64,000 nt of DNA from assembly GCA_947625915.1 (NCBI GenBank), contig CANQPX010000007.1:1-64000 (forward strand). Direction: 5' to 3'. Source of the stretch: an uncultured Clostridia bacterium. GTDB taxonomy: Bacteria > Bacillota > Clostridia > Oscillospirales > Ruminococcaceae. Of the stretch, positions 1-64,000 are shown in pieces. The position numbers and the translations under genes are program-made. Position 1 is the first letter of the stretch. Every line of letters begins with the position of its first letter. The notes under the pieces are model-generated. The model did no database searches, had not been told where the DNA came from, and saw only the letters and a program-made list of their open reading frames with translations.

Positions 1-318
1 AACAGAACACAAAAGACCCCCCCGCCGCCCCCACCCCACGCCTTCCCTTATGGTTGTCTGCCCCTCGCATAAATTGGCAAAAAAGGTTATATTCAAAATA
101 AAAGATAAGAACAGAACACAAAAGAACCTCACCGACAACTCCACTCTCAACTTTCCACTCTCAAAACTGTTATGGTTGTCTGCCCCTCGCAAGAAATGGC
201 AAAAAAGGTTATAAGATAAACAAAAGATAAGAATAGAACACTTAAAAGTCCTGTAATAAATGATAAGCTAAACTTTAGGCGCAGGATCAAAACATCAGAA
301 AAACAAAATCCCGCCCGA
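1..318. repeat. Right end of noncoding repeat element (copy A, cut by window edge)
   Basis: No gene is seen here. The stretch carries two copies of a ~65 bp unit beginning TTATGGTTGTCTGCCCCTCG and ending in AAAAGATAAGAA, at about 48 and 172. The same unit recurs at the right flanks of the elements at 8355-9480 and 23890-24935, and inverted in the left arm of the former. The outermost part (about 270-320, with TTTAGGCGCAGGAT and AAAACAAAAT) is the reverse complement of 8429-8480, so the element ends themselves are inverted repeats. The left part of this copy lies outside the window. Confidence 0.75.
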
Positions 319-360
319 ATGCCCGCGGGGGTTCCCCGTAATAAAAAGGAGGAGATCGGT

Positions 361-1656
361 GTGTCGGTAGAGATCAGATCTGTTATAAACGGTTCGCCGG
401 TTTCCGGAAAAGGAATAAAACCGGGAGATGTCCTTGTTACAGTGAACGGTCATGAGATCGAGGACGTCCTTGACTATATGTTCTATTCGTCAGAAAGGAT
501 CGTTAAGATCGGCGTGATATCAAACGGCGAAAAGAAAACTTTTACCGTACGGAAAAACGAGTACGACGACCTCGGTCTGGAGTTTGAAACTTTCCTTATG
601 GATAAGAAACAAAGCTGCTGCAATAAGTGCATTTTCTGCTTCATCGACCAGATGCCGCCCGGTATGCGGGAAACTCTTTACTTCAAGGACGACGACGCAA
701 GACTTTCATTTTTACAGGGAAATTACGTTACTCTGACAAATCTGGATCAAAAGGATATCGACAGGATCATAAAAATGAAACTTGCCATAAATATTTCCGT
801 TCATACTACAAACCCCGAACTTAGGTGCATGATGATGAATAACCGCTTTGCGGGGGAAAAACTTGACTATCTCCGTCAGTTCGCCGAAGCTGGGATCTCT
901 ATGAACTGCCAGATAGTTCTTTGCCCCGGGATAAATGACGGCGCGGAACTGGAACGCACTCTTGCCGATCTGGGAAAACTTATGCCGAATATCCAAAGTA
1001 TTGCCGTTGTTCCCGTAGGTCTGACAAAATTCCGCGAAGGACTTTATCCGCTTACGCTTTTTGACAGGGAAGGCGCGGGAAAGACTATTGACCTGATAGA
1101 AAAATTCCAGAAAGATTTTCTTGAGAAATATGACACAAGACTTGTTTTTCCTGCGGACGAGTTCTATATCACTGCGGAAAGAGAACTTCCCCCCGCCGAA
1201 TTTTATGAGGACTATTCACAATATGAAAACGGCGTGGGAATGATGCGCTCGCTGATAGATGAGTTTGAAAACGCTGCGGAAGATGCGGAAAATGTGGGAA
1301 ATTCCGATGTTTCTATAGTGACGGGCGAACTTGCTTATAAATTTATTGCGGAAATGGTTGAAAAAGTCCGCGAAAAGTGGCATAATATTAATTGTAGGGT
1401 GTATAAGATAAGGAACGATTTTTTTGGTGAAACGATAACCGTTACGGGACTTATCACAGCCCGCGATATCATTGAGCAGCTGAAAGACAAACCTCTGGGA
1501 GATACTTTGCTTATCTCATCAAGTATGATAAAGGCGGACGAGGATATTTTCCTTGACGATCTTTCGATAAATGACGTTGAAAACGCTCTCGGCGTTAAGA
1601 TACGCAAAGTTTCCAATGACGGCTATGAGCTTTTCGATGCGATAACGGGAAATTAA
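361..1656 (+). CDS. DUF512 family protein (PDZ plus radical-SAM-like)
   Basis: The product has an N-terminal PDZ-like stretch (about residues 1-65, with a SGKGIKPGDVLVTVNG-like core) followed by the diagnostic cysteine motif CCNKCIFCFID and the downstream DDDARLSFLQGNYVTLTN block of the DUF512 family, which is widespread in Clostridia and presumed to bind an Fe-S cluster. The cysteines suggest a radical SAM relative; the biochemical role is not established. The ORF track starts at ATG 319, but AAGGAGG at 345-351 sits 9 bases before GTG 361, so GTG 361 is chosen (431 aa). It lies 13 bp upstream of der, and this pairing is common in clostridial genomes. The first bases of the longer ORF overlap the repeat element, another reason to prefer the later start. 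Confidence 0.85.
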   Translation: MSVEIRSVINGSPVSGKGIKPGDVLVTVNGHEIEDVLDYMFYSSERIVKIGVISNGEKKTFTVRKNEYDDLGLEFETFLMDKKQSCCNKCIFCFIDQMPPGMRETLYFKDDDARLSFLQGNYVTLTNLDQKDIDRIIKMKLAINISVHTTNPELRCMMMNNRFAGEKLDYLRQFAEAGISMNCQIVLCPGINDGAELERTLADLGKLMPNIQSIAVVPVGLTKFREGLYPLTLFDREGAGKTIDLIEKFQKDFLEKYDTRLVFPADEFYITAERELPPAEFYEDYSQYENGVGMMRSLIDEFENAAEDAENVGNSDVSIVTGELAYKFIAEMVEKVREKWHNINCRVYKIRNDFFGETITVTGLITARDIIEQLKDKPLGDTLLISSSMIKADEDIFLDDLSINDVENALGVKIRKVSNDGYELFDAITGN

Positions 1657-1669
1657 AGGAGATGATAAC

Positions 1670-3001
1670 ATGGCTTTGCCGATAGTTGCAGTTGTCGGAC
1701 GTCCTAATGTGGGAAAATCCACGCTTTTTAACAAGCTTGTGGGCAAACGGCTCTCAATTGTTGAAGATACGCCGGGCGTTACCCGCGACAGGATATATTC
1801 GGAATGTGAGTGGAGAAACAGGAAATTCATGGTCGTGGATACAGGCGGCATCGAACCCAACAGCGAGGACGTTATCCTGAAACAAATGCGCCGTCAGGCG
1901 GAACTTGCCATTGAAAGAGCAGATGTTATCGTTTTTCTTACGGACGTGAGGATAGGCGTTACCGCCGATGATGAGGACGTTGCCACAATGCTCCGCAAAA
2001 GCGGGAAGCCGATCATTCTTTGCGTAAATAAATGCGACTCCATAGGCGATCCGCCGCCCGAATTCTACGAATTCTACAGCCTCGGTCTGGGCGACCCGAT
2101 AGCAGTTTCCGCTGCTCACGGACACGGCTCGGGAGATATGCTGGACGAAATTTTCAAGCATTTCCCCGAAGAGGATACCGTTAATAATGACGAGGAATAT
2201 ATAAAAGTTGCCGTTATCGGCAAACCTAATGTGGGAAAATCTTCCCTTATAAACCGTATCGCAGGCGAAGAAAGAGTTATCGTTTCCGATATTGCGGGAA
2301 CTACCCGCGACGCTACCGATACAAATGTGGAAAATTCCCACGGAAAGTATATTTTCATAGATACCGCGGGCATACGCAAAAAATCAAAAGTTCTTGAAAA
2401 GATAGAGCATTACAGCGTTCTGCGGGCATATATGGCGGTAGACCGTTCGGACGTGTGCGTTATCCTTATAGATGCAACAGTGGGCTTTACCGAACAGGAT
2501 TCAAAAGTCGCCGGTTACGCCCATGAACAGGGAAAAGCCTGCATTGTTGCCGTAAACAAATGGGACGCAGTTGAAAAAACTGATAATACAATGAACGAGT
2601 TCAAAACAAAACTTGAGGAGAATTTCAGCTTCATGTCGTATGTGCCGTTCATATTTATCTCGGCAAAAACAGGACAGCGCGTGGAAAAGCTTTTCGATAT
2701 GATAAACGATGTCAACAGGCAGAACAGCATGAGAGTTTCAACGGGGATGCTGAACGATGTCCTTGCATATGCCACAACAAGAGTTCAGCCGCCCTCCGAC
2801 AAGGGCAGGAGACTGAAAATTTACTACATGACGCAGCCTTCCACAAAACCGCCTACATTTGTAACGTTCGTAAACAGGGCGGATCTGTTCCACTTTTCCT
2901 ATCAGAGATATCTGGAAAATCAGATACGGCAGACATTCGGTCTGGAAGGAACGCCCGTGCGGTTCATTGTCCGTGAACGGGGAAAAAATGATGATAAATA
3001 G
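1670..3001 (+). CDS. der: Ribosome-biogenesis GTPase Der (EngA)
   Basis: Der is an essential GTPase that assists 50S ribosomal subunit maturation in the cytoplasm. The 443 aa protein shows the family hallmark of two tandem G domains: G1 motifs GRPNVGKST near residue 9 and GKPNVGKSS near residue 180, each followed by a DTxG switch (DTGG, DTAG) and an NKxD motif (NKCD, NKWD). A C-terminal KH-like region follows. The length is normal for the family. ATG 1670 is preceded by AAAGGAG. It is followed at once by plsY and gpsA, a usual Firmicutes order, suggesting one transcript. Confidence 0.97.
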   Translation: MALPIVAVVGRPNVGKSTLFNKLVGKRLSIVEDTPGVTRDRIYSECEWRNRKFMVVDTGGIEPNSEDVILKQMRRQAELAIERADVIVFLTDVRIGVTADDEDVATMLRKSGKPIILCVNKCDSIGDPPPEFYEFYSLGLGDPIAVSAAHGHGSGDMLDEIFKHFPEEDTVNNDEEYIKVAVIGKPNVGKSSLINRIAGEERVIVSDIAGTTRDATDTNVENSHGKYIFIDTAGIRKKSKVLEKIEHYSVLRAYMAVDRSDVCVILIDATVGFTEQDSKVAGYAHEQGKACIVAVNKWDAVEKTDNTMNEFKTKLEENFSFMSYVPFIFISAKTGQRVEKLFDMINDVNRQNSMRVSTGMLNDVLAYATTRVQPPSDKGRRLKIYYMTQPSTKPPTFVTFVNRADLFHFSYQRYLENQIRQTFGLEGTPVRFIVRERGKNDDK

Positions 3002-3012
3002 GAGTCTTGGCT

Positions 3013-3699
3013 ATGGCAAAGCTTATTATTGCGGGAATAATTTCGGTGATAGCTTCTTATCTTCTGGGAAGCTGCAATTCGTCAATAATCGTCGTCCGCC
3101 TTTTGAAACATGAGGACATTCGCGAACATGGCAGCAAAAATGCGGGGCTTACAAATACCCTGCGCTGCTACGGAAAATTCCCCGCGCTGCTGACGCTGCT
3201 GGGAGATCTTGCAAAGGGGATAGTTTCGGTACTGGTGAGCATACTGATCTTCCGCCTTTTTGTGGGAGAAGGCGGCTTTGATGAAAAAACAGTAGGCTAC
3301 ATAGCGGGAATTGCAGCGATACTGGGACATATTTTTCCGATATATTACGGCTTCAGAGGCGGAAAGGGCATACTTGTTTCCTGCTCGATACTGATAGTTA
3401 TAGATTGGCAGACTTTTGTAATAATAATACCGTTTTTTGCTATAGTTCTGCTCATATCGAAATATGTTTCGGTGGCATCCATAGCATCGGCGGTATTTTA
3501 CCCGATATTGACGTTCCTGCTGCATTATTTTGTGGAAAAGATAAGCCTTGACCTTTGCATAACTCATACAATTCTTGTAATGATAACGAGCGCGCTCCTT
3601 ATCTATATGCACAGAACGAATATAAAGCGTTTGCGAAACGGCACGGAAAATAAATTCATTAAAAGCAAGTCGGAAAAAACAAGCGGAAAGGAAGGATAA
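3013..3699 (+). CDS. plsY: Glycerol-3-phosphate acyltransferase PlsY
   Basis: PlsY is a membrane enzyme that transfers an acyl group from acyl phosphate to glycerol 3-phosphate, the first step of phospholipid synthesis. The protein is hydrophobic with about five membrane segments. It carries the family motifs GSCNSS near the N terminus, GSKNAGLTNTLR and FRGGKG. The track begins at TTG 3007, but GGAG at 3001-3004 fits ATG 3013 better. The C-terminal tail is lysine-rich. gpsA, which makes the substrate glycerol 3-phosphate, starts 1 bp after this stop, so the two are very probably translationally coupled. Confidence 0.95.
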   Translation: MAKLIIAGIISVIASYLLGSCNSSIIVVRLLKHEDIREHGSKNAGLTNTLRCYGKFPALLTLLGDLAKGIVSVLVSILIFRLFVGEGGFDEKTVGYIAGIAAILGHIFPIYYGFRGGKGILVSCSILIVIDWQTFVIIIPFFAIVLLISKYVSVASIASAVFYPILTFLLHYFVEKISLDLCITHTILVMITSALLIYMHRTNIKRLRNGTENKFIKSKSEKTSGKEG

Positions 3700-3700
3700 T

Positions 3701-4711
3701 ATGGCAAAGTTCACTATCCTCGGAATGGGCGGCTTCGGATTGAGCCTTGCGGTGATGCTCAATAATTTCGGGCATGATGTTACCGTATGGTCGGCGTTTC
3801 AGCAGGAGATAGACGACATAAAACGCGACGGCGAGAACAAGCAGAAACTTCCCGGAGTAAAGATAAGCGACGAGGTGATCCTTACCAACGATATTTCCGC
3901 GGTGAAGGACGCGGAGATAGTTATTTTCGGTATACCCACACGGAAAGTGCGTGAAGTTGCGAAAAAAGCCGCGCCTTACATTTCCCCCGAAACGGTCATT
4001 GTCAACACAGGCAAAGGCTTGGAGGAAAGTTCTCTTAAAAGAATGAGCGAAGTTATCGGAGAAGAGATCCCCCAAAGTCCGATTGTAGTGCTGAGCGGAC
4101 CTTCTCACGCGGAGGAAGTTGCGCTTGGGATCCCCACAACGGTAGTTGCCGCGTCAAAAGATCAGAAATATGCCGACTATATACAAAGCGTTATGTCCAA
4201 CAATACTTTCCGCATTTATATCAACAGTGATATTGTCGGCTGCGAACTGGGCGGTTCGTTAAAGAACATAATCGCTCTTTGCGCGGGGATCTGTGACGGA
4301 ATGGGACTCGGCGACAACACAAAAGCGGCTCTCATGACAAGAGGGATAACGGAAATTGCCCGCCTTGGAGTCGCATTGGGCGGAAAGAGCGAAACTTTTG
4401 CGGGACTTACGGGGATAGGCGATCTGATCGTTACCTGTACAAGTATGCACAGCCGCAACCGTCGTGCGGGAATACTTATCGGTCAGGGAACGGCACCCGA
4501 AGAAGCGATAGATCAGGTAGGAACGGTGGAAGGTTATCTTTGTACGAAAGCCGCGTATGAACTTGCAAAGAAAGTCGGTGTTGATATGCCGATAACGGAG
4601 CAGTGTTATGAAGTTCTTTTCAACGGACTTAGTGCGAAGTCTGCTCTTACAAATCTTATGGGCAGACCGAAACGTCACGAAACGGAGACTATCTGGGTAG
4701 ACAATGCGTAA
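3701..4711 (+). CDS. gpsA: NAD(P)H-dependent glycerol-3-phosphate dehydrogenase
   Basis: GpsA reduces dihydroxyacetone phosphate to sn-glycerol 3-phosphate for membrane lipid synthesis. The 336 aa protein has an N-terminal Rossmann motif (GMGGFG, residues 8-13), the SGPSHAEE motif, and the catalytic-lysine segment GGSLKNIIALCAGI, followed by GLGDNTKAALMTRG. The length is typical. It is the last gene of the der-plsY-gpsA set. Confidence 0.96.
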   Translation: MAKFTILGMGGFGLSLAVMLNNFGHDVTVWSAFQQEIDDIKRDGENKQKLPGVKISDEVILTNDISAVKDAEIVIFGIPTRKVREVAKKAAPYISPETVIVNTGKGLEESSLKRMSEVIGEEIPQSPIVVLSGPSHAEEVALGIPTTVVAASKDQKYADYIQSVMSNNTFRIYINSDIVGCELGGSLKNIIALCAGICDGMGLGDNTKAALMTRGITEIARLGVALGGKSETFAGLTGIGDLIVTCTSMHSRNRRAGILIGQGTAPEEAIDQVGTVEGYLCTKAAYELAKKVGVDMPITEQCYEVLFNGLSAKSALTNLMGRPKRHETETIWVDNA

Positions 4712-4784
4712 ATAATATTTTGATAGTTATAATTTTGTTGTCAAACAACAGATTATTTTTTAGAAAAACCAATTGTTCTTTATT

Positions 4785-4811
4785 GCCAAACAGCTCACCG
4801 GGCTGTTTGGC
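4785..4811. other. Perfect 10-bp hairpin after gpsA
   Basis: GCCAAACAGC and GCTGTTTGGC form a perfect 10-bp stem around a 7-base loop. No T-run follows on either strand, so it is not a classical intrinsic terminator. It may be a processed 3' end or part of the repeat that follows. Confidence 0.45.
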
Positions 4812-4828
4812 AAGGCATAAATTATAAT

Positions 4829-5015
4829 AGCCGTTAATGCCAAGGGGGCGCCCTCTATCGCAGGGCAGCCCCCTCTTTACGCCTTTGGCGTAAATTCACC
4901 CCTTGCGGAGCTCCTAAAGGCATTAGGGGAATTTCGTCGTCTGCGGACGACGACAATGGGCTTCGCCCCTTGACCCCACCAGCGCGGCTGCGCTGGACCA
5001 GCTTTTCGGGCAAAG
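4829..5015. repeat. Array of short hairpins (repeat-like)
   Basis: No convincing gene lies between gpsA and spoIIIAA. This part contains a run of short palindromes: GGGGGC..GCCCCC, TTTACGCC..GGCGTAAA, CGTCGTC..GACGACG, GGGC-TTC-GCCC and CCAGCGC..GCGCTGG. Such strings of GC stems in an AT-richer setting look like a dispersed intergenic repeat. The 86 aa reverse ORF across it (4877-5137) has low-complexity composition and is treated as spurious. Confidence 0.5.
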
Positions 5016-5069
5016 TTTTGTTTTTCGTTTTTTAGTTTGTCCGCGCCTGATTTTAATTTTTCGATAGTT

Positions 5070-5107
5070 TCAGCCGTTTCCGGAAGAAATTCCGGGAACG
5101 GCTTTTT
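5070..5107 (+). terminator. Rho-independent terminator upstream of spoIIIAA
   Basis: AGCCGTTTCCGGAA pairs with TTCCGGGAACGGCT around a GAAA tetraloop, followed by a run of T. It insulates the spoIIIA operon from the der-plsY-gpsA transcript. Confidence 0.85.
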
Positions 5108-5174
5108 TGTGCGTTCTATGTTCCGGTCAAGCCGCATATTATTGAATATATAAAACCAAAAGGAGAGAGCGGAC

Positions 5175-6062
5175 GTGAAAAAAAATGAACTCGTACACTA
5201 CTTCGGCGGAGAAACAGGAAAAGCACTGCGGAAAATTTCCGATGCGTCTTTTGAGGAAATACGGGAAATAAGACTGCGTACAGACCGCCCCGCGGCGGTC
5301 ACATTGAAAGATTCGATAAGATATATCACAGCCGACGGGAATTTTACATATGCTTCGGAAACTGCTCCGAATGTCTCGTCGGAAGATATAAAACGAACTT
5401 TTGAAGCGGTCTGTCAGTATTCCATACACAGTTTCCAAAAAGAGATCGCGGAGGGCTTTGTTACCGTAAAAGGCGGGCATCGCGTGGGTATCTGCGGAAC
5501 TTTTTCGGGCGGAACGGTGAAAAATATCGGCTCGCTTAATTTCCGCGCCGCAAAAGAAGTTATCGGCTGCTCGGACGAGCTTTTCGGGAAAATTTTCGGC
5601 AAAGGTCTTTGCAGCTTGCTTATAGCGGGTGCGCCGGGTTCGGGGAAAACAACTATCCTGCGGGATATTTCCCGCAGGCTCGGAAAATATTACAGGACTG
5701 CGCTCATTGACGAGCGGGGAGAACTTGCGGCAGTGTGGAACGGGATCCCGCAGAACGATGTGGGCGTAAATACCGATGTTTTTGACGGATACGACAAGCC
5801 GACAGGGATCATGACAGCTGTACGGGTCATGTCTCCGCAGATAGTTATATGCGATGAAATAGGTTCGGGAGACGATATGGAAGCGGTCAGAACTGCTTTG
5901 CAAAGCGGCGTACGGGTCGCTGCATCTATACACGCATCTTCTTTGGACGAGCTCGGGCGAAAGGGCATTGACCCTGATATGTTCGGGAATATCGCGGTAC
6001 TTTCCGATGCGGGAACTCCGCCGAAAATATATATTTCGGAAAGGATTGGAAAAAATGATTAA
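5175..6062 (+). CDS. spoIIIAA: Stage III sporulation ATPase SpoIIIAA
   Basis: SpoIIIAA is the cytoplasmic ATPase of the SpoIIIA-SpoIIQ channel between mother cell and forespore, related to type II/IV secretion ATPases. The 295 aa protein shows a Walker A motif GAPGSGKTT near residue 155, a Walker B-like VICDEIG, and an arginine/histidine-rich segment (SIHASS) after it. It starts at GTG 5175, preceded by AAAAGGAGAG. It overlaps spoIIIAB by 8 bp and is the first gene of the operon. A SigE promoter is expected from the family, but I could not assign one with confidence. Confidence 0.95.
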   Translation: MKKNELVHYFGGETGKALRKISDASFEEIREIRLRTDRPAAVTLKDSIRYITADGNFTYASETAPNVSSEDIKRTFEAVCQYSIHSFQKEIAEGFVTVKGGHRVGICGTFSGGTVKNIGSLNFRAAKEVIGCSDELFGKIFGKGLCSLLIAGAPGSGKTTILRDISRRLGKYYRTALIDERGELAAVWNGIPQNDVGVNTDVFDGYDKPTGIMTAVRVMSPQIVICDEIGSGDDMEAVRTALQSGVRVAASIHASSLDELGRKGIDPDMFGNIAVLSDAGTPPKIYISERIGKND

Positions 6063-6558
6063 ATATATTTGCATAGTGATGATCGTTTCGGCGTCTGCAT
6101 TGGGCGGGATATATTTTTCTTCCGCACTGAAAAACAGAGTTATTTCACTTAAACGGATAAATTATATGCTCGAAGAGATATACATAATGCTGCGGTACCG
6201 TTCGGCAACGGTCTATGAGATAGCTGAAACGCTTTGTAATGATGAAAGATTTTCGGAACTCGCTTTTTTGAAGGAAATAAGATCTTCTGCGGAAAATTCC
6301 TTTCAGGAAAGCTGGTGCAGAGCGGTAGAAAAAAATATCCCGCGCGGATTGAAAAAAAGCGACTGCGAACTGCTCATGAACATCGGCAGAAAACTCGGTA
6401 CAAGCGATCTTGAAGGTCAGCTTGGCGCGGTAAAGCTTCGTCAGGCGGAAACTGCGGCGGCAGTTTCTTCCGCCGAGGAAGAATATTCGCGTAAAGCAAA
6501 GCTTTACCGTACATTGGGCGTTCTTACAGGAGCTTTTATCGCAATAATGCTTGTCTGA
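6055..6558 (+). CDS. spoIIIAB: Stage III sporulation protein SpoIIIAB
   Basis: SpoIIIAB resembles GspF-type membrane proteins and belongs to the SpoIIIA channel. The 167 aa product has membrane segments at both ends (IKYICIVMIVSASALGG and GVLTGAFIAIMLV) with a helical middle part including LGTSDLEGQL. ATG 6055 overlaps the spoIIIAA stop, so translation is probably coupled. The longer track ORF from 5968 is only read-through in the spoIIIAA region. Confidence 0.93.
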   Translation: MIKYICIVMIVSASALGGIYFSSALKNRVISLKRINYMLEEIYIMLRYRSATVYEIAETLCNDERFSELAFLKEIRSSAENSFQESWCRAVEKNIPRGLKKSDCELLMNIGRKLGTSDLEGQLGAVKLRQAETAAAVSSAEEEYSRKAKLYRTLGVLTGAFIAIMLV

Positions 6559-6588
6559 CGTCAGGCAGACCGCAAAGGAGGTCAGAGC

Positions 6589-6783
6589 GTGGAACTTGAT
6601 CTGGTTTTTAAGATAGCGGGAGTCGGGATCATCGTAGCGGTGTTAAGTATGCTTTTAAAGAAAGCCGACAGAGACGAATATGCTATGATGACGGCGATCG
6701 CGGGGCTGATAGTTGTTCTGGCAATGATAATAAACGAGATAGCCGAACTTTTTGCAACGGTAAAAACAGTATTCGGATTTTGA
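6589..6783 (+). CDS. spoIIIAC: Stage III sporulation protein SpoIIIAC
   Basis: A 64 aa protein with two membrane segments (FKIAGVGIIVAVLSMLL and MTAIAGLIVVLAMIINEIAELF), the usual size and shape of SpoIIIAC. It starts at GTG 6589, 8 bp after AAAGGAGG. Its position between AB and AD matches the conserved operon order. Confidence 0.93.
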   Translation: MELDLVFKIAGVGIIVAVLSMLLKKADRDEYAMMTAIAGLIVVLAMIINEIAELFATVKTVFGF

Positions 6784-6823
6784 AATATCCGCGAAATAAA
6801 ATTCCGTGGAAGGAAATGGGAAA

Positions 6824-7207
6824 ATGAAGATCGTTTCTATAGCCGGGCTTTGCATAATAGCGGCGATACTTTGCAAATTGTTTTCAAACGAGGGAAAAGA
6901 GTATGCGCTTTATATAAAGATCGCCGCCGCTGCGTCGGTAATGTCGGCAGTGATGATATATATTTCTCCCATAGCGGAAACGGTGAGGGAAATTTACGAG
7001 CGCGCAGGTGCGGACAAGGAGTATCTCACGATACTTTTCAAAGCATTGGGGATATGTTATATAACGCAGTTTGCGTGTGACATCTGCAAAGACAGCGGCG
7101 AAAACGCTCTTGCGACCCATGCGGAACTTGCGGGAAAAGTTTCGCTGATGATGATAGCATTACCGTTGTTCAAGTCGCTTGCGGACGTGATAGACGGGTT
7201 CATGTGA
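6824..7207 (+). CDS. spoIIIAD: Stage III sporulation protein SpoIIIAD
   Basis: A roughly 127 aa membrane protein with about four hydrophobic segments and the family signature KALGICYITQFACDICKDSGE. ATG 6824 with AAGGAAATGGG upstream is preferred to the GTG at 6806 given in the track. Fourth gene of spoIIIA. Confidence 0.92.
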   Translation: MKIVSIAGLCIIAAILCKLFSNEGKEYALYIKIAAAASVMSAVMIYISPIAETVREIYERAGADKEYLTILFKALGICYITQFACDICKDSGENALATHAELAGKVSLMMIALPLFKSLADVIDGFM

Positions 7208-7217
7208 GGATAGAAAA

Positions 7218-8354
7218 ATGAAAAGATCTTTATGGATATTCTTTATATCTTCTGTAATTTTTCTTTTCGGGCATGGGATAATCGCATATGCTGAAAATGA
7301 TATTGCGGAAGAACTGAAAATAGATACCGGCAGCATTTCGGACGAACTTTCGCCTGAAATACTTGAAATTCTTGAAGAAAATGCTATTACTCCCGACAAT
7401 ACCGATAATATGACAAAAATAACTCCGTCGGAAATTTTCGGTTACATATTTAAAACATTCAAAGAAGCCGCGGTAAGACCGTTAAAATTGTTGGCAGCGC
7501 TTATGGCGGTGATATTGACCGCATCGGTGACGGGCAGCATGGAGGACAGCATATCCAGCAAGCCGCTTTCAAAGATCTTCGGGATAATAAGCGTACTTGT
7601 TTCCGTAGGTGTGATCTCTCCTGCGGTGTCGGAGTGTATAACATCTGCGGCAAAGACACTTGATTCGGGCGGAATGTTCATGATGGGGTATGTTCCGGTA
7701 TTTGCGGGGATAACGGCTTCATCGGGAAGTGTTACATCGGCAGTGGTATACAATATGCTTGTTATCATGGCAGCGGAAGTATCCGTCAGGCTTTCGGGCA
7801 GCGTGATCGTTCCCGCGCTTTCGGTATGTATGGCGGCAGGAATAGTCGAAGCAGTAGATCCCGAGCTGCGGCTCTCGGGTATAACCGAAGCGGTAAAGAA
7901 TATAGTAACATTTCTGCTTGGGTTCATAATGACGATATTTCTCGGGCTGCTATCGCTGCAGAGCATAGTTGGGGCATCGGCTGACACGCTTGGAGCAAAG
8001 GCGGCGAAGTTCATGGTATCGAATTTTGTTCCCGTAATAGGCGGGGCGGTCGCGGACACTTACGCGACGGTAAAGAACAGTTTAGGGCTTTTGCGCGGGG
8101 GAGTCGGATTTTTCGGTATAGCAGTAATATTCATAATGCTCATACCGCCGATCGTCGAAGTATTGGCTATGAAGCTTATGTTCATGGCGGCGGAAGTAGC
8201 GGCGGAGCTTTTTGGTGTCAAGCAGATGAAGGTACTTATAAAGAACACCAACTGGATATTATCCACGATTTTCAGTATACTTGTATCATTTTCGGTAATG
8301 CTGATAATTTCCACTGCAATACTAATGCTTGTGGGGCTTAACACTCAGTGTTGA
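7218..8354 (+). CDS. spoIIIAE: Stage III sporulation protein SpoIIIAE
   Basis: A 378 aa polytopic membrane protein with an N-terminal signal-like segment, an acidic extracellular stretch (residues 24-75) and at least six hydrophobic segments, as in SpoIIIAE of Bacillus and Clostridia. It is required for the mother cell-forespore channel. The usual next gene, spoIIIAF, is 1.18 kb away here, because a noncoding repeat element lies in between. Confidence 0.94.
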   Translation: MKRSLWIFFISSVIFLFGHGIIAYAENDIAEELKIDTGSISDELSPEILEILEENAITPDNTDNMTKITPSEIFGYIFKTFKEAAVRPLKLLAALMAVILTASVTGSMEDSISSKPLSKIFGIISVLVSVGVISPAVSECITSAAKTLDSGGMFMMGYVPVFAGITASSGSVTSAVVYNMLVIMAAEVSVRLSGSVIVPALSVCMAAGIVEAVDPELRLSGITEAVKNIVTFLLGFIMTIFLGLLSLQSIVGASADTLGAKAAKFMVSNFVPVIGGAVADTYATVKNSLGLLRGGVGFFGIAVIFIMLIPPIVEVLAMKLMFMAAEVAAELFGVKQMKVLIKNTNWILSTIFSILVSFSVMLIISTAILMLVGLNTQC

Positions 8355-9480
8355 GAGTTGCGGCAGGCGAAGCCTGCCGGACAGTTTTGAGAGTTAAGAG
8401 TTGAGGCAGGCTGAGCCTGCAGGCGTGCGGGCGGAATTTTGTTTTTCTGCTGTTTTAATCCTGCGCCTAAAGTTTTGATGTTCTTTTCATTGGTGGGGTT
8501 CTTTTGTGTTCTGTTCTTATCCTTTATTTTGAATATAACCCTTTTTGCTTAATCGTTCGGGGTAAAACCTTAGTTTTCTTTTCTTGATTTTAATTTTCTT
8601 ATAACCCTTTTTGCCATTTCTTGCGAGGGGCAGACAACCATAAGGGAAGGGGAAACCCGAGCGTCCCTATGGGCGCTCGCACGGTTTTCCCCTTCCCTTA
8701 GTTTTTCTCCCCTCGCGCTCCCCACTTTCCTTCAACCTTTCCCCTTCCGCGCTCGCTATCCTAAAGTAGAAATTATAGAAAAAATATCAAAGTTTGCGTG
8801 AACATAGTTTGTGAAATCAACGGAAACCCTTAGAACTCTTTTCTTGGTACGAGAGTTCTACTGTTAGTTTGATATTCAACAATTATAGAGTTCTACACGG
8901 GAAAGGACTCCGCAAAAAGAAAATCCATTGTTTAGAAATACTATTCTTCTTTAATTTTCATCTGACATTAGAACGCTCATACTAAGATAAGCTAAACTAA
9001 AGAACCCGTATCCAACGCTTTCCACGTTCCAGAATACTATTTTATTTTTTCTGTATTTTCAACTCCGAACATAGCGAGCGTGGAGAGGGATAGGGTTGGG
9101 GAGTAGGGGGCTCGGGGGACAGAACCGCAGGGGAAGGGAGAACCCGTGCGAGCGTCCCTGTTAATTTCTCGGGGTCGCCCTTCCCGGAAGGTTCTGTCCC
9201 CCGAAACATAAAACTAAGAGATTTTCACAAAACGAAATATAAGAAAAGAGAAATAGAGAACCCCACCGACCGTCCCCCACCCACCCCGCTCGGGTTTCCC
9301 CGTCCCTTATGGTTGTCTGCCCCTCGCAAGAAATAGCAAAAAAGGTTATATGCAAAATAAAAAATCAAGAAAAGAAAACTAAGGTTTTACCCCGAACGAT
9401 TTGGCAAAAAGAGTTATATGCAAAATAAAAGATAAGAACAGCGTTCTTAAAACCCCGTGAAGGTTTTACCCCGAAAGAAA
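8355..9480. repeat. Noncoding nested inverted-repeat element (copy B)
   Basis: No gene is supported in this 1.1 kb. The left arm (about 8490-8760) and right arm (about 9075-9440) are long imperfect inverted repeats: TTCGGGGTAAAACCTTAG at 8558 is matched inverted at about 9381, and TTGCGAGGGGCAGACAACCA at 8620 is matched inverted at about 9307. Inner ends share an inverted CGCTCGCTAT motif (about 8750 and 9069). Between them lies a ~300 bp AT-rich core. The whole matches 23890-24935, with the core reversed. It has no transposase, so it resembles a large MITE or a non-autonomous element. It separates spoIIIAE from spoIIIAF. The start (8355-8428) contains two smaller palindromes, GGCAGGCGAAGCCTGCC and GCAGGCTGAGCCTGC. 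Confidence 0.85.
8757..9076. repeat. Core segment of element B, reversed relative to copy C
   Basis: The core contains ATTCTTCTTTAATTTTCATC (about 8943) and CTAAGATAAGC (about 8982). The reverse complement of the core of copy C carries the same blocks in the same order, so the two cores are collinear only after inverting one of them. The flanking arms match without inversion. Confidence 0.8.
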
Positions 9481-9532
9481 AATGAAAAAATTTTTGCTAT
9501 GCTTTTGTTAAAAGCAGAAAGGAAGTGTTAAA

Positions 9533-10039
9533 GTGGAAACTTTTAAATTGATATCAGCCACAGCTTGTTTCTTGGGAATTGTGATAACAGCATTGAGCTC
9601 ACTTTATCCGTCGGAAAAATTCTCTAAACAAATGAAAATGATATTTTCTCTTATATTTATTATAAGCATTGTAAGACCTTTCGCTTCGGGAAAGATAAAT
9701 TTCCCGGAAATAAACGAAAATATCTCCGCTAATGAAGAATATTATTCGGAAAAAAATGAGGAAGCTTATGATTATTTCGTGAGATCGGTGGAGGAAAATA
9801 TAAATTCTTCGCTGGAAGCTTCATTGAACGAAATAAATATTTATCCCGCAAATATTCAGACAAGTATTAATATTTCCGAAAACGGCAGCATATCTATTAA
9901 TGAGGTCAAGCTCGTTCTCGATGATCTGAACTTGCTGCCCGATGCGGAAAAATGTATAAGAAATGCTGCGAAAAGTAATGTTACCGTTACCGCAGAAGCC
10001 CGAACGGAAACGCAGTATACAGACATATCGGCGGAATAG
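9533..10039 (+). CDS. spoIIIAF: Stage III sporulation protein SpoIIIAF
   Basis: A 168 aa protein with two N-terminal membrane segments (ISATACFLGIVITALSSLY and MKMIFSLIFIISIVRPF) and a soluble C-terminal domain that in the family has a ring-building fold. Start GTG 9533 follows AGAAAGGAAG. Because the repeat element lies between AE and AF, this gene may need its own promoter or read-through. No clear promoter was found at the right edge of the element. Base use is somewhat more AT-rich than in AA-AE. Confidence 0.9.
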   Translation: METFKLISATACFLGIVITALSSLYPSEKFSKQMKMIFSLIFIISIVRPFASGKINFPEINENISANEEYYSEKNEEAYDYFVRSVEENINSSLEASLNEINIYPANIQTSINISENGSISINEVKLVLDDLNLLPDAEKCIRNAAKSNVTVTAEARTETQYTDISAE

Positions 10040-10075
10040 GATATGTTCCGCCAAAAAAGAAATGAGTGATGTAAA

Positions 10076-10591
10076 ATGCAGGATCTTTTTGACAGATTAC
10101 GGGAATTGGCAAAAAAACCTATGTTCCTGAAAGCAGCAGCCGCAGCGGGAGTTATACTGATATTGATAATACTTCTTGCGGATATGTCCGATGGGAACGA
10201 TAAGACAGAAATACGCTCCGATAATGCGATAAGCTTTGAAAGCGCGGATATCTACGCTTCGGGAATGGAAGAAAGGCTCTGCACAATGCTTTCTGAGATC
10301 GAGGGCGTGGGAAAAGCTAAAGTAATGCTGACAATAACTTCCACCGAGGAGTATGTTTTCGCCGAAACACAGAAAACAAGCTCTTCACAGTCGGAAAACA
10401 GTTACGTTATCATAGACAACGGTTCAAAAAAGGAGGCGCTGTTGGAAAAGATAAACAATCCCGCAATAAGCGGCGTACTTATCATATGCGAAGGAGGCGA
10501 TGACCCGAGAGTTTGTGAAAAGGTATATATTGCCGTTTCAACGGCACTGAACGTTCCCACAAATAAAATTTATGTGGCGGAAATGAAATAG
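10076..10591 (+). CDS. spoIIIAG: Stage III sporulation protein SpoIIIAG
   Basis: A 171 aa single-pass membrane protein: cytoplasmic N terminus, one membrane segment (AAAAAGVILILIILLA, near residues 24-39) and an extracellular ring-building domain with EGVGKAKVMLTITS and NPAISGVLIICEGG blocks. It forms the large ring of the SpoIIIA channel in Bacillus. It is followed 10 bp later by spoIIIAH. Confidence 0.94.
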   Translation: MQDLFDRLRELAKKPMFLKAAAAAGVILILIILLADMSDGNDKTEIRSDNAISFESADIYASGMEERLCTMLSEIEGVGKAKVMLTITSTEEYVFAETQKTSSSQSENSYVIIDNGSKKEALLEKINNPAISGVLIICEGGDDPRVCEKVYIAVSTALNVPTNKIYVAEMK

Positions 10592-10601
10592 GAGGATAAT
10601 T

Positions 10602-11144
10602 ATGAGAAAACCAAATCTTATCATCGGCAAAAAACATATCATTCTTGCCTGCCTTACACTGATACTCGGCGCGGCGATCTACATGAACTACGCTTTTTCC
10701 ACAGCAGAACAGGACATATCCTCGGCTGATGCGGATATCGAAAGCACAGAAGCGGTGAACTACGGCGATGCGGAATTCGTAAACGCGGACAGCGGAACGG
10801 ATTACTTCGCACAAGTGCGCCTTGCAAGAATGACATCAAGAGATGAAGCGGTGGAAACTCTTGCCACTATTCTGGGCGGGGGAGACCTTTCCGACGAAGA
10901 ATCAGTTTCATATACAAATGAAGCGGTGAACCTTTCCCGCCTTTCCGAAAGTGAAAGTACGGTGGAAAATCTTATCAAAGCTCAGGGCTTCGAGGACTGC
11001 GTTGTCTACCTGAACGGCTCTACGGCAAGCATCGTTGTCAAGTCAGACGGGCTCGTTCCTTCCGAAGCAGCCCAAATTAAAGACATTTTATTAACAGAAG
11101 TGACAATTCCTACAGAAAATATTAGAATTTTTGAGGTTAAGTAG
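10602..11144 (+). CDS. spoIIIAH: Stage III sporulation protein SpoIIIAH
   Basis: A 180 aa protein with an N-terminal membrane anchor (HIILACLTLILGAAIYMNYA) and a YscJ/FliF-like C-terminal domain, which pairs with SpoIIQ across the intermembrane space. The C-terminal block QGFEDCVVYLNGSTASIVVKSD is typical. ATG 10602 has AGGAGG upstream. Last gene of the operon. Confidence 0.94.
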   Translation: MRKPNLIIGKKHIILACLTLILGAAIYMNYAFSTAEQDISSADADIESTEAVNYGDAEFVNADSGTDYFAQVRLARMTSRDEAVETLATILGGGDLSDEESVSYTNEAVNLSRLSESESTVENLIKAQGFEDCVVYLNGSTASIVVKSDGLVPSEAAQIKDILLTEVTIPTENIRIFEVK

Positions 11145-11173
11145 TTGTGTCTTTCAAAAAAATTTGGTATAAT
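11145..11173 (+). promoter_or_regulatory. SigA-type promoter for the Asp23-like gene
   Basis: TTGTGT and TATAAT are separated by exactly 17 bases. The -10 box lies inside a 13-14 bp inverted repeat (see next entry). Confidence 0.75.
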
Positions 11174-11199
11174 AGTATTGTATAAGAATTTTTTGAAAG
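11151..11199. promoter_or_regulatory. Inverted repeat flanking the -10 box
   Basis: CTTTCAAAAAAATT at 11151 and AATTTTTTGAAAG at 11187 are near-perfect reverse complements bracketing the -10 box and probable start site. This could be an operator for a dimeric repressor. As RNA it could also form a hairpin at the 3' end of the spoIIIA transcript. Confidence 0.45.
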
Positions 11200-11249
11200 G
11201 CTGACTGCCGGATAGTTCCTGTCAGCCCCACATTCGGAGGTAGTTTGTT

Positions 11250-11600
11250 ATGAACAGAAGTTCTGAACCAAAGACTGACAGCATCAAGATTTCCGAGGAA
11301 GTTATTGCCAAGATCGCAAGATCGGCGGTCAATAACGTGGAAGGCGTACTCGGACTTTCCGAACAAAAGAAATGTCTCTTTCCGTTTTTTGTCAGATCGG
11401 CAGGCAGCCCCGTAAGGATAAGAATGAACGGCGGAGCAGCTGAAATTGCCCTTAGCATAAAAGTTTCCGATTCATGCAAGGTGAAAGCCGCTGCCGAAAA
11501 GATCCAGACTCAGGTGAAAGAGGATGTACAAAATATGACGGGGATCGCTGTCACTAAGGTAAGCGTTTTTGTTAAGGATATCGTTTTCGGAAATGAATAA
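11250..11600 (+). CDS. Asp23/Gls24 family envelope stress response protein
   Basis: A 116 aa protein of the Asp23/Gls24 family, small acidic proteins linked to the cell envelope and alkaline or general stress in Firmicutes. The family pattern is visible: ISEEVIAKIARSAVNNVEGVLGL near the N terminus, then alternating VRIRMNGGAAEIALSIKVSDSCKV and VTKVSVFVKDIVF. It lies upstream of nusB, as in many Clostridia. It has its own promoter. Confidence 0.9.
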   Translation: MNRSSEPKTDSIKISEEVIAKIARSAVNNVEGVLGLSEQKKCLFPFFVRSAGSPVRIRMNGGAAEIALSIKVSDSCKVKAAAEKIQTQVKEDVQNMTGIAVTKVSVFVKDIVFGNE

Positions 11601-11606
11601 CGCAGC

Positions 11607-11712
11607 AGCAGGCTCTCTTATACCGTATCACGATCGCAAAGGTACAAAAAATTTCCTTAATTTTCCTTTGTGCTTGACGGATATCGGCATATGAGAGGGC
11701 TTGCTTTTCTGC
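11607..11712 (+). ncRNA. Long structured hairpin between Asp23-like gene and nusB
   Basis: AGCAGGCTCTCTTATACCG at 11607 can pair with CGGCATATGAGAGGGCTTGCT ending at 11705, allowing two bulged bases. An inner GCAAAGG..CCTTTGTGC stem lies inside. A T-rich run (TTTTCT) follows. It may be an intrinsic terminator or attenuator ahead of nusB, or a stable leader RNA. I do not recognise it as a named family. Confidence 0.45.
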
Positions 11713-11753
11713 GTTTATTCAGATCTGAGGACGTATGGGGAAAGGAGCAGAAA

Positions 11754-12158
11754 ATGAAAAGAAGTGAAGTAAGAGAAGCAGTGTTTTTCCTTACATTCGA
11801 GAAAATGTTCGGAAACAGCACCGCAGATGAGATACTCGATACGGCATATGAAGTGGACGTCTTTGAAATAAACGAAGATGTGGAAAAATTTTTCAAAGCC
11901 GTTGACGAGAAGAAAGACCGCCTCGATGAAGTTATCGCAAAATTCAGCGAAACAAGACAGATAAGCCGTATACCGAAAGTTTCTATGGCTGTTCTGAGGA
12001 TAGCTGTATACGAAATGCTTTTTGACGATACAGTGCCTGATAACGTTGCGATCAGCGAAGCGGTCATACTTACAAAGAAATTCGCTTACGAACAGGACGT
12101 ACAGTTCGTGAACGGACTTCTCGGAGCATTCTTCCGCAGCAGAGAGGACAAGCAATGA
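11754..12158 (+). CDS. nusB: Transcription antitermination factor NusB
   Basis: NusB binds boxA RNA with S10 during rRNA transcription. The 134 aa all-helical protein begins MKRSEVREAVFFLTFEKMF and contains the conserved RIPKVSMAVLRIAVYEM and VAISEAVILTKKFAYEQDVQFVNGLLG blocks. ATG 11754 follows GGAAAGGAG; the longer track start at 11670 lies in the structured leader and is rejected. It overlaps the next gene by 4 bp. Confidence 0.96.
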   Translation: MKRSEVREAVFFLTFEKMFGNSTADEILDTAYEVDVFEINEDVEKFFKAVDEKKDRLDEVIAKFSETRQISRIPKVSMAVLRIAVYEMLFDDTVPDNVAISEAVILTKKFAYEQDVQFVNGLLGAFFRSREDKQ

Positions 12159-13093
12159 CTTTCCTCGGGATAGATACAAGCAATTATACCACTTCCGCCG
12201 CACTTTACGATACGGAAAGCGGTAGGATAACCACGGCGGGAAAGCTGCTGCCTGTGAAAAAAGGAGAATTGGGACTTCGGCAAAGCGACGCCGTGTTCCA
12301 TCATACAAAGCAGCTGCCGCAGGTCATTGAACAGCTTTTTTCCCAAATTCCGGCAAAGCCCGACGCGGTGGGAGTTTCGGTAAGACCGAGAAATGCGGAA
12401 GGCTCTTATATGCCGTGCTTTCTTTGCGGAGAAGGTCTGGCGGACTCGCTTTCAAAAATTATGAGCATACCTGTTTACAAAACTTCCCATCAGGTGGGGC
12501 ATATACTTGCGGCACTGTTTTCGGCGAAACGCCTTGATATGACCGAAAAACGGTTCTTGGCGTTCCATGTCAGCGGCGGAACGACAGATCTCCTGCTTTG
12601 CGAGCCTGATAAGGAAAATATCATAGGCATCACCGAAGTGGGAACTTCCCTCGATCTGAAAGCGGGACAAGCCGTTGACAGAGTGGGACTTATGCTGGGA
12701 CTGGATTTCCCATGCGGTATGCAGCTTGAAAAACTTGCGGAAAAAAGCGAGAAATTATTTGTGGCATTGCCTGTAATACGTGATGGGAACTGCTGCCTTT
12801 CGGGACTGGAAAACAAGTGCAGGACAATGCTCGAAAGCGGCACATCACATGAAGATACGGCACTGTACTGCTTGGAATATATCTATGCTTCAATAAAGGG
12901 AATGACGGAATATGCACTGAAAAAATACGGACCGCTCCCGATAGTGTTTGCGGGAGGAGTAATGTCGAACAAGATCATAAGAAAAAAACTTGAAAACGAT
13001 CTTGAAGCATATTTTGCCGAACCTGATCTTTCCCGCGACAACGCAGCAGGAACGGCGGTATTTGCGGCTTTGAAGGGAGCTTATTTGAAATGA
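12155..13093 (+). CDS. TsaD/Kae1-like paralog (peptidase M22 family)
   Basis: A 312 aa ASKHA-fold protein related to the tRNA t6A enzyme TsaD (GIDTSNYTTSAALYD start, HQVGH metal motif, HVSGGTTDLLLCE phosphate loop, VFAGGVMSNK, and a DNAAGTAV metal aspartate). It is shorter than true TsaD (about 335-340 aa) and sits in the nusB-xseA interval, where Clostridia carry a second, uncharacterised copy. Whether it acts on tRNA is unknown. Start ATG overlaps the nusB stop (ATGA), and its own stop overlaps the xseA start in the same way. Confidence 0.82.
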   Translation: MTFLGIDTSNYTTSAALYDTESGRITTAGKLLPVKKGELGLRQSDAVFHHTKQLPQVIEQLFSQIPAKPDAVGVSVRPRNAEGSYMPCFLCGEGLADSLSKIMSIPVYKTSHQVGHILAALFSAKRLDMTEKRFLAFHVSGGTTDLLLCEPDKENIIGITEVGTSLDLKAGQAVDRVGLMLGLDFPCGMQLEKLAEKSEKLFVALPVIRDGNCCLSGLENKCRTMLESGTSHEDTALYCLEYIYASIKGMTEYALKKYGPLPIVFAGGVMSNKIIRKKLENDLEAYFAEPDLSRDNAAGTAVFAALKGAYLK

Positions 13094-14265
13094 CGGTAAC
13101 ACAGGTCAACAGGTATATCGCTTTTAAACTGAAAGAGGACAAGTCTCTGAAAGGCATAATAGTTTCAGGAGAAATTTCCAATTTCAAATATTATGCATCG
13201 TCGGGGCATATGTATTTCACTCTGAAAGATAACGAAAGCTCCATAAAAGCGGTGATGTTCAGAAGTTATGCGTCACAGCTGAGATTTATGCCCGAAAGCG
13301 GAATGAAAGTCATTGTCACGGCAAGCGTACAGGTCTATGAAAAGGACGGCGTTTATCAGCTTTATGTGTCGGATATGCAGCCTGACGGCGCGGGAGCGCT
13401 TTTCCTTGCCTGCGAACAGCTGAAGAAAAAACTCTCCGAAGAGGGGATATTCAATGAAGAACATAAAAAGCCCGTTCCGCTGATGCCGGGAAAGATCGGC
13501 ATAGTGACTTCCTTGGAAGCCACGGCTTTACAGGATATGTTAAGGATAATCTCCGAAAGGTTCCCGATAGCGGAAGTAACGGTATTTCCCGCACTTGTGC
13601 AGGGAGCGGGCGCGCCCGCGTCACTTTGCAGAGCGGTAAAATATGCCGACAGCAAGGAACTTGACCTGCTCATCTGCGGCAGAGGCGGAGGTTCTTTCGA
13701 GGATCTTATGGCGTTCAACGATGAGGAACTGGCAAGATGCATCTATTCCTGCAAAACGCCGATAATTTCGGCGGTAGGACATGAGACAGATACGTCAGTT
13801 TCGGATCTTGCGGCGGATCTGCGTGCGCCGACGCCTTCGGCAGCGGCGGAAAAAGCCGTTCCCGACAGAAAAAACCTTCTGGGCGCACTGAATAACCTGC
13901 AAAAAGTCATGGAAAACGCCATGTTTTCAAAACTTGACGAAAAATACGGGCGGCTGGACGTTCTGGCAAAAAGGCTGGAAGCCGCTTCTCCGAGCGGAAA
14001 GATCCTTCCGGCAAAGGAAAAACTTTCATCACTGCAAAAACGACTGAATGACTTATACAAAATGTCTCTTAACAGATTTGCTGCGGAGATAGGAGAAAAA
14101 GCCGCAAGGCTCGACAGTCTCAGCCCGCTGAAAACGCTCGGCAGAGGATTTTCTCTTGTTTATAAGGACGAAAAACTGATAAATTCGGCAAAAAAAGTTT
14201 CATCGGGAGATGAAGTTAAAATAGTTTTTGCGGACGGCAGCGTTACGGCGGAGATAAAGGCGTGA
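13090..14265 (+). CDS. xseA: Exodeoxyribonuclease VII large subunit
   Basis: XseA is the catalytic subunit of exonuclease VII, which degrades single-stranded DNA to oligonucleotides. The 391 aa protein has the N-terminal OB fold (VSGEISNFKYYASSGHMYFTLKD), the catalytic block with TSLEATALQDML, GRGGGSFEDLMAFNDE and AVGHETDTSVSDLAADLRAPTPSAAAE, a coiled-coil middle, and the C-terminal LGRGFSLVYKD motif. Confidence 0.97.
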   Translation: MTVTQVNRYIAFKLKEDKSLKGIIVSGEISNFKYYASSGHMYFTLKDNESSIKAVMFRSYASQLRFMPESGMKVIVTASVQVYEKDGVYQLYVSDMQPDGAGALFLACEQLKKKLSEEGIFNEEHKKPVPLMPGKIGIVTSLEATALQDMLRIISERFPIAEVTVFPALVQGAGAPASLCRAVKYADSKELDLLICGRGGGSFEDLMAFNDEELARCIYSCKTPIISAVGHETDTSVSDLAADLRAPTPSAAAEKAVPDRKNLLGALNNLQKVMENAMFSKLDEKYGRLDVLAKRLEAASPSGKILPAKEKLSSLQKRLNDLYKMSLNRFAAEIGEKAARLDSLSPLKTLGRGFSLVYKDEKLINSAKKVSSGDEVKIVFADGSVTAEIKA

Positions 14266-14315
14266 ACGCGGGATATGCCTTATCCGCATGAACAGATCGA
14301 AAGGTGTGGACTTGA

Positions 14316-14501
14316 ATGGACTTTGAAAGATCACTTAAAAAACTTGAAGAGATCATAGGCAAGCTCGAAAGCAGCGAGATCTCGTTGGAGGATTCCATAG
14401 CGGCATACCGCGAAGGGGTAAAACTCCTTGCGGACTGCAAAAAGCAGCTCAATGAAGCACAGCTGCTGGTAACGGTGGAAGATGTTCCGGGAAACGGATA
14501 A
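14316..14501 (+). CDS. xseB: Exodeoxyribonuclease VII small subunit
   Basis: A 61 aa helical protein (MDFERSLKKLEEIIGKLES, SLEDSIAAYREGVKLLADCKKQL) matching XseB, the small subunit that binds the coiled coil of XseA. It lies 50 bp after xseA. Confidence 0.95.
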   Translation: MDFERSLKKLEEIIGKLESSEISLEDSIAAYREGVKLLADCKKQLNEAQLLVTVEDVPGNG

Positions 14502-14556
14502 TTTCCGCTTGAACACATCGAAGTATTGATAGGAGGAAAAGATATTGGAGGATAAT

Positions 14557-15450
14557 ATGTTTGGCGGGAATTTTGCCGAACGGCTGAAGTTCCTGACGGA
14601 TATGGTGAACGCTCACCTCGGGGAAACGGAAAGGCGCGCTTCGGAAAACATCGGCGAACGTTCCGGCATAGCCGAAGCAATGAACTATTCACTTTCGGCA
14701 GGCGGAAAAAGGATCCGCCCTGTGCTTACGCTGAGTTTCTGCCGTGCCTGCGGCGGAAATGAGGAAAATGCACTTCCGGCAGCCTGCGCATTGGAAATGG
14801 TGCATACATTTTCACTGATACACGATGATCTGCCGTGCATGGATAATGACGATTACCGACGCGGGAAACCTTCCTGCCATAAAGCATACGGCGAAGCAAT
14901 GGCTCTGCTGGCGGGAGACGCGCTGCTGAACGCGGCATATGAAACGTTAGGCTCTGACGGGAACTTGACCGCTGAAACACGAACGGCTCTCATGCGGGAA
15001 CTTTCACATTGGACGGGAGTCGCGGGAATGATAGGCGGACAGGTCATAGATACGTTATATGACGGAGAATTCGATGAACGGCTGCTTCTGGATATGTATT
15101 CCATGAAAACAGGCGCACTGTTAAAAGCGGCTTGCAGAATGGGCTGCATATCGGCGGGAGCGGACGGAAATGCCCTTGCGGCAGCGGAACGGTATGCGGA
15201 AAAGCTCGGGCTTGCGTTCCAGATAATAGACGACATACTGGATATAACGGGAGATGAAAAACTTCTCGGAAAGTCCGTGGGCAGCGACGCAAAGAACGGA
15301 AAACATACATATGCTTCGATAAACGGCGTCGAACGTTCCCGTGAACGCGCAAAGCTGCTGACGGAAGAAGCTTATGCGGAACTGGATATTTTTAAGGACA
15401 GTGATTTTCTTAAAGATCTTACGATGTACCTTCTTGAAAGAAATTATTAA
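14557..15450 (+). CDS. ispA: Polyprenyl synthetase (farnesyl/geranyl diphosphate synthase)
   Basis: A 297 aa trans-prenyltransferase that condenses isopentenyl diphosphate with an allylic diphosphate. Both aspartate-rich motifs are visible: DDLPCMDND and DDILD, with GGKRIRP and KTGALLKAACRMG in between. TTG 14545 with AGGAGG and ATG 14557 with GGAGG are both possible starts; ATG is preferred. It lies two genes before dxs, so precursor synthesis and chain elongation are encoded together. Confidence 0.93.
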   Translation: MFGGNFAERLKFLTDMVNAHLGETERRASENIGERSGIAEAMNYSLSAGGKRIRPVLTLSFCRACGGNEENALPAACALEMVHTFSLIHDDLPCMDNDDYRRGKPSCHKAYGEAMALLAGDALLNAAYETLGSDGNLTAETRTALMRELSHWTGVAGMIGGQVIDTLYDGEFDERLLLDMYSMKTGALLKAACRMGCISAGADGNALAAAERYAEKLGLAFQIIDDILDITGDEKLLGKSVGSDAKNGKHTYASINGVERSRERAKLLTEEAYAELDIFKDSDFLKDLTMYLLERNY

Positions 15451-15462
15451 AATAAAAAGGAT

Positions 15463-15942
15463 ATGAACAAAATGAATGCTCTTGAATACAATTATGTGCT
15501 CGTTACCGCGCTGGCATCATGGATAGCGGCGCAGGTCATAAAGACTGTACTTCATCTTATAAAGACAAAAAAATTCGTTCCGGAGAGACTTTTCGGAGCG
15601 GGAGGTATGCCGAGCTCACATTCGGCGCTTGTATGCTCGACCGCGGTGGCAATGTGCAGAAAATGCGGGATCGGTTCGCCCGAATTTGCGGTAACGTTCG
15701 TGCTGGCAATGGTAGTGATGTACGACGCCATGAGCGTAAGGCGTTCGGCGGGAATGCACGCAAGGGAGATAAACAGACTGAACAGATTGTTCGTGATGAA
15801 AGGGATAGAATCTTCCGAAGAAGCGCAGAGCGGGAAGAAGAAAAAGGAACTTAAAGAATTTCTGGGGCATACGCCTTTTGAAGTGCTCGGCGGCGCACTT
15901 CTGGGGATATTGATGGCTATGGTGATCCCCGTGAATATATGA
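15463..15942 (+). CDS. DUF212 / divergent PAP2 family membrane protein
   Basis: A 159 aa membrane protein with the DUF212 signature GGMPSSHSALVCSTA and YDAMSVRRSAGMHA. The family is a divergent relative of acid phosphatase/vanadium haloperoxidase (PAP2) proteins. A role in polyprenyl phosphate metabolism would suit its place between ispA and dxs, but is not shown. Confidence 0.88.
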   Translation: MNKMNALEYNYVLVTALASWIAAQVIKTVLHLIKTKKFVPERLFGAGGMPSSHSALVCSTAVAMCRKCGIGSPEFAVTFVLAMVVMYDAMSVRRSAGMHAREINRLNRLFVMKGIESSEEAQSGKKKKELKEFLGHTPFEVLGGALLGILMAMVIPVNI

Positions 15943-15967
15943 TCTTATTGCAAAGGACAGTTGTAAA

Positions 15968-17809
15968 ATGGAAAAACGGCGCGTACGCCTCAAAGACCTT
16001 ACTCTTCCGCAGGAACTGGGAACGCTTTCGATACCCGAATGCGAACAGCTTTGCAGAGAGATAAGGAAGATCATTATAAATACCGTGATGAAAAACGGCG
16101 GACACCTTTCCTCAAATCTGGGAACGGTGGAACTTACGCTGGCTGTACACAGGGTCTTTCATTCGCCTGCGGACAAGATAGTCTGGGACGTAGGACATCA
16201 GTCATATACGCATAAACTGCTTACGGGACGGCTGAAAGATTTTTCAACACTCAGGAAGAAGGACGGCATATCGGGATTTTGCCGCCCCGAGGAGTCGGAA
16301 CATGACGCTTTTATCAGCGGTCACAGCAGTACGGCGATCTCGGCTGCTTTCGGCATAGCGGAGGCAATGCGCTTGAACGGCGACAGGCACCATGCGGTGG
16401 CAGTCATAGGCGACGGCGCATTTACGGGAGGACTTGCATACGAAGGACTTAACAACGCGGGAAAAAGCGGCGATAACATCGTTGTGATACTTAACCATAA
16501 CGATATGTCGATATCAAAAAATGTGGGCGCGTTCGCAAAGTACCTTACTTCGATACGCAGGAATTCCGCTTATCTGGACGCCAAAAAACATACGGAACAG
16601 TTCCTTGATAACGTTCCAATCGTAGGAGAACCAATAACAAAGTTCATAAAAGCTTCAAAATCCGCGCTGAAATCGGTGCTTTACCATTCAACAATGTTTG
16701 AGGATATGGGATTTGTGTATGTGGGACCTGTGGACGGACACAATATAGCGGAACTGGAAGATGCCCTGAGAGCGGCAAAAAAACTGCGCCGTCCTGTTTT
16801 CGTACACGTCAACACGGTAAAGGGCAAAGGCTTTCCGCCTGCCGAAGCGAACCCGGGCGAGTTCCATGCAATAAGCGCGGAGGGTTATAATGCTGAAAGC
16901 TTCAATAATGCTTCTTTCTCAAATGTTTTCGGGAAAAAGCTTGCGGAACTGGGAAGAAAAGACGAAAATATCTGCGCTGTGACGGCGGCTATGAAATATG
17001 CAACAGGCTTGCAGCATTTTGCCGCGGAGCATGGGGAGCGGTTCTTTGATGTGGGGATAGCGGAATCTCATGCGGTAACATTTTCCGCAGGACTCGCAAA
17101 GCAAGGGAAAATACCTGTTTTTGCGGTGTATTCGAGCTTTTTGCAGCGCGCATACGATCAGCTGATACATGACGCGGCAACAGAAGGGGAACATATCGTC
17201 CTCGGGATAGACAGAGCAGGATTTGTTGGAGAGGACGGCGAAACACATCAAGGGATCTTCGATGTTCCGATGCTGATAACGATACCGAATACGGTGATAT
17301 ATTCTCCGTCTACATATGCGGAACTGGAAAAATGCCTTGAAAGAGCGATATATCATACTGACGGCATAGCGGCGGTAAGATATCCGAAAGGCACGGAGGA
17401 AATGACTATCGGCGCGGAAGATACGGATTCATATTTCCTTACGGGCAGCGGCGGGAAAGGGCTTGCGGTCTCTTACGGACGTATAGTACACAGCCTTTAC
17501 AGCGCGGCGGGGGATCATGACGTTCTTAAACTGGTGAAAATATTCCCGATAGATGAGGAAGTTATCGAAATATGCATGAAATATAAGGATATATATTTCT
17601 TTGAGGAAAGTTCCGGCAGCGGCGGAGCGGGAGAAATGCTGATGACAAAACTTTTTGAAAACGGCTATAAGGGGAATTTTACCATAAAGGCGGTAAACGG
17701 ATTTGTACGGCAGATGTCGGTGGACGAGAGCATGAAAGAATACGGGCTCGATGTCTGCGGAATGAGCAGGACTCTGGGAACGGAACGGAGTGGAACGGTT
17801 GAGACTTGA
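15968..17809 (+). CDS. dxs: 1-deoxy-D-xylulose-5-phosphate synthase
   Basis: DXS makes 1-deoxy-D-xylulose 5-phosphate from pyruvate and glyceraldehyde 3-phosphate, the first step of the MEP isoprenoid pathway, using thiamine diphosphate. The 613 aa protein shows WDVGHQSYTHKLLTGR, SGHSSTAISAAFG, the ThDP motif GDGAFTGGLAYEGLNN, GPVDGHN, and FDVGIAESHAVTFSAGLA. The length is standard. Its 3' end overlaps the start of tlyA by about 10 bp. Confidence 0.97.
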   Translation: MEKRRVRLKDLTLPQELGTLSIPECEQLCREIRKIIINTVMKNGGHLSSNLGTVELTLAVHRVFHSPADKIVWDVGHQSYTHKLLTGRLKDFSTLRKKDGISGFCRPEESEHDAFISGHSSTAISAAFGIAEAMRLNGDRHHAVAVIGDGAFTGGLAYEGLNNAGKSGDNIVVILNHNDMSISKNVGAFAKYLTSIRRNSAYLDAKKHTEQFLDNVPIVGEPITKFIKASKSALKSVLYHSTMFEDMGFVYVGPVDGHNIAELEDALRAAKKLRRPVFVHVNTVKGKGFPPAEANPGEFHAISAEGYNAESFNNASFSNVFGKKLAELGRKDENICAVTAAMKYATGLQHFAAEHGERFFDVGIAESHAVTFSAGLAKQGKIPVFAVYSSFLQRAYDQLIHDAATEGEHIVLGIDRAGFVGEDGETHQGIFDVPMLITIPNTVIYSPSTYAELEKCLERAIYHTDGIAAVRYPKGTEEMTIGAEDTDSYFLTGSGGKGLAVSYGRIVHSLYSAAGDHDVLKLVKIFPIDEEVIEICMKYKDIYFFEESSGSGGAGEMLMTKLFENGYKGNFTIKAVNGFVRQMSVDESMKEYGLDVCGMSRTLGTERSGTVET

Positions 17810-18593
17810 TGTGTTTCTTTCGGAAAAAGGGCTTACAAAAAGCCGACAGAGAGCAAAAGAACTCATAATCGGCGGACAGGTCAGGGTAAACGGCGTAATA
17901 ACGGTAAAACCGTCTTTTGATACAGATGAGAACGATGAGATAGAAATTGTCGGGGAACAGCTTCCCTATGTGGGAAAAGGCGGCTTGAAGCTTGAAAAGG
18001 CAATAAAAGTGTTCGGAATAGACCTTAACGGTAAAGTCTGCATAGACATTGGCGCGTCAACGGGAGGATTTACGGACTGTATGCTTCAAAGCGGAGCGGA
18101 ATTTGTCTACGCGGTGGACGTCGGACACGGACAGCTTGATGAAAAGCTTCGCTCGGACGTTCGGGTGAAAAATATGGAAGGAACAAATATACTCGATCTG
18201 ACAGCAAAAGATTTTTCAAATTATGTAAAGGCGGTAAGCTTTATATCGGCGGATGTTTCATTTATTTCGCTGAAAAAGATGATCCCCAAAATAAATGAAC
18301 TTCTTCCCTCGGACGGAGAAGCGGCGGTGCTGATAAAACCGCAGTTTGAAGCGGGACGTTCCGCAGTGGGAAAGGGCGGTATCGTCAAAGACCGCAAAAT
18401 ACACGAAAAAGTGCTGAACGATATGCTTGCGTTCCTGCTCTCGGAAGGACTTTACGCAGAGGGGATAACATATTCCCCCATATGCGGCGGAGACGGGAAT
18501 ATAGAATATCTTGCACATATAAAAAAGGGAAACAAAATAACGGCTCACGACTGCGGCGGGATCGTTTCCGAAGCTTTCGGAGCATTGAAATAA
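17799..18593 (+). CDS. tlyA: TlyA family rRNA (cytidine-2'-O)-methyltransferase
   Basis: The protein has an N-terminal S4 RNA-binding domain (RLDVFLSEKGLTKSRQRAKELI) and an FtsJ-like SAM methyltransferase domain (KVCIDIGASTGGFTDCMLQSGA). TlyA proteins methylate the 2'-O of cytidines in rRNA. TTG 17799 has GGAG 8 bases upstream; GTG 17790 (track start) is also possible. In Bacillus the ortholog yqxC also sits between dxs and argR/recN. Confidence 0.92.
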   Translation: MRLDVFLSEKGLTKSRQRAKELIIGGQVRVNGVITVKPSFDTDENDEIEIVGEQLPYVGKGGLKLEKAIKVFGIDLNGKVCIDIGASTGGFTDCMLQSGAEFVYAVDVGHGQLDEKLRSDVRVKNMEGTNILDLTAKDFSNYVKAVSFISADVSFISLKKMIPKINELLPSDGEAAVLIKPQFEAGRSAVGKGGIVKDRKIHEKVLNDMLAFLLSEGLYAEGITYSPICGGDGNIEYLAHIKKGNKITAHDCGGIVSEAFGALK

Positions 18594-18627
18594 AGTCCGT
18601 TCTCGGATCTTTAAAGGGAGGTCTTTT

Positions 18628-19482
18628 ATGAAAGTCGTTTTATATCCCAATTTCAGTAAGAAAAACGCTCTCGCCGCAACGCTGAGATGCTGTGATATCC
18701 TTAACGATCTCGGAATAGAAGTTTTTGCCGCAGAGACTTACAGGGAAGAACTTTCCGCAAAGACTTTTGTAAAATTCGGAGCAAAAAAAGATACCATCGG
18801 CAGCTGCGACGTTATGATAGCGATAGGCGGCGACGGAACTATACTGAAAGCGTCGGAGTATGCGTCGGCTTATTTTACTCCGCTGCTCGGCATAAATACC
18901 GGAAGGCTCGGATTTATGGCGTCTATGGAACTTGATGAACTTGAAAATCTTTCTAAGCTTAAAACGGGAGATTATAAAATAGAAAAACGCATGATGATAG
19001 ACGCGTCGCTTATCCGTGACGAGAAAGTCGTCATGACGCATACGGCACTTAACGATGTCGTTGTGGCAAGACCCTATTCAAAGATAACCGACTTTACCGT
19101 TTCCACGGCGGGAATGGTCGTAAGTTCCATACGCGCGGACGGGATAATTTTCGCAACGCCTACAGGCTCTACCGCATATGCGCTTGCCGCGGGAGGTCCT
19201 ATACTTGAACCGGAAACTGAATGTATACAGCTCACGCCGATATGCCCCCACTCGCTTTCCGCAAGAACAATGGTATTCACGGCTTCAAGGATAATGGAAG
19301 TCAGACATTCCGCTTCGGAGGACGATGTGTATTTTTCCGTTGACGGAAGGGCAAACTGCGGAATGAAAAGAAACGATAAACTTGTTATAAAGCGTTCGGC
19401 AAAAAAACTTATGCTTATAGATATAAAAGGCTGCTCGTTCTTCGAGGCGGTAAACAATAAGCTGATGAACACCATAAAGTGA
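18628..19482 (+). CDS. nadK: NAD kinase
   Basis: NAD kinase phosphorylates NAD to NADP. The 284 aa protein carries the GGDGTILKA motif near residue 68, NTGRLGFMA, and the C-terminal DGIIFATPTGSTAYALAAGGPI block. ATG 18628 follows AAAGGGAGG. Confidence 0.97.
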   Translation: MKVVLYPNFSKKNALAATLRCCDILNDLGIEVFAAETYREELSAKTFVKFGAKKDTIGSCDVMIAIGGDGTILKASEYASAYFTPLLGINTGRLGFMASMELDELENLSKLKTGDYKIEKRMMIDASLIRDEKVVMTHTALNDVVVARPYSKITDFTVSTAGMVVSSIRADGIIFATPTGSTAYALAAGGPILEPETECIQLTPICPHSLSARTMVFTASRIMEVRHSASEDDVYFSVDGRANCGMKRNDKLVIKRSAKKLMLIDIKGCSFFEAVNNKLMNTIK

Positions 19483-19495
19483 AAGGAACTGTGGA

Positions 19496-19939
19496 ATGAA
19501 AAAGAAAAGGCAGGATAAGATACTTGAAATAATAGAGAAAGAGCAGGTCACTACTCAGGAAATGCTGAAAAAACTCCTTGATAACGAGGGTATATCCGTT
19601 ACGCAGGCGACACTTTCAAGAGATATAAACGAACTCGATCTGAAAAAACAGGCTTCGCCTTCCGGAGCAAGCATCTATGTAAGACAGCCGAGACCGGATA
19701 TAGATCTTTCACCTATATTCAAAGATTCGGTATATGATGTGGAATATTCCATGAACATGGCAGTAATAAAATGCAGCACAGGTATGGCTCAGGCAGTCTG
19801 CGCGACTCTCGATAAAATGGGGCGAACGGAAATACTCGGTACCATTGCGGGAGATGATACGATATTCGCGCTGATGAAAAGCGAAAAGGATGCGGAAAGG
19901 TTCACGGACGAACTTCGGGAAGTCCTGACAGATCGTTAA
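19496..19939 (+). CDS. argR: Arginine repressor ArgR
   Basis: ArgR is a hexameric regulator of arginine biosynthesis and catabolism. The 147 aa protein has an N-terminal winged helix (KILEIIEKEQVTTQEML, SVTQATLSRDINELDL) and a C-terminal oligomerisation/arginine-binding domain (IAGDDTIFALMKSE). It lies between nadK and recN as in other Firmicutes. Confidence 0.95.
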   Translation: MKKKRQDKILEIIEKEQVTTQEMLKKLLDNEGISVTQATLSRDINELDLKKQASPSGASIYVRQPRPDIDLSPIFKDSVYDVEYSMNMAVIKCSTGMAQAVCATLDKMGRTEILGTIAGDDTIFALMKSEKDAERFTDELREVLTDR

Positions 19940-19966
19940 CTTTTTTTGAAAGGACTGCAAAATAGT

Positions 19967-21664
19967 ATGCTTTGCGAATTGTATATTGATGATCTTGCTG
20001 TCATACAAAAGGCTGAGATCCCGTTTACGGACAGCTTCAATGTTTTTACCGGAGAAACCGGAGCGGGAAAATCCATACTTATAAACGGCATAAATGCCGT
20101 TCTCGGCAAAAGAGTCAGCAAGGATATAGTCCGTTCGGGCTGTGAGAAAGCTTCCGTAACGGCAATGTTCAGACATCTTACAAAGGAAACGCTGAACAAA
20201 CTGGATGAATTCGGCATCGGAACGGAAAACGATGAACTTATGATAACCCGTGAGATCTTCGCGGACGGCGGCAGCACCGCAAGGATAAATTCCCGCACGG
20301 CGCCTGTTTCCACAATAAAGGAAATAGGGGAAACACTCATAGATATCCACGGTCAGCATGACAACCGCATACTTATGGATCCCGAAAAACATATCGGCAT
20401 AATAGATAACTATGCAGGACTGGAAGATGTTTTAGAGGACTATAAGGCTTCGTTCAGAGAACTGCAGAATACCGCTCGAAAGGCAAAACAGCTTGCTGTT
20501 TCCGAACAGGAACGCCTTGAGCGGGTGGAGTTCCACAGACAATTCATTGATGATATCGGCAGTCTGGAACTTGAAAATGAAAATGAGGATACCGAGATAG
20601 AAAACGAATATGTTCTTGCAAGCAGCAGCAAAATGCTGTCGGATATACTCATGCGTTCAAAGATGGCAATATCGGGCTATGAGAACGGTTCGGGGATAAT
20701 CGAAAAGCTGAACGAGATAAACAGCGAACTTTCCGATCATACGGAGATACTTCCCGAACTTTCCGCCATAAGCAGCAGGCTTGAAACTGCGGCGATAGAA
20801 ATTGAAGATATCGGCGAGGAACTTTCCCACATTTACGACAAAATGGATATCGACGAGGAAAGAACGGACTACCTTTCCGACCGCCGCGAAAAACTTAACA
20901 GTGCAAAAAAGCGTTATTCCTGCACTTTGGGAGAACTTATTTCAAGGTATGAAGAATATACTTCCGAAGCGGAAGAAGCTGAGGATCTTACAAAAGAGAT
21001 AGAACGCCTTTCACAGCGGAAAAAAGAACTTCTTGTAGAAGTTACCAAAAAGGCGGAAAAGCTTTCGGATATGCGCTCTGAAGCGGCTGAAAAACTTACC
21101 GGAAGTATTGCGGAAGAACTCAGGTTCCTTGATATGCCCGATGTCAAGATATGCTTTGAACATACAAAAGGCAAGCTTACTGCGAACGGAATGGATCTCA
21201 TGGAAATGATGATCTCAGTAAATCCCGGAGAACCGCCCAAACCTATGTCAAAAACAGCGTCCGGCGGCGAACTTTCAAGGATAATGCTCGCGATAAAGAA
21301 CGTTATTGCCGAAAAAGAAGATATCCCCACAATGATATTTGATGAGATAGATACGGGAATAAGCGGCAGAGCAGCGCAGAAAGTCGGAGTAAAGCTCCGT
21401 CAGATATCAAGATCCCGCCAGATAATATGCGTTACGCACCTTTCACAGATCGCGGTAATGGCGGATAATCACCTTCTTATCGAAAAGACGAGAAACGGCG
21501 GCAGCACGTTCACAAATGTTTCACACATCGAGGGAGAACAGAGAGTCTCGGAGATAGCCCGTATCCTCGGCGGCGAACATATTACCGAAACGACTCTCAA
21601 TAATGCTGCAGAACAGCTTGAAGGCAGAGAAAGCATTTACAATGAGATACTCGGCAGGCGGTGA
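19967..21664 (+). CDS. recN: DNA repair protein RecN
   Basis: RecN is an SMC-like ATPase acting in double-strand break repair. The 565 aa protein has Walker A GETGAGKS near residue 32, a central coiled coil (residues ~160-360), the ABC signature SGGELSRIMLAIK and Walker B MIFDEIDTGISG. ATG 19967 is chosen, since MLCELYIDDLAVIQ is the usual RecN beginning; the track TTG at 19946 precedes the ribosome-binding site. Confidence 0.96.
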   Translation: MLCELYIDDLAVIQKAEIPFTDSFNVFTGETGAGKSILINGINAVLGKRVSKDIVRSGCEKASVTAMFRHLTKETLNKLDEFGIGTENDELMITREIFADGGSTARINSRTAPVSTIKEIGETLIDIHGQHDNRILMDPEKHIGIIDNYAGLEDVLEDYKASFRELQNTARKAKQLAVSEQERLERVEFHRQFIDDIGSLELENENEDTEIENEYVLASSSKMLSDILMRSKMAISGYENGSGIIEKLNEINSELSDHTEILPELSAISSRLETAAIEIEDIGEELSHIYDKMDIDEERTDYLSDRREKLNSAKKRYSCTLGELISRYEEYTSEAEEAEDLTKEIERLSQRKKELLVEVTKKAEKLSDMRSEAAEKLTGSIAEELRFLDMPDVKICFEHTKGKLTANGMDLMEMMISVNPGEPPKPMSKTASGGELSRIMLAIKNVIAEKEDIPTMIFDEIDTGISGRAAQKVGVKLRQISRSRQIICVTHLSQIAVMADNHLLIEKTRNGGSTFTNVSHIEGEQRVSEIARILGGEHITETTLNNAAEQLEGRESIYNEILGRR

Positions 21665-21668
21665 CGGT

Positions 21669-22553
21669 ATGGATCTGCATGATTGTAAACTTTGTCCGCG
21701 GAAATGCGGTGCGGACAGATACGCGGGAAAAGGATTCTGCGGCTGCGGAGCGGAGATAAAGGCGGCAAAAGCGTTTCTCCATATGTGGGAAGAACCCTGC
21801 ATATCGGGCGGTAACGGCGCGGGAACGGTATTTTTTTCGGGTTGTAACCTGAAATGCTGTTACTGTCAGAATCATGAGATCTCGGACAATAATTTCGGAA
21901 AGGAAATTTCTGCGGAAAGGCTTTCCGAAATTTTTCTTGAACTTCGGGAAAAAGGCGCGGACAACATTGATCTTGTGAGTCCTACGCCTTATGTTCCGCA
22001 GATAATAAAAGCGCTGGATATTTGCGGAGAAAAACTTGATATCCCCGTTATTTACAATACGGGCGGATATGAACTTCCCGAAACGTTAAAAATGCTTGAC
22101 GGATATGTGGATGTTTATCTTCCCGATATGAAATATCACGGCAGCGAATTGGGGGAAAAATATTCCTCGGCGGGAAATTATTTTGAGATCGCTTCCGAAG
22201 CGATAAAAGAAATGTACCGACAGGTCGGCTCGGTGCAGATCGTGAACGGACTCATAAAAAAAGGAGTTATCATACGGCATCTTGCTTTGCCGTCTCACAG
22301 AAAAGACTCCGAAAAGATCCTTGAATGGATAGCGGAGACATTCCCCGAAAAGGATGTACTTGTAAGCCTTATGAGCCAGTATGTTCCCGTTTACAAAAGT
22401 TTTGAACATAAGGAAATTTCAAGACGGATATCGACCTTTGAATATAATTTTCTTCTTGACAGAGCAGCAGAACTCGGGCTGGAAGGTTTTATGCAGGAAC
22501 GAAGTTCGGCAGTCAGCGATTATACTCCCGATTTCGACCTGACGGGGATATGA
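21669..22553 (+). CDS. Radical SAM protein (PFL-activase-like, uncharacterised)
   Basis: A 294 aa radical SAM protein with CNLKCCYCQN (CxxxCxxC cluster motif) preceded by a cysteine-rich N terminus CKLCPRKCGADRYAGKGFCGCG. This matches the group annotated as pyruvate formate-lyase activating-enzyme-like (the YgiQ/AmmeMemo-type COG1313 family), whose substrate is unknown. ATG 21669 lies just after the recN stop; the track extends into recN and is rejected. Confidence 0.85.
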   Translation: MDLHDCKLCPRKCGADRYAGKGFCGCGAEIKAAKAFLHMWEEPCISGGNGAGTVFFSGCNLKCCYCQNHEISDNNFGKEISAERLSEIFLELREKGADNIDLVSPTPYVPQIIKALDICGEKLDIPVIYNTGGYELPETLKMLDGYVDVYLPDMKYHGSELGEKYSSAGNYFEIASEAIKEMYRQVGSVQIVNGLIKKGVIIRHLALPSHRKDSEKILEWIAETFPEKDVLVSLMSQYVPVYKSFEHKEISRRISTFEYNFLLDRAAELGLEGFMQERSSAVSDYTPDFDLTGI

Positions 22554-22589
22554 TGCCGTCGCGGCAGCTGTAAAATTAACACAAAGTTG

Positions 22590-22618
22590 TTGAAATTTCC
22601 AATTAAATGTGATAAAAT
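22590..22618 (+). promoter_or_regulatory. SigA-type promoter for apgM
   Basis: TTGAAA and TAAAAT with a 17-base spacer, about 38 bp upstream of the apgM ATG. Confidence 0.75.
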
Positions 22619-22655
22619 ATGTATAATTAATTTTTTTTATAAAGGAAGTAATTTT

Positions 22656-23864
22656 ATGAAATACGTTGTACTGCTTTGTGACGGAATGGCTGATTATCCC
22701 GTTGAAGAACTTGGCGGGGAAACTCCTATGAGCAAGTCCGTTACTCCGAATATGGACGCTCTTGCCAAGAAGTCGGTCATAGGTCTGGTAAAGACCGTTG
22801 CAGACGGAATGAAACCCGGCTCGGACGTTGCAAACCTTTCCGTTCTGGGATATGATCCCGCCGTATGCTATACCGGACGTTCACCGTTGGAGGCAGGTTC
22901 TATCGGTATAGATATGCTGCCCGATGATGTGTCTTTCCGCTGCAACCTTGTAACATTGTCTGATGAACCAAATTTTGAGGATAAGACAATGGTAGACTAT
23001 TGCGCGGACGATATCTCCACAGCAGAAGCAAAAGAAATAGTAAAAACACTTGCGGAACATTTCGACAACGATGAGTTCAGACTTTACAGCGGCGTAAGCT
23101 ATCGCCATTGTCTTATCTGGCACAACGGAACGCTCGACCTTGGAACGCTTACACCTCCCCATGATATCACAGGAAGAAAGATAAAGGAATACATTCCCGA
23201 TCACCCCAACGCACAGAAACTGCTTGAAATGATGAAAAAGAGCATGGATATCCTGAAAGATCACCCCGTAAATAAGGCAAGGATCGCAAAAGGACTTCGC
23301 CCCGCAAATTGCATCTGGCTCTGGGGCGAGGGCAGGAGAGCGAACCTTGAAAATTTCTTCAAGCTTCACGGACTGAAAGCTTCAATGATCTCGGCAGTCG
23401 ATCTGCTCAAAGGCATAGGCAAATTCTCGGGAATGAATATAGTAAATGTTGAAGGAGCAACGGGTTACATCGACACAAATTTCAAAGGCAAAGCGGAAGC
23501 TGCCGTCAAGGAACTTGCGAGCGGTCAGGATTTTGTTTATATCCACGTTGAAGCACCCGACGAGTGCGGACACAGGCATGAGATCGAAAACAAAGTAAAG
23601 TCTATCGAGATAATAGACAAAGAAATTTTAGGAACGATACTTCCGGAACTTGAGAAGTATGATGATTACAAGATAATGATACTTCCGGATCACCCCACGC
23701 CGCTTGCGCTGAAAACGCACACAAACGATGCAGTTCCGTTCATGATCTACAGGAAGAGCGTTCCCGTTGATGGCAAGCCTGTATTCAATGAAAAGACAGC
23801 AAAGGAAACGGGGCTTTACATTGACAAAGGACCCTCGATAATGAATTATTTTATTGAACTTTAA
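22656..23864 (+). CDS. apgM: Cofactor-independent phosphoglycerate mutase (ApgM type)
   Basis: ApgM interconverts 3- and 2-phosphoglycerate through a phosphoserine intermediate with two metal ions. The 402 aa protein starts MKYVVLLCDGMADYP and shows LEAGSIGIDM, DVSFRCNLVTL, HVEAPDECGHR and ILPDHPTPLALKTHT metal-binding blocks, the archaeal-type ApgM pattern common in Clostridia. ATG 22656 follows AAAGGAAG; the track start at 22587 lies within the promoter. Confidence 0.95.
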   Translation: MKYVVLLCDGMADYPVEELGGETPMSKSVTPNMDALAKKSVIGLVKTVADGMKPGSDVANLSVLGYDPAVCYTGRSPLEAGSIGIDMLPDDVSFRCNLVTLSDEPNFEDKTMVDYCADDISTAEAKEIVKTLAEHFDNDEFRLYSGVSYRHCLIWHNGTLDLGTLTPPHDITGRKIKEYIPDHPNAQKLLEMMKKSMDILKDHPVNKARIAKGLRPANCIWLWGEGRRANLENFFKLHGLKASMISAVDLLKGIGKFSGMNIVNVEGATGYIDTNFKGKAEAAVKELASGQDFVYIHVEAPDECGHRHEIENKVKSIEIIDKEILGTILPELEKYDDYKIMILPDHPTPLALKTHTNDAVPFMIYRKSVPVDGKPVFNEKTAKETGLYIDKGPSIMNYFIEL

Positions 23865-23868
23865 TACG

Positions 23869-23904
23869 ATAAAGCGACAGAAATGCCGCTTTATTTTGCT
23901 TTTC
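23869..23904 (+). terminator. Intrinsic terminator after apgM
   Basis: ATAAAGCG and CGCTTTAT form an 8-bp stem just after the stop codon, followed by TTTGCTTTTCTT. Confidence 0.7.
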
Positions 23905-24935
23905 TTATCTTTTATTTTGTTTATGACCCTCTTTTTGAGTTTTCGGGGGGCAGAACCTTCCGGGAAGGGCGAACCCGAGGGAATTTTAAGAACGCTGTTC
24001 TTATCTTTTATTTTGAATATAACCCTTTTTGCCTGATCTTTCGGGGGGATGACACTTCAGGAAAGGGAGAACCCGAACGCGCCTTTAGGCGCTCGCCGGT
24101 TTTCCCCTTCCCTTAGTTTTTCTCCCCTCGCGCTCCCAACTTTCCTTCAACCCTTCCCCTTCCGCGCTCGCTATCCTAAAGTTAATATTATAGAAAAGGC
24201 TTTTTAGAACTCTTAAACGGGGATTGCGTTGGCTACGGGTTCCTTGGTTTTGCTTATCTTAGTACGAGCGTTCTACTATTAGATGAAAATTAAAGAAGAA
24301 TAAAACTATAAACGGTTGTGATTTTCTGCAAAAAAGGAAATTTATTGTTTAGAACTCTTTTTTGCGTCCCATATGGACTAAGTTTAGAGCGCAGCTGTAA
24401 AGATAAGCTAAACTAACAGTTACTGTTGACTCAATGATCTAAGTTCAAGATAACTTTGATATTTATTCTATAATATCAACTTTAGGATAGCGAGCGTGGA
24501 GAGAGATAGGGTTAGGAAAAGGGGGGCACGGGGGGAGAAACGCAGGGGAAGGGAGAACCCGGCGAGCGCCTAAAGGCGCGTTCGGGTTCTTCCTTCCTTG
24601 AAGTGTCATCCCCCCGAAAACTCAAAAAGGGTGTTATAAACAAAATAAAAAATCAAGAAAAGCAAAATAAAGAACCCCGCCAGCAACTCCACTCTCAACT
24701 CTCCACTCTCAAAACTGTTATGGTTGTCTGCCCCTCGCAAGAAATGGCAAAAAGGGTTATATGCAAAATAAAAGATAAGAAAAGCAAACTAAGGAACATT
24801 CACCGTCCCCCACCCACCCCATGCCTTCCCTTATGGTTGTCTGCCCCTCGCATAAAGTGGCAAAAAAGGTTATAATAAAAGTAAAAGATAAGAACAGCGT
24901 TCTTAAAGCCACCCCGACGGTATCTCAATTTAAAG
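23890..24935. repeat. Noncoding nested inverted-repeat element (copy C)
   Basis: Second full copy of the element seen at 8355-9480. The left arm (about 24030-24180) and right arm (about 24480-24620) are inverted repeats: CGGGGGGATGACACTTCA at 24043 is matched inverted near 24600, and CTCGCTATCCTAAAGTTAAT is matched inverted at about 24470. Two direct copies of the TTATGGTTGTCTGCCCCTCG unit follow (about 24719 and 24831). Short ORFs here (23854, 23883, 24603) are read-through of repeat sequence and are not called. Confidence 0.85.
24172..24492. repeat. Core segment of element C, reversed relative to copy B
   Basis: Core blocks GCGTTGGCTACGGGTTCC, CTTATCTTAGTACGAGCGTT and GATGAAAATTAAAGAAGAAT are the reverse complement of blocks in copy B (ending GAACCCGTATCCAACGC at 9003-9018), in mirrored order, while the flanking arms of the two copies match directly. 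Confidence 0.8.
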
Positions 24936-24942
24936 TTTTGAC

Positions 24943-24971
24943 TTGACAATACTTCGTTTTGCTGATAAAAT
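24943..24971 (+). promoter_or_regulatory. SigA-type promoter for PIN toxin-antitoxin pair
   Basis: TTGACA and TAAAAT separated by 17 bases, just downstream of repeat element C. Confidence 0.78.
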
Positions 24972-25010
24972 AAAATTAAAGGCAGATAATATCCATAAGG
25001 AGGTCTTTAT

Positions 25011-25223
25011 ATGAGTACAAGGGAAATGCTTTATTCCGTAATTGACGGACTTTCGGAAGAACAGTGTCAAGGACTGCTTATGCTACTTTCGGGATATAAT
25101 AAAAAGAATACAGAACCTGAAACCGTTTGCGGCGCTTTGTCAAAATATGCCGACCCAAAGCTTATACCAATGGAAGAAGGGGCTTGGGAAAGGACGGTAA
25201 CGGAAAAATATGAAAATTCTTGA
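25011..25223 (+). CDS. Putative antitoxin of a PIN-domain pair
   Basis: A 70 aa acidic protein (MSTREMLYSVIDGLSEEQCQGLLML) overlapping the PIN gene by 14 bp. The N-terminal half looks like a helical dimerisation element and the tail (PMEEGAWERTVTEKYE) like a toxin-wrapping tail, but I do not recognise a named family. AAGGAGGT lies upstream of ATG 25011. The role is inferred from size and context. Confidence 0.65.
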   Translation: MSTREMLYSVIDGLSEEQCQGLLMLLSGYNKKNTEPETVCGALSKYADPKLIPMEEGAWERTVTEKYENS

Positions 25224-25587
25224 TACTAATATGATATTAATATATTTGCTCCATGATAAGGCTGAAATGGCTGATACGGTAACAGATATTATTAAAAATA
25301 ATATTGTTACGGTGCCTGTTGAAGTAATTGCAGAAGTTGTTTATGTATTGAGCAAGGTCTATAAAGCAGACAGAAAAGATATTCAGCGTGCGTTAATTGA
25401 CTTTTTTAATATTAAAAATGTGACATCAAAAGAATATAATGTTATATGCCGCGGACTGTCTTTATATGCTTCAAATAATCTTGATTTTGTTGATTGCATT
25501 TTATGTGCATATCATTTAGAATATGGATATGAGATCTGTACATTTGATAAAAAATTAAATGCTCTGATTGATAAAACAAATATGTAA
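25210..25587 (+). CDS. PIN-domain toxin (VapC-like ribonuclease)
   Basis: A 125 aa PIN-domain protein. Conserved acidic residues are visible: Asp in ILDTNMILIYLL near the N terminus, Glu in VPVEVIAEVVYVL, Asp in NLDFVDCILCAY and Asp in CTFDKKLNAL. PIN toxins of type II systems cleave RNA. It overlaps the upstream antitoxin-like gene, which supports coupling. Confidence 0.83.
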   Translation: MKILDTNMILIYLLHDKAEMADTVTDIIKNNIVTVPVEVIAEVVYVLSKVYKADRKDIQRALIDFFNIKNVTSKEYNVICRGLSLYASNNLDFVDCILCAYHLEYGYEICTFDKKLNALIDKTNM

Positions 25588-25593
25588 AAATTT

Positions 25594-25630
25594 CTCCCGC
25601 ACCGTTTATTTTCGGCGCGGGAGTTTTGTT
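25594..25630 (+). terminator. Intrinsic terminator after PIN gene
   Basis: CTCCCGC and GCGGGAG form a stem around a 16-base loop, followed by TTTTGTTT. Confidence 0.8.
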
Positions 25631-25650
25631 TATTCGGGTACATTTATAAA

Positions 25651-25836
25651 TTATTTTACACGCTTTTTTACGGGACTTCTGCTGAGTATGCTCAAAAGGG
25701 GAGATGCGGAACGCTTTTCTTCAAATTCGATTATGGAATTTGCATAATCTTTCTTTGCGTCGGGATAAATATCGGTATCAACATTCTTAAAGCCATTATC
25801 AGCCGGAGGATCTTGAATGTTGCCTTTGGCATTTTT
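25651..25836 (-). pseudogene. Possible 3' gene remnant without a start codon
   Basis: Read on the minus strand, 62 codons are open with protein-like composition (DIYPDAKKDYANSIIEFEE, ending SPVKKRVK then TAA). The upstream stop TGA leaves no ATG, GTG or TTG start. It may be the tail of a decayed gene. The rest of the 450 bp between the PIN gene and cdaA holds a terminator, this remnant and the cdaA promoter. Confidence 0.3.
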
Positions 25837-25946
25837 TCATAGAACAACGCCCGAAAAATAATTATGAAAATTGCAATAGTTTGAAACGTAAATTTTCTGT
25901 GAATAAAAAAATCAGCTACGATAATGAAAAAAATTCCCGCAAACTA

Positions 25947-25975
25947 TTGAAAATCAGCGCGTAAAATGGTAAAAT
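25947..25975 (+). promoter_or_regulatory. SigA-type promoter for cdaA operon
   Basis: TTGAAA and TAAAAT separated by 17 bases, about 65 bp upstream of the cdaA ATG. Confidence 0.72.
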
Positions 25976-26040
25976 ATTAATAGCTGCTTACCGCGTAAAA
26001 CTGCGGTCTTGCTGCATTTGACCGTGAAAGGACAGATCTG

Positions 26041-26976
26041 ATGGATTTTTTATACAGCCTCGATTCATATGTCAGAAGTATCCTGCCTATTGAATTCTGG
26101 GATATTGTGGATATCGCCGTTCTGGCATTCCTTATATATAAAGGTATAATTATCGTTAAGGAAATTCGCGCGGGCGGCTTAATAAAAGGTATAATACTTA
26201 TTTTCGCCGTGTACCTCGTCATGAGCCTTGTAAGAATGAAAGTCATGGCTTACCTGCTCAGAAGTGTGTTTAATGTCGGACTTCTGGCGGTAGTCGTGCT
26301 GTTCCAACCCGAACTGCGCCGCTTCCTTGAAAAAATGGGACACTCCAAAGTCTCAAAACTCCCCGTTTTTTCTTCACTTGCTTCGGATAACTCCGATATG
26401 CTCTCACAAAAATGGAGCAAAGCTATCGAAGCAGTCTGTGATGCCTGCGAAGACCTTTCCGCTACCACAACAGGCGCACTTATCGTTATCGAACAGGAAA
26501 CCAAACTCGGCGAACAGATCGATACCGGCACCGTTATAAACGCCGAACCTTCAAAAGAACTCTTCGGCAACATCTTTTACCCCAAAACTCCGCTCCATGA
26601 CGGCGCAGTCATAATGCGTGACGGGATAATACTTGCCGCTGCCTGCTTCCTGCCTAAACCTCAGAAAGAGGAAACTATAAATAAGGCTCTCGGTTCAAGA
26701 CACAGAGCCGCTATCGGCATGAGCGAGAACTCCGATGCGGTGATAGTCGTTGTTTCGGAGGAAACGGGAACGATCTCCGTTGCCGAAAACGGAGAACTTA
26801 CAAGAGGTCTTACAAGAGACAGCCTGAAAAAATACCTCAGAACAAGACTTCTTCCCGAAAAGCCACAGAAGCCCGCCAAACCTCCGCGTTCAGGCGATGG
26901 CGACGGAGATACCGAAAAAACAAAGAAAAGATCTGTCGGGTACTTCCGAAAGAAAAAATTTACCGATAAAGTCTGA
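26041..26976 (+). CDS. cdaA: Diadenylate cyclase CdaA
   Basis: CdaA makes the second messenger c-di-AMP from two ATP at the membrane. The 311 aa protein has three N-terminal membrane segments and a DAC domain with the catalytic DGAVIMRDG and GSRHRAAIGMSE motifs. The C terminus is a lysine/proline-rich tail. It is followed by its regulator cdaR. c-di-AMP commonly controls potassium uptake, and a TrkH/KtrB-type gene lies at 46746-48101. Confidence 0.97.
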   Translation: MDFLYSLDSYVRSILPIEFWDIVDIAVLAFLIYKGIIIVKEIRAGGLIKGIILIFAVYLVMSLVRMKVMAYLLRSVFNVGLLAVVVLFQPELRRFLEKMGHSKVSKLPVFSSLASDNSDMLSQKWSKAIEAVCDACEDLSATTTGALIVIEQETKLGEQIDTGTVINAEPSKELFGNIFYPKTPLHDGAVIMRDGIILAAACFLPKPQKEETINKALGSRHRAAIGMSENSDAVIVVVSEETGTISVAENGELTRGLTRDSLKKYLRTRLLPEKPQKPAKPPRSGDGDGDTEKTKKRSVGYFRKKKFTDKV

Positions 26977-26993
26977 TTGGAGAGGCAAATAAT

Positions 26994-28322
26994 ATGTTTG
27001 ACGCCATAAAAAAAATTTTTGATCGGATAGGCTCATTCTTTGCCCATCTTTTTGAAAAGGACGTTTTTATAAAAATAGGCTCTATCGTTGCGGCGATAGT
27101 CATATGGTTCGGCATATCGATCAGTGAGTACCCTACGATAAGTCAGGTGATATATAACGTCCCCGTAAGCATTTCCTTTGACGGAACATACGCCGAGGCA
27201 AACGGCTTTCAGGCTATGACCAGTTCCGCCGATACCGTGACCGTCCGCATCGAGGGCGAACGCGGACAGATAGGAAATCTTAAAGCCGACGATCTTGTAG
27301 CAGTAGCTTCCGCGGAAAACGTTATGTACGCAACGGAATATAAACTTCCCCTCGAGATAGAGTGCAAGACAGGCAGGATATTTGAAGTAAAAGAGATCGA
27401 CCCGCCTATAATCACCGCTACTTTCGATAAGATCGTCACCAAGGAAGTTTCCCTTGTTCCTGAACTGACGGACATAAAAGCGGGAGACGGCTTTATCATG
27501 GGCGATGCGGAAGATATCGTTATAGTTCCCAATTCAGTGAACATCACAGGACCTGCCGAGATAGTCAACAGCGTTACAAGCGCCGCTGCCGTAGTTCAGG
27601 GAAACGGCTACCTTACAGGTTCTACGGACTTTAAGACTTCTAACGTAAAACTTATGAACGAGGGAGCCGCCATAGCCGATGACAACGAAATGATAACTTT
27701 CGACAAGTCGGAATTTACCGTCCATGTTCCCGTTTATACCAAAGGAACGGTAAAACTTAACGTCCGTATAACAAACGCTCCCGAAAGCTTTAACACCGAT
27801 CAATTCAAGGAACAGCTGGAATTTTCCGTTTCGGAACTTGAAGTTGCCGTTCTGGGAGAAAATTCAAGGGATTCTCTCGATATCGGAACGATAGATATGC
27901 GCGAAGTGGATATAGGCTCGGAATTCACATTTTCAACGGACGACTTTCTGCCGGAAGGTTATCAAGATCTTAACGAGGTGCATACCGTGGTCGTAAAATG
28001 TCCGTCGGAAGGACTTGTACGCCGCTCGATACACTTTACAAATTCTTCGATACAGCTTGTAAATGCTCCGTCGGGATATGATTTCAATATCGTTACCTCG
28101 GGAGTTACGCCGACATTTATAGGTCCTGAAAGTTCAATGGAACAGATCAGCAGCATAGATGTTATCGCACAGATAGATATGCTTGACTATGACGGCGGTG
28201 GATATGACAAGCTGCCTATAACATTCAGCATACCGTCACACAGCGATATATGGTGCATAGGTTCTGACGGCGCACTTTCACCGAAAGCCACCATTGAAGC
28301 AAAATTGAGGGAAGATCAATAA
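26994..28322 (+). CDS. cdaR: YbbR-domain protein CdaR, CdaA regulator
   Basis: A 442 aa protein with one N-terminal membrane segment (IKIGSIVAAIVIWFGISI) and an extracellular part made of several YbbR repeats (beta-rich, about 80 residues each). CdaR binds and modulates CdaA. ATG 26994 follows GGAGAGG. The next gene starts immediately after its stop. Confidence 0.92.
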   Translation: MFDAIKKIFDRIGSFFAHLFEKDVFIKIGSIVAAIVIWFGISISEYPTISQVIYNVPVSISFDGTYAEANGFQAMTSSADTVTVRIEGERGQIGNLKADDLVAVASAENVMYATEYKLPLEIECKTGRIFEVKEIDPPIITATFDKIVTKEVSLVPELTDIKAGDGFIMGDAEDIVIVPNSVNITGPAEIVNSVTSAAAVVQGNGYLTGSTDFKTSNVKLMNEGAAIADDNEMITFDKSEFTVHVPVYTKGTVKLNVRITNAPESFNTDQFKEQLEFSVSELEVAVLGENSRDSLDIGTIDMREVDIGSEFTFSTDDFLPEGYQDLNEVHTVVVKCPSEGLVRRSIHFTNSSIQLVNAPSGYDFNIVTSGVTPTFIGPESSMEQISSIDVIAQIDMLDYDGGGYDKLPITFSIPSHSDIWCIGSDGALSPKATIEAKLREDQ

Positions 28323-29900
28323 ATGGCAGTCATAATTTCACAGATAAAAACGGATATTTCGGCAGACAGCGGCGAAATTATAAAAAAGGCTCTAAAAACT
28401 GTCGGCATAGATAAACGCCTGACCGTTCGTTCGGGAATACACAAAACTTCTGTTGACGCTCGGAACAACGAGCATATAAAGCTTGTTTCATCGGTACGGA
28501 TCGAACTTGAAGATCCCCGCTATGAAGAACGTCTCTGCGAAAAATTCCCGTTCTGTTCAAGAGCGGAACGCCGCGTTTCACTTGATGTAAATCCCGTAAA
28601 CAAGGATAAAAAAGTCGTTATCGCAGGCTTCGGTCCTGCGGGAATGTTTGCGGGACTTGTACTTGCGGAGCATGGATTTTCTCCGATAATAACGGAGCGC
28701 GGCGGAGATGTTGACAGCAGGGTAAAAGCGGTAGATAAATTTGCAAAAAATGCCGTTCTTGATACCGAAACGAATATCCAGTTCGGAGAAGGCGGCGCGG
28801 GAACATTTTCCGACGGAAAACTTACCACAAGGATAAACGATCCGCTTTGCGGATATGTTCTGGAAAAACTTGCAGAGTCAGGTGCTCCGGAAGAAATACT
28901 CATCAAAGCAAAGCCGCATATCGGAACGGATCTGCTAAGAAATGTTGTAAAGACCGTTCGCGAAAAAATAATCTCACTTGGCGGAACGGTCAGGTTCAAT
29001 TCAAAACTTGCGGATATAAATTCCGAAAACGGGAAAGTTATTTCCGTTACGCTTGAAAGCGGAGAGATCATACCCTGTGACGCACTTGTTATGGCAATAG
29101 GTCACAGCGCAAGAGATACATTTGAAATGCTGCTGCGCAAAAAAATTTTCCTTGAGCCGAAACCTTTTTCGGTTGGCGCAAGGATAGAGCATACACAAGA
29201 AGCGGTGGACCGTTCGCTTTACGGAAAGCATTTCAGCGATCCGAATCTTCCGAAAGGGGAATACCAACTTTCATACCGTTTGGGAGAACGTGCGGCATAT
29301 ACGTTTTGTATGTGTCCCGGCGGAACGGTAGTTCCCGCGTCAAGCGAAATGGGAACTGTTGTTACAAACGGAATGAGTGTTTTTGCCAGAGACGGAAAAA
29401 ATGCAAATTCCGCAGTTGCCGTTTCTGTTTCGCCGAAAGATTATGGCAGCGACCCGCTTGACGGCGTGGAGTTTGCGCGCATGATCGAGCGGAAAGCATA
29501 CATTCTCGGCGGAAAAAATTACTTTGCCCCCGCTTCAACGGTGGGAAATTTTCTGAACGGAAAAGGCGGACTTTCGGGAGCATCGGTCATTCCGACATAC
29601 GGCGTCGGAGTCACGGAATGTGATCTGAATGAACTTTTCCCCGAATTTATTACGGATATGCTGAAGATCGGACTTGAAAAATTTTCTCATAAAATGAAAT
29701 GTTTCGGAGACATGGGAGCAGTTCTTACCGCGCCCGAAACGCGCACATCATCGCCTGTAAGGATCACCCGCAGCGAAAGCATGGAATCTGTTTCGCTGAA
29801 AGGGCTTTATCCAATCGGCGAAGGCGCAGGATATGCGGGCGGGATAATGTCCGCAGCTGTTGACGGAGTAAAGTGCGCGCTGAAAATTATGGGAAAATAA
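28323..29900 (+). CDS. FAD-dependent dehydrogenase (COG2509-type)
   Basis: A 525 aa flavoprotein with an N-terminal ~90 aa domain and a Rossmann motif VVIAGFGPAGMFAGLVLAEHG near residue 100, FGEGGAGTFSDGKLTT, and a C-terminal YPIGEGAGYAGGIMSAAVDG flavin-binding block. It belongs to the uncharacterised FAD-dependent dehydrogenases frequently found near cdaA/cdaR and glmM in Clostridia. The substrate is unknown. Confidence 0.9.
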   Translation: MAVIISQIKTDISADSGEIIKKALKTVGIDKRLTVRSGIHKTSVDARNNEHIKLVSSVRIELEDPRYEERLCEKFPFCSRAERRVSLDVNPVNKDKKVVIAGFGPAGMFAGLVLAEHGFSPIITERGGDVDSRVKAVDKFAKNAVLDTETNIQFGEGGAGTFSDGKLTTRINDPLCGYVLEKLAESGAPEEILIKAKPHIGTDLLRNVVKTVREKIISLGGTVRFNSKLADINSENGKVISVTLESGEIIPCDALVMAIGHSARDTFEMLLRKKIFLEPKPFSVGARIEHTQEAVDRSLYGKHFSDPNLPKGEYQLSYRLGERAAYTFCMCPGGTVVPASSEMGTVVTNGMSVFARDGKNANSAVAVSVSPKDYGSDPLDGVEFARMIERKAYILGGKNYFAPASTVGNFLNGKGGLSGASVIPTYGVGVTECDLNELFPEFITDMLKIGLEKFSHKMKCFGDMGAVLTAPETRTSSPVRITRSESMESVSLKGLYPIGEGAGYAGGIMSAAVDGVKCALKIMGK

Positions 29901-29927
29901 AAGACAGGCGAGCCTGTCTTTTATTTT
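29894..29927. terminator. Perfect bidirectional terminator
   Basis: AAAATAAAAGACAGGC and its exact reverse complement are separated by GA, giving a 16-bp stem with T-runs on both strands. It overlaps the stop codons of both convergent genes. Confidence 0.9.
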
Positions 29928-30493
29928 TTATCAGCATATTTTCCTTTGATAAGTTCTAAAATTGATCTCTTTGACCATACTTCATTTTCATTATATATTT
30001 CACCATGGTATTTTTTGTATATTCGACATGGTACTTCCAAAGAATTATCATAAACTGAACATACATCGCACACGTCAATAAATTCGGGAAGAAGTCCAAG
30101 TGCTTTTTTATATCTGCTGCGTATTTTATCTTCAGGAACATCATGTCCACCGCTTTGGACTCTTGACTGAACTCTTAAAACATTTATTTCAGCTGAACAA
30201 GTAAGCACATAAAACCCCCTTATGAAGTATCCGCCGGCTTTAGCTCTTCTCAGCAAATTTAAATTACGCTCTGTGGATAAAACTGTCTCAAAAGTAAAAT
30301 CTTCATGATTTTCAAGGCATGACTCACGTAATTTTTCAGCATAAACGGCGGCATCATATTCGGTGATGTTATTCTGAGATCGAATAACATCAGCATTTAT
30401 GTATTTCCCGCATATGTTACAGTTATCGGTTATTGTTGATTTTCCCGAACCGTTTGGACCTGCAAAAACAACGATCTTAGGTTTTATCTGCAT
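29921..30493 (-). CDS. Zeta-toxin-like P-loop kinase
   Basis: A 190 aa P-loop protein with Walker A FAGPNGSGKST near residue 12 and features of the zeta toxin family (TFETVLST, RVQSGGHDVPEDKIRSRY). Zeta toxins phosphorylate UDP-N-acetylglucosamine and so block wall synthesis, but several relatives have other substrates. It overlaps a 66 aa upstream gene by 17 bp, suggesting a toxin-antitoxin pair. Confidence 0.82.
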   Translation of the reverse strand: MQIKPKIVVFAGPNGSGKSTITDNCNICGKYINADVIRSQNNITEYDAAVYAEKLRESCLENHEDFTFETVLSTERNLNLLRRAKAGGYFIRGFYVLTCSAEINVLRVQSRVQSGGHDVPEDKIRSRYKKALGLLPEFIDVCDVCSVYDNSLEVPCRIYKKYHGEIYNENEVWSKRSILELIKGKYADKK

Positions 30494-30677
30494 AGACTTT
30501 TCTCCCGTCGGAATATTCCATATATGCTATACCTTTTTTAGCATCAAATCTGGCAATAGGAATACCATTTTTCCGGCGTTCGTTATTTTCGCGTTGTATA
30601 CGTTCGGAAAACCTTTTTAATGTGAGATTATCTATCGGATCTGAATTATTTAAAGATCTTGGATTTAAATTTGACAT
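30477..30677 (-). CDS. Small partner of the zeta-like gene (putative antitoxin)
   Basis: A 66 aa hydrophilic protein (LKRFSERIQRENNERRKNGIPIARFDAKKGIAYMEYSDG) starting at ATG 30677 after AAGGTGG. It has no recognised fold; its role is inferred from the overlap with the downstream P-loop gene. Confidence 0.65.
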   Translation of the reverse strand: MSNLNPRSLNNSDPIDNLTLKRFSERIQRENNERRKNGIPIARFDAKKGIAYMEYSDGRKVYADKT

Positions 30678-30706
30678 ATATCCACCTTCTTAAACTTTAT
30701 ATTTAT

Positions 30707-30735
30707 ATTATATAACAACTATGCTCAAAAATCAA
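30707..30735 (-). promoter_or_regulatory. SigA-type promoter for the zeta-like pair
   Basis: On the minus strand TTGATT and TATAAT are separated by 17 bases, about 30 bp upstream of the antitoxin-like start. Confidence 0.7.
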
Positions 30736-30749
30736 TAGTTTTTAAAAAT

Positions 30750-30848
30750 TTAAGATCGTTTTGGATCCATACTAATTCTTAATATACGAAAAATAGAAAA
30801 ATATGCCGAAAAGCCCGCGGTTTCAGCCTGCTTGTGGAAATCATTCAT
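30750..30848 (-). CDS. Possible 32-codon small ORF
   Basis: Minus-strand ATG at 30848 has GTGAGG 6-7 bases upstream and encodes a 32 aa peptide (MNDFHKQAETAGFSAYF...) ending at 30750. It is too short for the ORF track and lies between the zeta-like promoter and the SASP gene. No family is recognised; it may be chance. Confidence 0.22.
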   Translation of the reverse strand: MNDFHKQAETAGFSAYFSIFRILRISMDPKRS

Positions 30849-30970
30849 TAAATTACCTCACATAATGCATTTATGACCGTAAATAATACTAAGGCAAACC
30901 TCAAAACGCGGTTTACAGCTCGCAGAAATGCGAATAAAATATAAATTTGTTATGTAAGGAGATAATAACA

Positions 30971-31159
30971 ATGAAAGATGTAAATTCTCAGAAGGGTAAA
31001 GAAACTATGGAGCGCTTCAAGATGGAAGCTGCAAACGAAGTCGGCGTTAACCTCAAGAACGGTTATAACGGCGACCTTACTTCAAGAGAAGCAGGTTCTA
31101 TCGGCGGTCAGATGGTAAAGAAAATGATCTCTGCTTATAAGCAGGGTCTTAACGGCTAA
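30971..31159 (+). CDS. Alpha/beta-type small acid-soluble spore protein
   Basis: A 62 aa DNA-binding spore protein. The germination protease site FKMEAANEVGV and the conserved YNGDLTSREAGSIGGQMVKKMI stretch are clear. Alpha/beta SASPs coat forespore DNA and protect it from UV and heat. ATG 30971 follows TAAGGAG. A SigG promoter is expected, but the upstream TGCATT and AATACTA have poor spacing, so I do not call one. Confidence 0.96.
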   Translation: MKDVNSQKGKETMERFKMEAANEVGVNLKNGYNGDLTSREAGSIGGQMVKKMISAYKQGLNG

Positions 31160-31193
31160 ACAGACTAAAATATTGTTTGCCGAAAAATATTAA

Positions 31194-31233
31194 AAATACC
31201 CCGCAGAGCTGTTATTTGCTGTGCGGGGTATTT
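31194..31233. terminator. Bidirectional terminator after SASP
   Basis: AAATACCCCGCA and TGCGGGGTATTT form a 12-bp stem between convergent genes. Confidence 0.82.
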
Positions 31234-31241
31234 ACATAAAC

Positions 31242-32381
31242 CTACTGTAATTTGGAGGAGATCTTTTTTATAGAGTAGATCAGCGCGTTTGTTTCGCTTT
31301 CGGTGCTGAAAACAGACGGGGAAAATCTTACCGTTCCGTCGGGAACTGTTCCCAGAGACGTATGCGCAAGCCCCGAACAGTGAAGTCCGCCGCGAAGCGC
31401 AAATCCCATATCGCTCAGTATTGCCGCAGCTTCGTTCGCCGTCAAGCCGTGAATATTGAAAGAAACTATCGGAAGGTAATTATTTACTTTCGCATCGCGG
31501 TATACCGTTACTCCGCGCATGGTTTTAAGCGCGCGGATAAGTTTTTCGCAAAGCCTGTTTTCGTGTTCATAGATATTTTCTATTCCCAGTTTGTTTATAA
31601 AACCGATACCTGCTCCCAATGCGATAGCACCCGCAGTATTGATAGTTCCCGCTTCGAGTTTGTCCGGGAGGATATCCGGCTGATCGGGTTCCATTGAAAG
31701 ACTTCCCGTTCCGCCTTCGGCAATTGGGGAAATGTCAAATTTTCCGTCTGTAACAAGAAGTCCCGTTCCGCTTGGACCGTAAAGCGACTTGTGACCTGCC
31801 GTACAAAGAATGTTTATCCCGTCCGAAAGCTTTATCGGTATAACTCCGCAGGCTTGCGCACCGTCGGCAATGAAACATATCCCTTTGTTTTTGCAAAGTT
31901 CCCCAATGGCGCGGTATGGAAGTATCTGCCCTGTAACATTGCTACCGAGCGTGCAGGCAATTATCTTTGTTTTCGGAGTAATGAGCTTACGGAAATTTTC
32001 CAGCGTATCGCTGTCATTTCCGCAGACTTTTGCAATGCTGTATGTGCATTTTCCCTGTTTAAAAAGCGCATGGACAGGGCGCAGCACCGAATTGTGCTCC
32101 AGTGAGGAAATTATTATGTGGCAGCCTTCCGAAGCGGTGCCTTTTATTGCCATATTCAGTGCATGGGTACAGTTCAGCGCAAATACGGTATTATCCGGTT
32201 CCGCACCGAAAAACTCCGCAGCGGCAGTTCTTGCCGAATATACTGCTTCGGCGGTCTTTATGGAAAGCATATGTCCGCTTCTTCCCGGATTGCCGCCGTA
32301 ATGCGTCAGCGCGGAAATAAAAGCTTTCTTTACAGCGGCGGGTTTGGGAAAAGAGGTAGCGGAATTGTCAAAATTTATCAT
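31242..32381 (-). CDS. Cysteine desulfurase-like aminotransferase class V enzyme
   Basis: A 379 aa PLP enzyme of the class V aminotransferase family. Visible features are the N-terminal NFDNSATSFPKPAAVKKAF, the TCTHALN stretch, FIADGAQACG and the PLP lysine in CTAGHKSLYGPSGTGLL. A C-terminal LRGGLHCSGLAHTSLG segment holds the probable active-site cysteine. This group removes sulfur or selenium from cysteine or selenocysteine. It is followed upstream in the operon by a DUF3343 gene, a pairing known from selenium-using Clostridia. Confidence 0.9.
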   Translation of the reverse strand: MINFDNSATSFPKPAAVKKAFISALTHYGGNPGRSGHMLSIKTAEAVYSARTAAAEFFGAEPDNTVFALNCTHALNMAIKGTASEGCHIIISSLEHNSVLRPVHALFKQGKCTYSIAKVCGNDSDTLENFRKLITPKTKIIACTLGSNVTGQILPYRAIGELCKNKGICFIADGAQACGVIPIKLSDGINILCTAGHKSLYGPSGTGLLVTDGKFDISPIAEGGTGSLSMEPDQPDILPDKLEAGTINTAGAIALGAGIGFINKLGIENIYEHENRLCEKLIRALKTMRGVTVYRDAKVNNYLPIVSFNIHGLTANEAAAILSDMGFALRGGLHCSGLAHTSLGTVPDGTVRFSPSVFSTESETNALIYSIKKISSKLQ

Positions 32382-32436
32382 GATCCGAAGCCTCCGATAA
32401 AAATATTATCCGGGAATAAATAGTGTATCCCTTTCA

Positions 32437-32661
32437 TTATTGGAAGTTTTCCATTATCGATCTGAATTTTATTCCTCTGTTTTCAAGAATTTCCACAGCA
32501 GTTTCTATATCGCCGAAAAAGAGCAGACTGTATCCGCAGCCGGAAGAAAGGTTTCTCGGTGTGCGGATAACATCCGCCCTGTACCCCATATTACGGAAGA
32601 TGCTCTGAGCTTTCATGGCGATAGTAACTGAACTGAAAGCTATAGTATATTTTTTCATCAT
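32437..32661 (-). CDS. DUF3343 family protein
   Basis: A small protein of about 74 aa (MKKYTIAFSSVTIAMKAQSIF) with the RTPRNLSSGCGYSLLFFGD block carrying the conserved cysteine of the DUF3343 group, proposed Se/S carriers. Exact start is uncertain: GGAAAGGAGAT lies only 2 bases before the longer ATG at 32691, and the family start fits 32661 or 32658 better. It is upstream of, and presumably cotranscribed with, the desulfurase-like gene. Confidence 0.8.
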   Translation of the reverse strand: MMKKYTIAFSSVTIAMKAQSIFRNMGYRADVIRTPRNLSSGCGYSLLFFGDIETAVEILENRGIKFRSIMENFQ

Positions 32662-32710
32662 TTCATGATAATGCCGTCTGCTGTGCGGCATATCTCCTTT
32701 CCATTCCGTT

Positions 32711-32771
32711 TAGGGGCGGAAGGAGAGTGCTGCGAAAATAAAATGCAGGAGAGAGCTGCGCTCCGCCCCTG
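32711..32771. repeat. Inverted repeat between dynamin operon and DUF3343
   Basis: GGGGCGGA at 32712 and TCCGCCCC at 32763 are inverted, with a nested TGCAGG..CCTGCA. It could be a hairpin at the end of the dynamin-operon transcript; no clear T-run was seen. Confidence 0.4.
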
Positions 32772-32823
32772 CATTATAATATGCATATATGCCTTATGCT
32801 GTGATTGGCGTTAAGAAATTTGT

Positions 32824-34593
32824 TTATGCGTATTTCATAAGGATCTTTGCCGCACCGCGAAGTACGTCGGCCGCTTCTTCGAGATATTTCCTTACGGAAG
32901 TATTGCTTATATCCAAAGACATTTCCATAGCATGGTTCAAAGTATCGCGGCTCACATTTACCTGCGTCTGGTAAAGGTTGTCAAGCTGCCTTATTGCAGT
33001 TTCTTCCATAGTTTTGTAAGCGGCTTTCAGGTCTTTGAGAGTGCTGTTCCTTATGTCGTCGTAATTTTCCAGTGCAGTATCTATAATATCCGTCTGGCGT
33101 TTTTTGTGGAGGATATTTTTGAAAGACGACATAGTTCCGCTGGGGAAAGCGTCGCTGCTGCCTGCGGAAGCCGCGCCCATTACCGACTTTGAAACGAGCA
33201 TATTCAAATCATCGAAAGAATTTTCCACCGACATTTCATTATCTTCCGCAAGCGCGGATATGCCGAGTTTTTTGGAAAGTTCCGAGCCGAGCTGTGCAAT
33301 TATAGCGTTCAGCCGCTGCCAGTGTATGTCAAGGCATCTTCTGTAAGCTTCGCCGACTTTATCCACAAGGTAAGAGTAGAAATACTTATCGATATCTTCC
33401 GGAGAAGTTGTTTGACGGCTCTCGAGGATACTTTCTCTGAGTTTTGAGAAGAAACCGTACATCCACTGTTCGGCTTCCTGCTGCATTTCCGTTATACTAA
33501 GCAGTATCTTTGGTCTTTTGCCGTCGAGAACATTTGCCAGTGCGGAACATTCATGTTCGATGCTTTGGGATATGTCGTCAAGTTTCTGACGGTCAACAGC
33601 CATCATGTCGTAGATCATATGTATCCTTGCCGCGGTATCTTTTATCATCAGGTTGAGCATTGTAAGTACCCTTTGAGTGCGGATGATATCTTTCTGCATG
33701 ATGATCTCGCGCTTTAAAGACATTTCAAATTTCAGGAACTCATTTTCGTAAAATTCTTGGAAACCTTTTATATCCGGGCGGTTAAGACCGATCTTCCTGC
33801 GGTACTCGTCTATGCCGCTCACGCCGTAAACAAAAGCGTTCGGCATGATAGCTTCGCAGCGTTCGTTTATGCGGTTAAGGATCTTTTCTATATCTTCCTG
33901 AGAATTCATGGCGTCTATCATGTTGACCAGCACATACAATTTGCTGAAACTGAGAGGGCGGATATGACTTGCCAGAAAGAACTGTTCCGATTCCGAAAAA
34001 GGGGAAAGCGCACTTGCAACATATATCACCGCATCTGCATTTACAAGATAATCCTGTACCTGTTTATCGAGACAATCCAGATCGCTGAGACCGGGAGTAT
34101 CGACTATCCGTATCTCTTTAAGTATATCCGCATTGTCTCTTATATCTATGTGATCCAGCGTGTCGGGAAATGCCCGCATAAGTTTTTCAAGCTTTTCGCG
34201 GACAAGATCGTCCGCCGCAAGGCTTATCCTCTGACCGTTTTTGAGTACAGCTTCCGCTTTTGGAGTTTCGCTGTAACTGATGGAATTTATAGTAAATGTT
34301 TCCGGCGCAACGTTTACCGGTGCGATGGACTTACCGAGTATAGCGTTGATAATGGTGCTTTTTCCGCGCTTGAAGTCACCCAGAACGACGAGTGAGAAAG
34401 GTTCTGTGCGGCGTTTTGTTATAGCTGTATCCCAATCGCGGAGATGGTTCGTGAATTCATCGCCGAGTATTTTGCAAAGAGGCTTGTTTGTCAGAAGAGA
34501 TCTGAGTTTATTCTGAACGTTTTCGATATCCGGTTCTGCCGCAGAATAACTCATAGAAACTTCGTGTTCTGTATTTTCGGGCATATCAGACAC
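32824..34593 (-). CDS. Dynamin-family GTPase (soluble member of the pair)
   Basis: A 589 aa dynamin-like protein. G1 is GDFKRGKST near residue 72, G3 is DTPGLSD near 165, and the G4 position reads LVNMIDAM near 217, degenerate relative to TKxD. The rest is helical with long heptad-like stretches and no clear membrane segment. Bacterial dynamins often come in tandem pairs and act in membrane fission, fusion or repair. The start overlaps the end of the M48-like gene by 8 bp, indicating tight coupling. Confidence 0.88.
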   Translation of the reverse strand: MSDMPENTEHEVSMSYSAAEPDIENVQNKLRSLLTNKPLCKILGDEFTNHLRDWDTAITKRRTEPFSLVVLGDFKRGKSTIINAILGKSIAPVNVAPETFTINSISYSETPKAEAVLKNGQRISLAADDLVREKLEKLMRAFPDTLDHIDIRDNADILKEIRIVDTPGLSDLDCLDKQVQDYLVNADAVIYVASALSPFSESEQFFLASHIRPLSFSKLYVLVNMIDAMNSQEDIEKILNRINERCEAIMPNAFVYGVSGIDEYRRKIGLNRPDIKGFQEFYENEFLKFEMSLKREIIMQKDIIRTQRVLTMLNLMIKDTAARIHMIYDMMAVDRQKLDDISQSIEHECSALANVLDGKRPKILLSITEMQQEAEQWMYGFFSKLRESILESRQTTSPEDIDKYFYSYLVDKVGEAYRRCLDIHWQRLNAIIAQLGSELSKKLGISALAEDNEMSVENSFDDLNMLVSKSVMGAASAGSSDAFPSGTMSSFKNILHKKRQTDIIDTALENYDDIRNSTLKDLKAAYKTMEETAIRQLDNLYQTQVNVSRDTLNHAMEMSLDISNTSVRKYLEEAADVLRGAAKILMKYA

Positions 34594-35575
34594 CTCCTTT
34601 TACAGCGTCAAGAATTATTTCGCATCTTACTTCAAGAGCCTGTTTGTTGATCGTATGGATATCATTTTTATCAAGGTCTGCCCGCCAGTTATAAAGCAGG
34701 TCGCAGCTGAGGAATTCCAGTCCTGCGAGTATCCTTCTTTCGATAGGGGAACAGCTTTCAGGGATATTGATACTTCTTGCGGGGGTCTTGTGGAGTATCT
34801 CATATTGATCCAGAAGTTCGTTAAGGTCGAGAGCCTTTTCGCTGCCGTAGAAGCTGAATATCCCTTTATTGTAAAGTCCCGCCATTATCATCGGATAAGC
34901 CTGCGGGTCGTTAAGGCAGATCATGCCCGCGCGGTCGCCGGTGATATCCATAAGTTTTATCCATTCCGAAATAGTTCCCGCTATCTGCTTTGCGGAACTG
35001 CCTTTTTCAAAGTTTCCCGGGTCTTCCGCTTCTTCGTAAAGGTCTATGCCGAAGTATGGCGCAGCCATGGTAAAAATGCAGTGGTTATTCTGTATGTGAC
35101 CGCATTCGCAGCCGATGAGGAAACGCAGTTCGTCCTTTGTGCATTTTTCCGAAAGTCCCGTTGTTACAACGATACAAGGTTCAACGTCCTCCGAAGTAAT
35201 GGAATATATCTCGCATTTATCGGGAGCGTTCCGCACATATACCGTAGGAACGCTTATCTGCAGCCTTTCTGCGCAGACCTGAACTATGCCGTAAATTTCA
35301 GGAAATTTAAGTGAACCCGCAACGTCCGTAGACTGGAAAAGTCTTTTGACTTTATTTGGTATATCTTTGCTTATAATGTTTTTGTAGACTTTTGACCATG
35401 CGGAAAAAGCCGTTATCTTCTGTTTTACCGAAAAGTCCGCGTCAAAAGCGTAGTCCACCATTCCGCCGACTATATGGCTTTTGAAGGAGCGCGTACGGGC
35501 GTTAAGGTAAGCCGCAAAACTTGTTTCTATATCGAGAAGCGGATTATATTCCGCATTTTCCGATGCATCAAACAT
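34586..35575 (-). CDS. M48-like protein with altered metal motif
   Basis: A 329 aa protein whose layout resembles M48 metallopeptidases (VYVRNAPDKCEIYSI, then IVVTTGLSEKCTKDELRFLIGCECGHIQNNH, then ITGDRAGMI). The usual HExxH reads CECGH at residues 156-160, so the first zinc histidine is a cysteine. The third-ligand segment reads DITGDRAG instead of the usual ExxxDRAG. It may be inactive or bind metal in another way. It is encoded between two dynamin GTPases, overlapping one and 39 bp from the other stop. Confidence 0.75.
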   Translation of the reverse strand: MFDASENAEYNPLLDIETSFAAYLNARTRSFKSHIVGGMVDYAFDADFSVKQKITAFSAWSKVYKNIISKDIPNKVKRLFQSTDVAGSLKFPEIYGIVQVCAERLQISVPTVYVRNAPDKCEIYSITSEDVEPCIVVTTGLSEKCTKDELRFLIGCECGHIQNNHCIFTMAAPYFGIDLYEEAEDPGNFEKGSSAKQIAGTISEWIKLMDITGDRAGMICLNDPQAYPMIMAGLYNKGIFSFYGSEKALDLNELLDQYEILHKTPARSINIPESCSPIERRILAGLEFLSCDLLYNWRADLDKNDIHTINKQALEVRCEIILDAVKGGV

Positions 35576-35614
35576 TATGAAAAACCTCCTTAGAAAGTAG
35601 AAAATAATATCGTA

Positions 35615-37657
35615 TCATTCCATAGCTTCCGTAAGGATCTTATGGAGATTATAAGTTTCCGCAAGAAGTCCGCCTGTATATTCCGCGATCGACTGGAGTT
35701 TTTCCTTTTCGCTGTCTGACATGGATTTTCTTTCGGCTTTGAGTTGGTTAAGGCTGTCAAGGGTCTTTTGTGTATCGAGGAGGATAACTTCAGTTTCGTC
35801 CTCGATCTTGGTTTTAAGTCCTTGGAAGGAAGAGAATACCTGCTGACGGACCGTTTCGGTGAAGTCGCTGGATATCTTCATTTCGTGGAACTGTTTTTTA
35901 ACATTTTGCTTGAAGCCTGCTTTGTATTTGTCTATCCTTTCCTGAACGAGAAGTTTGTCAACGGAGAATTTGCCCGTGAAAGTTCCCGCAAGTCCCGCTA
36001 TCGCCATAAGGCAAAGTCCCGCGGGGGAGAGGAAAGCTCCGCCCACGATGGTAGTTACCAGCAGGAAAGAAGTTGCGAGCCAAGTGGTAAGTCCCGTAAG
36101 ACCTCCGAGGAGCGCGCCTTTTATGCCCGCTTCACGGAAACCGATGAACAGACCGCCCGTGCCGACGCTTCCTATAGCTACGCCGATTATCTGATCCAGA
36201 ACGCCGCCGTTGCGGGAATGTTTCTGCGTTACCGAGAACATTTTCTGTATCCTGCTTACCGAAGCGAAGAATTCGTCCTCAAAGGATTGGAGCCTTATCG
36301 CTTCATCGCTGAGAGCAACGTTTATCTCATTTTGTATCTGTTCGCAGATGAGTTGGGCTTTATTTTCGATATTGTCTTTTATCCTGTCTGTAAGTCTTGA
36401 ATAAACGATCTTCAGCTTATCTTTTTTGAGGTCGTCCGCGCCCATTGGATAGTCGTCAATAACTTTCATGGCAGTTTCTTCGATCTGCACCCAATAGCTG
36501 TCAAGGATAGGCTGCAAGCCTTCAAAAACTTTATTTGCCGCATCGTTTATGCGAACGAACTCGGCGCGTTTTTTGGTGCGGATATCGTCTATTTCCTCGA
36601 TAGCGGCGGTATATTTATCCATAAACTCATCAGTTTCCATCATAAGGGAATTTTCCCTGATAATTATAGAATTAATGAGTTCCGAGCCTGAACTTATGAT
36701 CTTGTTTGCAAGTATTTGCAAGGTAATTGCGCCGCGCTCCTGAGTGAGCATAGTTTCAAGAACTCTTTCAAAGGTAGGGAAGTTGCTTTCCGCGAGCATT
36801 GCGGCGTCGCCGCTTTCCTTAGCCATAAGAGCTTTTTTGGCATAAACGCCTATTACCTTGGGTTTGCCGATCTTGCGCTTGTAGACAGCAAATTCTTTGG
36901 AATCCTCGCCCATGACCATTTTAGCTTTTTCCATAACGTAGCTGCCGATACGTTTTTCGACAGTTTCGACGATCCTGTCCTCATCTTCTTTTGAGAAAGT
37001 GCCAAAGCAGTTCACCGCGAAGATGATACGTCCCATATCGCTTGTGAGCATACGTTTTTCGAGGAATTCCTTTTCAAATTGGGAGAAAGGCGAATTTGCG
37101 CTGATAACGAACACTGCCGCGTCGATCTCGGGGAGAATGGAGAGAGTAACGTTAGTCATTTGTTCATCATCGTTAAGACCCGGGGTATCGATTATATCCA
37201 CATTATTTTTGCAGAAGTCTGTATCGTAATAAACGGTAGCCTGCTTTACGGTCTCGGCAGTTTTTTCCGACTCATAGGAAAGTTTTGTAACATAATTTTC
37301 GAGCTGATCAATGCCGACGCGTTCTGTTTCGCCTGATTTGTATTCTACGACAACGTAAGGATCTTCGCTGTATGTAACTCTGTTAAGAGTAGCGGTAGCG
37401 GGGAGAACGTCGGCAGGAAGGACTTCCTGACCGAGGAGAGCGTTAATGAGTGTACTTTTACCGCGCTTGAACTCGCCGACGATAGCGACTTCAAAGTGTT
37501 CACTTGCGGCTTTGTCGATAGTTTCGCCGATAGATCTTGCGGTATGGTCGAGACCTATCTCTTCGCAGTATTCTTTAAGCTGGCTGAGGTTTTCGGTCAA
37601 TTCGGAAACGGTATCCTTATAAGCGGAATAGCTTCCGAAGTTCAGAGTCTGTTCCAT
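35615..37657 (-). CDS. Dynamin-family GTPase (membrane member of the pair)
   Basis: A 680 aa dynamin-like protein. G1 GEFKRGKSTL near residue 61, the IDTPGLNDDE switch near 156, and a weak G4 (VNCFGTF). A hydrophobic region at roughly residues 500-580 (IGVAIGSVGTGGLFIGF, WLATSFLLVTTIVGGAFL, GLCLMAIAGLAGTF) is predicted to insert in or span the membrane, as in mitofusin/BDLP-like proteins. Minus-strand ATG at 37657 follows GGGAGGA; the 13 extra residues in the track are rejected. First gene of the three-gene operon. Confidence 0.9.
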   Translation of the reverse strand: MEQTLNFGSYSAYKDTVSELTENLSQLKEYCEEIGLDHTARSIGETIDKAASEHFEVAIVGEFKRGKSTLINALLGQEVLPADVLPATATLNRVTYSEDPYVVVEYKSGETERVGIDQLENYVTKLSYESEKTAETVKQATVYYDTDFCKNNVDIIDTPGLNDDEQMTNVTLSILPEIDAAVFVISANSPFSQFEKEFLEKRMLTSDMGRIIFAVNCFGTFSKEDEDRIVETVEKRIGSYVMEKAKMVMGEDSKEFAVYKRKIGKPKVIGVYAKKALMAKESGDAAMLAESNFPTFERVLETMLTQERGAITLQILANKIISSGSELINSIIIRENSLMMETDEFMDKYTAAIEEIDDIRTKKRAEFVRINDAANKVFEGLQPILDSYWVQIEETAMKVIDDYPMGADDLKKDKLKIVYSRLTDRIKDNIENKAQLICEQIQNEINVALSDEAIRLQSFEDEFFASVSRIQKMFSVTQKHSRNGGVLDQIIGVAIGSVGTGGLFIGFREAGIKGALLGGLTGLTTWLATSFLLVTTIVGGAFLSPAGLCLMAIAGLAGTFTGKFSVDKLLVQERIDKYKAGFKQNVKKQFHEMKISSDFTETVRQQVFSSFQGLKTKIEDETEVILLDTQKTLDSLNQLKAERKSMSDSEKEKLQSIAEYTGGLLAETYNLHKILTEAME

Positions 37658-37729
37658 AAAATTCCTCCCATATAAAAAAATTATGAAAACCGACAAGGCG
37701 GTTGGCGATATACGTTCATATGTAAAACA

Positions 37730-37759
37730 ATTATAACATATTTTTATTTAAAAAGTCAA
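37730..37759 (-). promoter_or_regulatory. SigA-type promoter for dynamin operon
   Basis: TTGACT and TATAAT on the minus strand with an 18-base spacer, ~70 bp upstream of the first dynamin start. Confidence 0.72.
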
Positions 37760-37800
37760 CAATTTTATCAAAATTTATCATCAATGTTCAAAATTAATTG

Positions 37801-37840
37801 TTAAAAAAGTATACCCGCTCTCTTTTCACGGAAAGCGGGG
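37801..37840 (-). terminator. Terminator after dapB
   Basis: On the minus strand CCCGCTTTC and GAGAGCGGG form a 9-bp stem (one wobble), followed by TATACTTTTTT. Confidence 0.75.
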
Positions 37841-37859
37841 AAGTGCTTATTCAATAATT

Positions 37860-38624
37860 TTACTTGTTCAGAAGCGATGCCATGTCGTAAAGCCCTGCGG
37901 AACATTCGGAAAGATATACCGCCGCATTTACCGAACCTACCGCGAAAACTTCCTTTGAAGCCGCCGAGTGGGAAAGCGTGATAACTTCATCACGTCCCGC
38001 AAAAATGATCTCATGCTCGCCGACTATCGTTCCTCCTCGGACGGAGTGGAGACCGATCTCGTTCCTGTCGCGCTTTTTGCGTTGGGAATGTCTGTCGTAA
38101 ACATAATTGTACTTGTTGTCAAGAGTCTCGTTTATGGCGTTTGCAAGCATTATCGCCGTTCCGCTGGGAGCGTCTATCTTCTGGTTGTGATGCTTTTCAA
38201 CTATCTCAATGTCAAATTGTCCGCCCAGAACTTCCGCCGCGCTTTTTGCAAGCTTGCAAAGCAGATTTATTCCCAGCGACATATTGAACGTGAAGAACAC
38301 CGGAATTTCCTCCGCAGCCTTTTTTATGGCGGCGATCTGTTCCTCGTTGTAACCCGTTGTGGCGATCACCACCGCCGTTCCCGTGGAAAGACAGTATTCA
38401 AGCAGGCTGTTAAGGCAGGACGGGTGGGAATAGTCTATTATAACGTCCGGCTTCTGTGGAAGTTCCTGCGGCTTTGAATAAACTGTGAAGGTTTCCGCAG
38501 GCGCGGTGTTGATGTCGATGCCGGAAATGATTTTGCAGTCATCGCGGTCTTTTATCACCGATGCTATGACCTTTCCCATTTTTCCGTTTGCTCCGCAGAC
38601 AGTTACATTTACCATTTTCATCAT
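37860..38624 (-). CDS. dapB: 4-hydroxy-tetrahydrodipicolinate reductase
   Basis: DapB reduces the DapA product with NAD(P)H in lysine/diaminopimelate synthesis. The 254 aa protein has the nucleotide motif GANGKMGKVI and the diagnostic EKHHNQKIDAPSGTA substrate-binding block. The first residues MMKM leave the exact start uncertain by 3 codons. It lies 12 bp downstream of dapA. Confidence 0.96.
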   Translation of the reverse strand: MMKMVNVTVCGANGKMGKVIASVIKDRDDCKIISGIDINTAPAETFTVYSKPQELPQKPDVIIDYSHPSCLNSLLEYCLSTGTAVVIATTGYNEEQIAAIKKAAEEIPVFFTFNMSLGINLLCKLAKSAAEVLGGQFDIEIVEKHHNQKIDAPSGTAIMLANAINETLDNKYNYVYDRHSQRKKRDRNEIGLHSVRGGTIVGEHEIIFAGRDEVITLSHSAASKEVFAVGSVNAAVYLSECSAGLYDMASLLNK

Positions 38625-38636
38625 TCCAATCTAAAA

Positions 38637-39527
38637 TTACTTTATCAGACCGTATTCTTTCATAGTTGCGGCAAGTTTTTCTATCTTGCTCTGTTCCATT
38701 TTCAAAAGCGGCAAGCGACATTCTCCCGCTTTCCAACCCAAAATGTTCATAGCTTCTTTCACGGGTATAGGGTTAACGTCCATAAACAGATCGTTTGCCA
38801 GTTTCAGATATTTTATCTGGAGTTTTGCAGCTTCGGCAAAATTGTTTTCAAGGCAATATTTTGTTATCATGTGAGTTTCTTTGGGCAGAACGTTTGAAAG
38901 TACGCTGATAACGCCTTTTCCGCCGAGAGACATTATTGGAACGATCTGATCGTCATTTCCGCTGTAAACGTCCATGTACTCACCGCATTCTTCGATGATC
39001 TTTGCAATTGCGGAAATATTTCCGCTTGCTTCTTTTGTTGCGGCAATATTTTCATGCTTGCAAAGTTCCTTGTATGTATCAAGGGAAATATTCACGCCTG
39101 TTCTTGAAGGAACGTTGTAAAGTATCGCGGGAATGTGTATGCTGTCGGCAATTGCTGTGAAATGCGCCGCAAGTCCCCGCTGGGAAGTCTTGTTATAATA
39201 CGGAGTAACGAGCAGAACAGCGTCCGCGCCGAGTTTTTCGGCTTCTTTGGAAAGATCGACGGCATATCTTGTGTCGTTGCTTCCCGTTCCTGCAATAACG
39301 GGAACGCGTTTATTAACTCTTTCAACACAATAGCGGATACATTCAACGTGTTCTTCGTCTGTCATTGTGGAAGATTCTCCCGTTGTACCGCAAACTATTA
39401 TCGCGTCGGTCTGATTTTCGATCTGATCGTCAATGATCCTGCCGAATTCTTCGTAATTTATTGAACCGTCGGCGTTCATAGGAGTTATTATCGCAACTCC
39501 CGCGCCGGTAAAAATTGTTTTTTTCAT
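38637..39527 (-). CDS. dapA: 4-hydroxy-tetrahydrodipicolinate synthase
   Basis: DapA condenses pyruvate and aspartate semialdehyde. The 296 aa TIM-barrel protein has GTTGESSTMTDEEH, the YYNKTSQRGLAAHF segment with the catalytic tyrosine, and the Schiff-base lysine in AATKEASGN. The start at 39527 is chosen, since GAAAGG lies at proper distance; the track includes 21 upstream residues. Together with asd (40674-41756) it covers consecutive steps. Confidence 0.96.
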   Translation of the reverse strand: MKKTIFTGAGVAIITPMNADGSINYEEFGRIIDDQIENQTDAIIVCGTTGESSTMTDEEHVECIRYCVERVNKRVPVIAGTGSNDTRYAVDLSKEAEKLGADAVLLVTPYYNKTSQRGLAAHFTAIADSIHIPAILYNVPSRTGVNISLDTYKELCKHENIAATKEASGNISAIAKIIEECGEYMDVYSGNDDQIVPIMSLGGKGVISVLSNVLPKETHMITKYCLENNFAEAAKLQIKYLKLANDLFMDVNPIPVKEAMNILGWKAGECRLPLLKMEQSKIEKLAATMKEYGLIK

Positions 39528-39573
39528 AGCTTTCATCCTTTCATAAATTCTAAATATTTCTAATTGCAAATGC

Positions 39574-39602
39574 TTGACATTGTAAACCAAAAGACGTATA
39601 AT
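39574..39602 (+). promoter_or_regulatory. Perfect-consensus SigA promoter for RelB/YafQ pair
   Basis: TTGACA and TATAAT separated by 17 bases, an exact match to the consensus, which fits a strongly expressed, self-repressed antitoxin operon. Confidence 0.88.
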
Positions 39603-39633
39603 AAAAACAGAAAATAATAAAGGAGATGTCTGT

Positions 39634-39909
39634 ATGGCAACTGTTCCTACTCAGATCCGGATAGATTTGGAAACCAAACAGAAAGCGTCCGAACTTTTCA
39701 GCACTCTCGGACTTGATATGTCCGGTGCGGTAAATTTGTTCCTTCATCAGTGTATTCTTCATAACGGGCTGCCTTTCGCGGTGGAGATACCTTCTTACAG
39801 CGAAAAGACTCTTTCGGCAATGGAAGAAGCCCGCCGTATATCCTCTGACCCTGACGTTAAAGGGTATACTACAATGGATGAACTTAAAGCTGCACTGCTT
39901 GAAGATTGA
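39634..39909 (+). CDS. RelB/DinJ family antitoxin
   Basis: A 91 aa antitoxin with a ribbon-helix-helix N terminus (TQIRIDLETKQKASELFSTLGLDMSGAVNLFLHQ) typical of DinJ/RelB. It neutralises the downstream toxin and normally represses its own promoter. AAAGGAGATG precedes ATG 39634. The stop overlaps the toxin start (TGATG). Confidence 0.93.
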   Translation: MATVPTQIRIDLETKQKASELFSTLGLDMSGAVNLFLHQCILHNGLPFAVEIPSYSEKTLSAMEEARRISSDPDVKGYTTMDELKAALLED

Positions 39910-40187
39910 TGTATACCGTTAAATTCACATCGGCTTATAAAAAAAGTTACAAGCTGATGATGAAACGCGGACTTGATATTTCTCTTCTTGATAATGTTGT
40001 GGATATGCTTCGTCAGGGAAAGCAGCTTGAAGAAAAATACAAGGATCATGCGCTTCACGGAAAGCAAAGAGGTTTCAGGGAGTGTCATATTGCGCCGGAT
40101 TGGCTGCTTGTGTATATGCTTGAAAACAAGATCTTGACGCTTACCCTTATCGACACCGGGACACATTCCGATATTTTTAATATGTGA
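39909..40187 (+). CDS. YafQ-type mRNA interferase toxin
   Basis: A 92 aa RelE/ParE-fold toxin (YTVKFTSAYKKSYKLMMKRG). The YafQ features DHALHGKQRGFRECHIAPDWLLVYM are present, including candidate catalytic histidines, and it ends in IFNM. It is predicted to cleave mRNA on the ribosome. ATG 39909 overlaps the antitoxin stop by 1 base. Confidence 0.93.
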   Translation: MYTVKFTSAYKKSYKLMMKRGLDISLLDNVVDMLRQGKQLEEKYKDHALHGKQRGFRECHIAPDWLLVYMLENKILTLTLIDTGTHSDIFNM

Positions 40188-40192
40188 CTGTA

Positions 40193-40224
40193 AGTCTCTG
40201 TTATTCGGAGACTTTTCTTTTTCA
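40193..40224 (+). terminator. Terminator after YafQ
   Basis: AAGTCTC and GAGACTT stem with TTCTTTTT following. Confidence 0.75.
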
Positions 40225-40674
40225 GAAACTTATATTAAACGTTATCCATTCTTCATCGCGCTGTCCGCCGAGTTTGTCATAAAAAGTAAGGGACGGCTCG
40301 TTCCATTTAAGGCATTTCCATTCTATTTTTCCGCATTGAGAATTTTTCGCGGTCTTTTTAAGTTCCGCAAAAAATTGTGTGCCGATGCCTTGTCCGCGCT
40401 CTTCGGGAATTATGTAGAGATCTTCAAGATACAAAACTTTCTTCCCCGAAAAGGTGGAAATTTTATAGAAATAATAGGAAGCGATACCGATAATTACACC
40501 GTCTTTTTCAGCGCAAAGAACGTTCAGCGAATGTTCCTCAAAAATAAGTTTGCCGAACATTTCAGCCGTGATACTGCAAAACTCCGAAAGATGTTCATAT
40601 TCCGCAAGTTCTTTTGTAAGCTCAACAATGCGGGGAACGTCCTTTTCTTCAGCCTGACGAATTGTAATGCTCAT
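40222..40674 (-). CDS. GNAT family N-acetyltransferase
   Basis: A 150 aa GNAT protein with the acetyl-CoA motif LEDLYIIPEERGQGIGTQFFAEL. The substrate is unknown; it resembles diamine/amino acid acetyltransferases in length. It starts with a 1-base overlap on the asd stop and is therefore under the same lysine-riboswitch leader. Confidence 0.88.
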   Translation of the reverse strand: MSITIRQAEEKDVPRIVELTKELAEYEHLSEFCSITAEMFGKLIFEEHSLNVLCAEKDGVIIGIASYYFYKISTFSGKKVLYLEDLYIIPEERGQGIGTQFFAELKKTAKNSQCGKIEWKCLKWNEPSLTFYDKLGGQRDEEWITFNISF

Positions 40675-41756
40675 CAGTCAAAATATCCTTTCGCCGCAAG
40701 AAGTTCAGCCATAAGAACAGCACCGCCTGCCGCTCCTCTAAGGGTGTTGTGTGAAAGGCATACGAACTTGTAGTCATACTGTGTATCTTCGCGGAGACGT
40801 CCGATGGAAACAGCCATGCCGTTTTCAAGCATTCTGTCAAGCTTTGCCTGCGGACGGTTATCTTCCTCAAAGTAGTAAAGGAACTGCTTCGGCGCGGAGG
40901 GAAGTTTAAGTTCCTGCGGAACGCCGCTGAAATTTTTCCATGCTTCTATCATCTGTTCCTTAGTGGGCTTTTTCTTGAATGAAGCGAAAACCGCTGCCGT
41001 GTGTCCGTCTGAAACGGGAACTCTCAAGCACTGTGCGGTAATTGACGGCTCGGAAGCGTTAACTATCTTGTCTCCTTCGATGTGACCCCAGATCTTCAAA
41101 GGTTCCTGTTCGGATTTTTCCTCTTCGCCGCCTATGTAAGGGATAACGTTGTCAACTATCTCGGGCATGGTGTCAAAAGTCTTTCCTGCGCCGCTTATAG
41201 CCTGATATGTGCATACAAGTGCCTTTTCAACGCCGAATTCCGCCATCAGCGGGTGAAGTGCGGGAACATAGCTTTGCAGCGAACAGTTTGACTTAACAGC
41301 GATAAAACCGCGCTTTGTACCGAGACGCTTGCGCTGGGCATTGATTATTTCTATATGCTCGGGATTTATTTCGGGAACTACCATCGGAACATCGGGAGTT
41401 CCTCTGTGAGCGGAATTGTTTGAAACAACGGGACACTCGGCTTTTGCGTAACGTTCTTCAAGAGCTTTTATCTCGTCCTTTTTCATGTCAACCGCGCAGA
41501 AAACGAAATCTACCATAGAAGCGATCTTATCTATGTCGGCAGTTGCATCCATAACTATCATATCCTTGATATTAGCGGGGATAGGGGAGGTCATAGCCCA
41601 TTTTGCGCCGACTGCGTCCTCATAGCGTTTTCCCGCGCTTCTGGGAGAAGCGGCAACTGCCACAACGTTGAACCAAGGGTGGTTCTCCAGAAGAAGTGAA
41701 AATCTTTGTCCTACCATACCTGTTGCGCCGATAATTCCTACATTGAATTTTTTCAT
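40674..41756 (-). CDS. asd: Aspartate-semialdehyde dehydrogenase
   Basis: Asd reduces aspartyl phosphate to aspartate semialdehyde, the branch point to lysine, threonine and methionine. The 360 aa protein has the GATGMVGQRF Rossmann motif and the catalytic cysteine in VKSNCSLQSYVPALHPL; the length and motif fit the class found in archaea and many Clostridia. A lysine riboswitch and terminator precede it. Confidence 0.96.
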   Translation of the reverse strand: MKKFNVGIIGATGMVGQRFSLLLENHPWFNVVAVAASPRSAGKRYEDAVGAKWAMTSPIPANIKDMIVMDATADIDKIASMVDFVFCAVDMKKDEIKALEERYAKAECPVVSNNSAHRGTPDVPMVVPEINPEHIEIINAQRKRLGTKRGFIAVKSNCSLQSYVPALHPLMAEFGVEKALVCTYQAISGAGKTFDTMPEIVDNVIPYIGGEEEKSEQEPLKIWGHIEGDKIVNASEPSITAQCLRVPVSDGHTAAVFASFKKKPTKEQMIEAWKNFSGVPQELKLPSAPKQFLYYFEEDNRPQAKLDRMLENGMAVSIGRLREDTQYDYKFVCLSHNTLRGAAGGAVLMAELLAAKGYFD

Positions 41757-41780
41757 AACTTTTGCTCCTTTTACAGATAA

Positions 41781-41807
41781 TAAAAAAATCGGTTTTTTAA
41801 GACCGAT
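41781..41807 (-). terminator. Terminator of the lysine riboswitch expression platform
   Basis: On the minus strand ATCGGT and ACCGAT pair around a CTTAAAA loop, followed by a TTTTTTTATT run, between the aptamer and the asd start. Lysine binding is expected to favour this terminator. Confidence 0.85.
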
Positions 41808-41843
41808 AAATCATGTTATACAATAGAAATACTGACATAAAAT

Positions 41844-42016
41844 GTCGATAGCACTCCATCATATAAGAATGATGACAATCCCATACCTGTTCGGCATAGG
41901 ATCAGGGAAACGCCAGCCGCGGCGTTTTCCTTCGGCAGTATTGCCTTCCCCGGACCATACGAGCGGCTTGGCAGCCTTTGGAACGGTACTCATCTTTACT
42001 GCGCCTCTATCGGGTA
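41844..42016 (-). promoter_or_regulatory. Lysine riboswitch (L box)
   Basis: The minus strand reads GATAGAGGCGCAGTAAAG at the 5' side and GGAGTGCTATCG at the 3' side, which close the basal helix, with an internal CTGCCGAAGG block typical of the L box, matching the layout of the B. subtilis lysC leader. Length is about 170 nt. It controls asd and the trailing GNAT gene. Confidence 0.9.
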
Positions 42017-42038
42017 CATCAGCAGCGCTGATATATAC

Positions 42039-42067
42039 ATTATATACGTTTGCAGAACGTTTGTCAA
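42039..42067 (-). promoter_or_regulatory. Consensus SigA promoter for the lysine riboswitch/asd transcript
   Basis: Minus-strand TTGACA and TATAAT with a 17-base spacer, ~23 bp upstream of the aptamer. Confidence 0.85.
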
Positions 42068-42121
42068 TAGTTTTTGCAAAGATAAAATAATTTTGCTTAT
42101 CCCGCGCGGGCAAAAAGCATA

Positions 42122-43255
<1,134 letters not shown>

Positions 43256-43271
43256 TTATCCTTTCAGAAGA

Positions 43272-44546
43272 TCATATTATCAGCATCGCGTCTCCGAAGC
43301 TGAAAAACCTGTACCGTTCCTCAACGGCTTTTTTGTAAGCGTTCATGGTGTTTTCGTAGCCGAAGAAAGCCGATACCAGCATTATCAGCGTACTTTCGGG
43401 CAGGTGGAAATTGGTTATCAGCCCGTCAAGGACTTTGAACTCAAACCCGGGGTAGATAAAAATATCCGTTTGCCCTTCGCAGGCTTTTATTTCGCCGTAT
43501 TTTGCGGCAATGCTCTCCAGTGTGCGGCAGGAAGTCGTCCCCACAGCAATTACCCGTCCGCCGTTTGCTTTTGTTCTGCGGATAAGCTCCGCAGTTTCTT
43601 CCGGCATGGAGAAATGTTCGCTGTGCATTTTATGGTCAATAACATTGTCCTCCTTGACAGGACGGAAAGTCCCCAGCCCCACATGAAGCGTTACATAGGC
43701 AAGGTTTACTCCCATATCTTTCAGTTCTGCAAGCATTTCCTTTGTGAAATGCAGTCCCGCGGTGGGTGCTGCCGATGAACCGAGTTCCCGCGAATATACC
43801 GTCTGGTAACGCTCTTTATCTTCGAGTTTTTTCGTAATATACGGCGGCAGCGGCATCTGTCCCACATCTTCGAGAGCGGTAAAGAAATTTCCCTCACATT
43901 CAAACCGAACTATACGGTTGCCGCCCTCGACGGTTTCCAGTATTTCCGCCGTGAGCCGTCCGTCGCCGAAGGAAAATCTCATGCCCGGTCTTGCTCTTTT
44001 TCCGGGACGGACAAGAGTTTCCCAGATCTTATCGCCTTTTTGCTCCAGCAGCAGGAATTCCACCACTGCGCCGGTTCCTTCCTTTATGCCGAAAAGTCTT
44101 GCGGGCAGAACGCGGGAATCGTTCATTACCAGAAGATCGCCTTTTTTCAGGAATTTTCCCAGATCGTAGAAATGGGAATTTTCCGTTTCGCCCGTAATTC
44201 GGTCTGCTTTCAGCAGACGGGAATGATCCCTCGGCTCAATGGGAGTCTGCGCGATAAGTTCCTCGGGAAGTTCATAAAAGAAATCGGAGCGTTTCATTTC
44301 CGCGCCGCTTTTCTCGAATTTTACAAAGTCTATATCGGAAAGTGCGGAAATTATGGGCTTTGCCCAATCGCCCGCCTTTGAAGCGTTTATGACTGTGATC
44401 TTCAGATCGCTTTTCTCCGAAAGCAGATCGTAAAGCGCGTCTGCGTTCCTGCCGAAATAGTCGGGAAACTGCAATCGCTCCGCGATATGATCGTAGAATT
44501 TTTCTTTTTCGTCATATTTTTCAAGATCTATTATAATATTTTTCAT
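43272..44546 (-). CDS. queA: Barstar domain fused to QueA
   Basis: The first ~80 residues match barstar, the inhibitor of barnase ([28 protein letters not shown]); the residues equivalent to barstar Asp35 and Asp39 are present in NADALYD. From residue 84 ([29 protein letters not shown]) the sequence is a full QueA, S-adenosylmethionine:tRNA ribosyltransferase-isomerase, with RVLPARLFG and [10 protein letters not shown] motifs. No stop separates the two parts, and the internal ATG at 44297 lacks a good ribosome-binding site. The start at 44546 lies 12 bp after a barnase-like gene. This looks like a real in-frame fusion of immunity protein and tRNA-modifying enzyme; the QueA domain keeps its motifs. 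Confidence 0.9.
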
Positions 44547-44558
44547 TCCTGACCGTCC

Positions 44559-45116
44559 TTAATAAAGCTGAGTAAAGCTTTCATAGTGATCGTCCGTGTA
44601 GAAAACAAGTCCGTCATTCGAGAAAATTATTCTTTCCGCGCCCCGTGAGCCGCCGTTATAATTCACATCACATTCTGTGTAAGTGCGTCCTTCCGCTTCG
44701 GGGAGAAGTTTTTCGTAATTTCCGAAACGGTCGCCGCCTATGCTCATTCCATCGGCATATTTCCAAAGGTCGCCGCCGCTCCAACCGAGTTTTTTTGCTT
44801 CGGATTTCGTCATAAAATTGCTCGGGAGCGTTCCGAAAGTGTGGATATATTCGGCAACGTCCTCGGGGGAAGTGTAGCTGCCGTCCTTTTCAACGGAAAC
44901 TTCGTTTATATAGCTTTCCGTAACGGTCGTTTCTTCGGGATATCCGCTTATCTCCGAGGAAGATGTTTTTTCTTCGGAAATGCTTTCTGTTCCGAGCGTG
45001 CGTAATATCTCCGTTTCCGTTTCGTAATTTCCGACAAGCTCATAACTTTCGTATGCGCATGAAGTCATCATGACCGCCGACATCAGAAACGTCAGAAAGA
45101 TCTTTATATATTTCAA
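44559..45116 (-). CDS. Barnase-like ribonuclease lipoprotein
   Basis: A 185 aa lipoprotein: signal peptide with probable lipobox cysteine 20 (MMTSC), a Ser/Glu/Thr-rich linker to ~80, then a barnase/RNase-N1 domain to the end. Domain landmarks are VAEYIHTFGTLPSNFMTKSEAKKLGW, GMSIGGDRFGN and TECDVNYNGG. The catalytic set aligns with barnase Lys27, Glu73, Arg83/Arg87 and His102 (here Lys104, Glu148, Arg158/Arg162 and His177 in DDHYESF). It starts at TTG 45116 after GAAAGGA. The inhibitor domain is the next ORF, at the N terminus of QueA. Confidence 0.9.
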   Translation of the reverse strand: MKYIKIFLTFLMSAVMMTSCAYESYELVGNYETETEILRTLGTESISEEKTSSSEISGYPEETTVTESYINEVSVEKDGSYTSPEDVAEYIHTFGTLPSNFMTKSEAKKLGWSGGDLWKYADGMSIGGDRFGNYEKLLPEAEGRTYTECDVNYNGGSRGAERIIFSNDGLVFYTDDHYESFTQLY

Positions 45117-45143
45117 CGGATAACATTCCTTTCGTGATCTGTG

Positions 45144-45977
45144 TTATTTCTTTGAATTTATTATCGAGTAGATGTCGCTTTTTTTGAAACCTGTTGCCTT
45201 TGCGGCTTCTTTGCAGGCGTCGGAAGGCTTCATTCCGTCTGCGATGAGCTTTTCCGCTTGCTTTGCGGCGTCGTTTATCGTAAGTTCCTCATTTATTTCG
45301 GGCGGCACATAGCCTTCCACTATGAGGACGAATTCTCCCTTGGGGTTTTTGTCGGCATAATAAGCGACGGCTTCGGAAAGCGTCATGCGGAGAACTTCCT
45401 CATGGATCTTTGTAAGTTCGCGGCATATGGCTATTCTCCTGTCGCCGAAATATTCCAGCATATCCGAAAGCGTTGCTGCAAGTTTATGGGGGGCTTCGTA
45501 GAATATCAGCGTATGCGTATCCTTTGCAGCAGAGGCAAGGTGAGCGTAACGCTGTTTTTTTGTTACCGAAAGAAAGCCTTCAAAAGCAAATCTTGACGAT
45601 GACAGTCCGCTTATCGCCACTGCGGAAGCCATTGCCGTAGGTCCGGGGACCGCTTCAATGGGGATATTGTTTTCTATGCATCTGCGGATAAGATCTTCTC
45701 CCGGGTCGGAAATGCAGGGCATTCCCGCGTCCGAAACAACGGCGCAGCTTTTTCCCGCGAGCATACTTTCGACTATCTCTTCCGAGACTTGTTTTACCGA
45801 ATGTTCGTGATAGCTGACAAGTTTTTTCTTTATACCGAAATGGTTCAACAGTTTAAGTGTAACTCTCGTGTCCTCGGCGCAAATGAAGTCAACGCTTTTG
45901 AGAGTTTCCACCGCGCGGTAGGTAATATCTCCCAGATTGCCTATCGGAGTACCTACAACAAAAAGTTTCCCCGCCAT
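45144..45977 (-). CDS. rsmI: 16S rRNA (cytidine-1402-2'-O)-methyltransferase RsmI
   Basis: RsmI methylates C1402 of 16S rRNA. The 277 aa protein has GTPIGNLGDITYRAVETLK, DFICAEDTRVTLKLLNHF and SDAGMPCISDPGEDL motifs. It follows the TrmN6-like gene, as yabB-rsmI pairs do in Firmicutes. Confidence 0.96.
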   Translation of the reverse strand: MAGKLFVVGTPIGNLGDITYRAVETLKSVDFICAEDTRVTLKLLNHFGIKKKLVSYHEHSVKQVSEEIVESMLAGKSCAVVSDAGMPCISDPGEDLIRRCIENNIPIEAVPGPTAMASAVAISGLSSSRFAFEGFLSVTKKQRYAHLASAAKDTHTLIFYEAPHKLAATLSDMLEYFGDRRIAICRELTKIHEEVLRMTLSEAVAYYADKNPKGEFVLIVEGYVPPEINEELTINDAAKQAEKLIADGMKPSDACKEAAKATGFKKSDIYSIINSKK

Positions 45978-46009
45978 GAATTTTCATCTCCTTTGGAAAG
46001 TGCCGCCGC

Positions 46010-46744
46010 TTATCCTGCGGGGAAGTTTGTCTTTCCGCCGCCGTAAATTTCCAGCAGTTCATCGGAAAAGCCGTTCTCGCCGTTGATGTAAAGCTGCGGA
46101 AGGACTTTCATGAACGGTTTCCCGCCCTTGCTGCCGCTTATTAAGAACAGCCACGGCGCAGTCTTTGCATCTTTGCTGACGAAGCGGAGGACTTTTGGTT
46201 CTATGCCGTTGTCCTTCATAGCCGAAATAACGTCCGCAAGGCGTTCGGGACGGCAGCAAAGGCAGAGTTTCCCGCCGAATTTCAGGAGTTTTGAAGCTGT
46301 GCGGCATATGTCGTCAATGTTGCAGAGTATCTCATGCCTTGCGATCCTCTGAGCTTTTGTAAGGCTTTCTATCCCTGCTTTTGAAGCTTTGTACGGGGGA
46401 TTGCACACAACAACGTCCATACTTCCGAACGGTATTTCTCCCGAAAGATCTTTAAGGTCTTTGCAGACGGGGACAATATTGTCAAAACCGTTTTTTTCGA
46501 CGGTGATTTTAAGCTGTTCTATAGCCTGCGGCTGTATATCGACTCCGTATATCATCTTCGGAGCAAATGTCATTTGCATCAGCACTGCGATTATCCCGCA
46601 GCCTGTGCCGAGGTCGCATACGCTGTCCTTATGTCTCGGAGCGGCATGATCGGCTAACAGGAAAGCGTCCGTGCCGAACTTATGCTCGTCCGAAACGCAG
46701 ATATCAACGTTATTTCTTAATGTTTCAAAAGTATATTCCGCCAT
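46010..46744 (-). CDS. TrmN6-like SAM-dependent methyltransferase (YfiC/YabB type)
   Basis: A 244 aa methyltransferase with VCDLGTGCGIIAVLMQ (SAM motif) and the N6-methyladenine-type VVCNPPYKASKAG motif. Relatives methylate A37 of tRNAVal. Conserved neighbour of rsmI. Confidence 0.9.
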   Translation of the reverse strand: MAEYTFETLRNNVDICVSDEHKFGTDAFLLADHAAPRHKDSVCDLGTGCGIIAVLMQMTFAPKMIYGVDIQPQAIEQLKITVEKNGFDNIVPVCKDLKDLSGEIPFGSMDVVVCNPPYKASKAGIESLTKAQRIARHEILCNIDDICRTASKLLKFGGKLCLCCRPERLADVISAMKDNGIEPKVLRFVSKDAKTAPWLFLISGSKGGKPFMKVLPQLYINGENGFSDELLEIYGGGKTNFPAG

Positions 46745-46745
46745 A

Positions 46746-48101
46746 TTATCCCACCATAAGCTTGCCTTCGGGGTAGATCTCGTTCTTCATACCCGCTCTG
46801 TTGACCGAGATCGAGATAGCGAATGAAACGGGTCCCACACGTCCTATAAACATTGTCAGGCAGAGTATTATGCGTGAAATTATGCCGCTGACTGCGGAAA
46901 CTCCCACGCTGAGACCAGATGTGGAAAATGCGGATACAGCTTCATACACCGAGTCGATGCCCGCTATCCCCGTATTTGTGTAGAAAAGCACAAAAGCCGT
47001 TGCACCCACTATCATCGCCGCAAGAACAATGATCGTCAGGGATTTGTAAACGGATTCCTTATCTATTTTTCTGCCCATTATAATAGTATCGCTTTTATTC
47101 TGGATAACGCTTAGGATCGTCATGATTATTATTGCAAAGGTGGTGATCTTGATACCGCCGCCCGTTGAACCCGGAGCAACGCCTATGAACATCAGCAGTA
47201 TGGAGAAAAGTTTTGTCATCGAATCCATTGAAGCGAGGTCAAATGTGTTGAAACCAGCAGTTCTCAGACTCACCGAGTAGAAGAAGCTCTCTACGAGTTT
47301 TTCGCCGAAGCCCGCATTGCCGATAGTTGAAGGATTTCCCCATTCGCTTAAAAGCGTCATAAGCGTTCCAACTGCGATAAGTATCGCGGTAAATGTGAGA
47401 ACTATTTTCGATTGCAGGTTCAGGCGCTTTTTTTTGCGGTATTCTATAATATCCATCCATACGAAGAAGCCCAGTCCGCCCGCGATTATCAGCATCGGGA
47501 CGACTATCATTACTATAGGGTCGTCCGCGAACGGAGAAAGGCTGCAAAACGGAGTTTCCACGGCTCCGAGAATGTCGAAACCCGCGTTGCAGAAAGACGA
47601 TATCGCGACAAAGATGGATATGTAGACGCCATCTATGCCATATTTTGGAACAAATGAGATCATCAGCAGCAATGCGCCTATGAATTCACATACTGCCGAG
47701 ATCATGATAACATATTTTACCAGCAATTTTACGTCCGAAAATCCCGATGTGTTCATCGACTCGGAAGCGACTTGAATGGAACGCAGTTCCAGCTTTTTCC
47801 TTATAAGGAAGTTGAAGAATGATACCAATGTTACAAACCCCAGACCGCCTATCTGTATCATGAGCAGTATGACTATCTGACCGAAAATGCTCCAGTGAGT
47901 GCCTGTATCTACCACAACAAGCCCTGTAACGCAGGTGGCGGAAGTCGCGGTAAATATCGCGGTCACGGGATCCGTAAAGCTGCCGCTTTCGGAGGAAATG
48001 GGCATCATCAGCAAAAAAGAGCCTATAGCTATCACTATCACAAAGCTAAGAACGATCATTGCCGCAGGTTTGGGGGATCTTTTTGATTTGACAAAGGGCA
48101 T
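46746..48101 (-). CDS. Trk/Ktr-type potassium channel subunit
   Basis: A 451 aa membrane protein of the TrkH/KtrB family, importing K+ together with a cytoplasmic KtrA/TrkA ring. The four pore loops are recognisable by the TATSATCVTGLVVVDTGTH, SSFCNAGFDI, SLRTAGFNTFD and SAFSTSGLSVG blocks. Minus-strand ATG 48101 follows GAGGTAATC; the 26 extra residues in the track are rejected. No ktrA/trkA gene is in this window. The long leader carries a strong hairpin. Confidence 0.93.
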   Translation of the reverse strand: MPFVKSKRSPKPAAMIVLSFVIVIAIGSFLLMMPISSESGSFTDPVTAIFTATSATCVTGLVVVDTGTHWSIFGQIVILLMIQIGGLGFVTLVSFFNFLIRKKLELRSIQVASESMNTSGFSDVKLLVKYVIMISAVCEFIGALLLMISFVPKYGIDGVYISIFVAISSFCNAGFDILGAVETPFCSLSPFADDPIVMIVVPMLIIAGGLGFFVWMDIIEYRKKKRLNLQSKIVLTFTAILIAVGTLMTLLSEWGNPSTIGNAGFGEKLVESFFYSVSLRTAGFNTFDLASMDSMTKLFSILLMFIGVAPGSTGGGIKITTFAIIIMTILSVIQNKSDTIIMGRKIDKESVYKSLTIIVLAAMIVGATAFVLFYTNTGIAGIDSVYEAVSAFSTSGLSVGVSAVSGIISRIILCLTMFIGRVGPVSFAISISVNRAGMKNEIYPEGKLMVG

Positions 48102-48140
48102 TTTGATTACCTCTACCGTAAAAAAATACATTTCGTTCAG

Positions 48141-48209
48141 GCAGCACCGCACAAAGATCGTCGCGCATATGTTCGGCAAAGCCGTAAAGCGGTCTTTGCG
48201 CGGTGCTGT
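48141..48209 (-). promoter_or_regulatory. Structured leader of the potassium channel gene
   Basis: GCAGCACCGCACAAAGA at 48141 pairs with TCTTTGCGCGGTGCTGT at 48193 (15 of 17 positions), with an inner CGGCAAAGCCG stem. The transcript from the promoter at 48229-48257 would carry this as a near-complete 5' structure. I do not recognise a c-di-AMP (ydaO) or other named aptamer. Confidence 0.55.
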
Positions 48210-48228
48210 CTTTCAACGGAACAAATCA

Positions 48229-48257
48229 ATTATACCACATCTTACACGGTTTTTCAA
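48229..48257 (-). promoter_or_regulatory. SigA-type promoter for potassium channel gene
   Basis: Minus-strand TTGAAA and TATAAT with a 17-base spacer, ~125 bp upstream of the gene start. Confidence 0.78.
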
Positions 48258-48316
48258 GTATGATTTTCATATTGAACAAAAACATACGAAAAAATCTGTA
48301 AAAACGGTTTCAGTTG

Positions 48317-48345
48317 TTGCAATTTTAAAAAAAATAGTGTATAAT
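48317..48345 (+). promoter_or_regulatory. SigA-type promoter for SGNH-like gene
   Basis: TTGCAA and TATAAT with a 17-base spacer, ~54 bp upstream of the start. Confidence 0.72.
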
Positions 48346-48398
48346 GTTATTGAAAGTAAAATGTTTTGTTGAATTTTTCAGAAAATGGAGGAGCAGGC

Positions 48399-49184
48399 AT
48401 GGTCGTCAGACAGAATGAAAAGAAAAAAGCCAAATTCAGGGTATCGTTTCTCTTCCTGTTCATATTCGCAAGTTTTGCGGTATGCTTCGTGCTGTATATG
48501 AAAGAGGATTTTGAAGTTTCGCCCGATATGATAGAACCCGCTTCAAATGATGTGGTCTACATCGAACCCGTGGGCGGCGGAAGTTCGGTGATAAATCCCG
48601 TTCCCGCAAGTGAAAGGGGAGAGGAGGACTATTATGATGACGCAGTGTTTATCGGCAGCACAGCGCTTGCGGGGCTTTCCGACTACGGATATGTTAAGTC
48701 CGCAAATATGCTGCTGTCAGATTCGATAGGTCTTTCCAATTTCAGTTCCGCAACGCTTTCCGAAGACGGTGTTGAAAGCGGGATGTCAGACGCGGCTATG
48801 CGTCTTGCACCGAAAAAAATTTACATAATGGTGGGAATAAATGACATATCCGCTTCGGGCGGGAATGTTTCTTTTGACGGATTGAAAGAGTTTATCGGCG
48901 ACATAAAAGACAGTGACAGCGGCGTAAAAATATATCTCATGTCGCTTTTGCCCGTAACGTCCGAAAATGAGAGCAGAACGGCTGCAAATCAGGATATTGA
49001 CGAGTATAATTCAAAGCTTCTGGAGTTTGCCGACAGCATGAATGTGTATTACCTTGACGTAAACACCGTTTTCAAGGGAAATGACGGGAAACTTCCCGCA
49101 TCATATGCCGAAGTGAACGGAGTAAAGCTGAAAAAGAGCGGTTATGAGAAGTTATCCGAATACATACTTACGCATATCGGGTAA
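48399..49184 (+). CDS. Membrane-anchored SGNH/GDSL-like protein, degenerate
   Basis: A 261 aa protein with an N-terminal membrane anchor (VSFLFLFIFASFAVCFVLYM) and an extracellular SGNH-fold domain. The block I position reads VFIGSTALAGL instead of FIGDS, so the catalytic serine is not in its usual place. Block III is kept (MVGINDISASG). The block V position reads NGVKLKKSGYEKL, lacking the usual Asp-x-x-His. It may be an inactive member that binds a carbohydrate or lipid. ATG 48399 follows GGAGGAG. Confidence 0.8.
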   Translation: MVVRQNEKKKAKFRVSFLFLFIFASFAVCFVLYMKEDFEVSPDMIEPASNDVVYIEPVGGGSSVINPVPASERGEEDYYDDAVFIGSTALAGLSDYGYVKSANMLLSDSIGLSNFSSATLSEDGVESGMSDAAMRLAPKKIYIMVGINDISASGGNVSFDGLKEFIGDIKDSDSGVKIYLMSLLPVTSENESRTAANQDIDEYNSKLLEFADSMNVYYLDVNTVFKGNDGKLPASYAEVNGVKLKKSGYEKLSEYILTHIG

Positions 49185-49189
49185 AAACG

Positions 49190-49218
49190 AGCGGCAATTT
49201 TAATTGCCGCTATTTTTT
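49190..49218 (+). terminator. Terminator after SGNH-like gene
   Basis: AGCGGCAATT and AATTGCCGCT form a 10-bp stem followed by ATTTTTTAA. Confidence 0.85.
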
Positions 49219-51454
49219 AAAATGTTATTTGATCCGGGTCAATAAGATCTTTTGCAAGATTTCCCGCCGCGGGGATATTCTTTACAGCATATTTCTCAAC
49301 ATTTTCAGCCATTTCTTCCGTAACGATGTACGCATTGTCGATCACCGCTTTTGCTTTCAGAGTCATTACCTGTACGCCGATGGTGTCACGCGCTGCCTTG
49401 GGAAGTATCATTCCCGTGTTGAACACTATCGCTCTGCCGTTTGAGGAACGGAGCAGTATATAGGTGTTTTCCGCCACCGCGAACATCTTTACGAGCTTGG
49501 ACTTTGCGGAATATGCACCCGTAAGCTTTTTGCGGTTCGTCTTTGTCTCATAAGCATTTAGAGGAACTTTCGCAGCCTTGCCGTTTTCAAATATCATTAT
49601 GAGATATCCGCTGTAATCGTTCGTTGCAATAAGCGAGGAAACATTTTCGTATTCGTCAAACCCAAGCTTTACCGGTACAAAATCTCCCAGTTCGGAAGCT
49701 TTGGTATCCTTGAACTCGCTTGCACGGGACTTGTAGACTTGACATTTGTCCGTAAAGAACAGCAGTTCGGTCTTGTTTGAAGCTTCTTCGGAAAAGACCA
49801 TGACGTCTCCGTCTTTCAGCTTTTGCTGATCCGCCATTCTGAGCGACTGAGGAGTTATCTTCTTGAAATATCCGCTGCTCGTCATGAACAGATTTACCGC
49901 ATAGTCGGGAGTATCGTCCTCGGTCTCCTCTTCTTCCTCATCGCCGGCATAATAGAACATAGTGCGGCGGGGCTGCTTGTATTTTGCGGAAATTTCCTTT
50001 AATTCGTCAACGATGATGCCCTTTATTTTTTTGTCGCTGGAAAGTATGCTTTCCATTTCGGCAATATCTTTTTCAAGATCTTTTATATCGGCGGTGCGTT
50101 TAAGGATATACTCCTTATTCAAGTGGCGGAGTTTTATTTCCGCAACATATTCCGCCTGTGTTTCGTCGATGCCGAAACCGATCATCAGGTTCGGAACGAC
50201 TTCCGCTTCTTCTTCCGTTTCGCGGACTATTTTTATTGCCTTGTCAATGTCAAGAAGGATCTTCTGCAAACCTTTTAAAAGGTGCAGACGCTCTTTTTTC
50301 TTTGAAAGTTCAAAATATGTCCTGCGCTTTATACATTCCGTTCGGAAAGCTATCCACTCGTTAAGTATCTCGTAAACTCCCATTACTTTCGGGAAACCGC
50401 CTATAAGAATGTTGAAGTTACATGAATAGTTGTCCTGAAGCGGAGTCATGCGGAATAATTTTTTCATCAGTTTATCCGGGTCAACGCCGCGCTTTATGTC
50501 AATGGCAAGTTTCAATCCGTGAATGTCCGTCTCATCTCTGATGTAAGAGATCTCGCGGATCTTTCCGCCTTTTATAAGTTCTATTATCTTGTCCATTATC
50601 GCTTCCACCGTTGTCGTGGGCGGTATCTGGGTAATTTCTATGCAATTTGCTTCTTTGTCAAAATTGTAGCGGGAACGTACTTTTATGGAACCCCGTCCTG
50701 TACGGTAAATTTTCTCAAGTTCGTCCTCATCGTAGAGCATAAATCCTCCGCCCGCAAAATCGGGGCCTTTCAATGTTGAGAGAACGTTATGCTCGGGATT
50801 TTTTATGAGCGCGATGGTCGTTTCGCAAATTTCCTCCAGATTGAAGGAGCATACCGCGCTTGCCATTGAAACGGCGATTCCCACGTTTGCATTTACCAGA
50901 ACGGACGGGAACGCCGCAGGCAGCAAAGTCGGCTCGGTAGTCTCGTTATCATAGTTTGGAACGAAGTCTACCGTGTCCTTGTCTATATCGCGGAAAAGCT
51001 CGTTGCAGATAGGATCAAGCTTTGCCTCGGTGTAACGGGAAGCTGCATACGCCATATCGCGGGAATATGCTTTTCCGAAATTGCCCTTGCTGTCAACGTA
51101 AGGGTGCAGGAGCGCTTCATTTCCCCGTGCGAGACGAACCATTGTCTCGTATATCGCGGCGTCACCGTGGGGATTTAACTTCATTGTCTGACCGACAATG
51201 TTTGCGGATTTTGTTTTCGGACCTGTAAGGAGTCCCATTTTGTACATCGTATAAAGCAGCTTTCTGTGTGACGGTTTGAAGCCGTCAATTTCGGGCAGCG
51301 CACGGGAAACTATAACGCTCATGGCGTAGGGCATATAGTTCTTTTCCAGCGTATCGGTTATCTGTTCTTCCGCAATGATCCCGCTTCCCGCAATGTAAGC
51401 GTTAGAAGCGGGAGCGGTATTTTTTGTTTCGGTTTTTTTACTTTTTCTCGGCAA
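49217..51454 (-). CDS. parC: Type II DNA topoisomerase subunit A (ParC-like)
   Basis: A 745 aa GyrA/ParC protein: breakage-reunion domain with DGFKPSHRKLLYTMYKMGL, catalytic tyrosine in AASRYTEAKL, LNPHGDAAIYETMVRL, and a C-terminal wrapping domain. It is shorter than standard GyrA and paired with its own B subunit, so topoisomerase IV-like is more likely than gyrase. A GyrA paralog is expected elsewhere in the genome. Confidence 0.9.
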   Translation of the reverse strand: MPRKSKKTETKNTAPASNAYIAGSGIIAEEQITDTLEKNYMPYAMSVIVSRALPEIDGFKPSHRKLLYTMYKMGLLTGPKTKSANIVGQTMKLNPHGDAAIYETMVRLARGNEALLHPYVDSKGNFGKAYSRDMAYAASRYTEAKLDPICNELFRDIDKDTVDFVPNYDNETTEPTLLPAAFPSVLVNANVGIAVSMASAVCSFNLEEICETTIALIKNPEHNVLSTLKGPDFAGGGFMLYDEDELEKIYRTGRGSIKVRSRYNFDKEANCIEITQIPPTTTVEAIMDKIIELIKGGKIREISYIRDETDIHGLKLAIDIKRGVDPDKLMKKLFRMTPLQDNYSCNFNILIGGFPKVMGVYEILNEWIAFRTECIKRRTYFELSKKKERLHLLKGLQKILLDIDKAIKIVRETEEEAEVVPNLMIGFGIDETQAEYVAEIKLRHLNKEYILKRTADIKDLEKDIAEMESILSSDKKIKGIIVDELKEISAKYKQPRRTMFYYAGDEEEEETEDDTPDYAVNLFMTSSGYFKKITPQSLRMADQQKLKDGDVMVFSEEASNKTELLFFTDKCQVYKSRASEFKDTKASELGDFVPVKLGFDEYENVSSLIATNDYSGYLIMIFENGKAAKVPLNAYETKTNRKKLTGAYSAKSKLVKMFAVAENTYILLRSSNGRAIVFNTGMILPKAARDTIGVQVMTLKAKAVIDNAYIVTEEMAENVEKYAVKNIPAAGNLAKDLIDPDQITF

Positions 51455-51469
51455 TTTTTTTCACTCCAA

Positions 51470-51862
51470 TTAATTATTCATCAAATTAAAATGTCGTCTG
51501 TAGCGTTTGGGAATTTCTATCGGAACATCGTAACCGAGTTCCTTTAGTGCAGGTGGAATTACTCTCATTCCGTCCTTGAAAAATTCTTCAATTTTTTTCT
51601 CTTTTCTTGTTATAGTGCTGTAATTTTCGGGGCATACAAATGTCCAATCCGCACCGTCTTTATTTACAACAAGACGGAAATATTTATCAATGTCCGTTTC
51701 GGGAAAACCCGCTTTTTTTAGAAGGATATGATGTTCAAAGCCTTCGTCTATCTGTGAAGCTATTATCCTTTCTCCGTCATGGGAAACAAGGACTAAAAGC
51801 GGGTCGTCCACATTTACTGCGGCATTGAAATTTTCCTCATCGGGATATTTTATTATTTCCAT
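51470..51862 (-). CDS. Uncharacterised 130 aa protein between topoisomerase genes
   Basis: No family recognised. The protein is soluble, with a beta-rich N-terminal half (DDPLLVLVSHDGERIIASQID), an acidic middle and a basic C terminus (IPKRYRRHFNLMNN). It lies 15 bp before parC and 24 bp after parE on the same strand, so it is probably expressed with them. Confidence 0.75.
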   Translation of the reverse strand: MEIIKYPDEENFNAAVNVDDPLLVLVSHDGERIIASQIDEGFEHHILLKKAGFPETDIDKYFRLVVNKDGADWTFVCPENYSTITRKEKKIEEFFKDGMRVIPPALKELGYDVPIEIPKRYRRHFNLMNN

Positions 51863-51886
51863 GATAATTCCTCGCAGTTTTTTTAT

Positions 51887-53875
51887 TTAAGAAATATCCG
51901 CCATTTCAAGATACTGATTTCCGAATTCGGCGATATAATCTTTGCGCCCCTGTAAATTATCTCCGAGCATCAGATCAAACATATTTGCCGTTGCTTCAAG
52001 ATCTGTGGGCATTACCTTTATTAGCCGCCTTGTAGCGGGGTTCATTGTGGTAAGTGACATCATTTCGGGGTCGTTCTCACCGAGACCTTTTGAACGGTCG
52101 ATCTTATATTTCTGATCGCCGATCATTTCAAGTATCTCGCTTTTTTCCTTTTCATTATATGCAAAATATGTCCTGTCTTTTGTGTTTATTTCAAAAAGGG
52201 GAGTTTCCGCAATATAAACATATCCTTCTTCTATAAGCGTTGGGGTAAGGCGGTAAAGCATTGTAAGGATCAGCGTTCTTATCTGGAAGCCGTCAACGTC
52301 CGCATCGGTGGCAATTATGATCTTGTTCCATTTTAAATTGTCGATATTGAACGTGGAAAGCTCTTTATTTGCTTTTGCGCGGACTTCCACGCCGCAGCCG
52401 AGAACTTTTATAAGGTCGGTGATTATATCGCTTTTGAATATCTTGTCGTAATCCGCTTTAAGGCAGTTGAGGATCTTTCCGCGTACCGGGATTATCGCCT
52501 GAAATTCCGCATCGCGCGCGGTTTTGCAGGCTCCAAGGGCGGAATCTCCTTCAACAATGAAGATCTCTCTTCGGGAAAGATCTTTTGTGCGGCAGTCAAC
52601 AAATTTTTGCACCATATTTGAAAGATCAATATTTCCCGCAAGTTTCTTTTTGAGATTTTGTTTTGTTTTTTCCGCGCTTTCGCGGCTCCGCTTGTTGAGT
52701 ATGACTTGTTCGGCAATTTTCAGCGCGTCATCGGGATTTTCGATAAAATAAATTTCCAGCTGATGCTTTAAAAATTCCGTCATGGCGTCATAAATGAATT
52801 TATTTGTTATCGCTTTTTTGGTCTGGTTCTCGTAGGAAGTAAGCGTTGAAAATGACGATGAGATTAGCACAAGGCAGTCCTGTACATCAACGAATTTTAT
52901 CTTGCTTTCATTTTTCTGATATTTGTTATTGCTTTTAAGATATGCGTCGATCTGCGAAACAAAAGCGTTTTGCACGGCTTTGTCGGGAACGCCGCCATGC
53001 TCCAGAAAACTTGAATTGTGGTAATATTCTATCTGCGATATCTTATTTGAAAAAGCCACCGCAAAGGAAAGTTTTACTTTATATTCGGGCTTGTCGTCGC
53101 GGTCACGTCCCTTGCGTTCGCACTGCCAGAACTGCGGGGGAGTGATGTAATTATTTTCGAGTATCTCATTGATGTAATCGGAGATACCGTTTTCGTAAAG
53201 ATAGGTGTTTTCCTCGATATTTCCGTCCTCATTTTCATATCTGAAAACGAAAGATATACCGGGATTTACAACAGCTTGTTTTTTGAGCGTCTCCTCGAAA
53301 TATTCCCGACTTACATTTATATCTGTGAAAACTTCAAGATCGGGACGCCATTTTGTGCGTGTGCCTGTCTGTTTGCGTTTTGTGGGTTCTTTTTTCAAAC
53401 CGCCGATATTTTCGCCTTTTTCAAAATGCAAATTATATTTAAAACCGTCTCTGTAAATTTCCACGTCCGTATATTCCGAGGAATACTGCGTTGCGCAGGC
53501 GCCGAGACCGTTCAGACCGAGAGAATATTCATAGTCGCCGCTCTCGTTGTTCTGATATTTTCCGCCCGCGTAAAGTTCACAGTAAACAAGTTCCCAGTTG
53601 TAACAATTTTCCGTGGGGTTGAAATCCACCGGGCAGCCCCGTCCGAAGTCTTCAACTTCAATGGAATTGTCACGGTAATAGGAAATAATTATTTTATTTC
53701 CGTGACCGTCACGGGCTTCGTCGATAGAGTTTGAAATAATTTCAAATATCGAATGTTCGCAGCCTTCGATGCCGTCCGAGCCGAAAATTACCGCGGGACG
53801 TTTTCTTACTCTGTCCGCGCCTTTTAATTTTGTGATACTTTCGTTTCCGTAATCTTTTGTTTTTTTACCAGCCAA
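51887..53875 (-). CDS. parE: Type II DNA topoisomerase subunit B (ParE-like)
   Basis: A 662 aa GHKL ATPase plus TOPRIM protein: LKGADRVRKRPAVIFG, ISNSIDEARDGHG (ATP-binding asparagine), GRGCPVDF, the transducer lysine region, EGDSALGACKTARD and ATDADVDGFQIRTL metal-binding TOPRIM motifs. The GHKL part resembles the divergent GyrB/ParE group of Clostridia. It pairs with the A subunit downstream. Confidence 0.92.
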   Translation of the reverse strand: MAGKKTKDYGNESITKLKGADRVRKRPAVIFGSDGIEGCEHSIFEIISNSIDEARDGHGNKIIISYYRDNSIEVEDFGRGCPVDFNPTENCYNWELVYCELYAGGKYQNNESGDYEYSLGLNGLGACATQYSSEYTDVEIYRDGFKYNLHFEKGENIGGLKKEPTKRKQTGTRTKWRPDLEVFTDINVSREYFEETLKKQAVVNPGISFVFRYENEDGNIEENTYLYENGISDYINEILENNYITPPQFWQCERKGRDRDDKPEYKVKLSFAVAFSNKISQIEYYHNSSFLEHGGVPDKAVQNAFVSQIDAYLKSNNKYQKNESKIKFVDVQDCLVLISSSFSTLTSYENQTKKAITNKFIYDAMTEFLKHQLEIYFIENPDDALKIAEQVILNKRSRESAEKTKQNLKKKLAGNIDLSNMVQKFVDCRTKDLSRREIFIVEGDSALGACKTARDAEFQAIIPVRGKILNCLKADYDKIFKSDIITDLIKVLGCGVEVRAKANKELSTFNIDNLKWNKIIIATDADVDGFQIRTLILTMLYRLTPTLIEEGYVYIAETPLFEINTKDRTYFAYNEKEKSEILEMIGDQKYKIDRSKGLGENDPEMMSLTTMNPATRRLIKVMPTDLEATANMFDLMLGDNLQGRKDYIAEFGNQYLEMADIS

Positions 53876-53894
53876 TTTGCATCTGCCTCACTTT

Positions 53895-55055
53895 TTATTT
53901 TATCGAAATATTAACTGCCAGCGCAGCTTTTGTTATATGCGTTTCATTTCCGTTTTTGTCTGTTTTTGAGATATGCCGTCCGTTTGAAAAAATAATTTCG
54001 CCGTTTTCCGTCAAATTAAAATCGAGAACGCCTTTTTTAACGATCTCCTCGCTCCCGTCGGGAGAACGCTTTATAAGCGCTCTACTCAGCGGCATTATTC
54101 CGGAATTATTATCATCGGACTCACTGTTTATTTTATTCATTTTTTCGGCATTGATGATATTTCCCTCAATAATTATATCCTTTTTAGAGCGGTTCTTTGT
54201 TTTTGTATTGTCAAAGGAATTATCATTTCCTTTCAGTGATTCGCCGCCGAAAACAGTTGCGAAAAAATTCAAAAATCCGAACAGCCCTTTTATCAGCCTG
54301 TACGGGAACATCACAACATCTTTGAATGTTATGCCGCTTTTCGGCTTTTCGCCGCCGTAGGGCTGCTTTATGTAATACAAGTTTCCCTGTTTGTCCTCAT
54401 GCGGGTGAAGGAAGTCATACGCGTCATCGGCAATTATTTCCGACATTGTTTTTGTGTTCAGGTCGAGGAAAGCGATCGATCTCGGACCGATCGCGGAAAT
54501 GCTGCCGTACTGATCCCTTGCATATCCCGCCGTGGAAAAATATATGCCGTTCCGCGTCTGTGACCAACAGGGATCTTCCTCTATGGTGTCGCCGTCGGTG
54601 TATTCATCGAAACGTCCCTGCATATCCATCACCGCAATATGCAGGAAGGAAGGGTTTGCGCCCATACTTACTGCAAGTTTTCCGTCTTTTACGTCAAAGG
54701 AACCGAAAACAAAGTCATTTGAAGCCCGCACAAGTCCTTCCGCATCGTCTGACGGGTCGGAACTGCGGTGATAAATACTTCCCACATCTTCAAGGTTCAC
54801 CGCGTAAACAATTTCGCCGCCGCAAACTCCGAGTCCTGTGATCTTTGCGGGCAGAATGTCCGGATCGATGTTATCCGCCGAGTACATTCCCATGAATTCC
54901 GCTCCGCTGCCGGAAGTTTTCCATTCTTTACGCTGCCGGATGCTTCTTACGGTTTCGCGGTACTTAATTATTTTTCCGCATGGGATCTCGGTCAGAGACT
55001 TATTTTCATCATCAAAGCAAAATATTTTATTTTCGGAGGAATAAATAATTTTCAT
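53895..55055 (-). CDS. Uncharacterised propeller-like protein
   Basis: A 386 aa protein with repeating short beta-type segments (EIPCGKI, GVCGGEIVYAVN, GNLYYIKQPYGG, GEIIFSNGRHISKT) suggesting a beta-propeller, with no signal peptide. A hydrophobic stretch VVMFPYRLIKGLFGFLNFFATVFGG lies near the middle. ATG at 55055 follows AAGGAG. The function is unknown; it lies between prmA and parE. Confidence 0.7.
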   Translation of the reverse strand: MKIIYSSENKIFCFDDENKSLTEIPCGKIIKYRETVRSIRQRKEWKTSGSGAEFMGMYSADNIDPDILPAKITGLGVCGGEIVYAVNLEDVGSIYHRSSDPSDDAEGLVRASNDFVFGSFDVKDGKLAVSMGANPSFLHIAVMDMQGRFDEYTDGDTIEEDPCWSQTRNGIYFSTAGYARDQYGSISAIGPRSIAFLDLNTKTMSEIIADDAYDFLHPHEDKQGNLYYIKQPYGGEKPKSGITFKDVVMFPYRLIKGLFGFLNFFATVFGGESLKGNDNSFDNTKTKNRSKKDIIIEGNIINAEKMNKINSESDDNNSGIMPLSRALIKRSPDGSEEIVKKGVLDFNLTENGEIIFSNGRHISKTDKNGNETHITKAALAVNISIK

Positions 55056-55068
55056 CTTGGGCTCCTTT

Positions 55069-56034
55069 TTAAAGTCTGAATACAGCCGCTGCCCAACCGT
55101 TGTTTTCCTTTGTTTCAATGTGGGCAAAGCCTTTGGTGCTTATTGCCGAAATAACTTCATCGCAGCGTTCGGTTATTATGCCCGAAACGATAAGTATACC
55201 GTCTTTTTTCAGGAAATTTCCGAAAATGGGGGACATGGCTATAAGCACGTCCGCAACTATATTTGCGGTGATAATGTCATATCCTCCGCCGATATCATCG
55301 CAAAGCCTGCTGTCGGTAACGATATTTCCGCAGAACGTTCTGTACCGACCTTCGGGAATACGGTTCTTGGCGGCATTTTCGGCAGCGATCTTTGTGCTGT
55401 TGCTGTCTATATCCACGGCGGAAGCACTTTCCGCGCCGAGCAGCATTGCGGCAATGGAAAGTATCCCGCTGCCGCAGCCGAGGTCAAGTATCTTCCGACA
55501 GCCGTTCATATATTTTTCAAGAAGTTCCATACAAAGTTGGGTGGTGTTATGCTGACCCGTTCCGAAACTTGAAGCGGGGTCGATCTCGAGTATGATCCTT
55601 CCGTCCGTTTCGGGGTAATTTTCCCATGAAGGCTTTACAACGAGCTTATCGCCTATTTTAAGGGGCTTGAAATATTTTTTCCAGTTATTAGCCCAATCTT
55701 CTTCCCGAACCGAGTCAAGTTCCACCGAGAGCCGCCCGAAAGCTTTTTCTGTGTCGCGGTCTCCGAGAGCGGACATTTCCGAACGTATCGCCGCGAGCAT
55801 ATCCGCGCCCTGTGAATTCTGCGGAAGATAGACCGTAACGCAGGTCTCGCAGTCCTTCATGCCGAGAAGTTCCTCATCGATATAGTCCCAGTTGCCGGTC
55901 TTGTGTTCGAGAAATTCCTCCAGATCCTTGGGATCTTTTATCTCAAACCCGGTAACGCCCGTGTTCAGCAGGCAGCCGCAGACCGGCTCCGTGCCGTCGG
56001 AAGTCGTATAGATGTTCACTTTAGTCCAGTCCAT
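55069..56034 (-). CDS. prmA: Ribosomal protein L11 methyltransferase PrmA
   Basis: PrmA trimethylates ribosomal protein L11. The 321 aa protein has an N-terminal substrate domain and a SAM domain with PASSFGTGQHNTTQLCMELL and KILDLGCGSGILSIAAMLLGA, then ANIVADVLI. The start at 56034 follows GAAAGGA; the longer track start is rejected. First gene after the promoter at 56078-56106. Confidence 0.95.
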   Translation of the reverse strand: MDWTKVNIYTTSDGTEPVCGCLLNTGVTGFEIKDPKDLEEFLEHKTGNWDYIDEELLGMKDCETCVTVYLPQNSQGADMLAAIRSEMSALGDRDTEKAFGRLSVELDSVREEDWANNWKKYFKPLKIGDKLVVKPSWENYPETDGRIILEIDPASSFGTGQHNTTQLCMELLEKYMNGCRKILDLGCGSGILSIAAMLLGAESASAVDIDSNSTKIAAENAAKNRIPEGRYRTFCGNIVTDSRLCDDIGGGYDIITANIVADVLIAMSPIFGNFLKKDGILIVSGIITERCDEVISAISTKGFAHIETKENNGWAAAVFRL

Positions 56035-56077
56035 AACACATATCCTTTCCCTGTCTTTTTTTTGCACATACAAATTT

Positions 56078-56106
56078 ATTTTACACCATTTCCGCCGACT
56101 TTTCAA
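56078..56106 (-). promoter_or_regulatory. SigA-type promoter for prmA and topoisomerase genes
   Basis: Minus-strand TTGAAA and TAAAAT with a 17-base spacer, ~44 bp upstream of prmA. Confidence 0.75.
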
Positions 56107-56200
56107 GTACCGCGCGGCAATTTTTTAAACTATTTTTGTCAAAAGCAATATTTTTTCCGAAAAATAGAATAATTTTATGCAAATTTGTACAAAAATTATA

Positions 56201-56229
56201 TTGAAATCAACAAAAATATGTGATATAAT
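56201..56229 (+). promoter_or_regulatory. SigA-type promoter for phosphoribosyltransferase-like gene
   Basis: TTGAAA and TATAAT with a 17-base spacer, ~79 bp upstream of the start. Confidence 0.82.
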
Positions 56230-56307
56230 AATAACAAGTACGGGGCTTTGCTCCGACGCAAATTTTTAACGGCAGCGCTTTAATGCGCCCGGGAAAGGAT
56301 CTCCATT

Positions 56308-56946
56308 ATGAATTTATCCAAAAATACAATTACCGCAAAGAGCAACAGCAAAATAAAATTTGAGATCGTTAACGGTCATTTTACTACCAACCACTCCCAT
56401 GTAAACCGTTATATCGACCTGAACAATATCAAGAATAATTACAGATCTGCAAAAGAGACCGCCAAGGAACTTGCGGGAGCGATCTATTCGTCCGTTCCTG
56501 TAGACGCCATTATCTGCCTTGAAAGTACGAGGCTTGTGGGAGCGTTCCTTGCGGAAGAACTCAGCGAGCACGCCCGCGGACTCAGCTTCGGCAACGACAT
56601 ATACTGCATTACTCCCGAAAACGTCAATAACCAGATAATCCTCCGCGATAATCTCCAACAGGCTGTAAGGGATAAACACGTTCTGCTGCTCGTTTCCTCC
56701 GTATCTTCCGGAAAGAGCGTTCAGCAGGCTGCAAACTGCATAAATTATTACGGCGGAACTCTTACAGGCGTATGCGCAATATTCAGCGCCGTTTCGGAAA
56801 TACACGGAATAAAGATAAACAGCGTTTTCCATGCAGACGATATTCCGGATTATGAGAGTTATAATCCTGCAAAATGCCCTATGTGCGCCGCGGGAAGAAA
56901 GATCGATGCGATCGTTAACAGCTTCGGTTACACACAAACTCACTGA
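56308..56946 (+). CDS. Phosphoribosyltransferase-like protein, degenerate PRPP loop
   Basis: A 212 aa type I PRTase-fold protein resembling orotate phosphoribosyltransferase in layout (DAIICLESTRLVGAFLAEEL, then the PRPP-loop position). The usual DDVxTTG-type loop reads VSSVSSGKS, with both acidic residues replaced by serine. A CPMC tail may bind metal. Activity is doubtful; a regulatory or nucleotide-sensing role is possible. It has its own strong promoter. Confidence 0.78.
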   Translation: MNLSKNTITAKSNSKIKFEIVNGHFTTNHSHVNRYIDLNNIKNNYRSAKETAKELAGAIYSSVPVDAIICLESTRLVGAFLAEELSEHARGLSFGNDIYCITPENVNNQIILRDNLQQAVRDKHVLLLVSSVSSGKSVQQAANCINYYGGTLTGVCAIFSAVSEIHGIKINSVFHADDIPDYESYNPAKCPMCAAGRKIDAIVNSFGYTQTH

Positions 56947-56975
56947 TAAAAAATTTATTTTTCCGCAAAATAAAA

Positions 56976-57010
56976 GACCTCGGAATTTTTGCGTTCCGAG
57001 GTCATTTTAT
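56976..57010. terminator. Bidirectional terminator
   Basis: GACCTCGGAA and TTCCGAGGTC form a perfect 10-bp stem with AT-rich tails on both sides, between convergent genes. Confidence 0.88.
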
Positions 57011-57252
57011 TATTTAAACGCAGTTTCAAGTTCGCTTATCCTGTGATCCGCGGTCTTTAATTCTTCATCAAAGACCGCGTCATGCTGTTCAAGGCGGTAA
57101 ACGCGTTCAATTAAATTATTGTGCTTTTCAACTTTCTTTTCAAGCTGTTCGATGCGGTAATTTGACAGCTTACTTGAAATTATTATCCCGCCGAAAGAAC
57201 CGCCGAGAGTTCCGAGAAGTGCGATAAGTGCGGAAATAATTTCGCTGTTCAT
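57010..57252 (-). CDS. Phage holin-associated membrane/coiled-coil protein
   Basis: An 80 aa protein with one N-terminal membrane segment (IISALIALLGTLGGSFGGIII) followed by a coiled coil (IEQLEKKVEKHNNLIERVYRLEQ). Such genes sit next to holins in Firmicutes phages. It overlaps the holin by 4 bp. Confidence 0.72.
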   Translation of the reverse strand: MNSEIISALIALLGTLGGSFGGIIISSKLSNYRIEQLEKKVEKHNNLIERVYRLEQHDAVFDEELKTADHRISELETAFK

Positions 57253-57449
57253 TCTTCCACCTCCGGAAGCCCTGCAGCGCTTGTGAGCATTGACAAAATT
57301 CCCGCTAATACAGCGGAAGAAATTACTATTTTCCAGTCAACTTCCGATAATACAACAGATGTGCCTATCGTTGCGGCGGCAGTTTGTGCAACAGTTTTCA
57401 AAGCGCGTATTCCCGCAGCTTTTAACCATTTTAAAAAATTATTTTTCAT
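57249..57449 (-). CDS. Phage holin
   Basis: A 66 aa protein with two hydrophobic segments (LKTVAQTAAATIGTSVVL and IVISSAVLAGILSMLTSAAG), similar to the r1t-type holin layout. It lies 7 bp after the lysozyme gene. Confidence 0.8.
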   Translation of the reverse strand: MKNNFLKWLKAAGIRALKTVAQTAAATIGTSVVLSEVDWKIVISSAVLAGILSMLTSAAGLPEVEE

Positions 57450-57456
57450 GAAAAAT

Positions 57457-58188
57457 TCACTCCTTTGCTTGTTTTACAGTCATGCCGAAACCAAGACAAA
57501 CAGCCTTTATTTTATCGGCTTTTGAGATGTCGATGTTATTTATTTCGGCAGTTATTTTATATGTATCAAATTTTTTAAAACCGTTCAGACAGGCATTTTT
57601 AATAATTTCCGGAAAATTCTTATAACATTCACTGATGTCAAAATCGCAGGAATTTCCGGGAAACTTTTCTTTCCAGCTGTATTGCCACATATCATAGACA
57701 TTGCAGCTTTGGGGCTTTTTGCCGTCAACGCGCGCTATCCATAAAGAATATTTCTCCGGTATGGTACTGTCAAAATTTGTTGTAAAAAAGCTGTCATAAC
57801 TGTATACGCCGCAAAAATATCCCGCGTTTTCAATTGTTTCGCAAAATGCTTTTGCAATTGCGGTGCAAGCTGTTTTACCGAGTTTTACCTGCTTTTGTTC
57901 TTCAATATCAAAATAAAGCGGAAGTTCAAAAGTTTTATTTTTTATCACCTCTAAAAATGCAAGTGCTTCCGATCTTGCATCTGTTGTATTTTCGGCGTAT
58001 GAATACCAGTATGCACCGACATATAAATTATTTGCTTTTGCATTTGAATAATTTTTTTCAAAGCAGCGGTCTTTTTGATAAGTATATTTCCCGTAGCCTG
58101 CGCGGATAATTACACCGTCGATCCCCGAAGCTTTTATTTTCTGCCAGTCAATATCACCGTTGTGATATGAAACATCGATTATTTTCAT
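57457..58188 (-). CDS. GH25 lysozyme (phage endolysin)
   Basis: A 243 aa glycoside hydrolase family 25 domain: IIDVSYHNGDIDWQKIKASGIDGVIIRAGYGKYT, YVGAYWYSYA, and the catalytic DIEEQ. A C-terminal ~50 aa tail may bind wall. It cuts peptidoglycan during lysis. Confidence 0.92.
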   Translation of the reverse strand: MKIIDVSYHNGDIDWQKIKASGIDGVIIRAGYGKYTYQKDRCFEKNYSNAKANNLYVGAYWYSYAENTTDARSEALAFLEVIKNKTFELPLYFDIEEQKQVKLGKTACTAIAKAFCETIENAGYFCGVYSYDSFFTTNFDSTIPEKYSLWIARVDGKKPQSCNVYDMWQYSWKEKFPGNSCDFDISECYKNFPEIIKNACLNGFKKFDTYKITAEINNIDISKADKIKAVCLGFGMTVKQAKE

Positions 58189-58225
58189 ATTTTCACCTTC
58201 TTTAAAAAATTGGGATCACTTTTGT

Positions 58226-58924
58226 TCATGCCGGTATCATAGTTTGTGCATTAGCCATGACATTAAATATATCATCACGATTTCCAAAAGTGCCGTCCTC
58301 TACAACCGAACTAAAAGCAAGATTAAAATGACTTACTTTTCCGCTTCTAAAAGTCTCTTCAACCCATCCTCTGACACTGCCTGATGACGGATTTATCCAA
58401 ATTTTAGTTGTGTTATGCCAATAACGGGGGGGATCTGCATATGTTCCTTTTACATACCAGTTTGTTTGATAGATCCTATTTGATCGGGCAACGATCTCGC
58501 CGGAAGGACCGATCAATTCCATTTTTAATACACCTGTATCGATATCATGATACTTTTCGTCAACTCTTGATTTGGAAAAATCCAAACTTATTTTAACACT
58601 GTATTCGCCTTCGACACCATTTACATTATTTATTCCGCATTTAAGTATTACACCTCTTCTTAAATCACCTGCAAAAGGCATAAATTCACCGTCAATATTA
58701 CCGTTTTCATCTAAGGAAAATGTTATATTTCCGTCTTCATCTCTAAGAGAATCAACATTTTCTTCAAAACCTTCCTCGGTCAATTCACCGGGATTTTCGC
58801 CTTTATTTCCATCGGTAACGCCTTTTCTGTATGCTCTCATAGAATCGTTAAAAGCCTTACTCTCAGCCCAATTATGCATTATAGCCCAGACTATAGCCGT
58901 TGACTCGGAACCTATTTTAGCCAT
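58226..58924 (-). CDS. Uncharacterised phage-region protein (232 aa)
   Basis: No family recognised. The protein contains an acidic N-terminal half and a beta-rich part (IWINPSSGSVRGWVEETFRSGKVSH). Its place between tail genes and the endolysin suggests a structural or receptor-binding role. Confidence 0.65.
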   Translation of the reverse strand: MAKIGSESTAIVWAIMHNWAESKAFNDSMRAYRKGVTDGNKGENPGELTEEGFEENVDSLRDEDGNITFSLDENGNIDGEFMPFAGDLRRGVILKCGINNVNGVEGEYSVKISLDFSKSRVDEKYHDIDTGVLKMELIGPSGEIVARSNRIYQTNWYVKGTYADPPRYWHNTTKIWINPSSGSVRGWVEETFRSGKVSHFNLAFSSVVEDGTFGNRDDIFNVMANAQTMIPA

Positions 58925-58945
58925 TTTAAAAATCTCCTTAAAATA

Positions 58946-59308
58946 TTAATAACCGACTGTCAATTTTTCTCCGTTTTCATCTGTGTATCCCGATATTGTA
59001 CCTCCGCTGTAAGCAGTTTTCATAATATCAATGGTTTCTCCGTTTTCATTTATTTTAGAAACTTTTGTGATAATTTCTTTTGAAAAAGTTTTGCTTGTTT
59101 CGGTCACTACACTGTTGCCTTCTTTGTCGGTTTGTGTTTTTTTTATTTTGATCTCTTTAGTGTAAATTGTTGATTCTGCCGTATATACATAATTTCCGCC
59201 TTCATCGGAAGAAATGTAAATGCGCCCCGTTAATGTACGGAAAGTTTCCGGATCTTTTTCACCTCCGAGAAGCAGCGAAAGAACAAATCCATCGGAAAAA
59301 TCAGCCAT
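58946..59308 (-). CDS. Uncharacterised phage-region protein (120 aa)
   Basis: No family recognised. Composition is beta-rich and Lys/Thr-rich (YTKEIKIKKTQTDKEGNSVVTE). It follows the large tail ORF with 1 bp spacing. Confidence 0.62.
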   Translation of the reverse strand: MADFSDGFVLSLLLGGEKDPETFRTLTGRIYISSDEGGNYVYTAESTIYTKEIKIKKTQTDKEGNSVVTETSKTFSKEIITKVSKINENGETIDIMKTAYSGGTISGYTDENGEKLTVGY

Positions 59309-59309
59309 T

Positions 59310-60791
59310 TTATGATCCCTCCTCTTTAATGCGTTCTTTTTTTAATTTGATTTTCCCGTCATCGTCTTTTTCAAGAGTGTATTTGTAGGAAATTCCGCCT
59401 TCGTAATTTATCTGAACGGTATTATCATCGATCTTTTCCGCAGTTTCAAAAACCTTGTTGCTGACGATAGCCCCGTCATATTCTGTAACGCCGCCAACAT
59501 CAACATTGAAACCGTATTTTTCGGGTTCATCACTTCCCGCAGCCCTTGCGGAAGAAGTGTTTTTGTTGATGAAACGTATACCGTTTTCTTTGCTGATACA
59601 AACATTTCCCGCGGCTTTATCATACTGAACTTTTGTGTCAACTTCCCGCTGCAAATATTCGTCATAATTCCATTCTTCATCGCTTCTCGGATCTGTTCCG
59701 CCGGAAAAATATATTCCCGTATTATCAACGTTTATCACTGCTTTTTTAACGTGCAATTTTTCTTTCTCCCATTCTTCCGTGCCGAATTCGATCTTTGTCA
59801 TGGAATAAATTATTTCATTTATAATTGCTTTTTTGCAGTTCCATGCGGAGTAAACATAATTGCGGATCCTGCTGCAAACGATCCCGTCAAGCGGCGTATC
59901 TGCCACAAGGAACGGCGACTCGGCTTCTATGACCGTACCGGCAGTTATAAAACCGTAATCGGCTTTTTTGTCGGTGTCACTGTTTGTGCATATAAGTCTT
60001 GCAATTTGCTGTCTGCCCTGATGGATCAATTCCGAATATTTTTGACTTGAAATAAAACCATGTAAACTTGTGTCATATTCTTCGCCGAGACATGACAGAA
60101 CGATCTGATCGAAATGGTTTGCCACCCATACTCCGCACATTGCCTCGGAGACCATTTCGAGTATGTCGGCACAAGATTTGTCCTTGACGTGTTCGGGCGC
60201 AAAATTGATATATTCAAAACCGTCACCCGATGATGTTGCACCGCCGCTTATACCGCATTGTGAACAAACTGCGCTTAAAACATTTCCGCATGGTGCTTTT
60301 TCACCGCGGTCAAAAAATAATCCCAGAGACGTACTGTCAAACGCTTTTTCCGTTTGCGAAAGAATATCATATGCCGTAAAACTGCAAACATTATTATTAA
60401 CAAGTCTTTTTGCAATGTAAAAAGTTTTTGACGGATAACATCTTGAATTTTTTTCTCTGAGACGAACGGTATTTTTATTCATGATCGCAGTTCTGTACAG
60501 ACCTGTTGTGTCAAAAATATCAAATTCAAATGAACCGATAGAAAAACCTTTTTCGCCGAAGCTGTTTGTTTGCTGAGTAAATTTTAAATTGCTTATTGGA
60601 TCTGTAACGTCTCTGCCGTCGATCTCGATTATCCATTCATAGCTAAAGCCCGCCTCCGCTGCCGCTGCCGGAATGAAATTCCGACGTAATATCAAGAACG
60701 ATATCCCAACGCAATCCGTCGTCAAGTTCACAAACAACGGTGCCGCCCGTGCTTTCGCTTCGGGTAAAATTATCCGTTGTGCAGCGGTCAT
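59310..60791 (-). CDS. Phage tail protein (large ORF, probably the 3' part of a frameshifted fusion)
   Basis: The open frame is 493 codons, but its first ~50 codons lie inside the preceding gene in another frame and look non-coding. The conserved part begins near SYEWIIEIDGRDVTDPISN (codon after 60644). No ATG or plausible start with ribosome-binding site lies near that point, though TTG near 60700 is possible. At the preceding gene's end the mRNA reads GGAGG-CGGG-CUU-UAG-C, like the RF2 site, so the product may be a 582 aa fusion. The middle resembles tail-tip/baseplate-type beta proteins. Confidence 0.7.
   Translation of the reverse strand: MTAAQRIILPEAKARAAPLFVNLTTDCVGISFLILRRNFIPAAAAEAGFSYEWIIEIDGRDVTDPISNLKFTQQTNSFGEKGFSIGSFEFDIFDTTGLYRTAIMNKNTVRLREKNSRCYPSKTFYIAKRLVNNNVCSFTAYDILSQTEKAFDSTSLGLFFDRGEKAPCGNVLSAVCSQCGISGGATSSGDGFEYINFAPEHVKDKSCADILEMVSEAMCGVWVANHFDQIVLSCLGEEYDTSLHGFISSQKYSELIHQGRQQIARLICTNSDTDKKADYGFITAGTVIEAESPFLVADTPLDGIVCSRIRNYVYSAWNCKKAIINEIIYSMTKIEFGTEEWEKEKLHVKKAVINVDNTGIYFSGGTDPRSDEEWNYDEYLQREVDTKVQYDKAAGNVCISKENGIRFINKNTSSARAAGSDEPEKYGFNVDVGGVTEYDGAIVSNKVFETAEKIDDNTVQINYEGGISYKYTLEKDDDGKIKLKKERIKEEGS
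60642..60657 (-). promoter_or_regulatory. RF2-like +1 frameshift site
   Basis: The mRNA reads GGAGG, four bases, CUU UAG C. In RF2 (prfB) a Shine-Dalgarno-like AGGGGG three bases before CUU UGA C drives +1 slippage. A slip from CUU to UUU here lands exactly in the frame of the downstream tail ORF (UUU then AGC UAU GAA). Confidence 0.5.
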
Positions 60792-61059
60792 CGCTTTGTG
60801 AATGAGGATCGGTGAAAGTCACGGAAAAAGTGTCGTTATCAAGAGCATTTGTCAGCGCGGACATCACATTGTCGGGGATATTTTTTAATTCCGCACGGAT
60901 CTTGTAATTCCAGCCGTTTCGCATGATGATATCCTGCCCGTCATAACCTTTGAAAGAGTCGGCAATATTCCAAATTTTATTTACGCTGAAATTTTCACGT
61001 TCCGCAAGATCGCTTACATCAACGCCGCCGACAATAAGTTTTAAATTACTGTTTTTCAT
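60643..61059 (-). CDS. Phage tail-associated protein (138 aa, Gly/Ser-rich end)
   Basis: A 138 aa protein (LKLIVGGVDVSDLAERENFSV) ending in HSGSGSGGGL before UAG. A glycine-serine end looks like a linker rather than a normal terminus, supporting a +1 frameshift into the next ORF. Confidence 0.72.
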   Translation of the reverse strand: MKNSNLKLIVGGVDVSDLAERENFSVNKIWNIADSFKGYDGQDIIMRNGWNYKIRAELKNIPDNVMSALTNALDNDTFSVTFTDPHSQSDDRCTTDNFTRSESTGGTVVCELDDGLRWDIVLDITSEFHSGSGSGGGL

Positions 61060-61074
61060 AAATTCACAGCCTTT

Positions 61075-61455
61075 CTAAGTCCTTGTAGTGCGCTTGTATT
61101 GGTTGTTAAAATTCATCATAGCCGTTCCGAGAACGTCCTTATCGAGAACGATCTGTATAGGCTTGTTTAATTCTTCGATCAAGCGGTTTATTTCGCTGCC
61201 GGAATAAGAGGGGATATCCTGCCGATCGTATGACGGAGAAACGGTTACAGGCTGTGCATAAACAGCAGGCGGAGAAGTATATGCTTCGGAATTTACTGCG
61301 GATAAAATTTCAGCAGTTATGTTTTCGTTTTTTACAAGTTCTGATATCAATGGATAATTTTCGTTTATTTCGGAAATTATTCCGGATAATTCATTTGCGT
61401 TATGATCGCTTTCTACAGCTTTCATAATTGCTTTTCTGATATTATTTTTTATCAT
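61075..61455 (-). CDS. Uncharacterised phage protein (tape-measure position)
   Basis: A ~126 aa protein. The C-terminal PIQIVLDKDVLGTAMMNFNNQYKR resembles the short end motif of tape-measure proteins, but the long coiled body is absent. It lies exactly where a tape-measure gene is expected, after the Gp15-type chaperone. Start at 61455 fits GAAAGGA better than 61464. Confidence 0.6.
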   Translation of the reverse strand: MIKNNIRKAIMKAVESDHNANELSGIISEINENYPLISELVKNENITAEILSAVNSEAYTSPPAVYAQPVTVSPSYDRQDIPSYSGSEINRLIEELNKPIQIVLDKDVLGTAMMNFNNQYKRTTRT

Positions 61456-61478
61456 CACTTTCATTCCTTTCGTAAAAT

Positions 61479-62102
61479 TTATTTTTTGGAAGCTTGTTCT
61501 TTTACCTCCTTGAAACGCTTTTGCAGACGCATTTTCATGGCTTGTTCACGTTCTTTCACATTTGCAAATTTATGTGTGTTTTGCGATCCGAGCGAAAAAT
61601 ATTCCTGCAATTTTTTTAACCGCGCCCGTTCGTCCTTGTTTTTAATTTTGGAAATATCGGTGCAGCGGTACTGCATTATTTTCACAAATTCTGTCGCATC
61701 GGTAAGCCCGAGGAATTTTGCACGAAATTCCCACCAATGCATTTTTGAATTTACAAGATCGTCGCCGTACTGTTGTGCAAATGCTGCGTAAATGTAATTT
61801 GCATCTTCTTTATAATCGTAACAACGTTTTTGCGGAAAAAAACCGCCTGTTTTTGGCTTTTTTCCGCAGCGGTAATAATTCAGCAGACCTTTTATAATTT
61901 CTTCGATATCTGCTTTCGGGATCTTAATAAAAAGCTTTGAGATCGTCTCCGCAATTATTTTAGCAAAAGCATTTTTATCGGAAATATCAACGCTGCAAAT
62001 TTTTGTTTCAAATTCCGTCATTATCCGAAAATCGGTATTGACGGGATATTCTGCCCCGCCTATTTTAATAGAACGGGGCAGTTTTTCCGTTAAATTTATC
62101 AT
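61479..62102 (-). CDS. Phage Gp15 family tail assembly protein
   Basis: A 207 aa protein with DANYIYAAFAQQYGDDLVNSKMHWWEFRAKFLGL, a Gp15-family-like block, and a basic C terminus. Gp15 proteins are tail-assembly chaperones encoded just before the tape-measure gene. Confidence 0.78.
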   Translation of the reverse strand: MINLTEKLPRSIKIGGAEYPVNTDFRIMTEFETKICSVDISDKNAFAKIIAETISKLFIKIPKADIEEIIKGLLNYYRCGKKPKTGGFFPQKRCYDYKEDANYIYAAFAQQYGDDLVNSKMHWWEFRAKFLGLTDATEFVKIMQYRCTDISKIKNKDERARLKKLQEYFSLGSQNTHKFANVKEREQAMKMRLQKRFKEVKEQASKK

Positions 62103-62608
62103 ACTGCTTCACTCGCCTGATATGTGTATTCTTCCGGAGCATCTCCCGATTTGAGAAGATCGATATTTATTGCTGCATTTTCTCCCGCATCGCCGCTGCC
62201 GTCTGAATTTACCGCAACGGTAGCTTTGCCTTTTTCGCCTTTGCCGGTGAGCATATTGAAGAATACATAATTTACTATCGCAGCCTGTCCTGTGCCGTAT
62301 TTTACGCGGTGTGAAAGCATAAAATCCTGTGCGTCGTCGCCGATATACATATCGCCGGTTATTTTGAATTTTCTTTGAGTACCTGTTTTGGTACTTGATC
62401 TTCCTGCTCTGATGTATTGATTTTCTTTTGTTTCGGAATTAAGCGTCGGGTCAATTCCCGCAATTCCTGATTGTACAACGGAATAATCGTCTGTTTCGGC
62501 GTCCTGTGAAACGCTTGTATCGATGGCAAGCAGCATATCGTCGGCTGTTACAAAGCCTGCATATTCTGCGCTCGGGGTAATATTTTTCATAAGTTCTGAT
62601 AATTTCAT
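62099..62608 (-). CDS. Phage major tail tube protein
   Basis: A 169 aa protein with the tail-tube-like pattern (SELMKNITPSAEYAGFVTADDMLLAIDTS, GDMYIGDDAQDFMLSHRVKYGTGQAAIVNYVFF). It overlaps neighbours by 4 bp on each side. Confidence 0.75.
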   Translation of the reverse strand: MKLSELMKNITPSAEYAGFVTADDMLLAIDTSVSQDAETDDYSVVQSGIAGIDPTLNSETKENQYIRAGRSSTKTGTQRKFKITGDMYIGDDAQDFMLSHRVKYGTGQAAIVNYVFFNMLTGKGEKGKATVAVNSDGSGDAGENAAINIDLLKSGDAPEEYTYQASEAV

Positions 62609-63030
62609 AATATATTTCCTTTCATGTTTTTTATTAAATATTTAATTGTGATCTTACATGAATAAAGCCATTCGCCGCTGTCGCTGACGCTTTTTAAAAC
62701 AGGCATTTCCGAAACGGAGACTGAACGTATCTCACACTCATTTCCCGAGGAAATTTCCCTTATATCCGCTTTCTGAAGCGTGCTGCAAATTTCATGCAAA
62801 CGCGACGCCGCGGCAAATTGGTCTTTATTTTTTATCAGTATTTCAAGCTCTGTTTCATATACGATCGAGCCGTCAAGATACTGTTTTGAAGTTTTTCCGC
62901 CTGCAAAAGATACTGCCGTATCTTCTGCTGCGGCAGGAAGCCCGATCCTGTTTATTTTTGCGATATCGGAAATGTTTTCTATTATTTCCGTTTGTACTGA
63001 AACGGCAGCCCGACTGTTTTGTGCAGGCAT
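62605..63030 (-). CDS. Phage tail-completion / minor capsid-type protein
   Basis: A 141 aa protein (GGKTSKQYLDGSIVYETELEILIKNKDQ) in the usual position before the tail tube gene. Name inferred from position and general shape. Confidence 0.6.
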   Translation of the reverse strand: MPAQNSRAAVSVQTEIIENISDIAKINRIGLPAAAEDTAVSFAGGKTSKQYLDGSIVYETELEILIKNKDQFAAASRLHEICSTLQKADIREISSGNECEIRSVSVSEMPVLKSVSDSGEWLYSCKITIKYLIKNMKGNIL

Positions 63031-63066
63031 ATTATCACCTTCTTTTTCGGTTTATTTATTGATCTT

Positions 63067-63438
63067 TTACACCAATCCCACTTCATAATGGTGTATTTTT
63101 TCACTGTCTGCATAAAGCGGTTCGATCGTTTTTACGGTAAATCTTTTTCCGCCGAATTTTATTTGCTGTATATTAACGGTCTTGCCGTTCAGGATATCGC
63201 TTTTAAGTGCAAATTTTGCATCTTTCGGGGAACTGTTTTTGCAGTCAAAAAACAATGTTGCCGCAAGTTCATGATCTGTCCCGTAATTATCGGTACTGCT
63301 TTTTTCGGAATATTCTATCCTTACATTTCTGAGGAAAATTTTTTCTTCTTCTGCAGAATTTCCCCATTTATCGGGATCAAATTTTGTGATCAATTCCGCC
63401 GAATGGATAAGTAATTTTTTAGGTATCTGACTTATCAT
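63067..63438 (-). CDS. Phage head-closure / minor capsid-type protein
   Basis: A 123 aa beta-rich protein (ATLFFDCKNSSPKDAKFALKSDILNGKTVNIQQIKFGG) overlapping the connector gene by 4 bp. Resembles head-tail stopper proteins in size and place; motif evidence is limited. Confidence 0.6.
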   Translation of the reverse strand: MISQIPKKLLIHSAELITKFDPDKWGNSAEEEKIFLRNVRIEYSEKSSTDNYGTDHELAATLFFDCKNSSPKDAKFALKSDILNGKTVNIQQIKFGGKRFTVKTIEPLYADSEKIHHYEVGLV

Positions 63439-63845
63439 TTCACATCAACTCCGCGATATAAAACTCCTATTGCTTCAAGATATGCAAGCGTATCCGAAGA
63501 GACTTTTCCTGAAGATCCCGCTGTTATTCCGACGGTTGAAGAATTGCCGGAACTGTTTTTGTTCATGCTGAATTTACCTATGGAAAATCCCGCGCCGGAA
63601 GAAATATTTCCGCCTGCAAAGCTTTCTATCCCGCCGTTCATTTCCATAAATTCGGCTTGCGCGCAAACGGCTTTTTTAATATTTTCCTGCATAAAGTAAG
63701 GAAGTTTTTCGATATCGTCAAGAGTGTAAATGCAATTTTGTCTGACGATATCCGAAGCGCGTTCAAGAATTGTTTTCAGGTCGTCATCTTCGATCTTAAC
63801 GCCCTTATAAATATTGTTATAATAATCTTCGTCAACAAGCGGCAA
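63435..63845 (-). CDS. Phage head-tail connector protein
   Basis: A 136-139 aa helical protein (DDDLKTILERASDIVRQNCIYTLDDIEKLPYFMQENIKKAVCAQAEFME) with a Gly/Ser-rich loop, like gp6-type connectors. TTG 63845 has AGAGGTG at proper distance; the track GTG at 63854 lies on that site. Confidence 0.7.
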   Translation of the reverse strand: MPLVDEDYYNNIYKGVKIEDDDLKTILERASDIVRQNCIYTLDDIEKLPYFMQENIKKAVCAQAEFMEMNGGIESFAGGNISSGAGFSIGKFSMNKNSSGNSSTVGITAGSSGKVSSDTLAYLEAIGVLYRGVDVK

Positions 63846-63872
63846 ATTTTTCACCTCTTTCTTAAAAATAAA

Positions 63873-63889
63873 AAAGGCGCAAAGCCTTT
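63873..63889 (-). terminator. Terminator between phage capsid-side and connector genes
   Basis: Minus-strand AAAGGC and GCCTTT stem followed by TTTTTATTTTT. Confidence 0.75.
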
Positions 63890-63927
63890 AAACAGACTTT
63901 ACACCTTTAAGAATATATGATTTTTGT

Positions 63928-64000
63928 TTACTGCTGATCGTCCTGAGATACAGTAGGATTTGCTGCCGTTTCAATATACTTGATAATTTCAATTATTTTT
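63928..64000 (-). CDS. 3' end of an upstream phage gene (partial)
   Basis: Only the last 24 codons are in the window (IIEIIKYIETAANPTVSQDDQQ then TAA). Lying upstream of the head-tail connector, it is probably a capsid-related gene, but nothing else supports that. Confidence 0.45.
   Translation of the reverse strand, partial: KIIEIIKYIETAANPTVSQDDQQ

What the first reader, a model, noticed from the sequence alone, without database searches (positions are those of the whole stretch)
59310..61059. RF2-like +1 frameshift site joining two phage tail ORFs
The 138 aa ORF ends in a Gly/Ser linker and reads GGAGG-CGGG-CUU-UAG-C at its end. The prfB frameshift site has a Shine-Dalgarno-like sequence three bases before CUU UGA C. 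A +1 slip on CUU here enters exactly the frame of the next ORF, which has no obvious start of its own near the conserved part. A fused 582 aa tail protein is predicted. Programmed frameshifting in tail genes is usually -1 in the chaperone gene, so an RF2-like site in a tail-tip gene would be unusual.
Basis: partly seen in the sequence, partly recalled or inferred. Interest (0 to 1): 0.7.

Follow-up and report, generated by a model that had tools for sequence, protein, structure and literature searches.

The report
Conserved +1 frameshift joining tail-tip genes
In a large group of gut-bacterium prophages, ribosomes are predicted to slip forward one base at a fixed CTT-stop signal, of the kind bacteria use to make release factor 2, so that one gene yields both a small tail-ring protein and a long version fused to the tail-tip hub.

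Summary
The 138-aa ORF1 ends GGAGG-CGGG-CTT-TAG-C, and a +1 slip enters ORF2 to give a 582-aa product. Homologs were collected without using the motif: mostly prophage regions of one bacterial family, plus a few viral contigs. Among 53 distinct junctions, 51 have CTT directly before the ORF1 stop (TAG 43, TGA 6, TAA 2), followed by C in all but one. Other conserved leucines in these genes are CTT only 43-52% of the time. In 21 of 53 CTT loci the ORF2 frame has no start codon at all upstream of the site, which argues strongly against separate initiation. Two relatives carry ORF1 and ORF2 fused in frame plus a second, stand-alone ORF1 copy just upstream, suggesting both products are needed. More distant relatives have two separate genes. 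ORF1 models as a tail-tube/Dit-type fold, ORF2 as a gp27/gp44-type hub. Best reading: a programmed +1 frameshift makes free ring subunits and ring-hub fusions, perhaps matching a hexameric ring to a trimeric hub. The RF2-type CUU-stop site outside prfB appears new; +1 frameshifting in phage tail genes itself is known (SPP1, PSA). No product has been measured.

The parts
60643..61059 (-). ORF1, 138 aa: small ring protein in the distal-tail (Dit) position, between tape measure and hub; also the N-terminal domain of the frameshift fusion
   Evidence: AlphaFold2 model pLDDT 91; Foldseek: tail-tube/Dit-type folds, best E 1.1e-3; weak DUF6711 and phrog_1194 hits among homologs
60642..60648 (-). Shift site CTT TAG C: P-site CUU, stop UAG, next base C
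   Evidence: CTT in 51/53 distinct homologous junctions
60653..60657 (-). SD-like GGAGG, 4 nt before CTT (possible stimulator)
   Evidence: present in only a minority of homologs
59310..60644 (-). ORF2 as read after the slip (AGC onward), 444 aa plus stop: gp27/gp44-type central hub (Tal-like)
   Evidence: AlphaFold2 model pLDDT 85; Foldseek hits to Mu gp44 (1wru), MuSo2 (3cdd), Listeria gp18 (3gs9), 80alpha hub, E 1e-8 to 1e-12; phrog_6616 'tail protein' in homologs
59310..61059 (-). Predicted 582-aa +1 frameshift fusion ORF1-ORF2 (base 60645 skipped)
   Evidence: in-frame natural fusions L016 and L024
61075..61464 (-). Upstream ORF, 129 aa, carrying a tape-measure-type C-terminus (unusually short)

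Best explanation
The ORF1 stop is a programmed +1 frameshift site. Ribosomes pause with peptidyl-tRNA-Leu on CUU and a poorly terminating UAG-C (UGA-C or UAA in some relatives) in the A site; some re-pair one base forward on UUU and continue in the ORF2 frame at AGC. Each mRNA therefore yields free ORF1, a Dit/tail-tube-type ring protein, and an ORF1-ORF2 fusion whose C-terminal part is the gp27/gp44-type hub. Supported here by comparison: the conserved site, the lack of ORF2 starts, in-frame fused relatives that also keep a separate ORF1 copy, and the fold classes. Inferred: that slippage happens and at what rate, and that the ratio fits a ring of six ORF1 domains to a trimeric hub (for example three free plus three fused, about 50% shifting).
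For: Site conservation: 51/53 motif-independent junctions are CTT+stop, C follows the stop in 51/53, and TAG/TGA/TAA interchange while CTT does not. Codon control: other conserved Leu columns are 43-52% CTT, whereas the shift codon is CTT in every junction that ends in Leu. The stop-plus-C context is enriched against ORF2 stops (Fisher p about 5e-16 for C, 1e-13 for TAG). Starts: 21 of 53 CTT loci have no ATG/GTG/TTG upstream in the ORF2 frame, some open for only 4-6 codons; only 4 of the other 32 have any candidate with SD energy <= -6. All junctions are 0 to +1. In-frame fusions L016 and L024 each have an extra stand-alone ORF1 copy after the tape measure. Tree: shift loci cluster, 2 label changes, 0 of 500 shuffles as low. 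[quoted passage not shown] SPP1 Dit is a hexamer on a trimeric Tal (PMC6316719).
Against: No peptide, reporter or ribosome-profiling data. The SD-like stimulator of prfB is absent from most loci, and downstream RNA shows no clear structure (mean MFE z -0.39), so the stimulator is unexplained. Two junctions (L079, L085) have GGG|TAG and possible upstream starts, and may work otherwise. Fold matches for ORF1 are modest (TM about 0.35-0.57). The 3:3 ratio is not tested.
Confidence: 0.92

Rival explanations
1. ORF1 and ORF2 are two separate genes; ORF2 starts inside ORF1 or reinitiates after the ORF1 stop, and CTTTAGC is a coincidental overlap.
For: Distant relatives L070, L071, L089, L090 have ORF2-like genes with their own ATG. 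Some loci have a GTG two codons before the site or an upstream ATG.
Against: 21 of 53 CTT loci have no start codon at all in the available frame. CTT and the following C are invariant where no initiation signal would need them. In-frame fusions exist.
Confidence: 0.04
2. The window carries a broken gene or an assembly error: one original fused gene, now interrupted.
For: Fused single-ORF relatives exist (L016, L024); one locus (L003) does carry an indel inside ORF1; the prophage has a very short tape measure.
Against: The same phase and the same heptamer recur in more than 50 distinct sequences from independent assemblies, over branches approaching or exceeding one change per column. ORF1 keeps its own start, RBS and stop in nearly all of them.
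Confidence: 0.01
3. Frameshifting occurs, but its purpose is to limit hub dose or to sense release-factor 1/2 levels in the host, not to set a ring:hub ratio.
For: CUU-stop sites depend on termination speed; the stop is mostly TAG; the site resembles autoregulatory prfB.
Against: TGA and TAA also occur, so no single factor is sensed. L016 and L024 replace the shift by duplication plus fusion, which keeps both products but loses any sensing.
Confidence: 0.15

Closest known systems
prfB (release factor 2) autoregulatory +1 frameshift, CUU UGA C
   Same: CUU shift codon, in-frame stop, C after the stop, +1 direction; some loci have an SD-like element nearby
   Different: Not a release factor gene; stop usually UAG; SD-like element missing in most loci and offset by 1 nt in the window; the hosts' own prfB has no frameshift in 19 genomes examined
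Bacillus phage SPP1 gp17.1/gp17.1* and Listeria phage PSA tail +1 frameshifts
   Same: +1 programmed shift next to the stop of a phage tail gene, giving short and long forms
   Different: Shift on a proline codon (CCC in SPP1) in the major tail tube gene; in SPP1 the extension is a non-essential FN3-like domain, not the hub (PMC6316719, PMC5009743)
Lambda G/GT-type tail chaperone frameshift
   Same: Phage tail module; defined ratio of short and fused products
   Different: -1 direction, chaperone gene, products absent from the mature virion (PMC5009743)
Dit (distal tail) and Tal/gp27 hub of siphophages
   Same: Gene order tape measure - ORF1 - ORF2; fold classes
   Different: In SPP1 the two are separate genes; here the two proteins are predicted to be joined by frameshifting

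Membership tests
Programmed +1 ribosomal frameshift | Downstream ORF in +1 frame, overlapping the end of ORF1 | tested here: met
Programmed +1 ribosomal frameshift | Shift site conserved across diverged homologs beyond protein-level need | tested here: met
Programmed +1 ribosomal frameshift | No independent initiation for the downstream ORF | tested here: met
   21/53 loci without any start codon
Programmed +1 ribosomal frameshift | Fusion product made at a measurable rate | not testable with these tools
   needs reporter or mass spectrometry
RF2 (prfB)-type site | CUU (YUU) shift codon followed by a URA stop and C | tested here: met
   51/53 junctions have CTT+stop; stop mostly UAG rather than UGA
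RF2 (prfB)-type site | SD-like stimulator 3 nt before CUU | tested here: not met
   4 nt in the window; only 14/50 loci have GGAGG/GGGGG within 14 nt
RF2 (prfB)-type site | Gene encodes release factor 2 | tested here: not met
   ORF1/ORF2 are tail proteins
SPP1/PSA-type tail +1 site | Proline shift codon in the tail tube gene | tested here: not met
   codon is CTT; gene lies after the tape measure
Lambda G/GT-type | -1 shift in the gene before the tape measure | tested here: not met
   +1 shift, after the tape measure
gp27/gp44 tail hub | Hub fold | tested here: met
   Foldseek E down to 1e-12 with many hub entries
Dit distal tail protein | Tube/Dit-type fold in the position after the tape measure | tested here: inconclusive
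   position met; fold similarity modest, TM about 0.35-0.57, SPP1 Dit 2x8k among hits
Dit distal tail protein | Hexameric ring | not testable with these tools
   no complex prediction or structure available

The most novel reading that the evidence does not exclude
A family-wide RF2-type CUU-stop frameshift sets a 1:1 ratio of free ring protein to ring-hub fusion, so that one gene builds the C6-to-C3 symmetry adaptor at the tail tip (three free plus three fused subunits); the fixed site also serves as a shared joint that lets phages exchange ring and hub modules.
Probability: 0.3. Interest if true: 0.85.

Novelty: new variant of a known kind. Interest (0 to 1): 0.74.

Why it matters
The PRFect authors state that every CUU-stop +1 site in the RECODE collection belongs to prfB (PMC10885494). 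This family would be a second, phage-borne use of that site, conserved across many genera of one bacterial family whose own sampled prfB genes have no frameshift. It would add a structural tail-tip gene pair to programmed frameshifting and suggest a genetic solution to the ring/hub symmetry problem. It also means gene callers will cut these tail-tip proteins in two. Module exchange at the site suggests the signal works as an interchangeable joint.

Tried and rejected
Single-protein scans of genome and viral contigs found nothing; alignment queries and the genome search worked. Pfam, PHROGs and PDB sequence searches gave no hit to the window's ORF1 or ORF2. I first thought the ORF1s were unrelated families; the alignment shows one very diverse family with an invariant last Leu. 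A family-wide SD stimulator and downstream RNA structure were tested and not supported. Internal initiation and sequencing error were rejected. Stop readthrough was rejected because frame 0 meets another stop within two codons. The short motif GGNGGTGGTCTTTAGC scanned over viral contigs gave 53 loci, none with a homolog at the site, so the motif alone is not diagnostic. L113 and L114 were found by motif and are left out of the conservation counts.

Full report
Observation. On the minus strand, ORF1 (window 61059..60643, 138 aa) ends in a Gly/Ser linker and reads GGAGG-CGGG-CTT-TAG-C. The +1 frame from CTT continues for 444 codons to 59310. Together they give 582 aa. In the window the upstream ORF2-frame starts lie inside ORF1 with weak SD energies.

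Homologs. The genome search found ORF2 relatives in 17 of 100 relatives and in 34 of 398 genomes of the family, in 12 genera; few are found elsewhere in the order, and those are weak or distant. Named records are uncultured Clostridia/Oscillospiraceae MAGs from rabbit, water deer and other samples. IMG/VR contigs and one human-faecal phage scaffold, MT837472.1, add independent cases. In every junction counted, ORF1 ends in the frame one base behind ORF2.

The site. Among 53 distinct junctions found without using the motif, 51 have CTT before the stop: TAG in 43, TGA in 6 and TAA in 2; the base after is C in all but one. The other two are GGG|TAG. The six CTT-TGA-C cases have the prfB heptamer itself. 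ORF1 is very diverse (mean column identity about 30%), yet its last Leu is the most conserved residue. Other conserved Leu columns are CTT in 43-52% of sequences (that script kept only CTT loci, so its 52/52 must be read, where no junction ends in any other Leu codon). C after the stop and use of TAG are strongly enriched compared with ORF2's own stops. These counts ignore relatedness, but the tree has many long branches.

No start for ORF2. In 21 of 53 CTT loci there is no ATG, GTG or TTG between the last in-frame stop and the site (19 of 51 without the two motif-found loci). In several the frame is open for only 4-6 codons. Only 4 of the remaining 32 have any candidate with a reasonable SD energy, and one of those is L003, whose long frame comes from an indel in ORF1.

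Alternative architectures. L016 and L024 (two genomes of the same genus) have tape measure, a stand-alone ORF1 copy, then ORF1-ORF2 fused in frame as a single gene. More distant L070 and L090 have tape measure, ORF1-like gene, then ORF2-like gene with its own start. The in-frame case shows the fusion is a natural protein; that it occurs with a duplicated ORF1 suggests free ORF1 is needed too. On the tree the shift loci cluster, the separate-gene loci form their own group, and the in-frame pair branches near the base of the CTT loci (quick tree; deep placement is unsure).

What the proteins are. ORF1 (pLDDT 91) resembles tail-tube, Dit and neck ring proteins at borderline E-values (best 1.1e-3; SPP1 Dit 2x8k at 6e-3), with better matches to uncharacterised siphovirus proteins. 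ORF2 (pLDDT 85) matches gp27/gp44-type hubs at E down to 1e-12. In SPP1 a hexamer of Dit sits on a trimer of Tal (PMC6316719). A fusion plus free ORF1 could give six ring domains with three hubs; this ratio is an inference.

Mechanism. CUU_U is the preferred +1 site of bacterial prfB, and a 32-variant test with UAG following found it by far the most efficient (PMC5009743). Re-pairing of tRNA-Leu to UUU and slow termination at a stop followed by C would move ribosomes into ORF2. An SD-like element is present in a minority (14 of 50 by the pattern used) and is spaced one base further than in prfB in the window; anti-SD energy is enriched just upstream of CTT on average. Many other loci instead share GAC-NGT-CTT, whose role is unknown. 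No downstream RNA structure stands out. The hosts' own prfB is a single ORF without the shift in 19 of 19 genomes.

Novelty. +1 shifts in phage tail genes are known (SPP1, PSA), at proline codons. PRFect's authors note that all CUU-stop cases in RECODE are prfB (PMC10885494). I found no paper describing a Dit-hub frameshift (only open-access text was searched). I rate it a new variant of a known kind.

Limits. No expression data; most loci are metagenome assemblies; fold inference for ORF1 is modest; the stimulator and the product ratio are open.

Noticed in passing
window 61075-61464; L029, L031, L032, L037, L041: The gene in the tape-measure position is only 109-129 aa, keeping just the tape-measure-type C-terminus, while relatives L028, L034, L036, L038, L042 have 940-1500 aa. 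L029 still has terminase-, portal- and capsid-type genes by position. Possibly very short tails.
   Followed up: partly
L013, L026, L027 (all genome G018), L004: The first about 176 nt of ORF2 are 86-93% identical while ORF1 comes from different subfamilies (about 65-75% in most upstream blocks, except L004/L026): module exchange with its boundary at the frameshift site.
   Followed up: partly
L005/L021, L003/L022, L002/L018: Different ORF2 paralogs in one genome share nearly identical DNA at the 3' end (96-98.5% over 89-135 nt), and several contigs break there: recent exchange or assembly breaks at repeats.
   Followed up: partly
L091-L109 (prfB loci of 19 genomes): prfB in this bacterial family is a single ORF with no CTTTGA shift site, unlike most bacteria.
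   Followed up: yes
L079, L085: Two diverged relatives have GGG|TAG instead of CTT|TAG at the ORF1 end: possibly another +1 shift codon, or separate starts.
   Followed up: no
L003, L060, L019/L033: L003 has an indel inside ORF1, L060 an interrupted ORF1, and L019/L033 (the same locus) an ORF1-ORF2 deletion join; L003 and L060 keep CTT-stop-C.
   Followed up: partly
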